From Leucocoprinus leucothites (taxonomy: Eukaryota > Basidiomycota > Agaricomycetes > Agaricales > Agaricaceae), in assembly GCA_013368445.1 (NCBI GenBank), contig JAACJO010000016.1, forward strand, positions 843,605 through 907,604: a DNA stretch of 64,000 nucleotides. Reading direction: 5' to 3'. Each line of letters starts with the position of its first letter. Positions within the stretch are counted from its first letter, which is position 1. Shown piece by piece: positions 1 to 64,000 of this stretch. A program made the position numbers and the translations under genes. The notes beneath the pieces are model-generated. The model did not search any database and was not told the origin of the DNA. It worked only from the letters and a program-made list of their open reading frames with translations.

Positions 1-1410
1 CTGGTCAGATCATCAGGCGTCGCTAGTAAGGCGGACAGGTTTTAACAATCACAACACAAAATCTAAAAAGGCCCTCGCATCACTGCGTGCCAAGTCCCGA
101 AAGGTGCTAAAACCATCCCTGACGTGGGGTAATAGCCAATAACTAACAAGAAATCGACGTCGGGTAAGCCATCGACCTACCCTCTCACCCAAAAATTCTA
201 CTGACAGTGTGCTGTGGGTTCATATGATCCCCGGTCAGCAGGGGGAAACAGATGGTCCAGATCTACAACTTTTACCCTCCTGAAAATGGAGACGATAGTA
301 CTTTCACTCACACGAAGTCACAATCAATCAGTTGCCTGTTACCACAAACGATGATGAGCGCATGTTGATCAACGTGCGTGAGTAAGTATTCCCGAGTCGC
401 TCAGATTCTGTCGAGAAATGTGGTGGGTTCTTGGCTTGGCTATAGGCTAGCGGCGAGCGCCCTGAGTATAGACTTCGTGCAGTCTATTCCGTCGGCGAGG
501 CTGTAAAGAGAAGCCCGTATTTCAATCGGTCGGCAGTGTCAATAGACATTTTCACCGTTTAACTTTAGCGAGAAAGTGGGTACTGTTCACAAGGATCTCG
601 CCAAACGACTCTCTGAGGCAAACAGTAGATAACGGAACTCGTGATGACAATACACTTACCCTGTTTGTAGGGTCCGTGTACGACGTATCACGGCCGTCGC
701 AGGAGGCTCAGTATCACCGGTTAGCGAAATTCTGGCAAAAAGTTGAAACGAAAAAGGGTCGTTGGCAATTCGCAGGGGACTGACTGATGGCATGCTAACT
801 GGCGTCTGAACTGGTGGGCATTGAGGGTCACATAGGTCAACGTTCCGATTCTACGTTAATATTTTATCAGGTAATTAATTGCGTATATACGATACTTACG
901 ACCACAAACCCCGGGCCGATAGATTACAAGACAGATGTTGTCCGGTCACTAAGCTAAATCGAATCAAACGAAACAAAGGTCAAGCGCAGACAAGGGGGTG
1001 ATAGAAATGGAACCGCCTGCATAGGGGAAGAATGGAGCTCGACAAACAAGAAGCCATCATGGTATATTTACTGCGGAAACACAGTAGTAGCAGGATCGAG
1101 AGTAATAGTCCGTCCGTGGGGTAAGTATTCTTGCTCCAGGCTCTCAATGTAATCACCTAAAGCAAAGCAAACATTATATGTCAGTATCAAAATGATAGAG
1201 GTAAAAGTTTTGGAGATGGGCGGTGCGGGAGCAGTGGCTTGATGGCAACAGAAAATCCATGGTACTCACCTGCCACTCGGGTATAGGTACTGAGCGACCG
1301 AAGTCCACGGAATAACACATCCACGCAATGGTCCACAAATGCAACTGCACTCGGCATACCTCGCATGCCAGGACTCAAACTAAGCGTCGACGTACACGCA
1401 ACCAGGCCCT
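1..1410. other. Gene-free stretch left of the transcription factor
   Basis: I see no convincing coding sequence here. Short open frames have no recognisable content. It is the 3' flank of the minus-strand transcription factor plus unassigned sequence to the window edge. No tRNA-like or repeat structure was found. Confidence 0.5.
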
Positions 1411-3417
1411 TCATATGACGCGCCTTTCGTATGAGGAATTTCGCCCCTTCGTTCCAAACGCCCTATAACGGAAAAAAGGGGCAATAGCAACGAAATCAGT
1501 CATCAGTCGATCCTCAAATGACATACAAGCAAAAACACCACGCACTGCGATCAACGGATCCAAAAATGCGTAATCATCCTCTGCCAGTTGATCAATGGAG
1601 CGCGTCAACCAATCCACGACCCACAGCATCTTTGCGTCTCCATCAATTCGATTGGCCTCGTCATCAGAGACTCTCAACTCGACTACCTTGAGCATAGTGT
1701 GCACCACAAGTAGCTCGACATCCACATGAGGAGCTTGGGGAGACCAAATTTCCCGTCCGGCAAACGGAGGAAGAATTGTTTGGGTTCTCTGCATCGCGAT
1801 AATCACGGACGGGTGTGACATGGGGTTTTTCTCGTTCTCGCAGTCTAAAAAAAATCAATTCAATATGTGTACCTCGCGTGGTTTAGAAGGGGTAATGGAA
1901 CATAAAAAGAAGTGGAGCCGTCACATACCCGTCATTGGATGAAAGGTACGGTCAAAGATGGCAGAAGCCAGAGCTTTCATGGCAGGTAGCGACATGGCTG
2001 CCACGCATGGTGGAATGATGTCGTCGGAGTCCAACAGCTGGTATAGATAGCTGGGCATCAGGAAAGGATCCTGTGATGGCGCCACACAAACGCGAGTGAG
2101 TGAAAGGCACGTCAAGTTCAGACAAGTACTACACACCATCACTTGCATGGGGTCTGACGTCCACATCATAGGTGTAGTGATATGTCCTCGGCGCTCATCT
2201 TCCGACAACGCAGCAAGTATACCATGGATTCCTGACCATGCTCGATCTACCATGTAAACTTGCCAGAATGCTGCAATACGATCATAGTAGGCCTCGTAGT
2301 TTTGGAAATATTCCGGACACGGGTACTCTATTTGATGGAGGTTGAGAGCAACGGCTAGTCGAGCAGCAACGAATGCATGGCGGTATCCCTCAACAAAGCG
2401 TCCGTTGAAGTAGCAGTATAGTGCGAGGAGGGAAGATGCTTGTACGACATCACAGAGGTCTTCGCAGTGCCGTAGTGAAACGCTTATTTCGTGAAGTGAT
2501 TGCTTGAGCAAATCGGCCTCAAGACCTCGGAATTGAGGGTCGCGTGAAAAGAAGCACCCCAGGAGGTTGATCGCCTGAAGGAGTGCTGGGTGTGGCTGTT
2601 CTCCTAGTCGCTGCAGTAGGGGCAATTGGAATCGTGTCATATTTGAATAGAAATGACACTGGGCGCGATGAGCTATGAATACATCCAACCTAGAAGCCGA
2701 ACAGAAGAAGTGGAGGAGTGAGACCGAGTTAGAAGGGAGAGACATTAGCCGGTGGACTTACAAGTATTGTTGAGTTTCTGGCGAGATGTTGACGGTGGAA
2801 ACCGGCGTCGTCTGGCGAAGGTGTAAAATGTCAGAATCATGGTTCTGAAATGCACTATCCGTAACCCAGCTGTTACTTGCATTAGAATCTGGCCAGTTTG
2901 ACGAGGATGACGGGGTGTCTGACCCTTGTACCTCTGGTATCTGCCAATCGAATGCTTCCGGAGATTGTTCGGAGAAAGGGGGGCTGGGAGAGAAAGTGGT
3001 CGAGGATTCAGCAAGCGGACAATCGTCAACGAACGTCGGTGGTCGATGCACTTGTGGGTTTGCCTCGAGTTCTGCTACTTTTCTTTCGAGATCTGCGACC
3101 CTTTCGCGGAGAATCTGCGTTCTGCTCTTTTTGCGGTAATCATCGTAGACGCATTCCTGAAGACGTTGGTGTTCGGTACACTGGCCACAGTATGGGCGGT
3201 CGCCATTACATCGCTATAAAAGCTCATTAGCATTCAACAGCAACTCAATAGGACTGACAGCTTACAATTTTTCTTCGTCTACAGCACATAGATTGCTCGT
3301 CAGCCCTGAGCATCAAGATGAAAGGTAACAAGGAGAGGCTAAGGCTTACCGACAGGAGACGCAGGCAGAACCGCGCTGTAGCTGAGACCCCTTCTTATCC
3401 TCCCTCTGGGCGGGCAT
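1411..3417 (-). CDS. Zn(II)2Cys6 fungal-specific transcription factor
   Basis: Predicted 575-residue nuclear transcription activator in five exons: 3417-3350, 3278-3266, 3213-2762, 2689-1929 and 1844-1411. The N-terminus has a complete binuclear zinc cluster with spacing C-x2-C-x6-C-x6-C-x2-C-x8-C (CVSCRRRKIRC onward), followed directly by a heptad-like linker/coiled coil (RERVADLERKVAELE). A Ser/Pro-rich acidic spacer comes next. The middle holds the fungal transcription-factor homology domain, recognisable from YLLDVFIAHRAQCHFY and the later HAFVAARLAVALNLHQIE stretch. The second exon is only 13 nt and codes part of the basic RRRK segment; without it the Cys6 motif and the frame are lost. 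Target genes cannot be told from sequence. The family assignment is firm; the stop at 1411 is the simplest end. Confidence 0.88.
3266..3278 (-). other. 13-nt microexon in the zinc-cluster gene
   Basis: Flanked by a TAG acceptor (minus strand, before 3278) and a GTAAGC donor (after 3266). It supplies the bases for the second and third Arg, Lys and Ile of the CxxCRRRKIRC motif and restores frame between exons 1 and 3. Confidence 0.8.
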
Positions 3418-4166
3418 ACGCAAGAGAAGCGTGAAAAGGACCAAGAAAATACAAGAGAAAGGAAGAAGAGTGAGATATCGATATACTAATTGGGTTGCCT
3501 TATGTAGTTTTCCGAGTCGGTGGGTTGAGTCTCTAGGACTCTTGTGAACCGCTGAGATAACTCGGCGAGAGCATCAAGCCTAGAGATAGCAGGCTGTGGT
3601 GCACCACTGGTGCTGTGGAGAGACGTTGGTGAAAGAAGTACCGAGGTGCAGAGCGGGAAAACTGAACAATGAGTGATTCATCAGCACCCTGATGCTCTTA
3701 TGTGACCATATAGACGTTCTCATGATGGCATAGTAGCTTTGACCCATAAAAATTATGGGTGATGTATATTCCCTTCGATCCTTCAACCAAACAAAAAGTT
3801 GGATAGAAGAGGTTAACGCGTCCAGCATCGCCTCGGATGCATAAGCAGGTGGCTTAGACCAGCCAGAAGCCCAGCCTTGGAAGAAGACCTCGGTCATGTG
3901 GCGACTACTCCGACCTCGTGTTGATATGTCAGATATCCTAAAAACCATCCCGGTCTCGTAATAGGAACCGTCGCAACGGTGCCGCTGATTTACGCAGGTT
4001 GTGCGAAGAGCAGCCATGGATCACTGTCACTGTCAGTGTAGTGTGGCAACGTTTGTCGTGTAAAGACAGGATGAACGAAAGAAACCAAACTGACAAGATG
4101 TAAAAACCAATGAAAGTGAAAGGTCTATAATTTAAACGATTGAGTACCTCTACTAGATGGTCGTAT
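3418..4166. other. Intergenic, between transcription factor and ADK1
   Basis: It contains the 5' flank of the zinc-cluster gene and the 3' flank of ADK1. A 145-codon minus-strand open frame (3580-4017) has no recognisable domain, so I do not call it a gene. Confidence 0.5.
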
Positions 4167-5206
<1,040 letters not shown>

Positions 5207-6047
5207 AGCTGACAGCGGGGAAGACTCTGACCCGGAAAGACTTGGGGTGAAAGGGACTTAAACTCGGAATGCCGTGGCACTTGTACAGGGTTTCCCGAGT
5301 TTGCGCCTGCGAAAAATCACGCGTACCGGAGTTAAGGTGGGAAATATTCCTCGGTCCGCCAAGTCCGCTTACCGACTCCGTCGCTCACGATTTCACTCCG
5401 CTTCTTAGAGTGTCACCAGGCCCAGAGTCACTTCGACGGACTGGAAAAGCGTAAAACCGGCAGTTCTACCACTCCGTCGACGAATTTTCCCAGTCTTATT
5501 AATGACATATCAGCATCATCATCGACTCTTCCTCATTGGAGTCACTAAAAGGACCCGGAATCTAGCAAAATGATACAAGTACGAAAATCTGAATCATACT
5601 GGGGTAACGGGACCATCGGCGAACTCGGCTATAACTATATGGGCCCACTGTGATGGGGTACATAACAGCCACAAGGCGCATCAAATACTCAGTGGCGGGC
5701 TGATTCCTGCACAACACCGTGGCGGTCTGACATCTATGTCGGACTATTTACACCTGATCACAGATGTACAGCTCGTTTAGGGTTTTTGATTGTCTTCAGA
5801 TCAACCGGCTTATAAGGGCGAGCCCCTGGTAAGCGGCACTCTGAGTCATCGACGATATTACCAAGGGTGTCCGTGGGGGTACAAAACGGATATATCTTTG
5901 CGATTCATTGGAATAATATGCGCTATAAAACGGGACGATGCTTGGGCGATCAAGGCAACCTTACATATCTAGGAAGCATTTCCTCGTATTCTTTATGGAC
6001 TACAGCTTCCCTCCATTTTTTAATGAATATTAGGAGACTAATGAACT
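5207..6047. other. Intergenic, ADK1 promoter side and 3' flank of membrane gene
   Basis: No supported gene. Short frames at 5790-6130 on plus overlap the end of the minus-strand membrane gene and look like shadows. Confidence 0.5.
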
Positions 6048-7148
6048 CTATACCACTTCAACGTTGGGAACATTTTCTCCCCCTGGCCCTATGGTATTGT
6101 TCACTGAAAAACGAGCAAGTGTTCGACTAACAGCAACCTGTTGGATAATCAGAATTGACCCAAGTGCCTGCCATATCAAATTTGGTTCAGTCTCAATGCC
6201 ATTTCTCGTCTGGCTGAAATAACAAACCTGAGATGGTGCCGCAGGAATTCCGGTGCTGAATCCAAACCCCTGGTCTGCACCAATACCAATAGCTGCAGCA
6301 ACAGCAACGGGTACGTTGACCACAGCTGACTGTAGGAGGATGTTGGTGAGATGAAGGTGGTGACTTGCAAGTGCTTTCTCTGACTCTCCAAAGGATATCA
6401 TCACCATTCTCCTGTAGAGCAACAGCCTGCTCGTCAGGAAGACTGTTGCATAGAGGTTCAAAACAGCATTTGAGAGATATGCAATTACTCCAAGGCTGGG
6501 TACCAAAGGCTCCTCAGGTGTAGTAGAAAGGAATGTTCCGCAGAGTCCGGTTACTAAATGTAGAGGGATGACTTGATTCAATAAATATTCAGGGTATAAT
6601 CTGCAGGGTACTTACCTATTGTTACGGCCCACAAGCATGCAGGAAAACCCCAAAAACATCTTGTCCACTTTGGTTGATCATTCCCAAAGATTTTCTGAAC
6701 CATGAAGCACTGCCAGACCTGTATTATTAATGGCAGTAAGAATGAGCTTTATTACCATATAACCAGACTCAGTCTAACTCACAAGCAGACCATCTGTCAG
6801 GCTAAAGCTGACAGTTCCCAACACCAAGCCTGATGCTCCCAAATTTTCAAAGATTTGAGCTGATCTCTGAGGTGAGAGTGAATAAGAGTTGAGGATGGTT
6901 GACCAATGGAACTCAATCATTGTGACAACCTCGAAAGCCAATATCAGGAGGATAATGATAACCACATAAGCCCAGAAAAAGCAATGCTGGCCTCTAAGTC
7001 CTTTTTCATCCCCAGACAGTAGGAAAATGCAGGAGACTCCAGATGTGATCAATCCTCCGGTAAAGAGAAGACTGAAGGTAATCCCAGTTTCCACCCATGA
7101 TGACTGATTATATGAGGCTATGAAGGTGTCTAGTGGGGTGGAGCTCAT
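6048..7148 (-). CDS. Seven-helix membrane protein, Agaricomycete family of unknown function
   Basis: Three exons (7148-6783, 6718-6616, 6553-6048) give 324 residues. Seven hydrophobic segments are visible: near residues 15-40, 50-75, 100-120, 140-165, 175-200, 220-240 and 270-290. The stretch VWQCFMVQKIFGNDQPKW between helices 3 and 4 and the TSRLLLYRR segment after helix 5 resemble uncharacterised multi-pass proteins expanded in mushrooms; this is from memory of the family, not a search. No catalytic motif is seen. Transport, receptor or other function cannot be assigned. The ATG at 7148 (MSSTPLDTF) is the first true ATG; the frame is open further upstream without one. A degenerate copy lies immediately upstream at 7513-8200. 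Confidence 0.75.
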
Positions 7149-7512
7149 TGCTTTTAGAGTCAAGAGTAAGGGTGATGAATGTCAAGAAGCCTGAGTGAAA
7201 CTATACCATCTAGTGCTGAGCCTGCAAGAGGCAACAGTAGTAAGCTCCTTATATATGCCTGGCTCGATCCCTCACAGGCTGTTCAAAAGACTAGCTCATA
7301 TTCAGGTGAAGAAATGGTGCTCCGAGTATGGCAGTGTGACAGATGCGAGGTGGTCGTCAGACTCATCTCTGTCGTGTGAATCCGATCTGATTGACAATGA
7401 TCTCGACAGCACTACGTTTTGCTCTACCCGATGCCAACATCTTTGTAGCGGTACTTTCGAAGGCAAGTGAGTAGCAGAGGAAGAGTGTCTGTCTACACAT
7501 TAGCAACAGGTG

Positions 7513-8200
7513 CTAAGACCAATGGTATTGAATACTCAAAGGCATATAGTAAGGGCATTCTGAAGATACTGAGATAGAATAACGCACCCAGGCTGTTCTA
7601 CTTACAATTATAGGAGTACACGTTGTAATTAAATGTTTCAGCACTTGTTCAGCGAGATCCCAAATATAGGAACCTGGCATTCTGCCGGTGTAAGGCGTAA
7701 GAGCGAAGTTTGAAGCTTTGAAGTCGAATTGGCTGTTCCAGTGTAAGGTGTCGTGAAACAAACAAAAGTCAGAGCCATTCCTCGTTCCTTTCTCAGGACT
7801 CGGATGGACCTAGGTTCGGTGCATTGCGTGCTAATTCGGCATTGTTTGTTCTTTCTCTCCCTGATGCAAATGTAATTGCCATTCAGCTTAAATGTCATTT
7901 TATTCCTGGAAATACCAAACCTGAGATACCAAGGGATCACAATAGCTGGCGCAGACTCCTCTTCCGCATAAGTCTCAATAGCCGCAGCAACAACAGCATG
8001 CTTATTGACCACGGGGACGAAGTTGGTGAGATGAAAGTGACTTGCATGCGTGTTTTCTCTCCAAGACATGCGGTTACTACTCTTCTGTGAGGAAACAGCC
8101 TGTTTGTCAGCAAGCTGCATAAAGGTTTACTAAAACAATGGCATATAAGGTTGCACCGGTCTCCGCAAGAAATATCTCACAGAGACCAGCCACTGAAGCA
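7513..8200 (-). pseudogene. Decayed copy of the adjacent seven-helix membrane gene
   Basis: The minus strand matches the 3' half of the neighbouring gene (6048-6553) in order and orientation. SHFHLTNF...VVAAAIE here pairs with SHHLHLTNI...VAVAAAIG there. At the DNA level, stretches such as gttggtgagatgaa and the flank of the shared CAATAGC(T/C)GCAGCAACA block match closely. The frame is broken repeatedly and the first exon is not recognisable. A failed tandem duplicate is the simplest reading. Confidence 0.7.
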
Positions 8201-9350
8201 GTGGAAAGGCGACTTCAGCATTGCCGCTCGTTACGGACCAGTACCGCCACACAACAGAATATGGCGATAATCTCATTGAGCGAGGCATCCACTAACGTTA
8301 GAGCCAAGTGGGATATTTGGAAGACATAGAACAAAGGAATCGAGTCACAGCACCCACATTTACTAGCTTAGACAGATAGTCTACCCTTGCATTTCTTTGC
8401 CTCCTTATTCATGCGCACAATTTCCTCGAAAAATGTTCCCGTTCGTCGGTAATGGCGATGTGGACATGGGGGTCGAGTTTCTGATGGCCATTTCGGGGAC
8501 AGAAGCGTTCAGGATGCCAGGGGGATTGGTTTAAGAACGATCGCGATCCGAGGAACCCCAAGGGATGCAAATTCGACGAGGTTGTGCTTTGGCTTCATAC
8601 ACGCGGGTGTCGAACCCAACTTGTTTATCGGGCGGGATCTTGGATACCCGGGTTCGGCGTCAGCAATTCAGCGAGAGCCTTCGCGAAAGGATTGAGGATT
8701 GCCAGGAAGGTATGCCGGGGAAGCTCCTTGCAACGGTTGGGATAGTAAAGAGATCGAGAATTTCAAGGCAAGCACCGTTTCAATGGGGGTGAGGCAGCCG
8801 ACGAAGGAACACTTGCAGGCTGTACGGAGACACCAGACAACACGAGGGTCATAGTATAGTTCTGGGGAAGTAGATGAGAGCAAAATGATTTCGCAGGCGC
8901 GCCAGATGTCACGCGTTTATTGTATTTTCTGCGACAGTCACGAAGATTTCCGCCCGCCAGGGTGAGCATCACCAGGAGTGGTGCTAGCTTCAAAGATGTT
9001 TAGCTCTTGATGGTCACCGGAGAAACAATCAATATGCCAGCGTGGTTTTCGACCAGATCTATAAGGCCATCGAAATACGGGTAGTAAGCTGTAGCTCACA
9101 TCAAAGGAAGAGTGCACACGAATATGTTAATGCCGATAGTCGTCGATGAAAGGCTTCGTAGATACTTGTATGTTGAAGGACACGAGATCAAGGTCAGCCA
9201 AACTCCAAAAATAGAACTGCTGCGACCAATCAAAAGCAAACAAGACGCGATCACATTGACGTGGAAGGTCGAGGTCATGGGAACTAAAGTCACTGAGAAC
9301 ATCACTCCAGGTCGCATTCGTGGCCAAAGACTCTACGCGTCCCACACACC
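8201..9350. other. Intergenic with no supported gene
   Basis: Overlapping short frames on both strands around 8565-8993 share no recognisable domain. The plus frame 9112-9387 overlaps the WBP1 start in another frame and is taken as chance. Confidence 0.4.
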
Positions 9351-10930
9351 ATGGTCGCTTTCAAAAGGCTCGTCTGGCTTGCTGTAGCCTTTGCCTCGTC
9401 CGTCTACGCGAAATCGAGTACCGGCGACTCTGTTCTCGTCATTGTCGAGCCCAAGAAGCAAGATAACTATAATATCTTCTTTGACGGACTACGGGGTGAG
9501 TGGAATGTTTCTTTGAAACTGTAGAGCTCAAGAACTGACTGGGAACAATACAGAACGAGGATATGAATTGACTTTCAGAGATCCTCGTGTAGAATCTCCC
9601 GTTCTCATTCAGGACGATGTGCCCAACTTTTCGCACGTCATCCTCTTCGCCTCCGAAACTAAATGTTCGTCCCACCTCATTCTAACCACAAAAACATATC
9701 TAACCACTCCCAATATAGCCTTCGCAAAAGATATAACACCACAATCCCTCATCTCCCTCCTCAACCAAAACACCAACCTCCTCATCGCCCTCTCCACAAA
9801 ACAAACATCTCTCACCTCTCTCGCAGCCGAATTCTCTCTCACACCCGCACCTCCGGGTACTCCTCTCATCTCCTACTTTCCTGAACGCTCTGACCCACCG
9901 AACGTCATCCCTATCTCGCCCTCCGAGACTCCAAACCTCATTTCACTAACATCCAGCAACATCGCACCGGTATGGTACTCTGGTACCTCCTTCGTATTGA
10001 GTAACAACCCTTTGATTGTACCTATACTTAATGCACCTCCTTATGCTTTCGCTTCGGAGGTGGATGGAGGAACTGCGGATTCGCTGGTGGATGCTACGGA
10101 AAAGAGAGGTGAAGGTTTGTGGGCTGGTAGTCAATTGGGTTTGGTTACTGGCTTCCAGGCTAAGAATGGTGCGAGAGTCGTTTGGACTGGTGGTGTTGAA
10201 CTGTTCAGCGATGAATTTGCGCAAAAGGAAGTCGCTTCGTAAGTCATTCTCCTACTTCTGTCATTGATATTCTGGGTTATTAATGGTGGGGCTTGATGTG
10301 TAGTGGTAAACCCTCAGGAAACAAACAATTCGTCCAAGATGTCGCGGCATGGTCATTCCAAGAATCCAACGTCGTACGTATTGACGGCATTGACCATCAC
10401 AAAGTCAACGAAATACAACCCGGGGAACATTACACCACCAAAGACCAACTCGTACGTCCCTTTCCCCTTACACCCACTAACCAACAAACCCGCTCACATT
10501 CCCCTAATTACAGGTCTACACCGCCCACATCTCGAAATACAACCCCCAAACTGGCAAATGGAAACCCTACTCGGACATCACCGATCTCCAAGTCTCGTTT
10601 ACCATGCTTGACCCGCACATTCGTACTTTGCTCCCTCCAATAGGGTCTTCCTCCCCCGGTGACTATTCTGTCCAGTTCCGTGCTCCAGACCGCCATGGCG
10701 TGTTCAAGTTTGTCGTTGATTGGAAGCGTAAGGGCTGGACATACTTGTTCAGTTCTACTACTGTTCCTGTCGTTCCGCCCAGGCATGATGGTTACCCTCG
10801 TTTCTTGAGCGCTGCTTGGCCTTATTACTTGGGTGCTATTAGCACGAGTGTTGCTTTCTTCTTGTTCTCCACTGTTTGGTTGGCTGGAGAGATTAAGGAG
10901 AGGAAGAAGGGAAAGGGAAAGACGGAGTAG
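9351..10930 (+). CDS. WBP1: Oligosaccharyltransferase 48-kDa subunit (Wbp1/OST48)
   Basis: Five exons (9351-9495, 9554-9664, 9719-10238, 10304-10451, 10514-10930) encode 446 residues, matching the family length. A signal peptide (MVAFKRLVWLAVAFASSVYA) is followed by a luminal domain beginning DSVLVIVEPKKQDNYNIFF and GYELTFRDPRVE, typical of Wbp1. Near the C-terminus lie VVDWKRKGWTYL, the conserved FLSAAWPYYLGAISTSVAFF membrane span and a short Lys-rich cytosolic tail. The protein is an essential non-catalytic subunit of the ER complex that transfers the lipid-linked glycan to Asn residues. All splice junctions keep frame. Confidence 0.96.
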
Positions 10931-12888
10931 ATATATAACCGTTGTGTGCTAGATACCTGTTTTAAAGCTAGTTGTTTAATTTATGGTGCATCGGTTGTGT
11001 TCAAACGATACAACTACATGTTTTGTGACAAGCCTGAGAAATTACACGATTTAGGAGCCAACATTGAACTATTTACCAAGAAACTACACAACATGGATAA
11101 CCAGACTACAGGATAACTACACTACCAAAGAAAAAGAGAACAAGAACGACCAAAAAGAGCGATACTCGAGTTGGTCCGAAACCACCAACATCACATTACG
11201 TCGACCCACAACCCAGCCCTGGGGCAAGGCTTGGAGCTTGAATGATGCGTAAAACGATATCGGCGAATAAAAGTTTGAATCTGGGATACTTCATTTGCTG
11301 CTTTCGCCAAACCAGTCGCCTTCAACGACGATATAGCGCGGCTACATAACACCGTGGTGGCTATTGCCACTATTGATACACTACCACCAAATACTCCCAA
11401 TCGACGAAGAAGCGAAAAACTCTTGACGTACCGCCTCGAATCGGAGGGAAAATAGGGTAGATAGAAAAGGGGGGGAATCTGGGGTATTTATTTTCAGTCT
11501 CGTTATCTGCACACGAGAATGATAAGTTCGACGACTGGGAATAGAGGATTGAGCGAATACCTTAAGATTTTGGAGGGTCTCCTGCGGGTTAAAATGGTCC
11601 ATTGATGCAGGGTGTGAAGACAGGTAGTTGAGTGCGGTCAAAAAGGTGAGTAGGGGAAAGGGGGCGACGGATGACGACAGTGGTTCTCCTTCTTGACTGG
11701 AGCTGTGACTGCGTCAAGAGGAGAGCGAGTAGAGAAGTGACGAGGCTGACACCTCTTCTTGAGTCGGGAGCCAATTGTCACAGATGATGAGTCCTAGAAG
11801 GACAGCCGAAGGGCGAGCGAACAATTGAAAAAGCCACGGCCGAGCGTTCAAAGCCTATGGTCGGCTGAGCATCGGGTGGTACCATGTCTCAAGGGAGGGG
11901 GAGAGTCAATGGGACCAAGCGAGCAGAGGATATGAGCGATTCGGAGTGGCCGGAATGGGAGCATACGGCACGAGTGGGAGGGGGAAAGGAGAAAATGACT
12001 CGGAGCAATACATCTGATCCAACATCAGCACGTCAGAATAACTGAACTAGGATGAATAGCATACCTCGAAAAGTGGGATGAGACGGGAACTCTAGGTGAG
12101 GGGTACGACAATGGTTGAAGAAGGGAAAGGGACGGGACGAGTAGATGGAAGCACATACTTTACCATTTAAGCATAGAAGAGATGATAAAGAAATGATGGG
12201 GATAGATGAGAGAGGGGAGAAAAGGATTGGCATAGTTAATCGTTCGAGTATGAGCCTCGAGGGCTACAACTGCACATTAGCACTCAAAAGCTTCATACAG
12301 CAACGGAAAACATACCAATGGGCTGACCCGCCAGGCGTGCATCCTCATTACACGACTCATGCTCCTACTAGCCACGGTCTGACAACCGAGTAACCAATTC
12401 CGAGTCAGCGAGGGACATGATAACGAAAAATGGGGATGGCAGCAAATCCAATGCACACAAAGGGGTGAGAAAGAGCAAAGCGCAGGTGACAGGGTGGTGG
12501 ATGTAGAGTCCAATAAAGCGAACCGAATGCAGCGAGAAGCGACAGACGAGGCAAAAAGATTGTGAGTGAAAATGAGCGGACTAGACTCCTCGGTACGTTG
12601 CGTATGTAGAAGTGATAACACGGACGGAAAAGGAGGGGCAACGCCCGGAAAAACCGCTGAGCAACAATGGAAATTGTGCCAGTTGAATCAACAAAGGGGG
12701 GGCCCTCTTGTTTGACTATCAGACCAGGTGATCGTGTATGAAGAAACCCGAGAGCAGGAACTGTGGAGACCGGGAACAGGAAAATGAGGGGAAGAGGTTG
12801 ACCGGAAAAATACTAGAGAGAGAGAGAGAGTCGGGCGAACTGAGCGAGGGGGTAGGCGAACAGTGAGATAAGACGATAAAGCGGTGAC

Positions 12889-12906
12889 GGGGGGGGGGGG
12901 GGGGGG
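12889..12906 (+). repeat. Poly-G homopolymer (18 nt)
   Basis: An uninterrupted run of 18 G, close to an (AG)n microsatellite. It is a simple repeat and its exact length may be uncertain. Confidence 0.9.
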
Positions 12907-13292
12907 AAGGCGAACGATAATCGATGAAGCAGTGTACCTGTGCCATCAGCAGCGGCTGGAGAAAGGCTGACTAGCGAGTACCTATAGTCAGCCATGGAAG
13001 AGTGACTCTTTGCCTGGCATCAGGACTTTTTGGCGGTGCACGAAGCAGGTAGAGTGGCTGAGCGATGCTTATAAGGTCGATGTGAGCGAACGATGGTGTG
13101 ACCAATCCAGGTCAAGATGTCATCCACGGCGAGTTGAGGGCGAACAACATGCTTAAGGGATATTGGTGACGAGCAAGACGTGGGTGTATGCAAGTGATAC
13201 GAGAACCCAACACGAGGATGAGCTCCAGTGGAGGACCGCAATAGTGAAACGAATTTGAAGCTTGTCGTGTCGAGGAGTCGTATGTCAGTACT

Positions 13293-13315
13293 TGATGAAC
13301 GATGAACGATGAACA
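13293..13315 (+). repeat. Short tandem GATGAAC repeat
   Basis: Three near-adjacent copies of GATGAAC in the purine-rich intergenic region. No function is evident. Confidence 0.6.
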
Positions 13316-14459
13316 GTGAGAGCAACCAATAGATGCTATGTCCATCCTTGGCGAGAGCGAGTACAAGAACGCAGCATCGAAGTGTGACAACACTACCACC
13401 ACCGAATTGACGATAACGACGGAGCAGTGGTAAGTGAGGAGAAGGAAGCTCTAGCCCCTTCTTCACCCGAAAAGTGAGGTTTATATAGACGACCAAAAGG
13501 TATAAAGGAGTTGTCTAAGACTTGTCCTCGTTTTAAAGGTGACTGGGAGAAGCGAGCGGCTTAGCGAGGATTGATGATGACGGTGGTGGTGGTGTGTCAT
13601 CGTACATAATATACTGCAGGAGCAGGAAGAAGATCGGGTCCAGGGCTGCGCACATACGGTACGGTACAGGGGCCAGGGCGCAGCATGTATCATAGCGCTC
13701 ATTGAAAGGCATTGAAGCTTTGACGTGTCGTAAGAACAATGATTAATGATCGAGTTGAGAAGATCAATTCGGTACAGAGTATTCCAAGTTGGATGTCATC
13801 AACGATCAAGAGGTGTGTTATTCTGGACGTACAGCATGATTACAGTAGTATGATGGAGCTGGAGCTTCAGCCACGGCGCTTGTTGTTGTGGAGTACATAC
13901 TCGGAGGCTCAAATATACTGTGCGGCAAGGGAAACAGGAAGTGGCTGTGAGAGAGTCAGGGAAATAATCGGAACTCGAGAACTTGTACATTGACAATTGG
14001 GGAATAGATAGATCCTTTGATCCGTTATTACTGGCTGTGTCCCCATGATTCCTGATAGATGGAAAGTCATCATGCCTCGGAGCTTACGTGTAACATGGAA
14101 GCGGTTTCAAGGAGGAGATTTCTTATGTCGGATGAGGAATGGGCTCCACAAGCTCAAGTCTGAACGCCACGGGAACGCAGTACACGGCACACCGGGAGAA
14201 GAAGCGAATGAAAAGGCTTGGAACAGCAGTACTATACCCCTTTCCGGGGAATATCTGTGCACGTTCGTCATATCTCACGATGATGTACACTGGTACAGGG
14301 TAGAAGTACTGATACGATAAACAGGGCCAGAAAATAGACGCAGTGGAGAGGGATAAGTCAAAAGTCGCCCGGTGATGGCCGAAGAGTAAGGGATAAGTGA
14401 AAAAGAAACAAGTGCTCTTCCTCGTCCAAACTCCTTCTGCCCCTTTACTGAGGGCAGCC

Positions 14460-17400
14460 ATGGCTGTCCACCACATCCACTCCCGCCCTCTACCTCTCCC
14501 GCCATCGTCCCCGGCTTCCTCGGCCCGGTCATCGTCGGCATCCAAGACCCACGCTTTCTTTGCTTCGACCGGAGCCTCCACTGACGCGCCCTCCATGTCC
14601 AACGAGTCCAGCACGACGCCCACCCCGCCTCGCTCCCTCACTGCTGACTTTTTCAGCACTCCTGTCCGTACACCATCCCCGCCCCCGACTACTCGTAGTA
14701 CCAAGGCTGCTAGCATTCTCGCTGCTATACACCCCTCCCGTATATTTCCCTCTAGGTACACCTCCCGTGCTCACCGTGACGATGACGACGATCTACCTGA
14801 GCCTGTCTATCAACAACAGCCACCGACAGATCCAGGGTTGATGTTCCTTGAGCTCAATGATCAAGGTTTATCACTCATGCCTTCACCGTATACTCAACCT
14901 CCACGTGCTCTTTCCTCTCTTTCCTCCCTCTCTACTTCGTCTTCGTCGGATTCACACTCCTCGTCCCAGATTATACCCGAGTCCTCGTCAATCCCATCAA
15001 CACGACTACCTACCCCCCCTCCACCCCCCGAGCAGAGCGGTACCTCTAATTCGAATGCTACCCCGCGTCCTACCCATCTCGAGCCGAGTTTCACTACCTC
15101 TCCTGCTGCCAAGCTCTCTGGGACTACTACAGCGATTGATAATGACGATGAGGACCCCGCTCCGGGGTGTGTCATTACTACACACCCAACACCCCGCATA
15201 TCCTCCAACGAGGACTCTCCAACATTCACCATCACACCTCCACCTAACAGCACCACATTCCCCCACCATGTCACATCCGCACCTCCTCCGCCACCACAGT
15301 CACAAGATAAAACTAAACTACACCTCCTCCGTCCATTAGGCCAAGGTGCATTCTCTAGTGTCTGGCTTGCAGAAGACCATTCTCGTCTGCCTCTTACTCT
15401 TAAATCCAAGAAATCAATAAGAGAGTTGAGGAGAAAAGCAAGTTTATCTTCGAGGTCGAGAAAGTCGAGTATAAGAAGTGCAAGGAGTGTGTCCGGTGGT
15501 GCTGGCGGCACAAGTCATGCTACTCCTGCCATTGAGGATCTAACTTCACTTGGAAGAGATGGCTCCCTTCGCATGCGAAACCTCCGTGCGAGAGTCAAAG
15601 GAACCAGACCTGTAGGCTTCAACACTCATTTCCTCGACGAGCGACATGGAGAAATGGGTAAACGTACCGGTTCCTCCGAAGCCCATACGGGTGTATTGTC
15701 CTCCGACGGCGAACACTCGTCGAGTATGATCTTTTCACCACCTCTATCAGCCTCCAATTCTACATCCTCTGCTGATGGTGGCAGCGGTAGTGGGGCTTTG
15801 ACTTTGCGTGGATTAGGATTTCTCGGAGGGAGAGTGACTCCAGTGAAGGCGCCAAGGAAGAAATCTCGCAAGGCGAGGCTAGTTGCCGTGAAGATGACAC
15901 CCAGGCGTGCACTTGGCTTTGTTAATCCGAGCGGAAGAGACGAAGAGGAAGAGGAGGAGCGTACTAGGGTTGGCTTTGTTAGGGAGGTTGAGATTTTGAA
16001 GGTACGCGTTGAGCTCGCTCTCTCATTTTCGCTTTTTTTCGTTTCTGCGTTTCGGTTTTGGATTTTGTTCCTTTTTGGATCATGGATGAGGAGGAAGCGG
16101 CCGATGAAGAAGAGAGGAGGGAAGAATCAAAGACCCATCTGGACCCTCAAGTCCCTTTCGAGGGTATTTATACCCGCCCACTCTATCCCAAGCCGTTTCC
16201 ATTATCAGCGCCCACATACTCTTCGGCGATTTGAATGACCCCTTGTCGTATTTCCGATCCATCCGCAAAAGCGCCCATATTCATGACTTCTACCCTTACA
16301 CCTTCCTCTCGCCTACCTGAACCACCCTGTATCACTTCTCTTCTTTCGACAATCGCTTCCCGCCCTCCCTGCTGCACAGTCGTTATATCGTCCATCCAGT
16401 TGTCGTGATATGATTCTTTCGGCAACGTTCGGCGGAAACGAGGTATTTTAGGTGTTACGACATATTCCTCAAGGCTCTGAGGAATGTTGGGATTTTATGA
16501 GCATGCGGGAGAACGAAGGGCCCAGTTCTGTGTGGAGGTCCTCGTGCGCTGGATCACGGACCGCCGCTTACCTGTCACGGAAAGGGAAGGGAGAAGAGAG
16601 AGGGGAAAGGGAAGGAAGGAAAGAAAGGGTGGACGATGAACCAAGGGGGTGTTTATATACCCTCCCTCCTTTCGTACCCCTTCAACCCTATACCGCAGAA
16701 AGAAGAACCCTTGAGCGGACACGCGATATGCGCGCGCGTTACCTTATCACACGATCACCATCACTACCCCTCAATTATTCGCGATCGACCTGCCTTGCCT
16801 TCTTCTCAACTTGACGTTTTATTGCTTTCAAGCTTCTGGTATCTCAGATCCGGTCAATGGAAGCGAGACAAGGCACATTGACCAAGTGTGTTTTGTGTCC
16901 CTGAATTGAAACTGTGATAGACGCGGGTGGGCTGGTTTGCCTCGAGTTGCTTGATTTGCTTGTGTGCGGAAGGGTGGACTTGTGACCTTCGTTCTACTTT
17001 CATTCATTTGTTTTCTGTGCAGTCCGTGTAAGACGGCGCGCTGTTACTGGTGTTGGATGAGGGGTGGGGGTTCTTTCCTCTATTGATTCTCTTTTGTTCA
17101 ATTTTGCAATCAGACTTTGAATACTGATGATGATATATTTTCTAGCATATATCTCATCCCAACATCACTGTTCTGCTCGAACATATGTCAACGCCTTCGT
17201 ATCATATCCTCGTCCTGCCCTATCTCCCAGGTGGTGACCTGCTGGGTCTCGTTAATAATGATATCGCGTGGTCGAAACTTGGTACGTTCCTTCTCTTATC
17301 CTAGGCGCCTGTTGTGCTGATTGGGTTTGTAGGTGAGAGCGTACTCAGACGAATATGGTGCGAGCTGTGTAAAGCAGTCGGATGGATGCATGGTGTCGGT

Positions 17401-18612
17401 CTCGTTCATCGTGACATCAAGCTCGAAAACATACTCCTGACAACACATGCTTTCTCCTCCCTCACACCAACCTCACCTCGTCCGACACTCGCCACTCTCC
17501 CTGAGACACCGAGACCTTTGATCAAACTTACCGACTTTGGTCTTTCTCGGTTCATTGAAATAGATGAATTGACGGGTGAAGGCGAGTTACTCTGGACACG
17601 ATGCGGGAGTGAAGCCTATGCTGCACCGGAGTTGGTTATGGGTACGGGAAGTGTACGTGCTCAAGCTCAGGCTGATGCGAGACGGCGAAGACGCCGTCGA
17701 CCGTCTGGTACTGCTGGTGTTGATCACCACAAAGAGGAAGAGGAGGAAGAGGGTGTAAGAGGGTTTTATGATGCACGTGAGACGGATGCTTGGGCGTGCG
17801 GTGTTGTACTTTATGCGCTTGTCGGTCGGCGGTTACCTTTTGGTGAAGGTGTGATGGGAGGCAATGGTGGTGGTGGTGGGAGGATAGGAGGGGATGGGGC
17901 TCCTGGACATGGACATGGGAGAGCAAGTGCGGTGGAGAGGAGACAATGGTTGATGAGGATTGCGAGGGGGGAGTATGAATGGTCTGATAAGATGCCAGAG
18001 TTGTCGTCGAATCTCAACTCGACCTCTGTCACTGACGACGAAGAGTTGATCGGACAACAGTTAATTCACTCTGAGGGAGCTAAACGAATTGTGGGCAAGC
18101 TTTTGGTTCGTGATCCGAGGAAACGAGCGAGGATTATGGATTTGTGGGAGGATGGGTGGATGTGGGGACTTGGTGGGGGTTTGGCTGTGGGTATGACGGA
18201 GGAGGAGTGGAGGGAGAGTGAACGTGAGCGGATGCATGCTTCTTCGTCTGCTGGAATTGGCCTTGGGATCGATTTTGGTGGGGAGGGGTCTAACGAGCTT
18301 GATAGCTCGTTGTCCGCTTTCGCGGGACCTGATGGTAATGTGGGTGATGCAGGAGGTTGGGGAGTTGCAGAGCAGCCGGGAAGTGAGGAGGTGACGATTG
18401 ATGTGGATTATGCGAATGAGGAACATATATGGGATGAGGGGATGGTGGAAGAGGTTGGTGAAGAGCATCATGATCCGGTTGACGGTGATTGTGATCGTGA
18501 CGGTGAGGGTGAAGTGGAAGTGGAAGTGGAGGAGGAGGAAGTGGATGGGGAAGAGGGATGGTTGCTCGATCAAGAAGGAATTGGGAGTGTTGCGCGTCAG
18601 GAGGTTGTGTGA
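14460..18612 (+). CDS. Serine/threonine protein kinase, CAMK-like (Prr/Hal-type outline)
   Basis: Three exons (14460-16001, 17146-17281, 17333-18612) encode 985 residues. About 280 residues of Ser/Pro-rich disordered sequence precede the glycine loop LGQGAFSSVWLAE. A low-complexity insert of about 170 residues then separates this loop from the catalytic lysine strand VAVKMTPR. The helix-C glutamate lies in VREVEILK, which joins across the first intron to HISHPNITVL. The catalytic loop VHRDIKLEN, the DFG triad (LTDFGLSRF) and YAAPELVMG show an active kinase. The activation segment to helix F also carries Arg/Glu-rich inserts, and the tail after 18300 is very acidic. Substrates cannot be inferred. 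The first intron is 1,144 nt, far above the local norm. An upstream open frame begins at 14397 with a non-ATG codon, so ATG 14460 is chosen. Confidence 0.88.
16002..17145 (+). other. Unusually long (1,144-nt) intron of the kinase gene
   Basis: GTACGC donor at 16002 and TTTTCTAG acceptor at 17145 join in phase 0 and rebuild an uninterrupted kinase helix C to strand 4. Inside, the minus strand between about 16200 and 16480 has a coding-looking open frame (see findings). Confidence 0.75.
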
Positions 18613-19287
18613 CATAACGAGTCCTCTGAAGGATTTCTGGTGATATGTTGTTGAAGTAGGTGTTTATTCAAAGTGTTTGATTGTTGTTGTACCCCCAAAG
18701 ATGTGTATTGTGTTCGCATTATTATCTTTATTTCTCCTGTTCCCTCCGCGCCTAGTAGTTGTTCTCCGTGTGTTTGTGCTGTTATGTTCACGTGTTCATG
18801 ATTCAACCCCACTCTTTTTTCGTTCGTGTGTATCCGCATAGTTGTGACTGATAACATACAGTATATACTCGTAGCAAATTTTTTTTTAAGTATTGATAAT
18901 TCAAGTTTGTTGTACTCAGTGTTCGTACACTACGCATGATGTGAGGGCTTCATGATTATACTATGATCTTTGACGTCAACTCAAGTTCAAGCGCTCAGCG
19001 CTCAGACTCCATCCTCGACCTGTACTCAGCATGCTAGCCTCAAAAACTCTTAATCATGTCTCGTCTCCGTATGCTATGTATACCATGTCGGGCTCCCTGT
19101 GAATCTCTCATGGCATCCTGATTCCTGAGGCTGCATTCCCACTGCACAACACGATTGGGTGGGTCGGGCGCCTATGGTTTGCTATAAGTATAGACCCGGC
19201 GATCGATACGGTGTTTGGGAGAGGACTTTGTTGTCCCATTCATCCAGTTGTCCAAAAGCTCTAGGTAGAGGTACTCAACGGCTCCTA
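18613..19287. other. Intergenic, kinase 3' flank and Hsp70-like promoter
   Basis: No gene supported. A TATA-like GCTATAAGTATAG lies about 105 nt before the Hsp70-like start. I saw no clear heat-shock element cluster. Confidence 0.5.
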
Positions 19288-22081
19288 ATGCCTTCTGCAA
19301 AGGCCATCGGGATTGATCTCGGCACCTGCTATTCGTGTGTAGACTTTTTTTCTGCGGCGTCACAAATTGATACTGACCGATCTGACGGGATTTCTCTCTC
19401 TCTCTCTCGGGAAGGGCCTTACAGATGTGTTGGTGTTTGGCGGGATGATCGTGTAGAGATAATTGCCAATGATCAGGGGAATCGTACTACCCCTTCATAT
19501 GTTGCTTTTTCTGACAGTGAGCGGCTTATCGGCGATGCGGCGAGGAATCAGGCTTCCTCCAATCCTGTGAATACGTGCGTCAACTACTCTTTTGAGTTTT
19601 TAGTTAAATGATATAAACTTGCTTTGTAGTGTGTTCGGTACCAAGCGTTTAATTGGTCTCAATTTTGAAGATGAAAGAGTGGCATCCAATATCAAGATTT
19701 TTCCTTTCACTGTATTCAACAAGGGCGGAAAACCTTACATCCGCGTCCAATATCGAGGCAAGCAGAAGGAATTCGTCAGTTCATTGTAACCCTGGATCAT
19801 GGAGATTGCGGCAGACATTGATCATTTGCTTGTGTCTAGGCGCCGGAGGAAATTTCTGCTATGGTGTTAGGCAAGATGAAGGACACAGCCGAATCGTACC
19901 TGGGTGAAACTGTCACTGATGCTGTCATCACGGTCCCCGCTTATTTCAATGACTCCCAACGTCAGGCCACTAAGGATGCGGCCACTATCTCTGGTTTGAA
20001 TGCCCTCCGAATCATTCCTGAGCCCACTGTGGCGGCAATTGCCTTTGGTCTTGGAAAGAAGGTCGCCAAAGGCGACGAACGTAACGTTCTGGTATTCGAT
20101 CTGGGTGGGGGAACATGCGATGTTTCCTTACTTACCATCGTCGATGGGACTCTCTTTGATGTTAAAGCTACCGCTGGTGATACTCATCTTGGGGGCGAAG
20201 ATTTCGATAGCAGACTCGTTGCCTACTTCATCAAGGCCTTCAAGAACAAGACTGGCAAGGGTATAGATTTTGTCTCATCTATGCAGTGCACTTCTCATTT
20301 GCTTCATTGTTTTAACACTGTAGATATATCCGACAACCCTCGTGCCCTCCGGCGCCTGCGAATGGCCTGTGAGCGTGCCAAGCGGACCCTTTCTTCTGCC
20401 ACAACAGCTCCTATCGAGATTGATGCGCTCTTCGAGGGTATCGATTTCTACACTTCCCTTCCTCGTGCTCGTTTCGAGACGCTCTGCCAGGATCTCTTCG
20501 AAGCGACCCTAAAGCTTGTTGAGAGAGTCTTCTTTGATTCCAAAGTCGACAAGGCCACCGTTCACGAGATTGTGTTTGTTGGTGGTTCTACGCGTATTCC
20601 CCGAATTTCCGCGCTCGTCTCGGAATTCTTTGACGGCAAAGAACCTAACAGGAGCATCAACCCGGACGAGGCTGTTGCCCATGGTGCCGCGGCTGAGGCT
20701 GCCATCCTCTCTGGTAACGCTTCTGGGGTCCTCCTCGATGTTCTCCTACTTGATGTCACTCCAATGACACTGGGGTAAGTCCATGAGTGATTGCTACCCC
20801 TAGGATAATATCTAACTGCAGCTCTTTAGTATAAGGGCTGCTGGCGGTGCTATGACTCCTCTAATCAAACGCAACACAACTTTCCCTACTAAGAAATCAG
20901 AAATTTTCTCGACTTCTCTCGATAATCAACATGATGTTTCCGTCCGGGTCTATGAAGGTGAATCCCCCCGCACGAGTGACAACCGCCTCCTCGGCAATAT
21001 TAGACTGTCCGACATTCCTCCTGCTCCTCGTGGAGTTCCGCAGATTGAAGTTACCTTTGATCTTGATACCAACGGCATCCTGAACGTCTATGCCTCCGAC
21101 AAGATCACCGGAAAATCGACCCGTGTCACCATTACCAATGACAAAGGCCGTCTCTCCAAAAGAGAGATTGAACACATGTTCAACGAGGCCAGAAAATATA
21201 AGGGTGAATCATCTAGTTCAATCGGTGTTATGGCGTGTACTAAATTGTTATCGCTTAAACTATAGCTGAGGATGAAGCCAATGCTGCTCGAATTGCTTCC
21301 AGAAATGACCTGGAGTCGTACGCCTATGGCCTCCGTGATCATGTTACCTACCAAGATACTGCTGGCAATATTCCTAACGGCAAGCTCGTACTTCAGTCCC
21401 TCATTGACCAGACTATCACATGGCTCGATAACTCACCCGATGCTTCGAAATGGGACTACGATAGGATGCGGGAGGAGCTTCGCCGCGTTGTCAGGTACTT
21501 TTCTTACCATCATTTAAGCCTGATTTTTGATTTTTGATTGCTGTAGCTCTACTAATATTGAGGATATCAACAGTTCTCCGCACAACTTCCTATCCATCGA
21601 TGAGAGCGAGTCTGGTGATTCAAATCAAGAAGCAGGCAGTGCTCCCGCTAACTCAGGGCCCGACCCCGACTTTCCCATCGAACGGATGCATAATAGAAAC
21701 GTCTACCTTGAGGACGCTGGTTCGGATGACTCGGATGACTCTGAAGCTAATGAAGTTGTTCTTTTCCCAGCCATCGACTCTTCCATCTTCCACCAGTCGA
21801 ATGCAAATGAAGTTCATCACTCTACCGACAATCCCATTGAGCCCCCAGTCTCCGACGATAGTAAATCTGAATCTATCGTAACAGAGAGAACCCCGGTACT
21901 TGATGCTGTACATGAACCTTCTGAAGCGAATGGGCTTCGCGATTTGAGGCTGAGCGGCGGTGAAGGTACGGATGGTGTGGAATTGGCTGACTTGTTGTCA
22001 GCCAGCGAAGAATTAAATATTCATGAAGAGATTACTGATCAAGGTCGGGCCCTGATTTTTGTCCCTCAGTATTCTACCTAA
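19288..22081 (+). CDS. Divergent Hsp70-family ATPase with acidic C-terminal extension
   Basis: Eight exons (19288-19334, 19425-19574, 19630-19774, 19840-20260, 20324-20774, 20830-21203, 21266-21494, 21547-22081) give 783 residues if translation stops at 22081. The nucleotide-binding domain has [12 protein letters not shown], the [15 protein letters not shown] phosphate loop, [13 protein letters not shown] and [11 protein letters not shown]. The peptide-binding domain follows ([46 protein letters not shown]), then the start of the helical lid. Beyond the lid the usual Gly-rich tail with EEVD is absent. Instead there is a Ser/Asp/Glu-rich extension of about 160 residues ([14 protein letters not shown]). 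A predicted 58-nt intron at 22044-22101 would remove the stop and continue in frame into the kinase at 22122. Several unusual substitutions mark it as a diverged paralogue, not the main cytosolic Hsp70. Confidence 0.85.
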
Positions 22082-22101
22082 CTCAGAAACCGATTTTTAA
22101 G
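22044..22101 (+). other. Candidate 58-nt intron joining Hsp70-like and kinase coding sequences
   Basis: It begins GTCGGG, has a CTAAC branch-like sequence, and ends TTTTTAAG about 19 nt later. Removing it deletes the Hsp70 stop codon and keeps phase (1) with the frame containing the kinase ATG. The donor and the AAG acceptor are weak, so this is an inference. Confidence 0.5.
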
Positions 22102-22121
22102 AAGTTCGGAGAGCTGGTGGC

Positions 22122-23647
22122 ATGAAAGACCAGGTAATACATACCAGGTGTAATTTATTCTCCTTGTCTGGTCCTAACTTCATCTACAGGACACAGAAGA
22201 TACCCTAGTCCTACTCTGCCATGTTTTACAAAAGAAAGAGTCACGAATCGCCTTGCGTAGCTTGAGAGGCGACCGTGCACAAGCCATAATCGAGTATCTT
22301 TATTTCGTGCGTGTGGCAGCCCTCTATATCACAACAGCCGCTCGATACTCATAGACTTGTCTCAGGTACTGTTACAGCCAGTGTTTCCAACGCCCTGGCT
22401 CCGCAAATATTGCCTTGTTGAGCTTTATAAGCTTTGTAAAGCCACGTTGCTTTACCCATACTGTTATGCGCTAAAGAAGTCTATCCTCATTGGTCAACAA
22501 GAAAGCAGCGGTGGATTTTCTGATATCTTCAGGGGACGTTTCGGCGAGAGGGATCTCTGCTTAAAAGTGGTCCGCCTTTACCAGAAATCAGACACAGATG
22601 CTCTGCTAAAGGTTCGCGGTAAAAATAACATTCCTCCCTTTCTCGAGGTATTGACCTTGTCAGCTTTATGCCAAGGAAGTGATACTATGGGGCCATCTTC
22701 AACATCCGAACATTGTACCATTCTACGGTGCATACTACTTCAACGAACTGCACAGGCAAATCTGTCTTGTTTCGCCTTGGATGCAGAGGGGAAATTTAGT
22801 TGAATACCTGAAACGACACACATCGGTGCCTCGTATTCCATTTGTAAGTTCAGCTACGCTTCGCAAATTTCATAGTACCTAATCCTTGAAGGTTTTCGAC
22901 GTAGTCTCTGGACTGAATTACCTGCACGATCAAGACCTGATACATGGTGATCTCAAAGGGGTATTTAGTCTGTACTATTACTTATCTATACTCGCTCATA
23001 TCCTGTGACACAGATCAACATTCTCGTCAATGAGCTTGAGAGGGCTTGCATAACAGACTTTGGACTCTCTAGCATCCGTACAGACAGAACACTTGCACAC
23101 TCACTTGCCTCGTCTACGACACAGGGAATCACCCACCGCTGGGCTGCGCCAGAGCTCCTTGACAATATGCAGCCTACCCTGGCCAGTGACGTGTGGGCTC
23201 TTGGATGTGTCTGTTATGAGGTATGTGGGCTGGCCCCGTGCTCCAATCGTCATCCGAAACAATGGCTAACTAATGTTCTCCTAGATCTTGACGGGGATGT
23301 TGCCATTTCACGACTTAAGAGAGATTCAGATAGTTCGAGCACTTATCAGGGGCGACGCACCAACACAACCCCGTCCTGCATCCCATTTGAATGACGGGGA
23401 AAGAATCATTTGGGAGCAGGTCGATCGTTGTTGTCTAGAGGAACCCGAGGAACGACCGAGATGCGAGCAAATTTTGTCTGATCTTCGAGCAGCTGGTCTA
23501 TCGAGGGAAGACGCCACTCAAACCCAAGAGTACGTTAACCGCGAGAGGCAGGATTTCTGGGATGCGATGAGAGACGGCGAGGAAGAGCCAGTCGACTTGA
23601 ATATGGTCAAACAGATTCTCAAAGACTTGAGCGATTCTAGTGGTTGA
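22122..23647 (+). CDS. TKL-type protein kinase, probably the C-terminal part of an Hsp70-kinase fusion
   Basis: Exons 22122-22133, 22190-22306, 22366-22611, 22664-22843, 22892-22960, 23014-23220 and 23285-23647 give 397 residues if translation starts at the only nearby ATG. An N-terminal helical segment (SLRGDRAQAIIEYL through LYPYCYALKK) is the extension usual in Agaricomycete TKL kinases. The kinase domain has a degenerate glycine loop (SSGGFSDIFRGRF), catalytic Lys in LCLKVVRLY, helix-C Glu in YAKEVILWGHLQHPN, catalytic loop HGDLKGINIL (HGD for HRD, common in this group), ACITDFGLSSI and HRWAAPELL. The Asp, Lys and DFG residues suggest activity. It starts only 40 nt after the Hsp70 stop, leaving no room for a normal promoter. 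Summed exon lengths with the Hsp70 part are divisible by three (1,175 residues). Confidence 0.85.
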
Positions 23648-24097
23648 ACTTGTGTCATGTTATAGTGCCAGCACCGATGAGGGACATCTCGTTCCCCAGT
23701 CCGACGATTATTGCTTTGTGTATAGAGTTGCTTCATTGTACGGGATAACACAGCTACTAAGGAGAGATCAGGATACGTGCGCTTCAGGACGGGACATTTC
23801 TGTCGGTGATGCAGTGGACCTCGTCTACTCATTAAACAAACAGCAAGTGGGTCCCCTGACTTCTTAGTTGGACATCTCAAAAAAATAGCAAAACACAACC
23901 ATGCTGTCTCCCTAGATGATGCATTCTTCAAAATCTAGCTTACGGGAGATCATCACTCTGGGGATGTTCTACCTCTGTTCATCGTGAAAAGCAATTTGCA
24001 AGTATCAAACACTGAGTATTGAGTGGTGGTAGTAGTTAATACATCTAGAGAGGGGGTGACTGATATATAAAATACAGTCATCAAGGAATCACGGTCA
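23648..24097. other. Intergenic between convergent kinase and P450 genes
   Basis: No gene supported; it holds the 3' ends of two convergent genes. Confidence 0.5.
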
Positions 24098-26419
24098 TCA
24101 GAGCGCAACAGGTCGAATAAGCATAGGAAGCAGATTTGTGCCTTTCGGATCCGTCCTCAGAACAGGCCGAGAAACGATTTCCGATCGTGTGATAATATCT
24201 GACACTGGGACGGCCAGCTCAAACTCAAAGGCTCTCACCAGAGTGAAAAGCAAGGCTTTCATCCTAACATATCAATGTAGTGTCAGTTTAGAAGGCTGGG
24301 AGAAAACAGAAAACGCACTCGAGGAGAGAGAACCTGTACCCAATGCAAGAACGAGGTCCCCCGAAAAAGGTAAGCTGGTTCCCCCAGACACCAGGTATGC
24401 TCATCGCTGCATCAGGTGGTGATTTCCATCGTTCCGGACTGAGATTACCTGTGAGCTCACCAAAGGCAGAGCAATCGATTGCGTCACTTACTTGAATTCG
24501 CCCGCATCTTTTCCCCAAATTTCTTCCAGCCGATTCACCATAGCGAGCGAAATAAATACAGTCTGCCCTTTCGTGACGCTATTCGAAAAAAGGTCACCAC
24601 AAAACATCTTTAGTCCCATAGAATTTCCCACTTACTGTATTTCATGGTGTACTTTCCCATTCTTGTCAACTACCGGGTTTTGGAGGGGAATGACATCGTC
24701 CTCTGCTGCAACACGCACTGTGGATGGGACGGGTGAATGGAATCTCAGCGTTTCTCGAATTACAGCATCAAGATAAGGTAGCGCATTGAGTTCGTCCATG
24801 TTTGGATTTTCGGAAGGCACGTCAAGCAGCTCATCACGCAGTTTGCGTTGAATGGCGGAGTTTTGAGAGAGCGAGTATAAGGCCCAAGCTGTCGCTGTGC
24901 TGTACATGATGAATACCGAGCTGATGCACACATGTAGGAGGATAAAGGCTAGTTACCTTGTTGTCTCGTGTCCCGCAACGATGAAGGTTGGGATTTCTAC
25001 GAGATGATGAGTAAGGCTACAATGAACTAGAAGAGAACATGGCACTTACGTGCAAGCACTTGTTCCTCTGGAAGTCGGTGTTGCTTTTCGCCACTCGCAT
25101 TTGCACGAACCAAGAGTGACAAGAGATCATTTGCTCCGCTGTCGCTCTTCTCAGGATGCGCTGGATCAAACGCAAGCTCTCGTTCTGTGAGGAGCTGCTT
25201 CCCTATCCGATCCATGGTTCCTCGCGCTTTGTCTGTTTCTATGTCACGTTCAGCAGACTATGTTGGCCCAGGTCAGTTAATTGATCTTGAAAGGAATCTG
25301 AGGACGAACCAGGAACCGCGTGGCTGGTATGAGCCCTCGGAGTAGCCGAACAACACTAGGGGATGTTCCGACTTTGAACATGATCTTGAAGGCATCGTGC
25401 AACTCATTGGGTTGGTCCGGTTCTTCGTTGAGTGCGTCAAACTTGTAACCAAATCCTACATGTCACGTCTCATTTCAGCTGAAAACCGAGGACTTGAAAC
25501 GAGATGTATACCAGCTTCCCCGATGACGTCTAGAGTAGTTCGACTCAGCCAAGATAACACGTCGATTTGTCGCTGTTCTCCGTCGGCTTGCTGTATCTGA
25601 TTCGTCCAGATATCCCTCAACTTCGATCTCGTCATTAGATGTGATTATATACATCGGCTGAAGTAGCGTACCCTGACCGCCTTGTCTAGGAAAGTCGCAG
25701 TGAAGCGTTTGATCTCGGGTGGCGAGAATGCAGGATTCTTGGCAGAAAATGAGTCAAGAAATCACCGTTATTACAACTTCTAGCTCACGAGTATTTTTCT
25801 CTAAAAATCGAAATATTCGTGAGTTTCGAGTTCGCAGAGCCCACAGAAAACATACCTGCTTCTTATGAACATCCGAGTCAACCAGAACTATCCCTTTTTG
25901 ATGGCAGAAAATCAGCCTCCCAGTAGAGATTGAATCAAGCATTACACACCTGGGCCAAGCAATCGGAGTAAGTTGTAAGCCATAGCCATGGGCTTCCTCC
26001 AGGTGCCTGTGTCTTTCTTGACGATATGGCCGATAGCTTTGACATCCGCAGTGAAAAGCCAGTTGTCCTGAACCAAACAACATGAGTTGAACATGCGCTA
26101 ATGAGACAGGGGGCATTCACACTCACCCAAAGCACCGCTTTAAACTTGAAGGTCGTCCCGTGCTCCTTTGCATGGCGTTCGTGTACTGCAGCTTGGTCCT
26201 GGAAACAATTCGGCTTTCAGCAGACAAGCTAGACATCAGAGGCACACGAACCATAAACATCATGTCCTTCATGTTCCCGATAAAAATATTCGCGCTAGAC
26301 AGGCCAGGTAGATCCCTAATTGGCGAGGTAAAGTCACGATGCAGCGCGCCATAGGCTTTGTAGAGCACGTAGAGCGCGACCAACCCACCCAGGGAGAGGG
26401 AGATCTGTGCAAGAGACAT
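24098..26419 (-). CDS. Cytochrome P450 monooxygenase
   Basis: A multi-exon gene (about ten exons) of normal P450 length. The start [20 protein letters not shown] is an N-terminal membrane anchor, followed by a Pro-rich hinge (SPIRDLPGL). The I-helix oxygen-binding motif is AGHETT (near 24,980). The K-helix ExxR is in [15 protein letters not shown]. The meander PERW lies near 24,440. The heme loop [13 protein letters not shown] near 24,350 carries the thiolate Cys. The C-terminal end (MLIRPVAL, stop at 24098) fits. Fungal P450s of this type act in the ER membrane with a reductase; the substrate is unknown. ATG 26419 is the first real ATG. The gene is divergent from the MCP1-like gene. Confidence 0.92.
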
Positions 26420-27702
26420 ATCAAACAAGAGACACAGGGGCGCCCGAGGAAGGGAGATGGTGGGCAGGAAGGCCAGTTATAAGGGACACCTCACGCAATT
26501 TCGGCAGCCGCTTGCCTGCAGGAAGCTCCTGAAGGCGCTTATTGACAGACATCTCCACATTCCATCAGTCCCTTCAGCGCTGTTCATTTCGAGACAGCGA
26601 GACAGGATTTTTCCGTGAATAGATTACGATGGCTATCCTACTCCGCAGTTCAAGATTACAAGCAAGTATCCCAATTGGCATCTGCAGGGTCTGAGGGTAT
26701 TGAGCCCGAGTTGGAACGCGTCCGAGTCGAGGGAGATTCTGTCACCTGCCGAAGTGCCGCGGTGAATTCAAAAATTGTAATTGTGACAGCTTGTTCAGCC
26801 GCTTCGGAGGCATGAAGGCCTGAGGTGTTGTCACTAAGATTACAACGTTGAAGGTCGTGGAATTGGTCGTCTTGAACTTGACTCAGTAAATATGTTTCCC
26901 CCGAGACTTTCCGCGATTCAAATCACGGAAACGGAAGAGGTCGGTCACACACACGAGGAACTCATATCCTTGGACCCAGGATCACCTTCGAGTCAGACGA
27001 TTCCTTTGGGCGTTTTTCCTCTCAATGCCAATGATTCTTTTTGTTCTCTATTGGTGCCATGACGCTCAGCGTGACCTCGGGCCAATTGAAGTTGCGAATG
27101 GCCTCTTTTTGGCCGCTTATTACGGTCTCAAGGCGGTTCACCTACCCACGTACACTCCTTTTTCAGGATTAAATTATCATCCATGGATCAATAATTGCAT
27201 AGAATTAAAAGGATCAAGTCGGGAGTCGAGCCTCTTGTTTCCGACAAACCGCCTCTGTGGACAGCAACATATTCCCTCCACCTGAATATGCCTGAACCCC
27301 CTAAATGGTGCGCTGTAACTGAAAGCTGATCTTCTGACCTCCAATTGCGACATCTTTGATTTTTGTCATAGCCTGATTCCCTCGCCTAGCACTCGGCATC
27401 ACCAACGTCTAGCTTTGGGATACACACTCACGCATGGTCGGTGCTCGATAGATGCATTGAAGAGCTTCTAATCCACTCATCACAGCTAGTGGTTATATTG
27501 ATCGCGCGGACTGAGTAGCAGGCTACAGGACAAAAGAATAGTTCCGGAGATATTAGGGATATAAGCGTAGCGGAAATCAATGCCCGAAAACTTGGAGCCC
27601 GCAGAGATGCGCGCCTAGTCGGTTTGATCGCTGATCATGAGTCCATAAATAGAGAAGAATTGATGGTCATGACATCTGATCGTGCCCTCTTCCCCACACA
27701 CC
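26420..27702. other. 1.3-kb divergent promoter region between P450 and MCP1-like genes
   Basis: No supported gene. It contains both upstream regions; a TATA-like CATAAATAG lies about 60 nt before the MCP1-like start. Confidence 0.5.
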
Positions 27703-28533
27703 ATGTCAGCTAGTCCCAGCAACACTCGAAAGACAGTTTTGAACGTGTTAACGACCGTCTCGCATGTGACTTCACCGTTTATCTCAGTATTCCTCCTAGT
27801 TCACCTTGCGGCACCAGTACTCGCCAATGTAGGTGGAACGAATCTTGCATCCCAGACAATGGTACGCGTCTTTCTTTACAACACTCAATAATCGGTTGTT
27901 AATTAACGTTCTTCATGGCAGATTCTTGGCCGGGAGTACTATCAAACTCCTATAGGAGAAGGCCTGCTTGCTCTGGGACCTATAGTTGTTCATTCCATTG
28001 CTGGAATATCCAAACGACTCCTGCTCACCGCACCCTCCAACAAACCATCGGGCGTGGACGGTAAATCATCCGAAAAACGTGCCACCTCCCACAGACCTCT
28101 CACAACACTATTGGGTCTCACGGGCTACGCGACTGTACTCATATTCCTTCCTGTCCATTTCCTTGTCCATAGAGACTACCCAGCTCTCCCGATTGAGCCC
28201 ATATCCTCTGTGGGACCCGCTTCCTTGGATTACGAATACGTTAAATACGGACTACATACCTGGCCATGGAGGAGCTGGTTCCTATATGCAGGCCTTGTCG
28301 GTTCCGTCGCTCTCCATGCTGCAGATGGAGCTACTCTCATTTGGAACACGTGGTTCAAAGATAGCTGGGGTAATCTGTCCCGCAAGACGCGTAGGACAAT
28401 CGCAGTCGGGGGTATTATTATCCCAGTATTACTGGGTCTTACCGCAATTGCTAGAGAACCTCCCATGATAATGTCATTTTTGCAAAATCGGTATCATGCT
28501 GCTTATACGCAGTCGATTGCTTTCCGGGTTTAA
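27703..28533 (+). CDS. MCP1: MCP1-like mitochondrial outer membrane protein (MCP1_TM/DUF1691)
   Basis: Two exons (27703-27861, 27922-28533) encode 256 residues. Hydrophobic segments include SPFISVFLLVHLAAPVLA, GLLALGPIVVHSIAGI, the LLGLTGYATVLIFLPVHF span with following His, and FLYAGLVGSVALHAADGA near the middle, then a final span IAVGGIIIPVLLGLTAIA. Repeated His residues inside the helices and the overall layout match the Mcp1 family, whose yeast member recruits Vps13 to mitochondria and suppresses ERMES loss. The family call is from recognised pattern, not a search. Its 3' end faces the ATPase gene about 100 nt away. Confidence 0.75.
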
Positions 28534-28637
28534 GTGAACAAAATATGTTACATTACAGAACTTTGTATTTACAAATATTGCCCATCGAGGGAATCGAATA
28601 GAACAAGAATCCCCACTCCAGTAGAATGTCAAGCTCG

Positions 28638-31600
28638 TCATTGTTTGACGCTCATTGTCCTCATAGTAGGGACTACCACGAAATCATCAGCGTCTAGGCA
28701 TGCGTCAGGATTTACCAGGAGTGAAGGCACTTACACATCATGAGTCCCTTGATATCCTTCACCCGCTTATGCTCAACACTACCTCTCAAGATTACGACAC
28801 GTATTGATGCCCATGCCAGGATAACGATACCGAATGCCACAGGGATGAGCCAGTAAAGTGGCAAGAGATGGTAAGAGCCGCCAAACACGACATGCAAGGG
28901 CGGAGTATAAATGACGAAGACACCAAGTGCAGCACCACCCAAGATACCGATGAAATTCCACATATTGCTGACAACGCGGCGACCGAATGGGTATGTAAGC
29001 CGTGCTTTTACCGCGAAGACATTGAAGGATTGGGTGATGAAAATCGAGATATAGACAACGGATTGGGCTTGACCCAAAGCGTCAACTTGTTGAGCGGCAG
29101 TGAGTATGCGACCGGCAGAGTTAATGAAATCCGGGGCGCCCCCCACAAAATAGACTGAAATGCGTAAGTTATTAGTTACTTGGGGGTGGGTAAGAAAAGG
29201 CTGCTTTACCTCCGGCTTTCTGTGCTTGGCATAGGTCCGAGGGGGTGAATCCATTCTTCCAGAACACGACAAAGTAGGCGACCATTCTATAACCCAATCA
29301 GCCTAATCTTCCTCCTGATTGGATTATACTCACTCTGCAATCGCTTCAAGAAATCCGAATTCGAGATAGGAATAACTCAGGAGGTTACGGTCAACGAGTT
29401 TCTCGCCATCGCTTTCCTCTAATAGATCTTGCCAGAAAATTTTTGTAAATGGTGTCTTCAGCCAGTTAATCCCTTGCCTGATCTTGGAAAAGCTGATACG
29501 ATCTTGACTTTCAGTATCTCTTCCCAGCGTCTTGACACGTCTTAAAGCACGCCTCTTGAGTGAGAGAATGGAACGATCGTTGACTAGTCATTTGCATCAG
29601 CATCTTGGTGACACTATGAGTAGAATGAAGCTTACCCGGTTTCCTTGGGCTCAAGCGCATTAAACCATCGTCTGTCTCAGGCTTGTCCCAAGCGAAAGTA
29701 AGCTTAAAGAATTGAATTCAGTCAAGGAACCTGCTTGATAGGGGGAGGAACATACACCCATGAACAAGTCGAAACCAAGGTCTATGGTAGGGTGAATAAA
29801 CCTCAAGGCAAATTTATTGTCAATTCTTACTCACCGATTACCAGGATCAGAATAGCGGTGAGGGGAAGGGGTATGGGTACGACAACATCTAAATCGTAGG
29901 TCAGCTTTTGGTGATCTCAAAAAATCAATTTGCGCTCACAAAGAAGCTGTGGGATGACTTCTGGGGTACTATGGGTAATGGTGTACCTAGAGCAGTCACT
30001 TAGATTACTTCTGCCCAATCTAGGACGTATCAAGAATTCCTCACTGAATGGAACGCTTCAGGTTGTTGAAAATAAGGCGCCCCTCTGCCACACCCTCTAG
30101 AATTCAATCAAGGAGAGCTCGTGTTGTCACAGGAGTCCATATACTCACTGACGGTGGACGCAAAATTATCGTCTTCATGAAAAACTTCAGTATTTAGGTG
30201 TCTAAGTTCTGATTGGGTGATCCCTTACCGAGCAGGATCATGTTGGCAGCCTCTTTCGATACGTCCGAGCCAGATATGTTCATAGCGATACCCAAGTCAG
30301 CCTAGAGACAATATGTCAACCCACGGTACCACCCAAAGAAAGGAATATGCAGCGCACCTTCTTAAGAGCAGGAGAGTCGTTAACACCGTCCCCAGTGCTA
30401 AAGGCGGTCCCTTTAGTCAGAGGTGATAAGTTTTATCGAGTCGACTTACACTCCAACGATATGACCCAAAGCCTGAGCACGTTTAACTACGGAGTTGGCA
30501 CATCAGGTCAATGAGCAGTAGAAGGGTTCTATAAATAGGACCCACCGATTTCAAGCTTATGCTTGGGAGTAGTACGAGCAAACACAATCTCAGATTTGCC
30601 GAAGACTAGTGGAGACATCAGATAACAGAAAAATGCGAAGAAAACCGCAGAAACTGACTCTGATCCCATTGCCATCCCTCGAGGCTATCAATATCATCGC
30701 CGTGGATAACAACAGCTGAAACCTCATCCTCGTAAATCTCCTCGGTGGGTCGTCCGGTCTTAGCACTCAGCGACTCTTTCGTATCCCCAAGAATGAGATT
30801 TATCTTGCGTGCGATGGCTTCAGCGGTCTTTGGGTGATCACCTTTTCCGGTATGTGGGGTCAGCCAATCTGCTACTCGCGACGTATATGTGGAGTTCACT
30901 GACCAGTAACCATCATAACCTTGATTCCGGCCAAACGAAGAGTACCGATAGCTTCGCGGACGCCGTGCTTAGGAGGATCTTCAAGAGAGACAAGACTTAT
31001 AAAACAATATCCTTCGCTCGGGTAGTTCAAATCTTGTTTGCTGAAAGTGTAGTCGATAGGATATTCTTCACCAGGAAGAAGGTACTGTGCGCAGCCAATC
31101 ACACGATGACCTCGGGACGCCATGTACTGCAGGATAACAATTCAATGAGCATCATTCATCAGCATCGAATAATGGCTATTATTACGTTGTAGGCTTCCTC
31201 ATATCCTTTACGGAATTCGTCGTCGATAGGGTAGAGTTTACCGTCTTTGAGGTATGTCGTACATTTCGCCAAAACGCGCTCGGGGGCACCCTTAAGCAAG
31301 GCACTCAGGCAGCCAGAATTGTGTGTCTTTTTCAGCTAAAGGTCGTGGTGTTGATAAGGGTGATCAATTATTGTGAAGCCCACTTACAATAACCAAAGCC
31401 CATTTATTAGTGGAGTTGAAAGGAACTAGAATGACAGACTCGGCTATAAGCACTGAGTGACCTCGAGCAAAACGGAGCAACTGACTCTCAAAAGCTTTGA
31501 AATAGGCCTTGATGTATGCATCGTAATCAGATGGCAAGTATCGAGCGGCAAACCGGGTGAGACCGGTTTCTGTTGCATCACCAAGAATGGTCCTCTGATC

Positions 31601-33606
31601 AAAAGGAACGTCCACCTTGTCGAACTTGATACGGGAGTTAAGCGCTGATATATCAACCGTTTCCCTCATACCGGACGCCTCCAGGCTAAAATTCTCGGTT
31701 CCTTCTTCATCGTTATTGGACTGATGTGCCAAAATCAATCCCACTGACCCCTAGAGATGAAGGATGAGACTTACCTGGAAAGTGGTGAACATCCTTGCAC
31801 CGCTCCAGACATTTGTGACCTATTACCTCAATGAGCCTCGAATTCGGATCTGTGAGTAAGAAAGGCATACCGTCATCTGGTTCCTTGTCAGGGTACCTGT
31901 TTTGTCAGTTGCAAGGAGTGTGAGCTTGGTGGTTGTTAGTCGTTGTATAAATAGGATCCACCAAAACCGGCTTACTGAACCGAGGGTCTCAACGCCTTGG
32001 AGGTCCTTCACAAGAACATTTTGATCTGCCATGCGCTTTGCTGCGATAGAAAGCAAAAGAGTAACCACAGATGGTAGACCCTCCGGAACAAAGGCCACAA
32101 GAACAGAAACAGCAAAAGTGACGGTGGCCGCGACCTTGCCCTTGTAGACGGTGGTGATCCCGACTGCAAAGAAGACAATAGCGAAAATAAGTGCAATGAG
32201 AGAGACGACGATGACAAAGAGGCCGCTGTAATTTATTAGCCAGATGATAGCATATGGCTAATGGGCGGGCTTACATTTCAACTCCGAGAGGACTTTTGTT
32301 TCCCGTCTCGCCACCAGTCAAATTAGCGATTTGACCTAGACAGGAAATGACTTGGTCAAGACGCTCTGCTTGAGTACGTTCAACAGTAGACTCACCGATG
32401 AAGGTTGCGTCGCCAGTACGGACAACGACTAGAACACAGTCAGAATGGAGTCAAGATCTAATAGTATGGATAGCACTCACTTCCCCATGCTTCACCATTG
32501 ACCACCAGCGTTGAGTTGAACACCTGCAGATATGTCAGTGGCGCCGAAAGAATGGCATGTCGGGGCACACCAAATTCTCAGCTTCTGCCGGACGAAGTTT
32601 AGATCCATGTGGCATGGGAAAACGCTCCTGAGGTTCCGACTCTCCAGTAAGACTACTGTTGTCGACCTTGAGCTCCGAGGCAGCAAAGACAAGGAGATCA
32701 GCGGGAGTTTTGTCGCCACTCCTCTACAAATAATCTTGAGTAGAGAACGAGGGGGAGCGATTTAGGGAACACACCAGAAGAACAATGTCACCCTTGACTA
32801 AGTCTGCGGCAGGTTTATTCTGGATTGTTCCGTCGCGGACAACGTGACACGTCGGTGGAATCATGGCAAGGAAAGAGGCCAGAATAGCCTCTGATTTTTG
32901 CAGCTGGTAAAAGTCCACAAACGCGTTGATGAAAGCTACTCCAATAAGGATAGCACCAAAGTAGGTGTTCGAGAAGTTGGCCTGAAGACGAGAGTTAATG
33001 ATGAAAAGTAAAGCAGATCTAAGGAACTCGCTACCTTGAAGTCGATTGCCAATAAAATGTACTCCAGGATACCAGCAACAATCAAAAGAATGTTGAACAT
33101 GGTGAATAGTCGATCAATGAACTTATCAAAGTTAGCTATTGCAGACACGGAGGGCGTCAGCGGCTGCACACCTTCATCAAAGCTGAGCGTTTCTTCGGCG
33201 GGGTAAGAACATTGGGTCCATCCCGCTGGAGGCGTGTTTTGGCCTCTTGTTCGGTCAAACCACGAGATTTTGGGGCCTCTTTGTGATCGAACGACGTGCC
33301 GAAAGTGTTTTCAATCGCGTCAAAGGATAGATTGTGCTCCGAGATGTCGAGGTCGGTGTCTTCTGAGGAGTTATTCTTGGTTTGCTTCTGCTTTGCGGTC
33401 TCGAGATGTTCATAGCCAGCCTCGGCGAGCTCGCGATCTTCTTGGGTGAGAGTTCGCTTTATTTCCGGACCTTTGGGACGATGTTGTCCGATATGGTCAT
33501 GAGGCTTTTCATCGGCTGGGAAGGCGATCGCTCGTTGGGTAGTATTAATCACATCGTCGCCAATGACCTCTTTCCGAGGCGATGAATGGTCCAGAGCAGG
33601 GCCCAT
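28638..33606 (-). CDS. P-type ATPase, type IIC (Na+/K+-ATPase-like)
   Basis: Large multi-exon gene. A long hydrophilic N-terminus precedes [19 protein letters not shown], the cation-ATPase N-terminal motif. In order follow [13 protein letters not shown] (actuator), [13 protein letters not shown] (M4 ion-site helix), [17 protein letters not shown] (phosphorylated Asp), a nucleotide domain including [34 protein letters not shown], and four C-terminal membrane spans. The [13 protein letters not shown] and [11 protein letters not shown] motifs point to subgroup IIC, like animal Na,K-ATPases, rather than fungal ENA (IID) pumps. The last junction (T|gtaagtgcc to a TAG acceptor) gives a short tail ending at TGA 28638. 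A TATAAAA lies about 60 nt before the start. It is likely a plasma-membrane alkali-cation pump; the ions are not provable here. Confidence 0.92.
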
Positions 33607-33662
33607 TGTGAAGTGGAGAGAAGTATCCAGTTGTTTGAAACATAGAGTTCAAGGGAATAAAC

Positions 33663-33669
33663 TTTTATA
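33663..33669 (-). promoter_or_regulatory. TATA box of the P-type ATPase gene
   Basis: TATAAAA on the minus strand about 58 nt upstream of the ATG. Confidence 0.5.
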
Positions 33670-35364
33670 CTCTCTCGACTGGGCGAGATCCAACATTCTC
33701 CCAGGACCTATAGCACACCAATCCGGGAAGAATTTTCTTGAAGACTTCCATTCAAATTTGATGTGCATGATGTAGCATGACAGTGGCGCATGGTATGTGG
33801 TTAAATCTCCAGCGAACAGCTAAAAACCCTCATACACAGGGAGGTGGAAGCAACCAGAGTACAAATGCGCTATTTTTGTTTCCTCCATTTAGACCAAAAG
33901 CAGTAGTCGCGATAACGAAGGAAACAACCTTGGTGAATTGAGTGGAGCAAGAACCGCCAGGTAAACGAAGAATCAAGGCACAGGGAGGGTTTGGCTTCAT
34001 AGTCACCATTAATGGAGTACTTTGAACGTTTGAACGCTAGGCGTCTTGGATCATCAGGTGCAAGTTATGTTGATGACCAGTCTCTTGATTCAAGAATCCC
34101 ACGGTCACCCCTAACCACTCTGAGTGACCTTGAACTTAAGAACCGAGTCGAGGTCAAGACTTGCGTGCTCCTTCCCTGGTGCAGGTCCTGACAGGCAACT
34201 GGATGTTCGTGGGAAAGCTCCGTTTTACGTCCTGTTGGAAATTCATTCACTCTTCTTGATTGCGATATTACCCGGAAGTCACGGAATAGTGACCGTGACA
34301 GATGAGAGCCAAGATCACTTAGGGAGGGCGAGAACTTCGGACAGAATGATCTCAGTCTGTCATCAGAAGGGAAGATGCGAATGAAATCGGGGTATATGTG
34401 AGCACATAGATACCACAAATGATCGGTGTCCGATGGTACGTCATGCATCATGCCAGAAAGAACTGCCTAATCGAAAGAGAGTGTGTCTTCTAGTAGTTTT
34501 GGGCAAGTGTTTAGTGAATCCACTCCCGGTAAGAGTCTAGATTCATCTCTGAACTGCACACGGGTTCCTTTTTCTCGAATGCTTGCTATATAAGGTTTGA
34601 CAGTTCTATGTGCAATCACCACAATGTTACCACAAGGGATGGGCAGAAGATATGTGCCATGGCCAATACCTAGATCTAGACAATTCCGATGGAGCGCCTC
34701 GACCGCCTAGCTGAAGATCACTCGGGTAAAGGAAGCCGGAGGACCAATGCATATGGCATGGTCAACCATAGGTATGGGTTGGAGTTCGGATACAGAGCCT
34801 AGAGGGGGTTTAGAGCCTCCGATGTGTGGAGGCGCAAGGTATGTAGAAACGTTCCCTTCCCTGAAGAAGGTAAATATGGATCTGTGAGAGAGATGGTGTT
34901 TTCTATCGAATGGATCAATCCGAGAAAGTATCAAGATCTTATTATAGGCTGCTCTGACGTACCTCATCATACCCCTACGGTCTAAGGTTCGCGTCTAATC
35001 ATGACCGAAAAGATTCCTGGCATATAGTCTTCCTATCTCACCGGAAGGCCTCTTTATCTAAATGTGATAGCCCGGTTAAAAGGTATCGGGCAGCTGGTCC
35101 ATTGTCATGGTATTCATCTGTAAAAGCGGTCAGTTTTGCCCTCAAGGGAGGGCAGAAATAGCCATGGACGGGCATTCTAACATAATGTTGACCTGAATAT
35201 GGGAAGTCGTAGGTCATTGAACTCAACATTTCGCTGTTGGCATGCTCTCGATTCGCGGTGAGCCCTCACCGACAGCGGTCAGCTGAACATTGCAAAAGGC
35301 CTGCGTAGGACAAAGAGGGTACACGCATGGATGTGCCTAGCACAGGCAAGAGAGATGTAGCAGG

Positions 35365-35370
35365 TATAAA
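35365..35370 (+). promoter_or_regulatory. TATA box of cerato-platanin gene
   Basis: GGTATAAAAGCC sits about 65 nt before the ATG at 35430. Confidence 0.6.
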
Positions 35371-35429
35371 AGCCAGGTATACCATCTAGTTGTAAACCCC
35401 AAGTCAGTTTGCGCTACAGTCCAATCATC

Positions 35430-35870
35430 ATGTACTTCATCCACGCTCTCATCTCTACCGTTCTTGGCGCATCGTTCGCCTTAGCCAGCTCCGTCAGGTA
35501 TGACCCGGTCTATGATCAAAAGACTGGGTCTCTTTCGACGGTCGCTTGTTCTAACGGTCCGAACGGTCTCTTGACGCGTGGATACAAGACTTTCGGAGAC
35601 CTTCCGAGCTTCCCTAACATAGGAGGTGCATCTGCCGTCACGGGATGGAATTCGGCAAAATGTGGCAGTTGTTGGCAGTTGACGTTCACAAATGCTGATG
35701 GAAGCACGAAGTCGGTCAATGTGACGGCGATCGACTATACTGCAAGCGGATTTAACATCGCCTTAACTGCCATGAACGATTTGACGGATGGTAACGGGGT
35801 ACAATACGGAGTGGTCGATGTTGATTCTGTGGAGGTTGATGCAGCTGGATGTGGCTTCAAGGCAGCTTAA
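35430..35870 (+). CDS. Cerato-platanin family secreted protein (intact copy)
   Basis: Single-exon 146-residue protein. A signal peptide (MYFIHALISTVLGASFALAS) is followed by a compact domain opening with VRYDPVYDQ and STVACSNG. Four cysteines fit the family's two disulfides (in VACSNG, KCGSCW twice, and AGCGF). Cerato-platanins are small beta-barrel secreted proteins found at the hyphal surface and medium; they bind chitin oligomers and can act as elicitors in plants. Unlike the two copies at 58-60 kb, this one has no frame break. It differs clearly in sequence from them, so it is an older paralogue. Confidence 0.93.
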   Translation: MYFIHALISTVLGASFALASSVRYDPVYDQKTGSLSTVACSNGPNGLLTRGYKTFGDLPSFPNIGGASAVTGWNSAKCGSCWQLTFTNADGSTKSVNVTAIDYTASGFNIALTAMNDLTDGNGVQYGVVDVDSVEVDAAGCGFKAA

Positions 35871-36227
35871 AGAATCACGAGGTGAGCAGGCCATCTGCTC
35901 TATAGATTCATCCCTGACGTATGCTGCAACAGATTGCAGAGTTTACGGAAAGCCGGTGTCTGAATTGTTGAACGCCTCGGGGTGGTGATTTTGTTGTTAA
36001 CGTTTATCTTGAGATAAAATCGAGAATAAATTATTCTGAATGGGATTCAATTATGTTGAGTTCGGAGTTTTGAGAACTATGAAATTACTCTGGCATCTGG
36101 GACGAGTGGGGAATCATCTGAATTAATAGTAAATAATAAAACGGAGTTGGTTGGAAGGCATTAGTCTATTTCACGGTGTCGATAACGGAATGGCGTATAA
36201 CGCGGTAGAGTCCACAGGAATGGGTGC
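35871..36227. other. Intergenic between convergent cerato-platanin and COX17
   Basis: AT-rich 3' flank of both genes; no coding signal. Confidence 0.5.
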
Positions 36228-36595
36228 CTATATTTTGAAGCCGAGGCTACGCATACATGCAAGGTGATTCTCGACCACTTCTTTGCATTTCTCGGTCGCC
36301 TCGTCGCCATGTTTAAGGAAGCAGTCATCCCTGGCGGACTTTGTCTGAGGACAAGCACAGCAACTGGTTGTTAATCAGAACACAGTGGAATTATTTCAAA
36401 GACAGAGATGCACGCACGGCTTCAGTCCTTGTGGATTCAGAGGATTCTGCTTGGGATTCGTAGGGTCATATGACTTCTCAATAGCGGGTGAGGGCGAGTC
36501 TGACCACCAAGAAGATAACTGGAGGGTTCATTTATTAACGACATGAACATTCACCTGGTAGAGGTTAGCTCACCTTCCCGAACATGACAACAAGA
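36228..36595 (-). CDS. COX17: Cytochrome c oxidase copper chaperone Cox17
   Basis: Three exons (36595-36584, 36518-36418, 36363-36228) give 82 residues. The copper-binding LKPCCACPQTKSARDDC motif bridges the second intron. The twin CX9C helices (DDCFLKHGDEATEKC and CKEVVENHLACMRSLGF) follow, and the protein ends GFKI. Cox17 carries copper in the mitochondrial intermembrane space to Sco1 and Cox11. The first coding exon is only 12 nt. It is divergent from the ABC transporter, with a 269-nt shared promoter. Confidence 0.95.
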
Positions 36596-36864
36596 TAGCT
36601 ACAAAATGGAAAAGTGCGGAAGGTCGAAATGTTCGTGGTTCCGTCATCTATAATTTACTGCATCACGTGATATACCGTTTTCGGATAAGCACTGCACGAA
36701 CTACACCAATTCAGCGATGGTACGTTTTCGAGTGGCAGGTTGAGCGCTGCTATAAGACCTTCCCTGCTTCCTCGTCTCCTTTTACCCTCCACCTTTCATG
36801 CTCTGTTGAAACTCAACGGTTGAACTACCGCAAACCCAACCTAACGTTGATATTTCGGAGAGAA
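36596..36864. promoter_or_regulatory. Shared 269-nt bidirectional promoter of COX17 and ABCG transporter
   Basis: The two divergent start codons are 269 nt apart, so upstream signals for both genes must lie here. A TATA-like GCTATAAG occurs near 36750 on the plus strand. Confidence 0.6.
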
Positions 36865-39800
36865 ATGCGGGCTCTTCGGGCTGTCTGGTTGTCAATATTT
36901 CTTGGGATCGCATCAGTCAACGCTCAGACTTGCGAGAACAATGGCATCCCAAACGGATCAAATTGTTCGTGTCCAACAGGCTTTGGAGGCCCAACATGTT
37001 CATCAATATCTTGTGGTGGCACAATCTTTCAAGGACCTCAACGTTCTCTCGCATCAGCTTCATCAGGCTTCTCTAACCTGACAAGTGCAGGATGTTCTTG
37101 TCAGGACGGCTGGACGGGAACGGGCTGCAATGTCTGCACGAGCTCCAATAGCTGTCAGGCTGCCTTTGCGCCCTTCGATCCGGCTTCCTCATTAGGTGGA
37201 CAATCGGGGGGTGCCAACGATCCTTTGGTGTGCAATACTGTACCAAGAGTGTACGCTGCGAGTCAGATGAGTTGCGACGTCATTGTATGTATCGAGAATC
37301 TTGTTTATAGCTCTGTTTGACCGAATCAATGTGTAGAATCCTACGCTCCAGGCGATCTTCCCCCTGAAATCGACCCTCAATATCATGCGAACACGACAAC
37401 CTTCTCTCACACCTCTGCCAAATGTCACCGCGTTCGGGGAACCCAACACTGTTTATGCACAGCTGTTTTACGACGGCGTGGAACAATTTTATTGTCATGC
37501 GGAAACTTGCTCGCAAGAAGTCAACGACGCGGATGGGAGTGCTTCATGGCACTGCAATAACCTTCATTGTACCTGTCGACCGAATACTACCTTCTGTGGT
37601 GGAGTACCAGCAAGTGACCTCACTGTTCCCATTAATGGATTAGTCAACACACTTGACATTGATTGCGCGGCCGTCGACCCCTCTAGCCATTCAGCACCCT
37701 GCACATTCAAGCAGGAGATGCTTATCAATTTATTTGGCGACAATGGTCTTCCACTCAATGGCTGTACGTTCGGAGAATGTGTACAGCAGAGTGTCATTGA
37801 CAGCGGCGGGAATTTGACCGATACCGCTTCCAATGGCTCAACCAACAGCGGCCCGGAACTCAGCGGCGGCGTAATTGCTGGTCTGGCTGTTGTTGGTGGG
37901 CTTGTCCTTCTAGCGCTGCTTACACTCCTTTGGGGTCTTTGGATGCAGAGGAAGGCGAGACTCTCCGGAATGAAGGATATTGATCGACGCAAGGTTGCCC
38001 TTGAATGGATAGATCTCACATATATCGTATCTACTTCTCATAGGTCCTCGTTGTTCGGGTGGTTCCGAAATGGGCAGGGTGGGGATACTGGGGACAAGAC
38101 AATTCTCAACGCCCTCAGTGGCCGTGTGGATCCAGGAGAAATGATGGCTATTCTAGGACCCAGTGGTAAGTTTCCTTATCATGGGCGTTGCATTTCATCG
38201 AGATTAATTACGGCCATCTTACTCAGGCGCCGGGAAAACGACTTTGGTCGAGATTCTTGCAGGGAAGAGCAAGTCTGGAGTCGTCACAGGCCAGGTTCTT
38301 ACCCCGACTGGGAGTGATCTCCAGGGAGCTCCTCGGATTGGTTTTGTGCCCCAACAAGATATACTTCCACCCATGCTCACAGTATTCGAAGCTTTACTGT
38401 TTGCTGCCCGACTAAAATTACCTGAAAGCATTCCCGACACGGAGAAGTCTGAACGCGTGAACATTTTACTGGAGAAGCTTGGTATTGACAAAATAAAAAA
38501 CACGCGCATCGGAACCAACTCAGGTGAAAAGGCTCGCGGGATCAGTGGTGGAGAGATGAGAAGGGTGAGCATTGGGATGGAGCTAATTGCTGCCCCTGAT
38601 ATTCTTATTCTCGACGAGCCGACATCTGGTGAGCGTATCTCCCCCGTTTTTTTGATCTTGACACTTATCTAGCCTCATATAGGACTTGATTCCGTCTCTG
38701 CTGCCCGTGTTGCAAATCTCCTCCGTGATATTGCTCACGACCCTGTTAATCCTATACCAGTCATTGCGTCCATCCATCAACCTAGGTACGCCACTGGCTT
38801 GGTTGCGAGAATACGGATATTCTAACAAGCGCATTAGTTCACAGCTCTATCAACAGTTTGACACCATTCTGGTGCTCTCTCAAGGACATGCACTCTACTC
38901 CGGTGCTGGGTCTATGGCCCCCGTGCACCACTTCAGAGCAAATGCGGCCAGTGGCGCTCCCCCTTATCATGAGGGTTACAACGTCGCAGATTACCTCTTA
39001 GAAGTTGCTAGTGATCCGCCTGTTGGCTTGTTTGACTTATCATCGCACCATCGCGCTCGTGGTAGTGGTTCAGACGCTGAACCTACAGAAAAGGAGCGTG
39101 AACATACTCATAAGGAAGGCACTGAAGGCTTGCCACGTGTTTCGAATGGATCTGCAGAATACCGTGCCATAGCGAGACCGACACGAACTTACGCAACGAC
39201 ATTCTTGACCCAGTTCCAATATTTGTGTGGAAGAGAGTGGAAGATCTTGCGAAGGTGAACCGAGCTCAGTTATTTCGCTTCTTGAAGTTGCTGACGCGTT
39301 TATGCCAGGGATAAGTCGCTATTCATCACCCACCTAACAGTGGCATCTGTACTGGGTGTATTTTGTGGTACGTCCATCTATTTATTACTCACTGCAGTTG
39401 CTTAGTCGATGATAGGTGGCTTGTATTACCAAACGGACGAGTCTATTGCCGGGTTCCAGTCTCGCGTTGGCTGTTTATTCTTCCTGGTAAGCCGTCAACG
39501 CAGCATTGGGATGTCTTGCATGTGCTGATTCTGTTTCAGGGAGCCCTTATTGCCTTTTCGTCCCTTAGTGCATTATACAACATTGTCGAAATCCGACCCC
39601 TTTTCCTCCGTGAACGTTCTAGTACTTACTATAGCCCAACGTCGTGGCTTCTCTCTCGTTTCTTCTTTGATATGATACCTCTTCGCCTGATACCAACTAT
39701 TATCGTTTCGTCTGTGTAAGTCCCACTAGTCCCACTGATGATTTTCTTTGTGTCACAACTGATGTACCTGCAGCACCTATTGGATGGCAGGATTGTCTGA

Positions 39801-40356
39801 ACATCCTGCCAACTTCTTCAAGTTCCTCTTTGTTTTAGTACTCTACAGCATGGCCATGACGCTTTTTGTAAGGTTACACCTACTTCAACTTCCTCTCTTC
39901 GCTGACTTCGCCTTGGTGCAGAATTTCTTGCTTGGCACTCTATTCCAAAATGGTGGCATCGCTATCTTGCTGTCTGCTCTAACTGCCCTTTACCAAATGA
40001 CATTTGCTGGCTTCTTCGTCCATCTCAACTCTATACCCCCTGTCCTTCGATGGCTACAGTGGCTGTGCCCACTCAAGTATACCCTTGAAGCATTATCTGT
40101 CAATGAAGTTGGCTCCGGTCTGATGATCCGGGATACATTAGAGGGCGTCCCCGTCAACGTGTCGGCAAGCCTGATCATGAATCTTGTAAGTGACTAGATC
40201 TTTTGAATCTGTGGCTTCCGCTAACGGGCTTGGTAGCTCTTCGGATTCGGTTCAAATAACTACTATCGCGACGTCCTCGTACTCTTTGCTTTCATCGCTG
40301 GATTTGGCCTCGGAGTGATTGGAGTTGTGTGGCTCAAAGTCCGCGAAAGGCGGTAG
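36865..40356 (+). CDS. ABCG half-transporter with Cys-rich ectodomain (ADP1-type)
   Basis: Multi-exon gene of about 1,000 residues. A signal peptide (MRALRAVWLSIFLGIASVNA) leads into a luminal/extracellular Cys-rich region with EGF-like pieces (SCPTGFGGPTC, SCQDGWTGTGC). A first membrane span (GGVIAGLAVVGGLVLLALL) follows, then a nucleotide-binding domain: Walker A LGPSGAGKTT (interrupted by an intron), signature ISGGEMRRVSIG and Walker B DILILDEPTSGLD. The C-terminal half has the ABC2-type membrane domain with NYYRDVLVLF near the end. This order (ectodomain, NBD, TMD) matches yeast Adp1. The substrate is unknown. The open frame extends upstream to 36667, but that part lacks a domain and precedes the signal peptide. 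Confidence 0.93.
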
Positions 40357-40687
40357 TAGACCTTTATGGATTCTCTGACATTATCTTGGATTTCATACTA
40401 CGTATTTTTGTTTGGACATCGTAATATATCGTATAAGTTTATGCAAGTGCGCACCCCCCACCACCCGCAGTTGGTTGTCACAGAGTGCCCGAGCCAGTGA
40501 GGCCTCGATAACGTAAGTGGGCGAAGCTATTGCCATGCCGATCAAATAATACCAAATATGACGTTACCTGGCCGCAGCCGAACTTCGAAGCAAGCACCCT
40601 GTACTCAAGTTATAGTGCTAAACGTCTTCTTAGCTTCAGACCTTCACAACCTCAAAGCTTCACCCGCTGTCTGCCCGGCCTGCAGAT
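40357..40687. other. Intergenic between ABCG transporter and TIP-like gene
   Basis: Terminator side of one gene and promoter of the next in tandem; no coding signal. Confidence 0.5.
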
Positions 40688-43368
40688 ATGCTACCCTCAC
40701 TAGCAACACGATGGAAGGCCTTTCTATGTTCATGTTTGATCACGACGTGTCTATCATTGCCTGGAGCAGCATTCTGGCCATTTCCTAAGAAGAGATTTAC
40801 TGGGACTGCTTTGGTGGAAGCGGGGACCCTCGGGCTGACGGGAGACAGAAGGGTGGTGGCGTTTGGTGACTTCAGTGGTGATCAGTTGTGAGTTCGGACG
40901 GTGATTATGATTACCAGGGTTGGCATAATTGACCGTTTGACTCTTGTACTAGTTTGGATTTTCTATCGTTGGCTTCAGACCAACGAACGTTTACGGTTCA
41001 TCACTGGAATCACGGTGCGCACTCACTCATTTGACCAAAAGCATTTGAGGCCTGATTGTGTCAGAGGATTTTGTGTTCCAGGAAGGAGATCATTTCACCC
41101 ATCCGGCCAAAGTGCTAAATGCTGTCCCTGGTGACTTTACGCATACTGGGAAGCTCGACTTGCTTGTCATGAGCCAAGGAAAGAACAAGGACGAGATTGA
41201 CATGTATGTCTATCCGTCAATACCAAACAATGGTTTTGGTGCGCGATATTGGACTTCATTGACTAATCGTTGAGACTAACGCGATTTCAGATACTGCGCA
41301 TCCTGTCAAGATCCAGTCATCGACTTCTGCTCAACCTATACCATTGGATATCGATGGAGACCTTAAGATTGACTTGCTGGGTCTGACCACTAGCAGTGGA
41401 AGCCAAATACAAGTATGGCAGAACGTCTGGAACTCGTCGATATCGGATTCGCCGCTGTTTGAAATGTAAGCATCCTCATTTAATCCCATGTTCTACTCGC
41501 TGACCTTTCATAGGCAAGACTCGCATTTCAAAGGGTCTCAATGTAAGATTGCAAATCCTCATAGTAACGCAGTCGTAGATCTCAATGGAGACTGCTTGGC
41601 GGGTGCGTGCTCAGCAACGAGACTGTCTGAAAGTTCGGATACTTATGAGAATTAATCCTTGTAGATGTTTTCCTGGTTTGCGATGAAGGGAATGGGGAAA
41701 AATCCTACCAGATCTGGTTGAACAAGAAATCCCAAGGTTTCTTGATGGCTACGAGAGGATCTTTCCCGTCCGGAACCCAAAGTGTTTCTTTCGGAGACAT
41801 TGGTATGCCCAACCCCCCTGCGAATACATTCCACTTTGCCTCATCTAGCACAGACAGGGACGGAACAATTGACATGATGTTCACGACCTGCAAGAACATA
41901 GATTCCAAAGGAATCGGTTCAGATTGTTACATTAACGTCGCATACAATCAACAACTCGGTCTGTGCTCTTCTGCCACCGAATCTGAAATGAAGAACGGTG
42001 TTCGGGTTTGCAGACAACCGAACAATCTCTGCACGGCTGATGATAATTTCAAATTCGACCTTAGGGACAGCCCAGACAACAAAGTATGCGCTTAGATCCA
42101 CATGATGATAATCCTCTGACAATATCATAGGCTTTTACTCGCTTCCCCATTTCCTCTCTCTTTCCGAAAGGGTCATCCCTTCTCGTCACCGACACAACCT
42201 ATGATCCACCCATTCCCCTCTCAATTCGACTGGGAGACGCTAACCTAGATGGGTTCCCCGATTTTCTCACAATAATCGCCTCAGGCAACGATCGCACTCC
42301 ATATCTTGTTTATTCTGTGGCATGTGCGCCAAGTGTGGCAGGATGTAAATCTGATGGTTCTGGTCGGAGAGGTTGGAAAGTCGCGGATGCCGGAACGGAG
42401 TCCTTGAAAAAAGTCAAAGATGCACGCGGAGTGACATTCTTGGACATGGATGAGGATGTGAGTGATTTTTGCCTTCATTTCCCCTCTTCCAGTCTAGAAT
42501 CTAATTTCACCCCGATTTCAGGGCACTCTGGATATCATGGTTCAAAGGACCGGATCTCAGGGTGGTAGTCGAGTATTGTTCATCCAGAATAATTTTTACT
42601 ATGACGCGTTCTTCCTCAAAGCGATTGGTGAATTATTTTTCAAATTTGATAAAAGTACTTTATCTTACCTGACAACCGTGTTGCAGTCCTTAATGGCGCG
42701 TGCAACAATGGCTGGTGCTATTCTTCCAATGGATCCGAAAAGTATCAGGTATGCCAAGCCGCACTTGCTTTTTCATACCAGTCGCTCAGAAACCGATAGC
42801 CATTCGGTGTCAGCTATTCCGGTGCTTCATACAAGTACACTGTCCTTGACACAGCAGGACATCGTTCCGCTGCCCAAGGTTCGTTCTCTCCTGAATTTAG
42901 CCAACGAGTCCCTTTCTAAGCTAACGTTTCCTCCTCTCTAGTCGGTCAGCTCCCACAAACATCCTATCATGCACTACAAACACCTTACTCGTTCTTTGGC
43001 TTGGGCCGAACAAACAACTATATTGAGAATCTTTTCGTCGGCACAACAATTCACGCACCAGATCATTATATCAACATGGAGGGTGTGATCCCCAACTCTC
43101 GCGTTGTCATCTTACCCCCTCCAGATGGTAGCGGTGATGGCTGGAAGCAACAATTGTTCTTACGTCCTGGAAGCTGGGTACCACTGGTTACTGTTACCTG
43201 TATTGCGGGCATGGTGATTCTGGCGATCATTGTATTTGTCCTTCATCTAACCGAGAAAGTAAGTCCATGGTCTGGCCTACTGGTACATCGTACTGATGAT
43301 GACAACAGAGAGAAGACGAGCTGGAAAGAAGACGTGCATCTCATCATATCAACTTCGACGCACTGTAG
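40688..43368 (+). CDS. TIP/ITFG-like type I membrane protein with FG-GAP repeats
   Basis: Multi-exon gene. It starts with a signal-anchor-like segment (FLCSCLITTCLSLPGAAFWPFP). Beta-propeller type repeats with calcium-loop signatures follow: VAFGDFSGDQ, DIDGDLKIDLLG, DLNGDCLADVF, GDANLDGFPDFL and DMDEDGTLDIM. A Cys-containing segment and the conserved SYHALQTPYSFFGLGRTNNYIE precede a single membrane span (LVTVTCIAGMVILAIIVFVLHL). The last exon gives a short basic cytosolic tail ending FDAL. This is the layout of T-cell immunomodulatory protein homologues found throughout eukaryotes; their exact role in fungi is unclear. The gene appears intact. Confidence 0.88.
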
Positions 43369-43603
43369 CTTCCCTGAACGATATTCATTGCTTTCGTTTT
43401 ATTCTACTTGCTTCTCGTACATTCATGTATCATGTATATATTTTACTCATCGGTTTTGGTCTCTTGACCAGCTATGTACATCAATAACTACCTAGTTGTC
43501 CCAGGTCCCAGTCCTGAACCCAATGGAAGGAGCTGTCTGGATACAGTACAAATTTATTATCTACAATTCCTCAGTTGCACATTGAACAAAGAGACCACCA
43601 CAT

Positions 43604-45359
43604 CTATGGTTTCTGTCCAGGGATGGGAGGAACCGGCCGCTTCCCATCGTCTTTATTCTGCACCCTGCCTTTGACAAAGCTCATCCCAACCCTCCTCAAT
43701 AGTGCTCTCCTACCTATTCCCGACATATCAATATAAACCAATCCGACATTCCTAGCAGTGCCTGCCATCAACAGTGAACTCTCAGCAGCCTCAGCACCAT
43801 ACTTATGGTGCATCACTTTTCCAAGGTTGTTGGTACCCGAGTCAAGAATCTTACGAGTTGAGTCGTCGATTGTAGAGAGGATAAGATCGGCAGATATGAG
43901 AAGACGACGGGTAGTTGTAAGTTTCGGCTGAACTGGGCGGTCTGCAATACTATGTTGCTGATATTGTTGGGGAGGAGATGGTGAAAGAGATTGGGGGGAT
44001 GACATGGACTTGGTACGAGCTGGGAGGGGAGGGGGTTGAGGCGATCCGGGAGCTGAGGGTGGCGCGTAGGGGCTGTTGGACCGAGGAGGAAGGGAAGGTT
44101 TGGTATCTGAGTTCCACCCCCCAGGTAGGAGCGTTGAGGAGCTAGAAACAGGGGTATAAGCAGCATAAGGAGCTGATCCCGATGCTGGACCGGGAGAAGT
44201 TGAAGCGTAGGGAACGGGAGAAAGCGAGTTGGGTCCAGCAGGAACATATCTAAGTCTGTTCTCCTTGGGTCTGGCGCCCATTGCGCGACGAATCATGTTA
44301 TCAATCTTGTTGACCGTCTTAGCACTGATTTTGACAGCTTGACCTGATACAGTGTGTACGCCGCGAAGGTTTTTCCGGGTACGGTCGGAAGTGAGGAAAA
44401 CGAGTGCACGTGGGGGTAAAGGTGGAGGAACAGGAGACGTTGATCGCTTTTCATTGCCCGAGTTTGGAGTGGTCAAGTTGGCTGAGGAGTGATGTGGTGA
44501 GGGGTTCGACTTTGAGATGTAGTAGTTCGAGGCAGTAGTGATCGTCGTGACCAACAGATTCGTCGTCAATGAAATTGCATGACTAGAGAAGACAGGTTAT
44601 AATTAGAATGAGGGGTTCGTGTTGATCAGATAGCCAAGAAGATGAATACCTGACGATTGTGGCGGATTTGGTGATCCAATCTTGTTGGTCGGGAGGCACA
44701 ATCCTTGCAAATGCTGCCAAGGCGTTCGCATCTCCTTCACGTAGGCCAACCTCGTCCGGGACTTCAATAACAACCGCATCGTTCTCATGTCCCCGCTGAT
44801 ACATCACTGGATCCTCCTGAATGCGGAAGCGATCCTCAACTTCACCAATCACTTCGCCAGTCTCCTCGTTGATCATGACAAGGTGACCGCGTAGGTCCTT
44901 CTGGTCACTGACATAGGTCGGGGGAGGGTGGTCTGGGATTGCAGGGGTTGGAGCCTCAGTGCTGGTGGAGGCAGTGGGAGACCGGAAGTCAGTTGCATAT
45001 TGTTCGAGAATGCCTTCGAATGTTTCGAGATCTTCATGTATGTCACTGAACTTGGCGTCGCCAGGAGGACAGGGAACAGTGAGTACGAGCTCATTGGGTT
45101 CGGCTGGGGTGCCATAAAATGTGTAAATTCTTGCAGCAGGTGTATCCTTTCGTTGAATAACTCTAGCAGGGTCTACTGGAGTCTCAGACATATTAAGCCT
45201 GAACACCAGATAAACATCGCGGTCAGTGTCAGTCGAGGCGTCCGGTAGTGGAACGGTGACGCATTGGAGGCCAAGGGCGCCCGTCTCTGAGAAATCCTTG
45301 ATCTGGAGCGTGCAGTTTAGGAGAGTGAGCAAAAGAAAAGCCTCAGGTACAGCTTGCAT
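43604..45359 (-). CDS. Spartin/senescence-domain protein
   Basis: Two exons (45359-44650, 44582-43604) give 562 residues. The N-terminal half holds a conserved segment with LRGHLVMINEETGEVIGEVEDRF and VVIEVPDE. The C-terminal senescence domain starts at SHAISLTTNLLVTTIT and contains VSGQAVKISAKTVNKIDNMIRRA and the closing GTARNVGLVYIDMSGIGRRALLRR. A Pro/Ser-rich low-complexity loop of about 100 residues splits the senescence domain. Spartin-type proteins associate with lipid droplets and endosomes in animals; the fungal role is not established. Confidence 0.85.
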
Positions 45360-45487
45360 GGCGGAAGGGAGATGAAAGTTAGCAAAGCTACTGTCGTAAA
45401 GTAGTATTTATTGAGCACAGCTACACCGCCTTTCATGTCGATCGTGACCACGTGCAGTGACATAACTAGTATCTATTCCCCGATCTC

Positions 45488-46532
45488 CTACTGAGTCTTT
45501 GCTTTCACGGCTATATCGAAAAACCGTCAGTTAGTGCTCTCGCTAGGGTGGATAAACTTACGTTTCTGCACAGGCTTCTTCCACATATTGAAATTGACGA
45601 CTGTGCGTGAGCTGAATAATCCAGACAAAATCATTGCACAAACTACTCTGGCAGTCTCCGGGTCAACGGGTTCAATTGCCTTCCCAGCATTGGCGCCGCC
45701 AAGCATCTCCACAAGCAACGCATGCAAGTCAGCCCAGAAGGGCTGGGCATGTGTCATGAAGGCATAAAGGCCAGTTATAGCGGGTGCACACCACAGATCA
45801 ACTGTTGTCCATCCATAAGCTCGCAATTCCGGAGGCGTTTGCACTGCCATCGAGGTGGGGTTAAGGATTGAGAATAAATTAACCAAGAAAAACCCTCCAT
45901 TGGCTGTGAGCTGTAGAATCACAAGCTTCAGTTTAGCGCAGCCACGGCTGTACACGAGTCTTACTCACCAGAGATGTGACTAGAAGTGCCCATGGGGAGG
46001 AAGCGATGACGGGAGATTGATTCTGTGTAACCGCAGGAGGAATAAGGTTGCACACGAGGTAAGCACGAGAGAATCCGTCGAGTAGTGACAACGGAAGCTC
46101 AAGCTCTCCGGTCAACTCAGGTACCTGTGGCAGGTATTCCACAATGGCTTGGATAGCAGCGTAAAGTGCCGGTACAACGCCGGATATCATAAATGAGGGC
46201 GGAGTGCCCAAAAATGGCGCTTTCAAACATATTAAAATTTAGTACAAAATGCATGAGAAACACAACTTACCTGTAATGGCTTCTCCGCCATAAACCACCA
46301 GAAGCGTTGTGGCTAGAGCCTTCGCAAACGATTTATCCTCCACGCCATCCTTGCCTTTGGTTGATACGTGCTTCGAATGCATCATCTCCCTCAACTGTCG
46401 TAAAATAAGACAGAGGCGGAAGGCTGCCACAATATCGAGAGTGCTGAGAGGCACACCGAACCAGGTAAAAGGCGCAACAGGAGTTAATGCATAGCGAAAT
46501 ATCTCCACAAACGGAGAGAGGAAGAGGGACAT
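45488..46532 (-). CDS. Conserved multi-pass membrane protein of unknown function
   Basis: About 290 residues in four exons. Several hydrophobic segments are visible: near FVEIFRYALTPVAPFTWFG, FAKALATTLLVVYGG, PSFMISGVVPALYAAIQ, SPWALLVTSLLTANGGFFLVN and RVVCAMILSGLF. The last junction gives a Lys-rich tail (KKPVQKPVKAKTQ) that could be cytosolic. The start ATG at 46532 (MSLFLSPF) is the first in-frame ATG; the frame stays open upstream without one. I do not recognise the family with certainty, so no function is given. Confidence 0.65.
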
Positions 46533-47133
46533 TATGAGATTCGTGCCAACGTCGTCAGTGAGTAAGATGGTGGTCAGGCAGAGGACAGCTTCAGCCTGCA
46601 GGAGGACAACAGCATCATTGCAGGGACTTCGGCCCAAGTGCCTCGTGGCGGGCTTTGTTCGGGTAAAGCTGATCAATTGACTAACGGCGTAACCCGGTTG
46701 ATGATGATCCTTTTAAGAGTACTTATCGGCTGCTGGCAGAGGACGAGGATCAGACACAATCTCTAGCCTCAGAGCGGGTGGCTATTGAAGTGAATGCTAC
46801 AGGAGATAGTAGTATGTATATCACCAAAGAAGCCTGAAACCCAAAATCATGCTACTGGGCCTCTACCAGTGGAGTGACAAGGCTATATCAAAGGGGCTCT
46901 TGACCACTACTATTAAGTCCGACCATTTTACCCCAAGGGATTCCAGCCGCCACCCAGCCGCTTAAGGATACTCAATCTCCAGAAAAGTGCCATCCTGCAT
47001 TTTCCCCCACTCCAGCTATCAACTGCTATCAAACTGTCGCAGGCACCTGTATAATAGACGTCACTGCAATCCAAGTCGCACGGTACCACATCAAGGCGTC
47101 ATCGAGAGCACGCAAGCAAGAGTACTTGGTATA
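46533..47133. other. Intergenic between membrane protein and F-box gene
   Basis: No coding signal; a promoter for the gene at 45.5-46.5 kb is expected here. A longer 5' part of that gene cannot be excluded. Confidence 0.4.
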
Positions 47134-48420
47134 TCAACCCCATAGGCAATGATCGAAGATGATGTCATTGAAAAGAGTGCGTTCACGAAAAGCGAGTGAG
47201 GAAACCTCGTCAGGCTCGGCCTTTCCTCGAGACCAGCGCCAGTAGGTGTCTACATTGGGGCCAATAGCAAAGTACGCCTCCCGAAAGTTCTTCAAAGACT
47301 CGAACCAAGACTTGGTTAAATTTTTCTGAGTCTCCTCCGTCAATAAGGATAGTTGATTGAGCCGCCGCTTGTCGGGGAGTGCACACCATATAACCTTTTG
47401 CAACTGAGGGAACTTATGGATCCATCCTAGCATTGCCATAGCGCGCTGCAACGAAAACTGTTAGATAGGATAATAAGGAAATCGGCAAGGCCTCACTTTC
47501 GTCAAACGATTGGTTGTCGAACGGTTGTCCAAAACGATATTAAGGATTTCAAGAGATTGCAAATGTTCAGCCAACTTCTCGAGATCCACCTCGTCAAAGA
47601 AGCAGGAATACAACGTCAGTACTCGGACCTGTGATAAGGCCGATGACGTGAGTTCCAACAATGACTTTGGAACTGCTGCTGACCACGGAGAATCTACCAA
47701 TCCCAGGGAAGATATCCGAGGAAGATCTGATAAAGTACCACGGAATAACGCGGGAGATCCTATAAAGGTCTCAAGCGTTGGACAATGTATAGGTAATGGA
47801 TATAATAGAGATGTGGTGATGAGATGAAGATATTTGATATGGTGCTGCGATGAAATGAACGTGTTGAAGGCATTGGCTTCATCGGGGTTACCGAAACTGC
47901 GCAGGTCCATTAAGCAGAGGCTAGTAAGCTGACAAGGTAGGTCAACCAAAACAGCTGCCATGGAAATATTCGTGGAAGAATGAAATGTTATCCCCAGGCG
48001 CCGTAGGCTGACCATTTGTTGGAGTGCATGATGCAAATCCGAACAGTTCAGCTCGAGCCCTTCAGTACCATCCTTTGAAAGAGCAAGTGAAAAGTCGTGA
48101 ATGAGTGATCCAACCGGATGATTGGAGTTTATGACCGAAAGGAAACTGTAGATTGATTTCGAGGACGACACCCATGGAAACTGCTCTTCTTCATCGCTGC
48201 TCTTTACAAGGCATTTATACCCCATGTCGGCTGGTTTCCTCTCGGGCAAGAATGCCACACGTCGAAAGAGTTGTTTCTGTGCTTCAAATCGAAAGCTCGT
48301 GCAGACAAGAGCAAGGCTAAGAAGCGATTTCGTATCCTCTTTGAGATGACCGACTATCTCGTCGATCAACTCCTGAGGGAGAGCGCAGGTTGAGTTGGTA
48401 GGATCCAGTACGTGATGCAT
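47134..48420 (-). CDS. F-box protein with leucine-rich C-terminal region
   Basis: Two exons (48420-47497, 47445-47134) encode 411 residues. The F-box lies near the start: CALPQELIDEIVGHLKEDTKSLLSLALVC in two parts (LPQELIDEIVGHL, then LLSLALVCTSF). The rest is a loosely repeated leucine-rich pattern with many LxxLxL strings. Such proteins usually serve as SCF ubiquitin-ligase adaptors, and Agaricomycete genomes hold hundreds of this kind. The target is unknown. ATG 48420 (MHHVLDP) is the first real ATG. Confidence 0.8.
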
Positions 48421-49600
48421 GGTGAAAGCTAAGGATAAGGAAAGCGTGTAAAGCCAGGTGTTCTTCCAGTGACCCCATAGCACAGCGACCCTGGCACGAC
48501 TTCTGGAGCTTCTGCTTGTGGAAGCCTCCTAAACTCGCGTGGTGGCCTTCGCCGTGCAGCATCTCTAGAGCCTATAACGAGGTTAGGGGTGCTTCTTTGG
48601 AACGAGGACCAAGTCCTCTGTCACAAGGAGTCCTCTGTGGAGCGTAGATCATAACCTTATCCCATTAACTCGATATCGGGGTTAGTACTTCAGAACAGGA
48701 AATCTCCGATTTGATGTCTAATTTTAGATATGCTGGACTTATTTACGGCCAGTCTTGTGTCTCCCCAGTGACAACTCTACCGAAAAAAACTTTCTGGTTG
48801 AACTGTTCACAACTCTCTTGCCTGTCGCTGCTGGGATACCAGGTATTGACACTTGCACCAGCGGATGTGCTCGAACGTTACAAGAATTCTCAGCCACGTA
48901 ACCAACGGCTGCCGATCGACGAGCCATTCCTTTGACTGGATGCTATCTCTTCGTAATTACCTCGAGTCTACACTTGCATCCCTTCGACAGTGTTTTGCAG
49001 ATGGAGTGGCAACCCTCGGCGGCGTTTCCCCCTATACGTCACCCCCTTCCTTTACCTGCACTCGACCCAGCACCTCTTCCACCAGGCTTGGACTTCGGAT
49101 CTTGAACAAGATATCACCGTAAATTCATACCAACTATGGGCTCAGTTTTTTTTTATCTAGTGATTCATCTACGCCTAGTGGGTCTGCTCATTTGGCACTA
49201 CGTCCACGCAAGATCGGAAGTATCACCCATGATTGTGACTCCTCCAGCCAAACGAGATTTGATGCTAATCCACCCTGTCTACGTCTTTTAGATCTCCCGA
49301 CATGTCTTTTTTTCTGCACGGAGGGGAACGACTTGTCAGAGTAGCTCCTGGCTTGATGAACCCGGCTATTCCACCCAGACGATCCACGAGCGCATGCTCT
49401 ACCACCTGGGGATCAGCTTCTCCCTGGAACTAGGATCGTCACTTGTACTTTGTTCCGAAAACTCAAACAGTGAATCCACACGGCGGCTCTCTTGATCTCA
49501 GTCATTGTGGGCCGACTATATCGCGCAAATTGAAGTATATATACACATAGTCATCTTTGAGCTGGAGCAGTTTTCCATCTCCTTCCATCTCTACGGTACC
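48421..49600. other. Divergent intergenic region, F-box and reductase promoters
   Basis: Short plus frames at 48711-49122 have no recognisable content. A TATA-like GTATATATACAC lies near 49535, about 65 nt before the reductase ATG. Confidence 0.5.
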
Positions 49601-51133
49601 ATGTCTGATATCAACAAAGTGCTCGTCGCAGGTGCAAATGGCTATATCGCGATGTGGGTTATTCGATACCTTCTTGAACAAGGCTATTCTGTCCGCGGAA
49701 CAGTACGCGACGAATTGAAGATGGCTGTAGTTGTAGACAGCTTCCCGGGTCATATTTCAAAGGGCAGCTTGGAGGTTGTCGTTGCCGCTGATGCCACGGA
49801 GGTTTTCAAAACACATTACCTGCTGAATCCCCAAACACTCACTACGTGTCAATCTATAGCAAGGTGCTTATGACATGGCTGTCCGAGATGTCGATGCCGT
49901 TATACACGCGGCCACTCCGGTCTTGTTTTCTGATGGTGAACCAGAAGGTATGATCAAGTCCAAGCCATTTCCAGAGGGATCATGGCTCAAAGATACACTT
50001 CAGAGATGATTCGTCCTGCCAGGGACGGAACCATAAATCTATTGAATAGCATTCTAAGTTGCGGGTGAGTGCATCAACTATCTACCTCACTCACTGGTCC
50101 CAAATCTGGCGCCACAGCACACCCGTCCAACGTGTCATCCTCACTTCATCCGTGGCCAGCATATTTCGGATCTCCTTGGAGCAGAACGAGGGACAAATTG
50201 AACCTCGCCAGCCTCGTAAATTGACCGAGGACGACTGGAACGAAGAAAGTCTTGCTCTTTGCGATATGTTAGGCGTAAATGCGCCGCCGCTTGATAAATA
50301 TATGGCTGGAAAGATTATCGCGGAAAAAGGTTGGTGGTTATTTGAAAACTTTGGTATTTTCCTAAACCCTGATACTTACACTTCTTCGAGCTGCCCGGGA
50401 TTTCATAAAAGTTCACAAAGACCAGATTACATGGGACGTTGTTTCTCTTCACCCATCTTGGGTGAGTCGTCGACAACTCGAATGCATCAGAACCGGATTT
50501 CATTGACACCTTTCCCAGGTTTTTGGCGTAAGTGCTTAAACACCATGACTGATTTTGACACTCATAGGGTACTGAAATGATCCAGCCTGCGGTTCGACCC
50601 TGCACGGACCCAGCCCACATGAACCTTTCCTCCAAGCTATGGTTCGACGCCGTATTCACCGACACTAAGGCAGAACACCTCGGTAACTCGAGTGGTGGTT
50701 GGGTGGATGTTCGGGATGTTGCCCTTGCACACGTTCGTGCTCTTCAGCGAATGGAAGCTGGCGGTGAAAGGATTATACTGAGCGCTGATGGTGAACCCAT
50801 AATTTTTCTAAAAATCACATATTCTGACAAGGACTATTTCGGTCAACAAAGAGCCCTTCATCTGGAATGACTTCAGTCAGTGTTCTTATGAAAGACCCCA
50901 CCCCTCATCCTCGTTTTAACATCCAGATTATTGTAGACCAGATTGCAAACAAACTCAAGCCAACCTTGCCTGCGCTATTGCATCCCATCGCACCGCCCCG
51001 ACCCGATATCCTCTCTCAGTATTTCTACGAGTACAGTAACGACAAGGCACGCGACATACTCGGCATCAAGTTCAGAACTAAAGAAGAGACTGTTCGTGAC
51101 ACTTTCGAGGAGTGGGCCAAGTATGGTATATGA
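49601..51133 (+). CDS. NADPH-dependent extended SDR reductase (GRE2 / dihydroflavonol-reductase-like)
   Basis: Multi-exon gene. The Rossmann nucleotide-binding motif is [14 protein letters not shown] (the second Gly pair partly replaced). It is followed by [14 protein letters not shown] and [10 protein letters not shown], then [11 protein letters not shown] holding the catalytic Ser. The catalytic pair is Tyr and Lys in [13 protein letters not shown] (YxxxK). Family-typical [32 protein letters not shown] and FIWNDF follow in later exons. The C-terminus contains [11 protein letters not shown] and ends EEWAKYGI. Reductases of this kind act on aldehydes and ketones such as methylglyoxal in the cytosol; the true substrate is not evident. 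One inferred internal exon is only 9 nt. Confidence 0.85.
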
Positions 51134-51366
51134 TTTAGGGTCCAGTCCTATCTGCACTTGAATAGATGTCTTTTCACTCTCCACAGGAAGCCCAGAATTT
51201 TCATCTCTGAGGGGATGAATGGAACTGAAACATGGCGATCGTATGATAGCCTACAGAACACATATACTGACCACGATAAGAAAGTAACAGTGGGATAAGT
51301 GAGCAAGGACCCAGAGGGGTATGTACTATTCATTCATCTTGTGATATATACAGAGGTTGTCCCCGG

Positions 51367-54300
51367 TTAGAAAGAACCCGTTAGTCTGACATCCTTAATG
51401 GATGCACCAACATAAACATTAAATGTACCAGAGGGACGGATGTACGACTGGCTGGGAGTGTCCCAGATGCTATAAGGATTTAATAGTTAAGCAAAAGTCG
51501 CTGCATCTAGTGAAGTTCCTTACCTGAAGTCCCTCTGCCTCAATGTTATCTGGACTGTTGAGCTGGCTCCAACAGCCAGGCTAACTTCGTCGAACCCTCT
51601 AAGCACCTTTGGTGGCTCACCTGCACCAGAGGGGTATCCAAGATATAATTGAGGTATCTCTGTTCCGGGTATCGATCCTGTGTTGGTCACTTTGAAGGAT
51701 ACGATTTTGGAGGATCCGGAGTTTGTGATCGACAGGCCGGAGTATCCGAAAGTGGTATAGGACAAGCCAAATCCGAACTCAAAGCGGGGGTTAATGTTGT
51801 GAGCATCCATATAGCGGTAGTCCAATAGAAGCTTCTCGGTATAGTTGATCTATAACACCCGGTCAAGGCCTGGTGGGGATCACTAAGCGGGACGTTACGA
51901 ACATCAGGGAATCCAGCACTATTGTAAACGATAGTCGTGCCATAATCGTTCTCATTCTGTCAGCCAAGTCAGTTCAAATACATCGTGACATCGTAGTACA
52001 TAGCTTACGTCGGCAATACTGAACGGCAATCTTCCGCTGGGGTTATATGCTCCATAGAGTACATCAACGAGGGAAGGACCGGTTTGTTCACCTGGAGCAC
52101 CAGCATAGATGATTCCAGTGATATTTGGGTGGTTGCTCCAGCTGAAGCTGACCGGACCGACTGAATGTACCACGGCGATCGTATTGCTACAGACCCCAGC
52201 GACACGTTCAATCTATAGCCAGTTCAGCAAGGGTAGTGACAGTGAAGTCCAGTCGGAACTCACCAGGCTCCCACCCTTGAACCAAAGAGCGAGATCATTC
52301 CTGTCTCCTTCGTTTCCAACCACGATATTGTAGAAGCCGAGCTCGCCGCTCATTCTGTATATCGAATTAAGACAAGACTCCCATCACGAGAAAAACAAGA
52401 CAAGCTTACGCGTTCGCAAAAACGAGGCAAACGTCCTTTCCTTGAGCAGCCTCGGCTCCGTCATCCAGATCATTTGTCAGAGAGGATGTGATAGTGGCAG
52501 ACGAGCCGACAAATGAAGTGATAGCATCAATAGGAGGGACAATAAATTCAAGCGAGTTAGACCCGGAGCCCCAGCTGGGTTGCGACAAGATGCCCTAATC
52601 AGCACCCTGGAATGAATTTGGGAAATCGGTACGCACTCACCCTACAGACATTGTCCCGTCGTTGCACTCGTTCAAATCTCCACAGTCCTGATTGGGCATC
52701 TTCGCGTCTTGACCCACAATCGCCATCGTTTTTATCCTCGACTGGGCCAAGGGCAGCCCATGAACGGTCGTTCCAGTTGGTGATCCATCTGTGGTTGTTC
52801 GGTTGTTCTTCAGGAGAACAGCAGAAGCCGACCCGATCTCGCGCACGAGTGCAATATGTTCTGCAGTGTGAACATTGACGCGTAGGTTGCGTGGACCAGA
52901 GCCGTCAGGTTTCTGAGAATCGAAATTCACGGGTGGGTATCCCTGATGATAATTGAACCGTTATTCTTAGGATGGTTAGGAAAGTTCTGATGATGCATAC
53001 CGAATCCTGGCCTAGACGGTACCACGCCGCAAGGATACGGGAAACCATCTGATTGAGCCTCTGTTTCCAACGAATCAGAAAACAACAGAATGTTGAGACG
53101 CTTGAGTAGGTAAACTACCTCTTGTGTAACAGTACCAGAATTCACGTTTGCTTTAAGACCTCCAATCCCAAGCAGTCCCGCGAAGGTACCCCCACCTAGT
53201 AATCGATTAGTTAATATGAAGCCTGTCCAACCGCTGCAAATGAGACCCACCAATTACAATGTAATCTCCGGGTTGTTCCATATCAAGCCCAGCATTCGCA
53301 TTATCGGCAGCAGAGTCGTGTGTTGCACCCCAGTCGCTGACTACGTAGCCTGAAAATCGGAGTATCAGTAAACTCTGCTTTTTCCGCATGGCCAATACCC
53401 CACGTACCTTTGAAACCATTCTTCTGCAGAAGACCATCAGGGCCAATCAGCCCTGCGTTGTGGCACGATGAAGTGTCATTGAAACGGTTATATGCACACA
53501 TAACAGAGGTGACTTCAGCCTACGAAGTAATCAGCGATCCGCTCAATATTGTCCAAGACGATTATTCTAACCTCAATGCTTCTCAGAAAGGGATAGAAGT
53601 AGATCTCGTGCATTGTCCGGTCATCCATGTTTGCCGAAAGTCCATACCTCCAATGTTCTTGGTTGTTTGCAAGGAAATGCTTCGCACACGCCTGGACACC
53701 GACACTTTGGATTCCTGTAATTGTCTCGAAGGCGCCTTCCCCGTTTAGGTATGGATCCGGACCAAAACTGATGGTTAAACGTTGAAAAATGACGTCAGTA
53801 AAGGATCATTGGGCGCGACCGAACCCGAACTGCTTGCCTCTCCCATCCACGCCCTGCCTTCGGATTACGCATCTAAAAAGAGGATAGGATCGTATTTCAT
53901 GATAGTTCACAATATGATCGCCGCGGGATGGCTCACTATGTCCATTGCAGGACCCAAGAAAACACTACCAATACCATATTTCTCAGCTCAGCCTATGATG
54001 GTAGTCGTGATACTCACTGTACACCCTTGCCTCGAAATTCTTCTGCCATCGCCTTCCCTCTTGCGCGCATCAATCTCCGACTAAACGTCGAGGCCGCGTT
54101 AATGCCCGTAGGAAACCCAGTTACGTTCTTTGACAAGCGAAACCCAGCAGGACCATCCTCAAAGCAGAAAGAGGGAATACCGAGTCGAGATACAGCCGTG
54201 GTGTCCCCGATGCAACGACCTGCATGACGGCGCATCCGGAGCAAAGTCTGAGTGTCAGTACAAATAGACGTATACCATCGGAAAGACATACGATTGCTGT

Positions 54301-54521
54301 TGAGCTGGCCAGTGCCTGTAACGATCCCTATCTTCTCGTCCAACGTCAGTTGCGCAACGGTAGCATTTGCAAGCGCGTAGGCGTCATCCCATGAGCCTGC
54401 AAGCCCAATTTTCTTAGTGACAATATACTTGGAGTCAATACCGATAGACACACTTACGGAGCGTAAACTGAGCGAACGCCTGAGAAACTACTGCGAAGAG
54501 AACCAATGTCTTCGACAACAT
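51367..54521 (-). CDS. Secreted beta-glucosidase, glycoside hydrolase family 3
   Basis: Multi-exon gene. A signal peptide (MLSKTLVLFAVVSQAFAQ) is followed by the GH3 N-terminal domain (LTLDEKIGIVTGTG, SFCFEDGPAGFR, AKHFLANNQEHWR). The catalytic nucleophile Asp lies in YVVSDWGATHDSA. The second domain (IGSASAVLLKNN, GEQTGPSLVDVLYGAYNPSGRLPF) and a C-terminal fibronectin III-like domain (FEFGFGLSYTTFGYS, LRGFDEVSLAVGASS) complete the usual beta-glucosidase layout. The enzyme would release terminal glucose from cellobiose and beta-glucans outside the cell. TATA-like CCTATAAATA lies about 140 nt upstream. No frame break was seen. Confidence 0.93.
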
Positions 54522-55345
54522 GGTTAAGTCAAAGTCACTTCTGGGCTTCAACTCATCAACATTCCAACCATCAGTAGGATCCCGAGATGACTGCTTACCC
54601 CCAACAGAACGGCACAGGTAAATGAAAGCGACAGTTTGTTTGGTGAGAGACAGCGAGAGTTAAATATTTATAGGCAAGCGAAGAAGCTAGTGAGCCGCAG
54701 TTCCCATATCAATGCAACAGAACGCCAGAGCCTCTCCGACCCTGTTATGAACGGTAGAAATCACGGGCCGTACGCGTCGTCTTCTCCCGGTACTACCCAC
54801 AACCATCCAAGAGAGCAGACGGCACCCGGAGATATAGTCATGGTGGGATGTCCTGAGGGAAAATCAACAACAGAAGCATGATTACACGCGATGTGAACAG
54901 TGTCATTGTTGCCATTTGATCACATACATTGATTCGCAGAGATCAGCCGACAACCGGCATCTATGACTTAATTGATCTCAGTAATGAAAATCTCGTCATA
55001 TCCCCGAACAGGCCGAGTGAATGGAAGTAGTCCTTTAAAATGTTGGCCATGTAGTGCTAGTCATTCTGCATGCTCGGGTTTTTACCCTACCTCAGACTTC
55101 ATTCTCATCCCACCAATGGTTCAGGCTAAGATGATGGATGACTCTATGTGAAACATAACGCAGGCGAATCCTTCTCTCAATCTACCGTACAAGGTCGACG
55201 TCCATGTAGTCTTTCTCAGAGCTAGTTTCCTGTATACTGGCTGATTTGACCAGGCGAGGCTCGCATCACACCGAGAGGACCTTTCACCGAGATCCAAAGA
55301 AAATAAATAAATAAGTCCATTCAAAGCCATTCGTGGCCTAGTTGG
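54522..55345. other. Intergenic, GH3 promoter region
   Basis: No coding signal beyond short chance frames. Confidence 0.5.
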
Positions 55346-55777
55346 TTATAAACTGGATCCATCTGGAGCTGTCTCATTATCACTCTCGTATCCTTCAGTG
55401 CCCCCGTCAGCCTCGGTGACAGGTTCATCAGATTGAGTCGTTGGTTCGTTACTGTCAACGACGACAGCATCCACTCTAAGCGCCGTTTGAGCCCACCTCG
55501 AGGTTTGAATGGACTGCAATGACACTCACGAAAGAACAACTTCAACCTTTCTTCGCTCCTCACCTGTCTCAACATCCAACAATTCCACTTCAACTGTTCT
55601 TTTCCCTTTCCAGCCAAAACCTCCCGACGGTAGTGCACAAGGAATAAGCGTAAGAGTTCCGATCTGGCCTGGGTCGGATGGGACAACGACCTCGCCCTCA
55701 TCAGGCATTTTCGGCGGAGTATGAGTGAGGTTGACGTGCAAAGGGAGAGCTTTCTTCGTGAAAGCTGATGACGGCAT
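55346..55777 (-). CDS. Small conserved protein with acidic tail, unknown function
   Basis: Two exons give about 131 residues. The N-terminal part has a beta-rich, conserved look (KKALPLHVNLTHTPP, GTLTLIPCALPSGGFGWKG, TVEVELLDVETGEERRKV). The second exon adds an Asp/Glu-rich tail ending in APDGSSL. The 32-nt intron implied (GTGAGT to CTCGAG) is short, so the junction is less sure than the first exon. No signal peptide, span or catalytic motif was seen. I recall similar small proteins in basidiomycetes, but no function is known to me. Confidence 0.6.
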
Positions 55778-57768
55778 CTTAGTGGATGTAGGGGACTAGA
55801 CATTGTGTCAGGCAGCTGAACTTCTTGAATACCAATGGTCCGCGCTCACCTTGCTCATTCCATCAGACAATGTAGCTAGACGATCACTTTCAGAGATTAA
55901 TGGCTTCATCATCTTGGGAGAAGAACGGGGAGTGAGATGGGCTTCATGGGCTCCGCGTTTTGATCCTGTCGAGGTGGTCCAAACAATAGTCAATGAGGTC
56001 GGTACGTAGACACCAACATATAAACGGCATACCAGACATGTTTCAACACCACACCTATTCAAGGTTTTTTATAAAGCTTAGTGAAGGGTGGAGTAGTTTT
56101 CGCATCACTACTGCAACGCAAGCGAATGCTCAGAGGAGCCAGCGAGTGGTGTAGTGGGGCCTTCTAGTGAGAGGAGACTATACGACAACGACGTCATCTC
56201 TTTTTGATTCAATCAATGTTCGGTCGAGTATATCTGCTAAGTGGGGTTCAGAGTGAGGGAGCAATTCAGTTTCACGCTGAAATGGCCGCTGACGCCAACA
56301 GCAGATACACTTGGGAGAAATGGAGTCTACATGTGTAGAGTATGACACCAAGCTAGCTTGCGGCGTTTTCCGAGCCGCTAAAGAGGTACAGAAATGAGGG
56401 GTAAGCATTAACCTCTCTTGCAACAGATCTAGCCAACTTTAGGGGCAATACTTAAGCCATGGGCGAGTGAGCCTATTATCGAGGAATGCTAGAGCTCAAG
56501 CCTTTGGGCGATGTTTAAATTTTTGCACCGAGCTTTAGAAGATGACTCTGGAATGCTATACGTCGACTCTGTTGACAAGGACGGCAAATTCCGGCGACAA
56601 TTCCGTTGAGAGGGTCAACCGGTGTGTTGCGCTGGAACGGCCACTTAGCGAATGAGTATTTGTCTGGAACCATTCCTGGTTTTCCAGAGTTGTGGACCAA
56701 CTTGTAAACATGTCAATCTGCCTAAGTCAGCTCTTCAAAAGTGCTTTAATGGGAGTATTTCACAATAGTAACAGTCCAGGTCAAACAGAGCACGAGTGCA
56801 GTGAGATATCGAGGTGTCTTGCGTGTTCGAGAATCCTTGCATCGTCGGAAGAAAGAGGGATTAGTATGACATCCTGGGATCACATACTATAGCCTGAATA
56901 AGGGCTGGCGACAAGCTCTCTGAAGCTGAGAATGAGGTAAGGAAACGGTAGGGACGATGGGAGATATAAGTTGAAAGACCGTGAACCAAGTCGAATATTG
57001 GAGGGCGAGGTTCCGAGTCGAAGCCGAGTGAGGCTGGAATTGTCGACAGCCACTGCGCCATTACTATTTACTGATCGCCCGCCGAAGAAGTCAATACGTA
57101 TTGTTTTCAGAATTTCAGCGAAACCTTTGACCGGAAGGTGGTGGACCATGGCGAGATACACTGTTGACTGAACCCCCCCGGAGAACACGGATCATAGACA
57201 AGAATGGCGCTTGTTGTCAGAAGAACACGGGTATGGCTCAAGTTGGTCGATTTGCCTGCTGCATCGCCTTCACCGTACGAGAGTGCCAGCTTGGACATAG
57301 GTATAAACTGGGATCCTTTGTAAACATCAGTGACTGGTGGCCAAATTTACCACAGCAAACACCAGCGGCTGTCTGCATCAAAATCATATTCGCCTTTTGC
57401 CCTGTGGACCCTCTTTTTTAATGAACCCAAACCGAAATAAACCCAGCGCATCGGGGACGGGCCAAGATCTTCAAACCCGCTTCTACACTTCTCGTTCGTT
57501 CTCGTGAGAGCCAAGTGACTCTTAAGTATGTCCCAATCACCCTAAATTGGTCATTTACAAGCACAACATCAGAGCTCGCCAAAACTCGACAGTCTTCCTC
57601 AAAAGACTCTAATCAACGTCTAATCCCACGAACATAGGGCTCCAACGAATCTCGGGCGGCCTGGTCCTCAGCTACATAGCCCTAGGTACCTACCACTGCC
57701 GAATGTTTCGTCCAACGAGGCTCGAGGTATCGGCAGGCCATCCTTCGCCGTCGTGGAGCACAGCAATC
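55778..57768. other. 2-kb intergenic region with no supported gene
   Basis: Several 60-100-codon frames occur on both strands (55808-57421), none with a recognisable domain or consistent splice structure. Confidence 0.45.
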
Positions 57769-58153
57769 CGAGTATATTCCTCAAGCCCATTCAGCACCAC
57801 CCGAGCACATTGACAATGCCGACGGTGTCATATTCCCGAAAATTCCAAGCCATAAATTCCCATACCCTCATGGAAGAGGATTCCTTCGGCCTGGGATAAT
57901 GATCTACAGCTGACAGTACACCCTCACCCGTGCCCGTAATTTTGGACCAAAAGAACTCTGGCCGCTATTCTATTGAATGTGCTCACCCAAATATGACGCT
58001 CGCTTCGGCATGTCTTCTCTATCGGCTGGGTTGGATACAACTGCATGCCTCGAGTGTTTTACGGTGAATCTTCACCGCGCCGACGTCTTGCAAGACTTAA
58101 TTATGGTCATATTTCGTCCGGTGTAAATCTACCGGGATCCAGGAAGTCTGGCC

Positions 58154-58160
58154 TATAAAA
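58154..58160 (+). promoter_or_regulatory. TATA box, cerato-platanin unit 1
   Basis: GCCTATAAAAGCAGGC about 105 nt before the ATG; the same 16 bases occur in unit 2. Confidence 0.65.
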
Positions 58161-58261
58161 GCAGGCATTTTCCTTGAGTATGAAAGTATCAGGTCGCATT
58201 CTCCAGATCTCCCAAAGCACCACTCGCCCTCTCAGTTCATTCACATCATCAAACCATTACC

Positions 58262-58746
58262 ATGAAGTTCTTCGCCACCCTCCTTGCCCTTCCCGCCGTC
58301 GTCCTCGCTGTATCAACAACCCTCAGCTGGGATGACGTCTACGACAATGCAAATGGTGATCTCGCCACCGTTGCTTGCTCAGACGGCGACAACGGTCTCA
58401 TCAATCGCGGCTTCTCGACATTTGGCGACTTGCCCAACTTCCCCAACATTGGTGGTATCCCTGACATCCAAGAATGGGACTCTGCCAGCTGTGGCACATG
58501 CTGGAATGTAACCTACGTCAATGGCCAAGGAGTATCGAAAAGCATCCAGGTCCTGGGTATTTGATGTTGGGGGCAAGGGCTTCAACGTCGCCAAAGCTGC
58601 GATGAACACTCTTACAAACAACCAAGCCGACCGACTTGGGAGGGTAAATGTTAATGCAGTGAAAATCGCTGCCTCCAGCTGTGGATTGTGAGCACTTGAT
58701 TCTTGCGCTGTGACATAAACACTCATTCCATTTCCTCCACAGGTAA
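58262..58746 (+). CDS. Cerato-platanin, duplicate unit 1 (frame broken near 58561)
   Basis: The signal peptide MKFFATLLALPAVVLAVS is followed by the cerato-platanin domain (TLSWDDVYDN, VACSDGDNGL, SCGTCWNVTY). The first open frame stops at 58564, giving 100 residues. The downstream bases still encode the expected family C-terminus with its last Cys, but in a frame shifted by one base. The run ATTTGA near 58561 has one T more than family reading needs. A final intron (GTGAGC donor near 58687, CTCCACAG acceptor at 58742) precedes a TAA at 58744-58746. A one-base consensus error or true decay would both explain this. Confidence 0.75.
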
Positions 58747-58933
58747 TCATTCCACAATCTGATATCATAATGGACTATTATCAGGGGTTTTATTTTTTGA
58801 TATGGACTCCCCTATACTTGCATGGACTTAACGGACTTATTGGCCCAATCATGTACCCACGTATATCTCATTACCTCGCACTATGATATCACACGTCGCC
58901 ATGTTCGATTAAAGGGGATGACTATGTATTCGC

Positions 58934-59213
58934 TCTACGTCGATTTGATAGCATCTACAACCTTGATTCTCCACAATTCAGACATAACCAGAATCCAGTT
59001 CGATACTCTTGTGATCCGCTGGATACAACACCACTACTAAGTGCCATCTCCTGAAATCCCTGAATGCCGTTGACCATTCTGACTACCAGGAGCACCATGT
59101 ATATCAACCAGCACACCAATCCCAAACGTCAGCCACTTGACGGTTAGCCCGCAAAAACCTTGGTCATGCGTTCTTGTACACCTCGACGTAAGGCTCGAAG
59201 GGCGCGCTGATCA
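58934..59213 (-). pseudogene. Truncated remnant of the GH5 glucanase
   Basis: Matches the glucanase 3' end (60366-60480) fused to an internal part (61615-61780). The join falls in a GCCATCT sequence present at both original edges. It cannot encode an enzyme. Its segment near 59085-59120 encodes VLVDIHGAPG in one frame, whereas the main gene is broken at that spot. Confidence 0.8.
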
Positions 59214-59595
59214 CGAGTATATTCCTCAAGCTCATTTAGTACCACCCGAGCATATTGACAATGCTGACGGTGCCATATTCACGAAAATTCCAAGCCACCA
59301 GTTCCCATAACCTCATGGAAGAGGAATTCTTCGCCTGGGATAACGATCTACAGCTGACCGTACATTCTCACCCGTGCCCGTAAATTTGGACCAAAAGAAC
59401 TTCCCCGCTATTCTATTGAATCTGTTCAACAGAATATGACGCTCGTTTCGGCGTGTCTTCTCTATCAGCTGACTTACATACAGCTGCATGCCTAGAGCGA
59501 TTACGGTGAATCTTCACCGCGTCGACGTCTTGCAAGATTTAATCATGGTCATATGTCCTCCGATGTAAATCTACCGAGATCCAGGAAGTCTGGCC

Positions 59596-59602
59596 TATAA
59601 AA
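59596..59602 (+). promoter_or_regulatory. TATA box, cerato-platanin unit 2
   Basis: Same GCCTATAAAAGCAGGC block as unit 1, about 102 nt before the ATG. Confidence 0.65.
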
Positions 59603-59703
59603 GCAGGCATTTTCCTTGAATGTGAAAGCATCAGGTCGCATTCGCCAGATCTTCCAAAGCACTACTCGCCCTCTCAGTTCATTCGCATCACCAAACAATC
59701 ACC

Positions 59704-60185
59704 ATGAAGTTCTTCGCCACCCTCCTCGCCCTTCCCGCCGTCGTCCTCGCTGTATCAACAACCCTCAGCTGGGATAACGTCTACGACAATGCGAATGGTG
59801 ATCTCGCCACCGTTGCTTGCTCAGACGGCGCGAATGGACTCATCCCCCGCGGTTTCTCGACCTTTGGCGACTTGCCCAACTTCCCTAACATTGGTGGTAT
59901 CCCTGACATCAAAGGATGGAACTCTACCAGCTGTGGCACGTGCTGGAATGTAACCTACGTCAATGGCCAAGGAGTATCGAAAACTATCAAGTCCTGGGTA
60001 TTGACGTCGGAGGCGGGGGCTTCAACGTCGCCAAGGCTGCGATGAACACCCTTACCAATAACCAAGCCAACCAACTTGGAGGGTAAATGTCAATGCAGTG
60101 AAAATCGCTGCTTCCAGCTGTGGACTGTAAGTAGTTGGCCCTTTCGCTATGGCATAAACACTCACTCCATTTCCTCCACAGGTAA
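59704..60185 (+). CDS. Cerato-platanin, duplicate unit 2 (two frame breaks)
   Basis: Nearly identical to unit 1 over the signal peptide and N-terminal domain (TLSWDNVYDN, VACSDGANGL, SCGTCWNVTY). Relative to unit 1 it lacks one base near 59990 (ATCAAGTCC against ATCCAGGTCC) and one near 60080 (CTTGGAGGG against CTTGGGAGGG). The frame therefore drifts and stops at 60045 with an unrelated tail. A final intron (GTAAGT donor, CTCCACAG acceptor) and TAA match the unit 1 layout. As given it would yield a truncated protein; whether this is real or a consensus error is open. Confidence 0.7.
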
Positions 60186-60365
60186 TCTGCAATCTGATTA
60201 TAACGGACTATTATCGGGCTTTTTGATATGGACTCTCTCTATACTTGTACGAACTTAACGGACTTATTGACCCAATCATGTACCCACATATACTTATCTC
60301 ACTCCTTCGTTCCATGATATTACACGTCGTCATGTTCGATTGAAGGGAATGACTATGTATTCGTT

Positions 60366-62325
60366 TTACGTTGATTTTATAGCTTCTACAACCTTCGATT
60401 CTCCATAATTCAGGCCTAGCCAGAACCCAGTCCGATACTCTTGGTCCGATCCGCTGGACACAACACCACGACTAAGTGCCATCTCGAATGCCTCGTTCAC
60501 GTATTGTTCCGTAAAGCCAAGCTTGGATGCCCCATATATCGCAAATACTTTAGCAGTCAGGAAACCATCGTCGAAGCCCTTTCTGCGGGGTGAACTATCA
60601 TCATTACGACTCCCGGTAGGCGAGATTCCAGTCACAGCGCCTGTATCATTCCCAGCCGGGAGCTGATATGTATTATTATTTTGTCTCTGATAGATGCTTC
60701 AAAGCGATGTTGACCAGTGCCAGGGGAACCTCCATTGATTCGCTGAGGATGCCGACCACCATCCGAGGGCTGACTCAAGATCAGTGTAGTTTCACCATGA
60801 GTAGGGTAATCCATCCTGCGGGCCTTCGCAGAAGTATCTTGTGCTTGATACGAGTTCGTGATGTCTCCGTACGAGTAAAAGGAAGAAGGTAAGACAGTAC
60901 CAATAGCATGTTGCAAACACCATCCGGGATCAAAGTCACATTGCTCGTTTTTGAACGCTGAAAAATGGAAAGCGTCAGCTGACAAGGCAACAAGTACCGA
61001 AAAGAAGACGAACACCAGAACATCCAACCTGCGGTAACATTCGTATAAACCTGCATCTGAGCGGTACAGAACTCCTTCCGTGCCAGAATTTTGTCCTTCT
61101 GATTCTTCAGGCTGTCATCCGTCAGTGCGCATGACCACTCTCCGATGACGAGGTTTCGACGTTCTCCATAAGCAGTGCTCCAGAATGCGTCTGCGATCCC
61201 GCCCTTAACATCCTTTGTGTGCTGGGTCGATGGTTTTCTGGAATCATCCTCCGTGAATACGAAGTACGAGTGATGGTCTTGTATGACAAAATCTTGGCGG
61301 TTGTTGATGTACGGCACGAAACGGTTTAGGTCGAATCCGTCATGTATGTAAATGGGGAGACGTTGACCGTACCATGACAGTTGGCGAATGGCATCCGTTG
61401 CCTGGGTATCTGCTCGACAGTCAGTTCGGATAGATACGTAAGAGTTAGACTGGATGAGCCCACAGAAATTCTCCAGCGATGGATGCCCCAATTGGTTCAT
61501 TCAACAATTGTACACCAATCACATTGGTGATTTGCCCAAGCTGCTGCACAATAAATTTCAGCGCCTCGATCGTTTTCCACTGATAATCATACGAGTTGAA
61601 AAAGTTCGTCTGGCCATCTGAATCCCTGAATGCTGTTGACCGTTCTGGGCTACCAGGCGCACCATTGCATATCAAACCAGCACACCAATCCCAACGTCAG
61701 CCGCCTGACGGATAGCCCGCAAAAACCTTGGCCACGCGTTCTTGTACACCTCGACATAAGGTTCGAAGGGTGTGCCGACCACGAACTGGGGCCCAAGCGT
61801 GAACCAGGCGATCGGTATGCGGACGTATTGATTCCAACACTCGCGAGATAACTGAAGTCGTCCGCTGTGATGAACGTATCCCAATGCCGTTCAAGCACAG
61901 CCCTAGCTCCATCCACGCCTCCCCAACCTGATGCAATGTCGATTTCTGAAACTTTGGAGCTTTAGCGCATTCGAACAAGGACGGAGTCATCCATTGTTCG
62001 TGCACGAACCTGAGAAGCTTGATCAACAGTTAGCAACGCCAAATCCTCAGCGTACGCACCACGACCCTAGATTAACACCCTGCTGTTGACGATAGCGAAA
62101 GACGTTCGCCTCAGTTTGGTCAAACGGTAAAAATGCAGGCGCCTGAACGGGGGCATTATAGGGGTCAACGATACAGTTCTGCGTATGTCCTTTTGACGCT
62201 CCTTTGACGGCTGAATGCTCGAGAAACCGATGTTCGGTCGTGATTTCATTTGTTGTGCCAGGAGAAGGGTTAACAAGACTTTGCGACAGTCGAAGAGCGG
62301 CGAGAACGGTGGTCAGGTTGTACAT
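60366..62325 (-). CDS. Exo-beta-1,3-glucanase, GH5 family (frame breaks in this sequence)
   Basis: Conserved GH5 exo-glucanase blocks appear in order: NLGSWFVHEQWMTPSLFEC (across an intron), WDTFITADDFSYLASVGIN, RIPIAWFTLGP, HGAPGS, GVQLLNEP with the acid/base Glu, the DHHSYFVF block, and NLVIGEWSCAL with the nucleophile Glu. The C-terminal region is Ser/Gly-rich and then helical (LTAKVFAIYGASKLGFTEQYV). The N-terminus (MYNLTTVLAALRLSQS) is signal-like. These blocks lie in different frames. One-base gains or losses are implied near 61957, 61823, 61674, 61664 and 61491, and introns do not explain them. Such enzymes trim glucose from beta-1,3-glucan in the cell wall. It may be a pseudogene or a poorly polished active gene. 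Confidence 0.8.
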
Positions 62326-63573
62326 CTTGCTGGTGTCCCGGAGGCCGTTGGCAATTAAAGACTAGGAAATAACGAGGTGAGAAGATAGCCAGCTATCGGG
62401 AGAATCAAAGTCTGAAGCAAAGTTAATCACAAGTTTGTCTCGCTGTAGCGGCCATTGTGGTCTAGAATGAAATACCAAGGGGCAGTGAGTTTCCTTGATG
62501 GATAGTGTCCGAGGTCCATACCAAGAAAGGTGAAAATCATTTTAACAATCAAGACCCAGTGGGACCTGGCCCAATTTGGCAACACGAAGCGCGTGTATAG
62601 GCGCGTCGTCCCACCTGCTCAATCGACTTCGCTCTCCTTCAAACATTCAGTCAATGACGTTTGACGTTGCGGTCTCTGATAATTTATTCTCTACTTCCAA
62701 GCTTTGTAGCGATAAAGGTCTGCATTACTTCCTTGGGCAGTGTGTATTGAAACTACTCGTGCACTGCGCGGGGGTTCCAATAGCAATAAGTGACACTCCA
62801 CTCCGAGGCAAATTCTTTCTTGTATGATGACTGATGCACGACAAGCAACTTCGTCGAGCCACCTGCCGTGGTTGGAGCAGGTCTTTGGTTAGGAAGGAGG
62901 TTGTAGTAAGACTTAGAGGTGAGCTGAGTGGGCATGAAATGGAAGAGATCATAATGAGTTGCTCCATAGCGGCCTGTTGTCCGTACGGTTATACTAGTAC
63001 GTACGGCCAACTCGTCATGGGTTTTCTACGTACGAAATCATGCCTACGTCTTAGTCACTATTCTTTGTAATGAGTACGCGCTTCGCACTGGACCTTGAAT
63101 CTCTGTGGCTAAGGACTCGAAAACCGCCCTGAGGACTTAAGTCAATACTGTTTCTAGTGGCGTCCCCTTGAGCAATACCGACAGTTGTTAAGTAGTTGAT
63201 TACGAACTTCGACGACTCGAGCTCACACACTACGGGTGATTGCAAAGACGACTATATTTGTACATTGTGATAGGTGATGTTATATGTATATATTGTATGC
63301 ATGTGAATGTCTGAATGTGTGAAGGATTAAGAGAGAATGGGAAAACGAAACCGAGAACACAGCTAATGGGAACTAAGCCGACAAGTCAACAACGCGACGT
63401 GCACTACAATCACGCGATGACCAGGACGTGTTGCAACCTTTTTTCACCTCTATCCCAGATCTCGAAACAATATGGCACCTAGAAACCCAAAAAGAAAACA
63501 AAGTGGGCCGTGTCGAGAAAGGAGTCAAGCAAGGGGCGCGACCAAGAAGGATGAAACAAGCCAGTGAGCCCGC
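62326..63573. other. Intergenic between glucanase and TBP
   Basis: No gene supported; short frames on both strands only. It contains the glucanase promoter and the TBP 3' flank. Confidence 0.5.
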
Positions 63574-64000
63574 CTAGGGTTTGCGGAACTCACACAACAC
63601 CGTGTAGATGGTGTTGAAAGCCGTATAGATTTCCTCTCGGACCTGGTGGCCACGAAACGGTGTCAGCAGGTGATGATGAACAGCATTCAGGAAATTCAAG
63701 TTACGCGGGCTGTAGCCGCGAAATGAATGAGAGTGTAGAGCACTCGAACAGCAGAAGAAAATTAGTTCATCTTACCTTGGCGCCAGTCAGGACGATCTTT
63801 CCCGAGACGAAGATGAGCAGCACAACCTTCGGTTTAATCATACGATAGATCAACCCGGGGAAGAGCTTGAAAACAGAATTAATAACATTCATAACAGCGG
63901 ATAATGTTAACTTACCTCAGGCTCATAGCTGCTGAACTGACCGTGGCTGTATGCAAGACCCTCAAGTCGGATAGGGAACTTCACATCACAGGAGCCCACA
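63574..64000 (-). CDS. TBP: TATA-binding protein, C-terminal part (runs off the window)
   Basis: Three 3' exons are visible (to 63916, 63865-63776, 63642-63574). They encode the second TBP direct repeat: [51 protein letters not shown] and [19 protein letters not shown], ending RKP. This is the saddle half that binds the minor groove and nucleates transcription by all three RNA polymerases. The sequence is almost invariant in eukaryotes, so the call is firm. The N-terminal part lies beyond position 64000. Confidence 0.97.

Follow-up and report, generated by a model that had tools for sequence, protein, structure and literature searches.

A probable Hsp70-kinase fusion gene in the mushroom Leucocoprinus leucothites, with a junction intron resembling that of sister kinase genes

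In the 64,000-nt window analysed here, located on contig C16 of the 47.0-Mb Leucocoprinus leucothites genome, positions 19288-23647 very probably represent a genuine fusion gene in which an Ssa-type Hsp70 is joined to a TKL-type kinase. A single polypeptide is the best reading of this locus because its junction intron is like those of the kinase family, the terminal Hsp70 exon is missing, and a protein of Leucocoprinus birnbaumii presents the same architecture; the same three observations support the single Hsp70-kinase chain put forward in a preliminary description of this DNA. The best new evidence for the fusion resides in the anatomy of the gene, that is, in its intron map, the missing terminal exon and the intron of sister-kinase type.

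The gene was rebuilt from conserved exons (Table 1), and the model has 15 exons, free of stops and frameshifts, with a total of 3,528 nt encoding 1,175 amino acids and a stop, in exact agreement with the 1,176 codons counted before. Pfam profiles recognize HSP70 with 740.6 bits (residues 6-606) and PK_Tyr_Ser-Thr with 137.5 bits. A separate Hsp70 frame would stop at TAA 22079-22081, which sits inside the CTAAC of the junction intron, and the kinase ATG follows 40 nt further on, at the distance originally described. Excision of the 58-nt segment was likewise reproduced as proposed, removing this stop and putting Hsp70 and kinase in one frame.

Table 1. Features of the putative Hsp70-kinase gene, in positions of the window
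Feature	Position	Strand	Remarks
Hsp70 (Ssa-type) part, exons 1-7	19288-21494	+	HSP70 profile; identity to own Ssa
Introns of the Hsp70 part	19335-19424, 19575-19629, 19775-19839, 20261-20323, 20775-20829, 21204-21265	+	
Last Hsp70 intron, phase 2	21495-21546	+	same codon as the last intron of canonical Ssa
Exon 8, breakpoint exon	21547-22043	+	most of the acidic, Ser-rich linker; 3′ end CTGATCAAG
Junction intron (favoured), phase 1, 58 nt	22044-22101	+	donor GTCGGG, branch-like CTAAC, acceptor AAG
Alternative junction intron of the GenBank model, 136 nt	21966-22101	+	donor GTACGG; frame kept
Short exon, 32 nt	22102-22133	+	ends MKDQ; holds ATG 22122, start of the hypothetical separate kinase
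Phase-0 intron	22134-22189	+	5′ of the kinase N-terminal helical region
Kinase part, six exons	22190-23647	+	helical region, then TKL-type kinase; catalytic Lys, HGD, DFG and APE motifs
Introns of the kinase part	22307-22365, 22612-22663, 22844-22891 (AAG acceptor), 22961-23013, 23221-23284	+	

The Hsp70 half was compared with the canonical Ssa gene of the same genome (locus L009 on contig C5), which encodes 649 amino acids and terminates in VEEVD. The two are identical at 440 of 602 aligned residues, and the model covers positions 1-591 of the 599 positions of the HSP70 profile. Introns of the canonical gene lie at codon/phase 16/2, 66/2, 115/0, 252/1, 402/2, 527/1 and 604/2, and those of the window gene at 16/2, 66/2, 115/0, 255/1, 405/2, 530/1 and 606/2, so that all seven positions and phases correspond and the codon offsets represent small insertions or deletions only. 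Beyond the last of these introns, the terminal Ssa exon encodes the NPIMQ...EEVD end (PIMQKLYG...VEEVD), while in the fusion candidate exon 8 takes its place after the same intron and encodes an unrelated acidic sequence. A tblastn search for a remnant of the Ssa tail in 21495-22250 returned no credible match (best E 1.3), and the model has no C-terminal EEVD. Together with the HSP70 profile match and the acidic, Ser-rich character of exon 8, this bears out the earlier portrayal of a complete Hsp70 with such a tail and no EEVD.

All seven ATP-site residues checked are intact in the model (D10, T13, K71, E175, D201, T206 and D208), where we take D10, T13, K71, E175, D199, T204 and D206, with their roles, to be the corresponding set in Hsc70. 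Changes relative to Ssa include T14C, N174P and F207C (model numbering), and the C for F in DLGGGT(F/C)D is common to the L. leucothites and L. birnbaumii copies, which fits a common origin. Control by J-proteins may be affected by the change at N174 and by those close to the ATP site. Comparison of the Hsp70 exons with the own Ssa gave pN 0.157 and pS 0.663, the synonymous distance being near saturation. Palindromic heat-shock elements (GAA..TTC or TTC..GAA) were found neither in 18613-19287 nor in the 700 nt upstream of the canonical Ssa.

The kinase half holds the motifs LCLKVV, IHGDLKG, DFGLSS and AAPELL, representing the catalytic Lys, the HRD-type loop, DFG and APE, and shares introns within the kinase domain with the sister kinases of the same genome. 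In the kinase tree, it groups with P0007, P0005, P0006 and P0014 at 96/91. One of these, P0014 (D9756_008099), contains an EH domain at residues 226-298, and at L053:4156-4530 a single exon continues without a stop from the EH part to the helical region of the kinase; this joint thus involves no doubtful splice, and P0014 provides a precedent for an N-terminal domain joined to this type of kinase. Other relatives carry the N-terminal accessions PF24883, PF00018 and PF25586, of which we take the first to be NACHT-like and the second SH3. Contig C69 carries duplicated, truncated parts of the kinase. Measured against the C69 copies, dN/dS is 0.10 for kinase exon 14 and 0.13 and 0.21 for exon 15, values that, along with pN below pS in the Hsp70 half, indicate purifying selection on both parts. 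A search of the PDB with the 39-residue N-terminal kinase exon yielded no matches up to E 1.

In regard to the junction, ten GenBank kinase proteins of the same genome were mapped onto their own loci, the sister models being GenBank predictions. In five of the ten (P0005, P0006, P0009, P0018 and P0028), the kinase region is directly preceded by a phase-1 and a phase-0 intron, in this order, with a short exon of 65-95 nt between them, and the window presents the same order of phase-1 intron, 32-nt exon and phase-0 intron. The phase-0 intron before the helical region is found in eight of the ten, including P0020, P0025 and P0032, for which no phase-1 intron was seen (the mapping of P0025 starts too late to judge), and P0014 and P0031 have neither intron. 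The donor edges of the five phase-1 sister introns are AAG/GT in four cases and CAG/GT in one. At P0005 (D9756_010860) the donor reads CTGATCAAG/GTCAAC and in the window CTGATCAAG/GTCGGG, giving a common run of 12 nt. Counting both strands, the window has 7,542 GTs, and no other of these comes as close to the P0005 donor, the next runs being 11 nt, and a 12-nt run against any of 87 mapped donors (P0020 was omitted since its locus is incomplete) occurs at seven of the 7,542. The junction intron thus looks homologous, by position, phase and donor edge, to the phase-1 intron of the sister kinase genes. The donor used in the GenBank model, 21966, reaches a run of at best 8 nt to the mapped donors, and because of this difference 22044 is preferred over it; we regard 22044 as the likely donor and 21966 as an improbable one. 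The fusion frame is the same with either, since both are phase 1.

Splice scores were evaluated against 105 introns, consisting of 92 of the 96 introns mapped from GenBank sister-kinase proteins (four were excluded for poor flanks) and 13 of this gene. Donor 22044 is third from the bottom of this set, the acceptor of the junction intron is 26th, and 44% of the GTs on the plus strand of the window reach at least the score of this donor; the GenBank donor 21966 ranks 61st. The donor and the AAG acceptor had both been called poor at the outset. Neither type is exceptional, as GTC donors occur in 10 and AAG acceptors in 9 of the 105 introns, although the weakness of this particular donor stands. 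Lengths of 47-90 nt account for 103 of the 105 introns, and 58 nt is therefore ordinary while 136 nt is not. Furthermore, among 61 joins that keep the frame and contain no stop, the one across 22044-22101 scores best. Its total of 5.85 slightly exceeds the 5th percentile for real introns (5.21, the 25th being 9.57), and an equally good join exists at 13.2% of 3,208 random pseudo-stop sites, so the splice scores allow the junction intron without proving it. A DNA search of the genome found no second copy of the junction.

Hsp70 and kinase are already joined in the public record. The GenBank model D9756_009020 (P0001, a hypothetical protein of 1,099 aa) excises 21966-22101, with a different donor and the same AAG acceptor as the rebuilt model. 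It lacks Hsp70 exon 1 and omits kinase exon 22892-22960 with the catalytic loop, and the 15-exon model is better at both places. In Leucocoprinus birnbaumii, NP233_g9567 (P0007), annotated as hypothetical by NCBI, contains PF00012 and PF07714 in the same domain order, and Hsp70 and kinase would thus occur in one predicted protein of another Agaricomycete, as the preliminary description had suggested looking for. Residues 330-1105 of NP233_g9567 are 43% identical to P0001. Protein searches, scoring up to about 8,000 candidates, gave PF00012 together with a kinase in two proteins, P0001 and P0007, among the best 120 of 396 matches to residues 600-1175, and the same two had both domains among the best 120 of 3,936 matches to P0007 residues 330-1105. 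With the Hsp70 lid and tail as query, P0001 alone had both domains among the best 120 of 4,073 matches, where unfused relatives with this tail, and likewise P0007, were absent, which shows the low sensitivity of this last search. The preliminary description is to be corrected in that a joint hypothetical protein was already on record; only two species carry the combination among the matches listed. P0003, a Logan protein with an N-terminus resembling the Hsp70 lid, was dropped as it had no Pfam HSP70 match at E up to 0.1.

The tree of the Hsp70 half (25 rows, without the decayed Ssa copy L010) and that of the kinase half (29 rows) both pair L. leucothites with L. birnbaumii at 100/99. The simplest reading is a single fusion that preceded the split of the two species. 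Three of the 22 inner branches of the Hsp70 tree are well supported, and the Hsp70 branch leading to L. birnbaumii has the very great length of 1.94, so that long-branch attraction may have contributed to its placement. The linker of L. birnbaumii is shorter than that of L. leucothites, and similarity between them is not significant, 13.6% of 500 shuffles scoring as high. The AlphaFold model of P0007 has a mean pLDDT of 62.8, with residues 625-701 below 50, and the linker is probably disordered according to this prediction.

Several other explanations of the locus can be considered. Two tandem genes could be carried on a bicistronic or readthrough mRNA, giving a 783-aa Hsp70 with its stop at 22081 and a kinase starting from ATG 22122. 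Polycistronic transcripts are documented in mushroom-forming fungi in the part of PMC4503453 considered here, and the short gap between stop and ATG, as well as a kinase-frame stop at 22098-22100, would suit such an arrangement. However, the mean inter-ORF distance given in that part of the source is 364 nt, far above 40, a separate Hsp70 would be without its canonical terminal exon, and the phase-1 intron known from the sister genes would be left without its own start exon, which makes this explanation very unlikely. Even less probable is that two independent genes were merged by gene finders, with the kinase promoter inside exon 8 and the joint models of both species wrong. Models that look merged do exist, since P0310 (Tetrapyrgos) and P0320 (Paramarasmius) have PBP and B56 in front of Hsp70, and the GenBank model of the present gene is faulty elsewhere, at the skipped kinase exon and the missing Hsp70 exon 1. 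Yet P0310 and P0320 have their Hsp70 at the C-terminus, matching the profile up to position 598/599, whereas here the last Hsp70 exon is lost, and the two Leucocoprinus species have sister pairs in the same order.

The least probable alternative is that the fusion exists as a decaying or unexpressed gene. The long branches of the L. birnbaumii copy in both trees and the truncated kinase duplicates on C69 could be read in this way, but the intact reading frame, the low dN/dS in kinase exons 14-15, the low pN in Hsp70 and the preserved catalytic motifs argue against it.

For the preferred reading, a fusion gene producing one polypeptide, we propose that the 5′ part of an Ssa-type Hsp70 gene was captured upstream of a mushroom TKL-like kinase gene. 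The sequence retains Ssa exons 1-7 with all seven intron positions and has exon 8 where the absent EEVD exon would be; the donor of exon 8 matches that of a sister kinase, and the short exon, phase-0 intron and kinase exons come next in sister-gene order. Splicing from 22044, or in frame from 21966, to 22101 would give a product of 1,149-1,175 residues, in which the ATPase and peptide-binding domains of Hsp70 are followed by an acidic linker of some 180 residues, the helical region and a kinase that retains its catalytic motifs. Tethered by this linker, the Hsp70 module could then act as a targeting or regulatory domain controlled by nucleotide and client, either bringing the kinase to clients or, upon client binding, changing its activity or relieving its inhibition. 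EEVD is the contact for EEVD-reading co-chaperones of Hsp70, and contacts with these would be lost.

Retention of the junction intron would yield a kinase-free Hsp70 extended by a short tail, and the weak donor could in this way serve as a switch. A further extension, which we consider speculative and rather unlikely as a whole, is that the weak 22044 site yields both Hsp70, ending 12 residues past this donor, and Hsp70-kinase, in a ratio shifting with stress; that Hsp70 is the sensor of the kinase, with client load or ATP state setting signalling in one chain; and that the clade of this kinase has gained new input domains more than once by taking up the 5′ parts of housekeeping genes (Ssa, an EH-domain protein).

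Hsp70 is generally known as a separate chaperone that works on signalling kinases in trans. A covalent Hsp70-kinase, if true, would make it possible to test directly whether a kinase can be driven by the state of client or nucleotide, and would be a case in which a kinase family expanded in mushrooms captured a housekeeping chaperone at the level of exons. Expansion of FslK kinases in Agaricomycetes is described in the part of PMC3937382 considered, where the exact functions of this family are still to be determined. An Hsp70-kinase fusion was not described in the literature searched (subscription papers were outside its scope), nor in the part of PMC7159879 considered. For L. leucothites, PMC9469724 gives the strain CBS 146.42, presumably the one sequenced, and PMC7368018, presumably the genome paper, refers to extraction of total RNA but does not mention the species in its main text. 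It is highly probable, jointly with the fusion being genuine, that Hsp70-kinase is a new domain combination within this known, expanded mushroom kinase family.

Compared with known systems, the candidate protein shares with the Ssa/HSS1 Hsp70s of Agaricomycetes (own L009; P0245) a complete HSP70 domain and the seven intron positions, and differs from them in lacking the NPIMQ...EEVD exon, in T14C, N174P and F207C, and in the attached linker and kinase. With mushroom TKL/FslK-type kinases (D9756_010860, D9756_011431, D9756_008099 and others) it has in common the helical region, PK_Tyr_Ser-Thr, HGD or HSD, DFG and introns, but its N-terminal partner is a nearly complete Hsp70; membership in FslK proper is putative. 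NP233_g9567 of L. birnbaumii is alike in domain order and in the pairing of both halves, and is set apart by its 43% identity to P0001 over the aligned residues and its shorter, not significantly similar linker. Finally, the polycistronic units of Agaricomycetes also contain two close ORFs on the same strand, but those in the part of PMC4503453 considered are separate ORFs with stops in all frames between them, whereas here an intron matching those of sister kinases would remove the stop.

The kinase half of the candidate Hsp70-kinase fusion gene is partly repeated elsewhere in the same genome. A segment that starts inside the kinase and runs onward is found on contig C69 with 91.4% identity over at least 8.9 kb, a lower bound since the match continues up to the end of the C69 sequence compared, and it resembles a diverged haplotype or a segmental duplicate. 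The kinase end is tandemly duplicated on C69, as this contig also carries a second kinase 3′ end, followed by a copy of a sequence located further along the window. Kinase matches on contigs C39 and C75 have equal scores and spacing, which suggests a duplicated or haplotype contig. Directly upstream of the candidate fusion gene, on the same strand, lies a further protein kinase frame (PF00069, 79 bits).

Loci noted alongside the candidate fusion gene
Feature	Window	Other locus
Upstream kinase frame	17305-18612	
Repeat from within the kinase onward	23010-31885	C69:1137-10000 (L051)
Second kinase 3′ end		C69:7-404
Copied segment	24863-25393	C69:596-1133
Kinase match		C39:41794-43127
Kinase match		C75:11662-12995
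Sister kinase D9756_008099 (P0014)		L053:3290-5919
Decayed Ssa copy		C21, ~75-77 kb (L010)

The sister kinase D9756_008099 carries an EH domain at its N-terminus, with both EH and kinase sequence held in a single stop-free exon; this is apparently a further housekeeping-type domain captured by the same kinase clade. Regarding Hsp70, one copy of the canonical cytosolic Ssa gene is decayed, with a broken reading frame. In other fungi, the GenBank models P0310 (Tetrapyrgos nigripes) and P0320 (Paramarasmius palmivorus) place PBP or B56 ahead of Hsp70, and they are probably neighbouring genes falsely merged.
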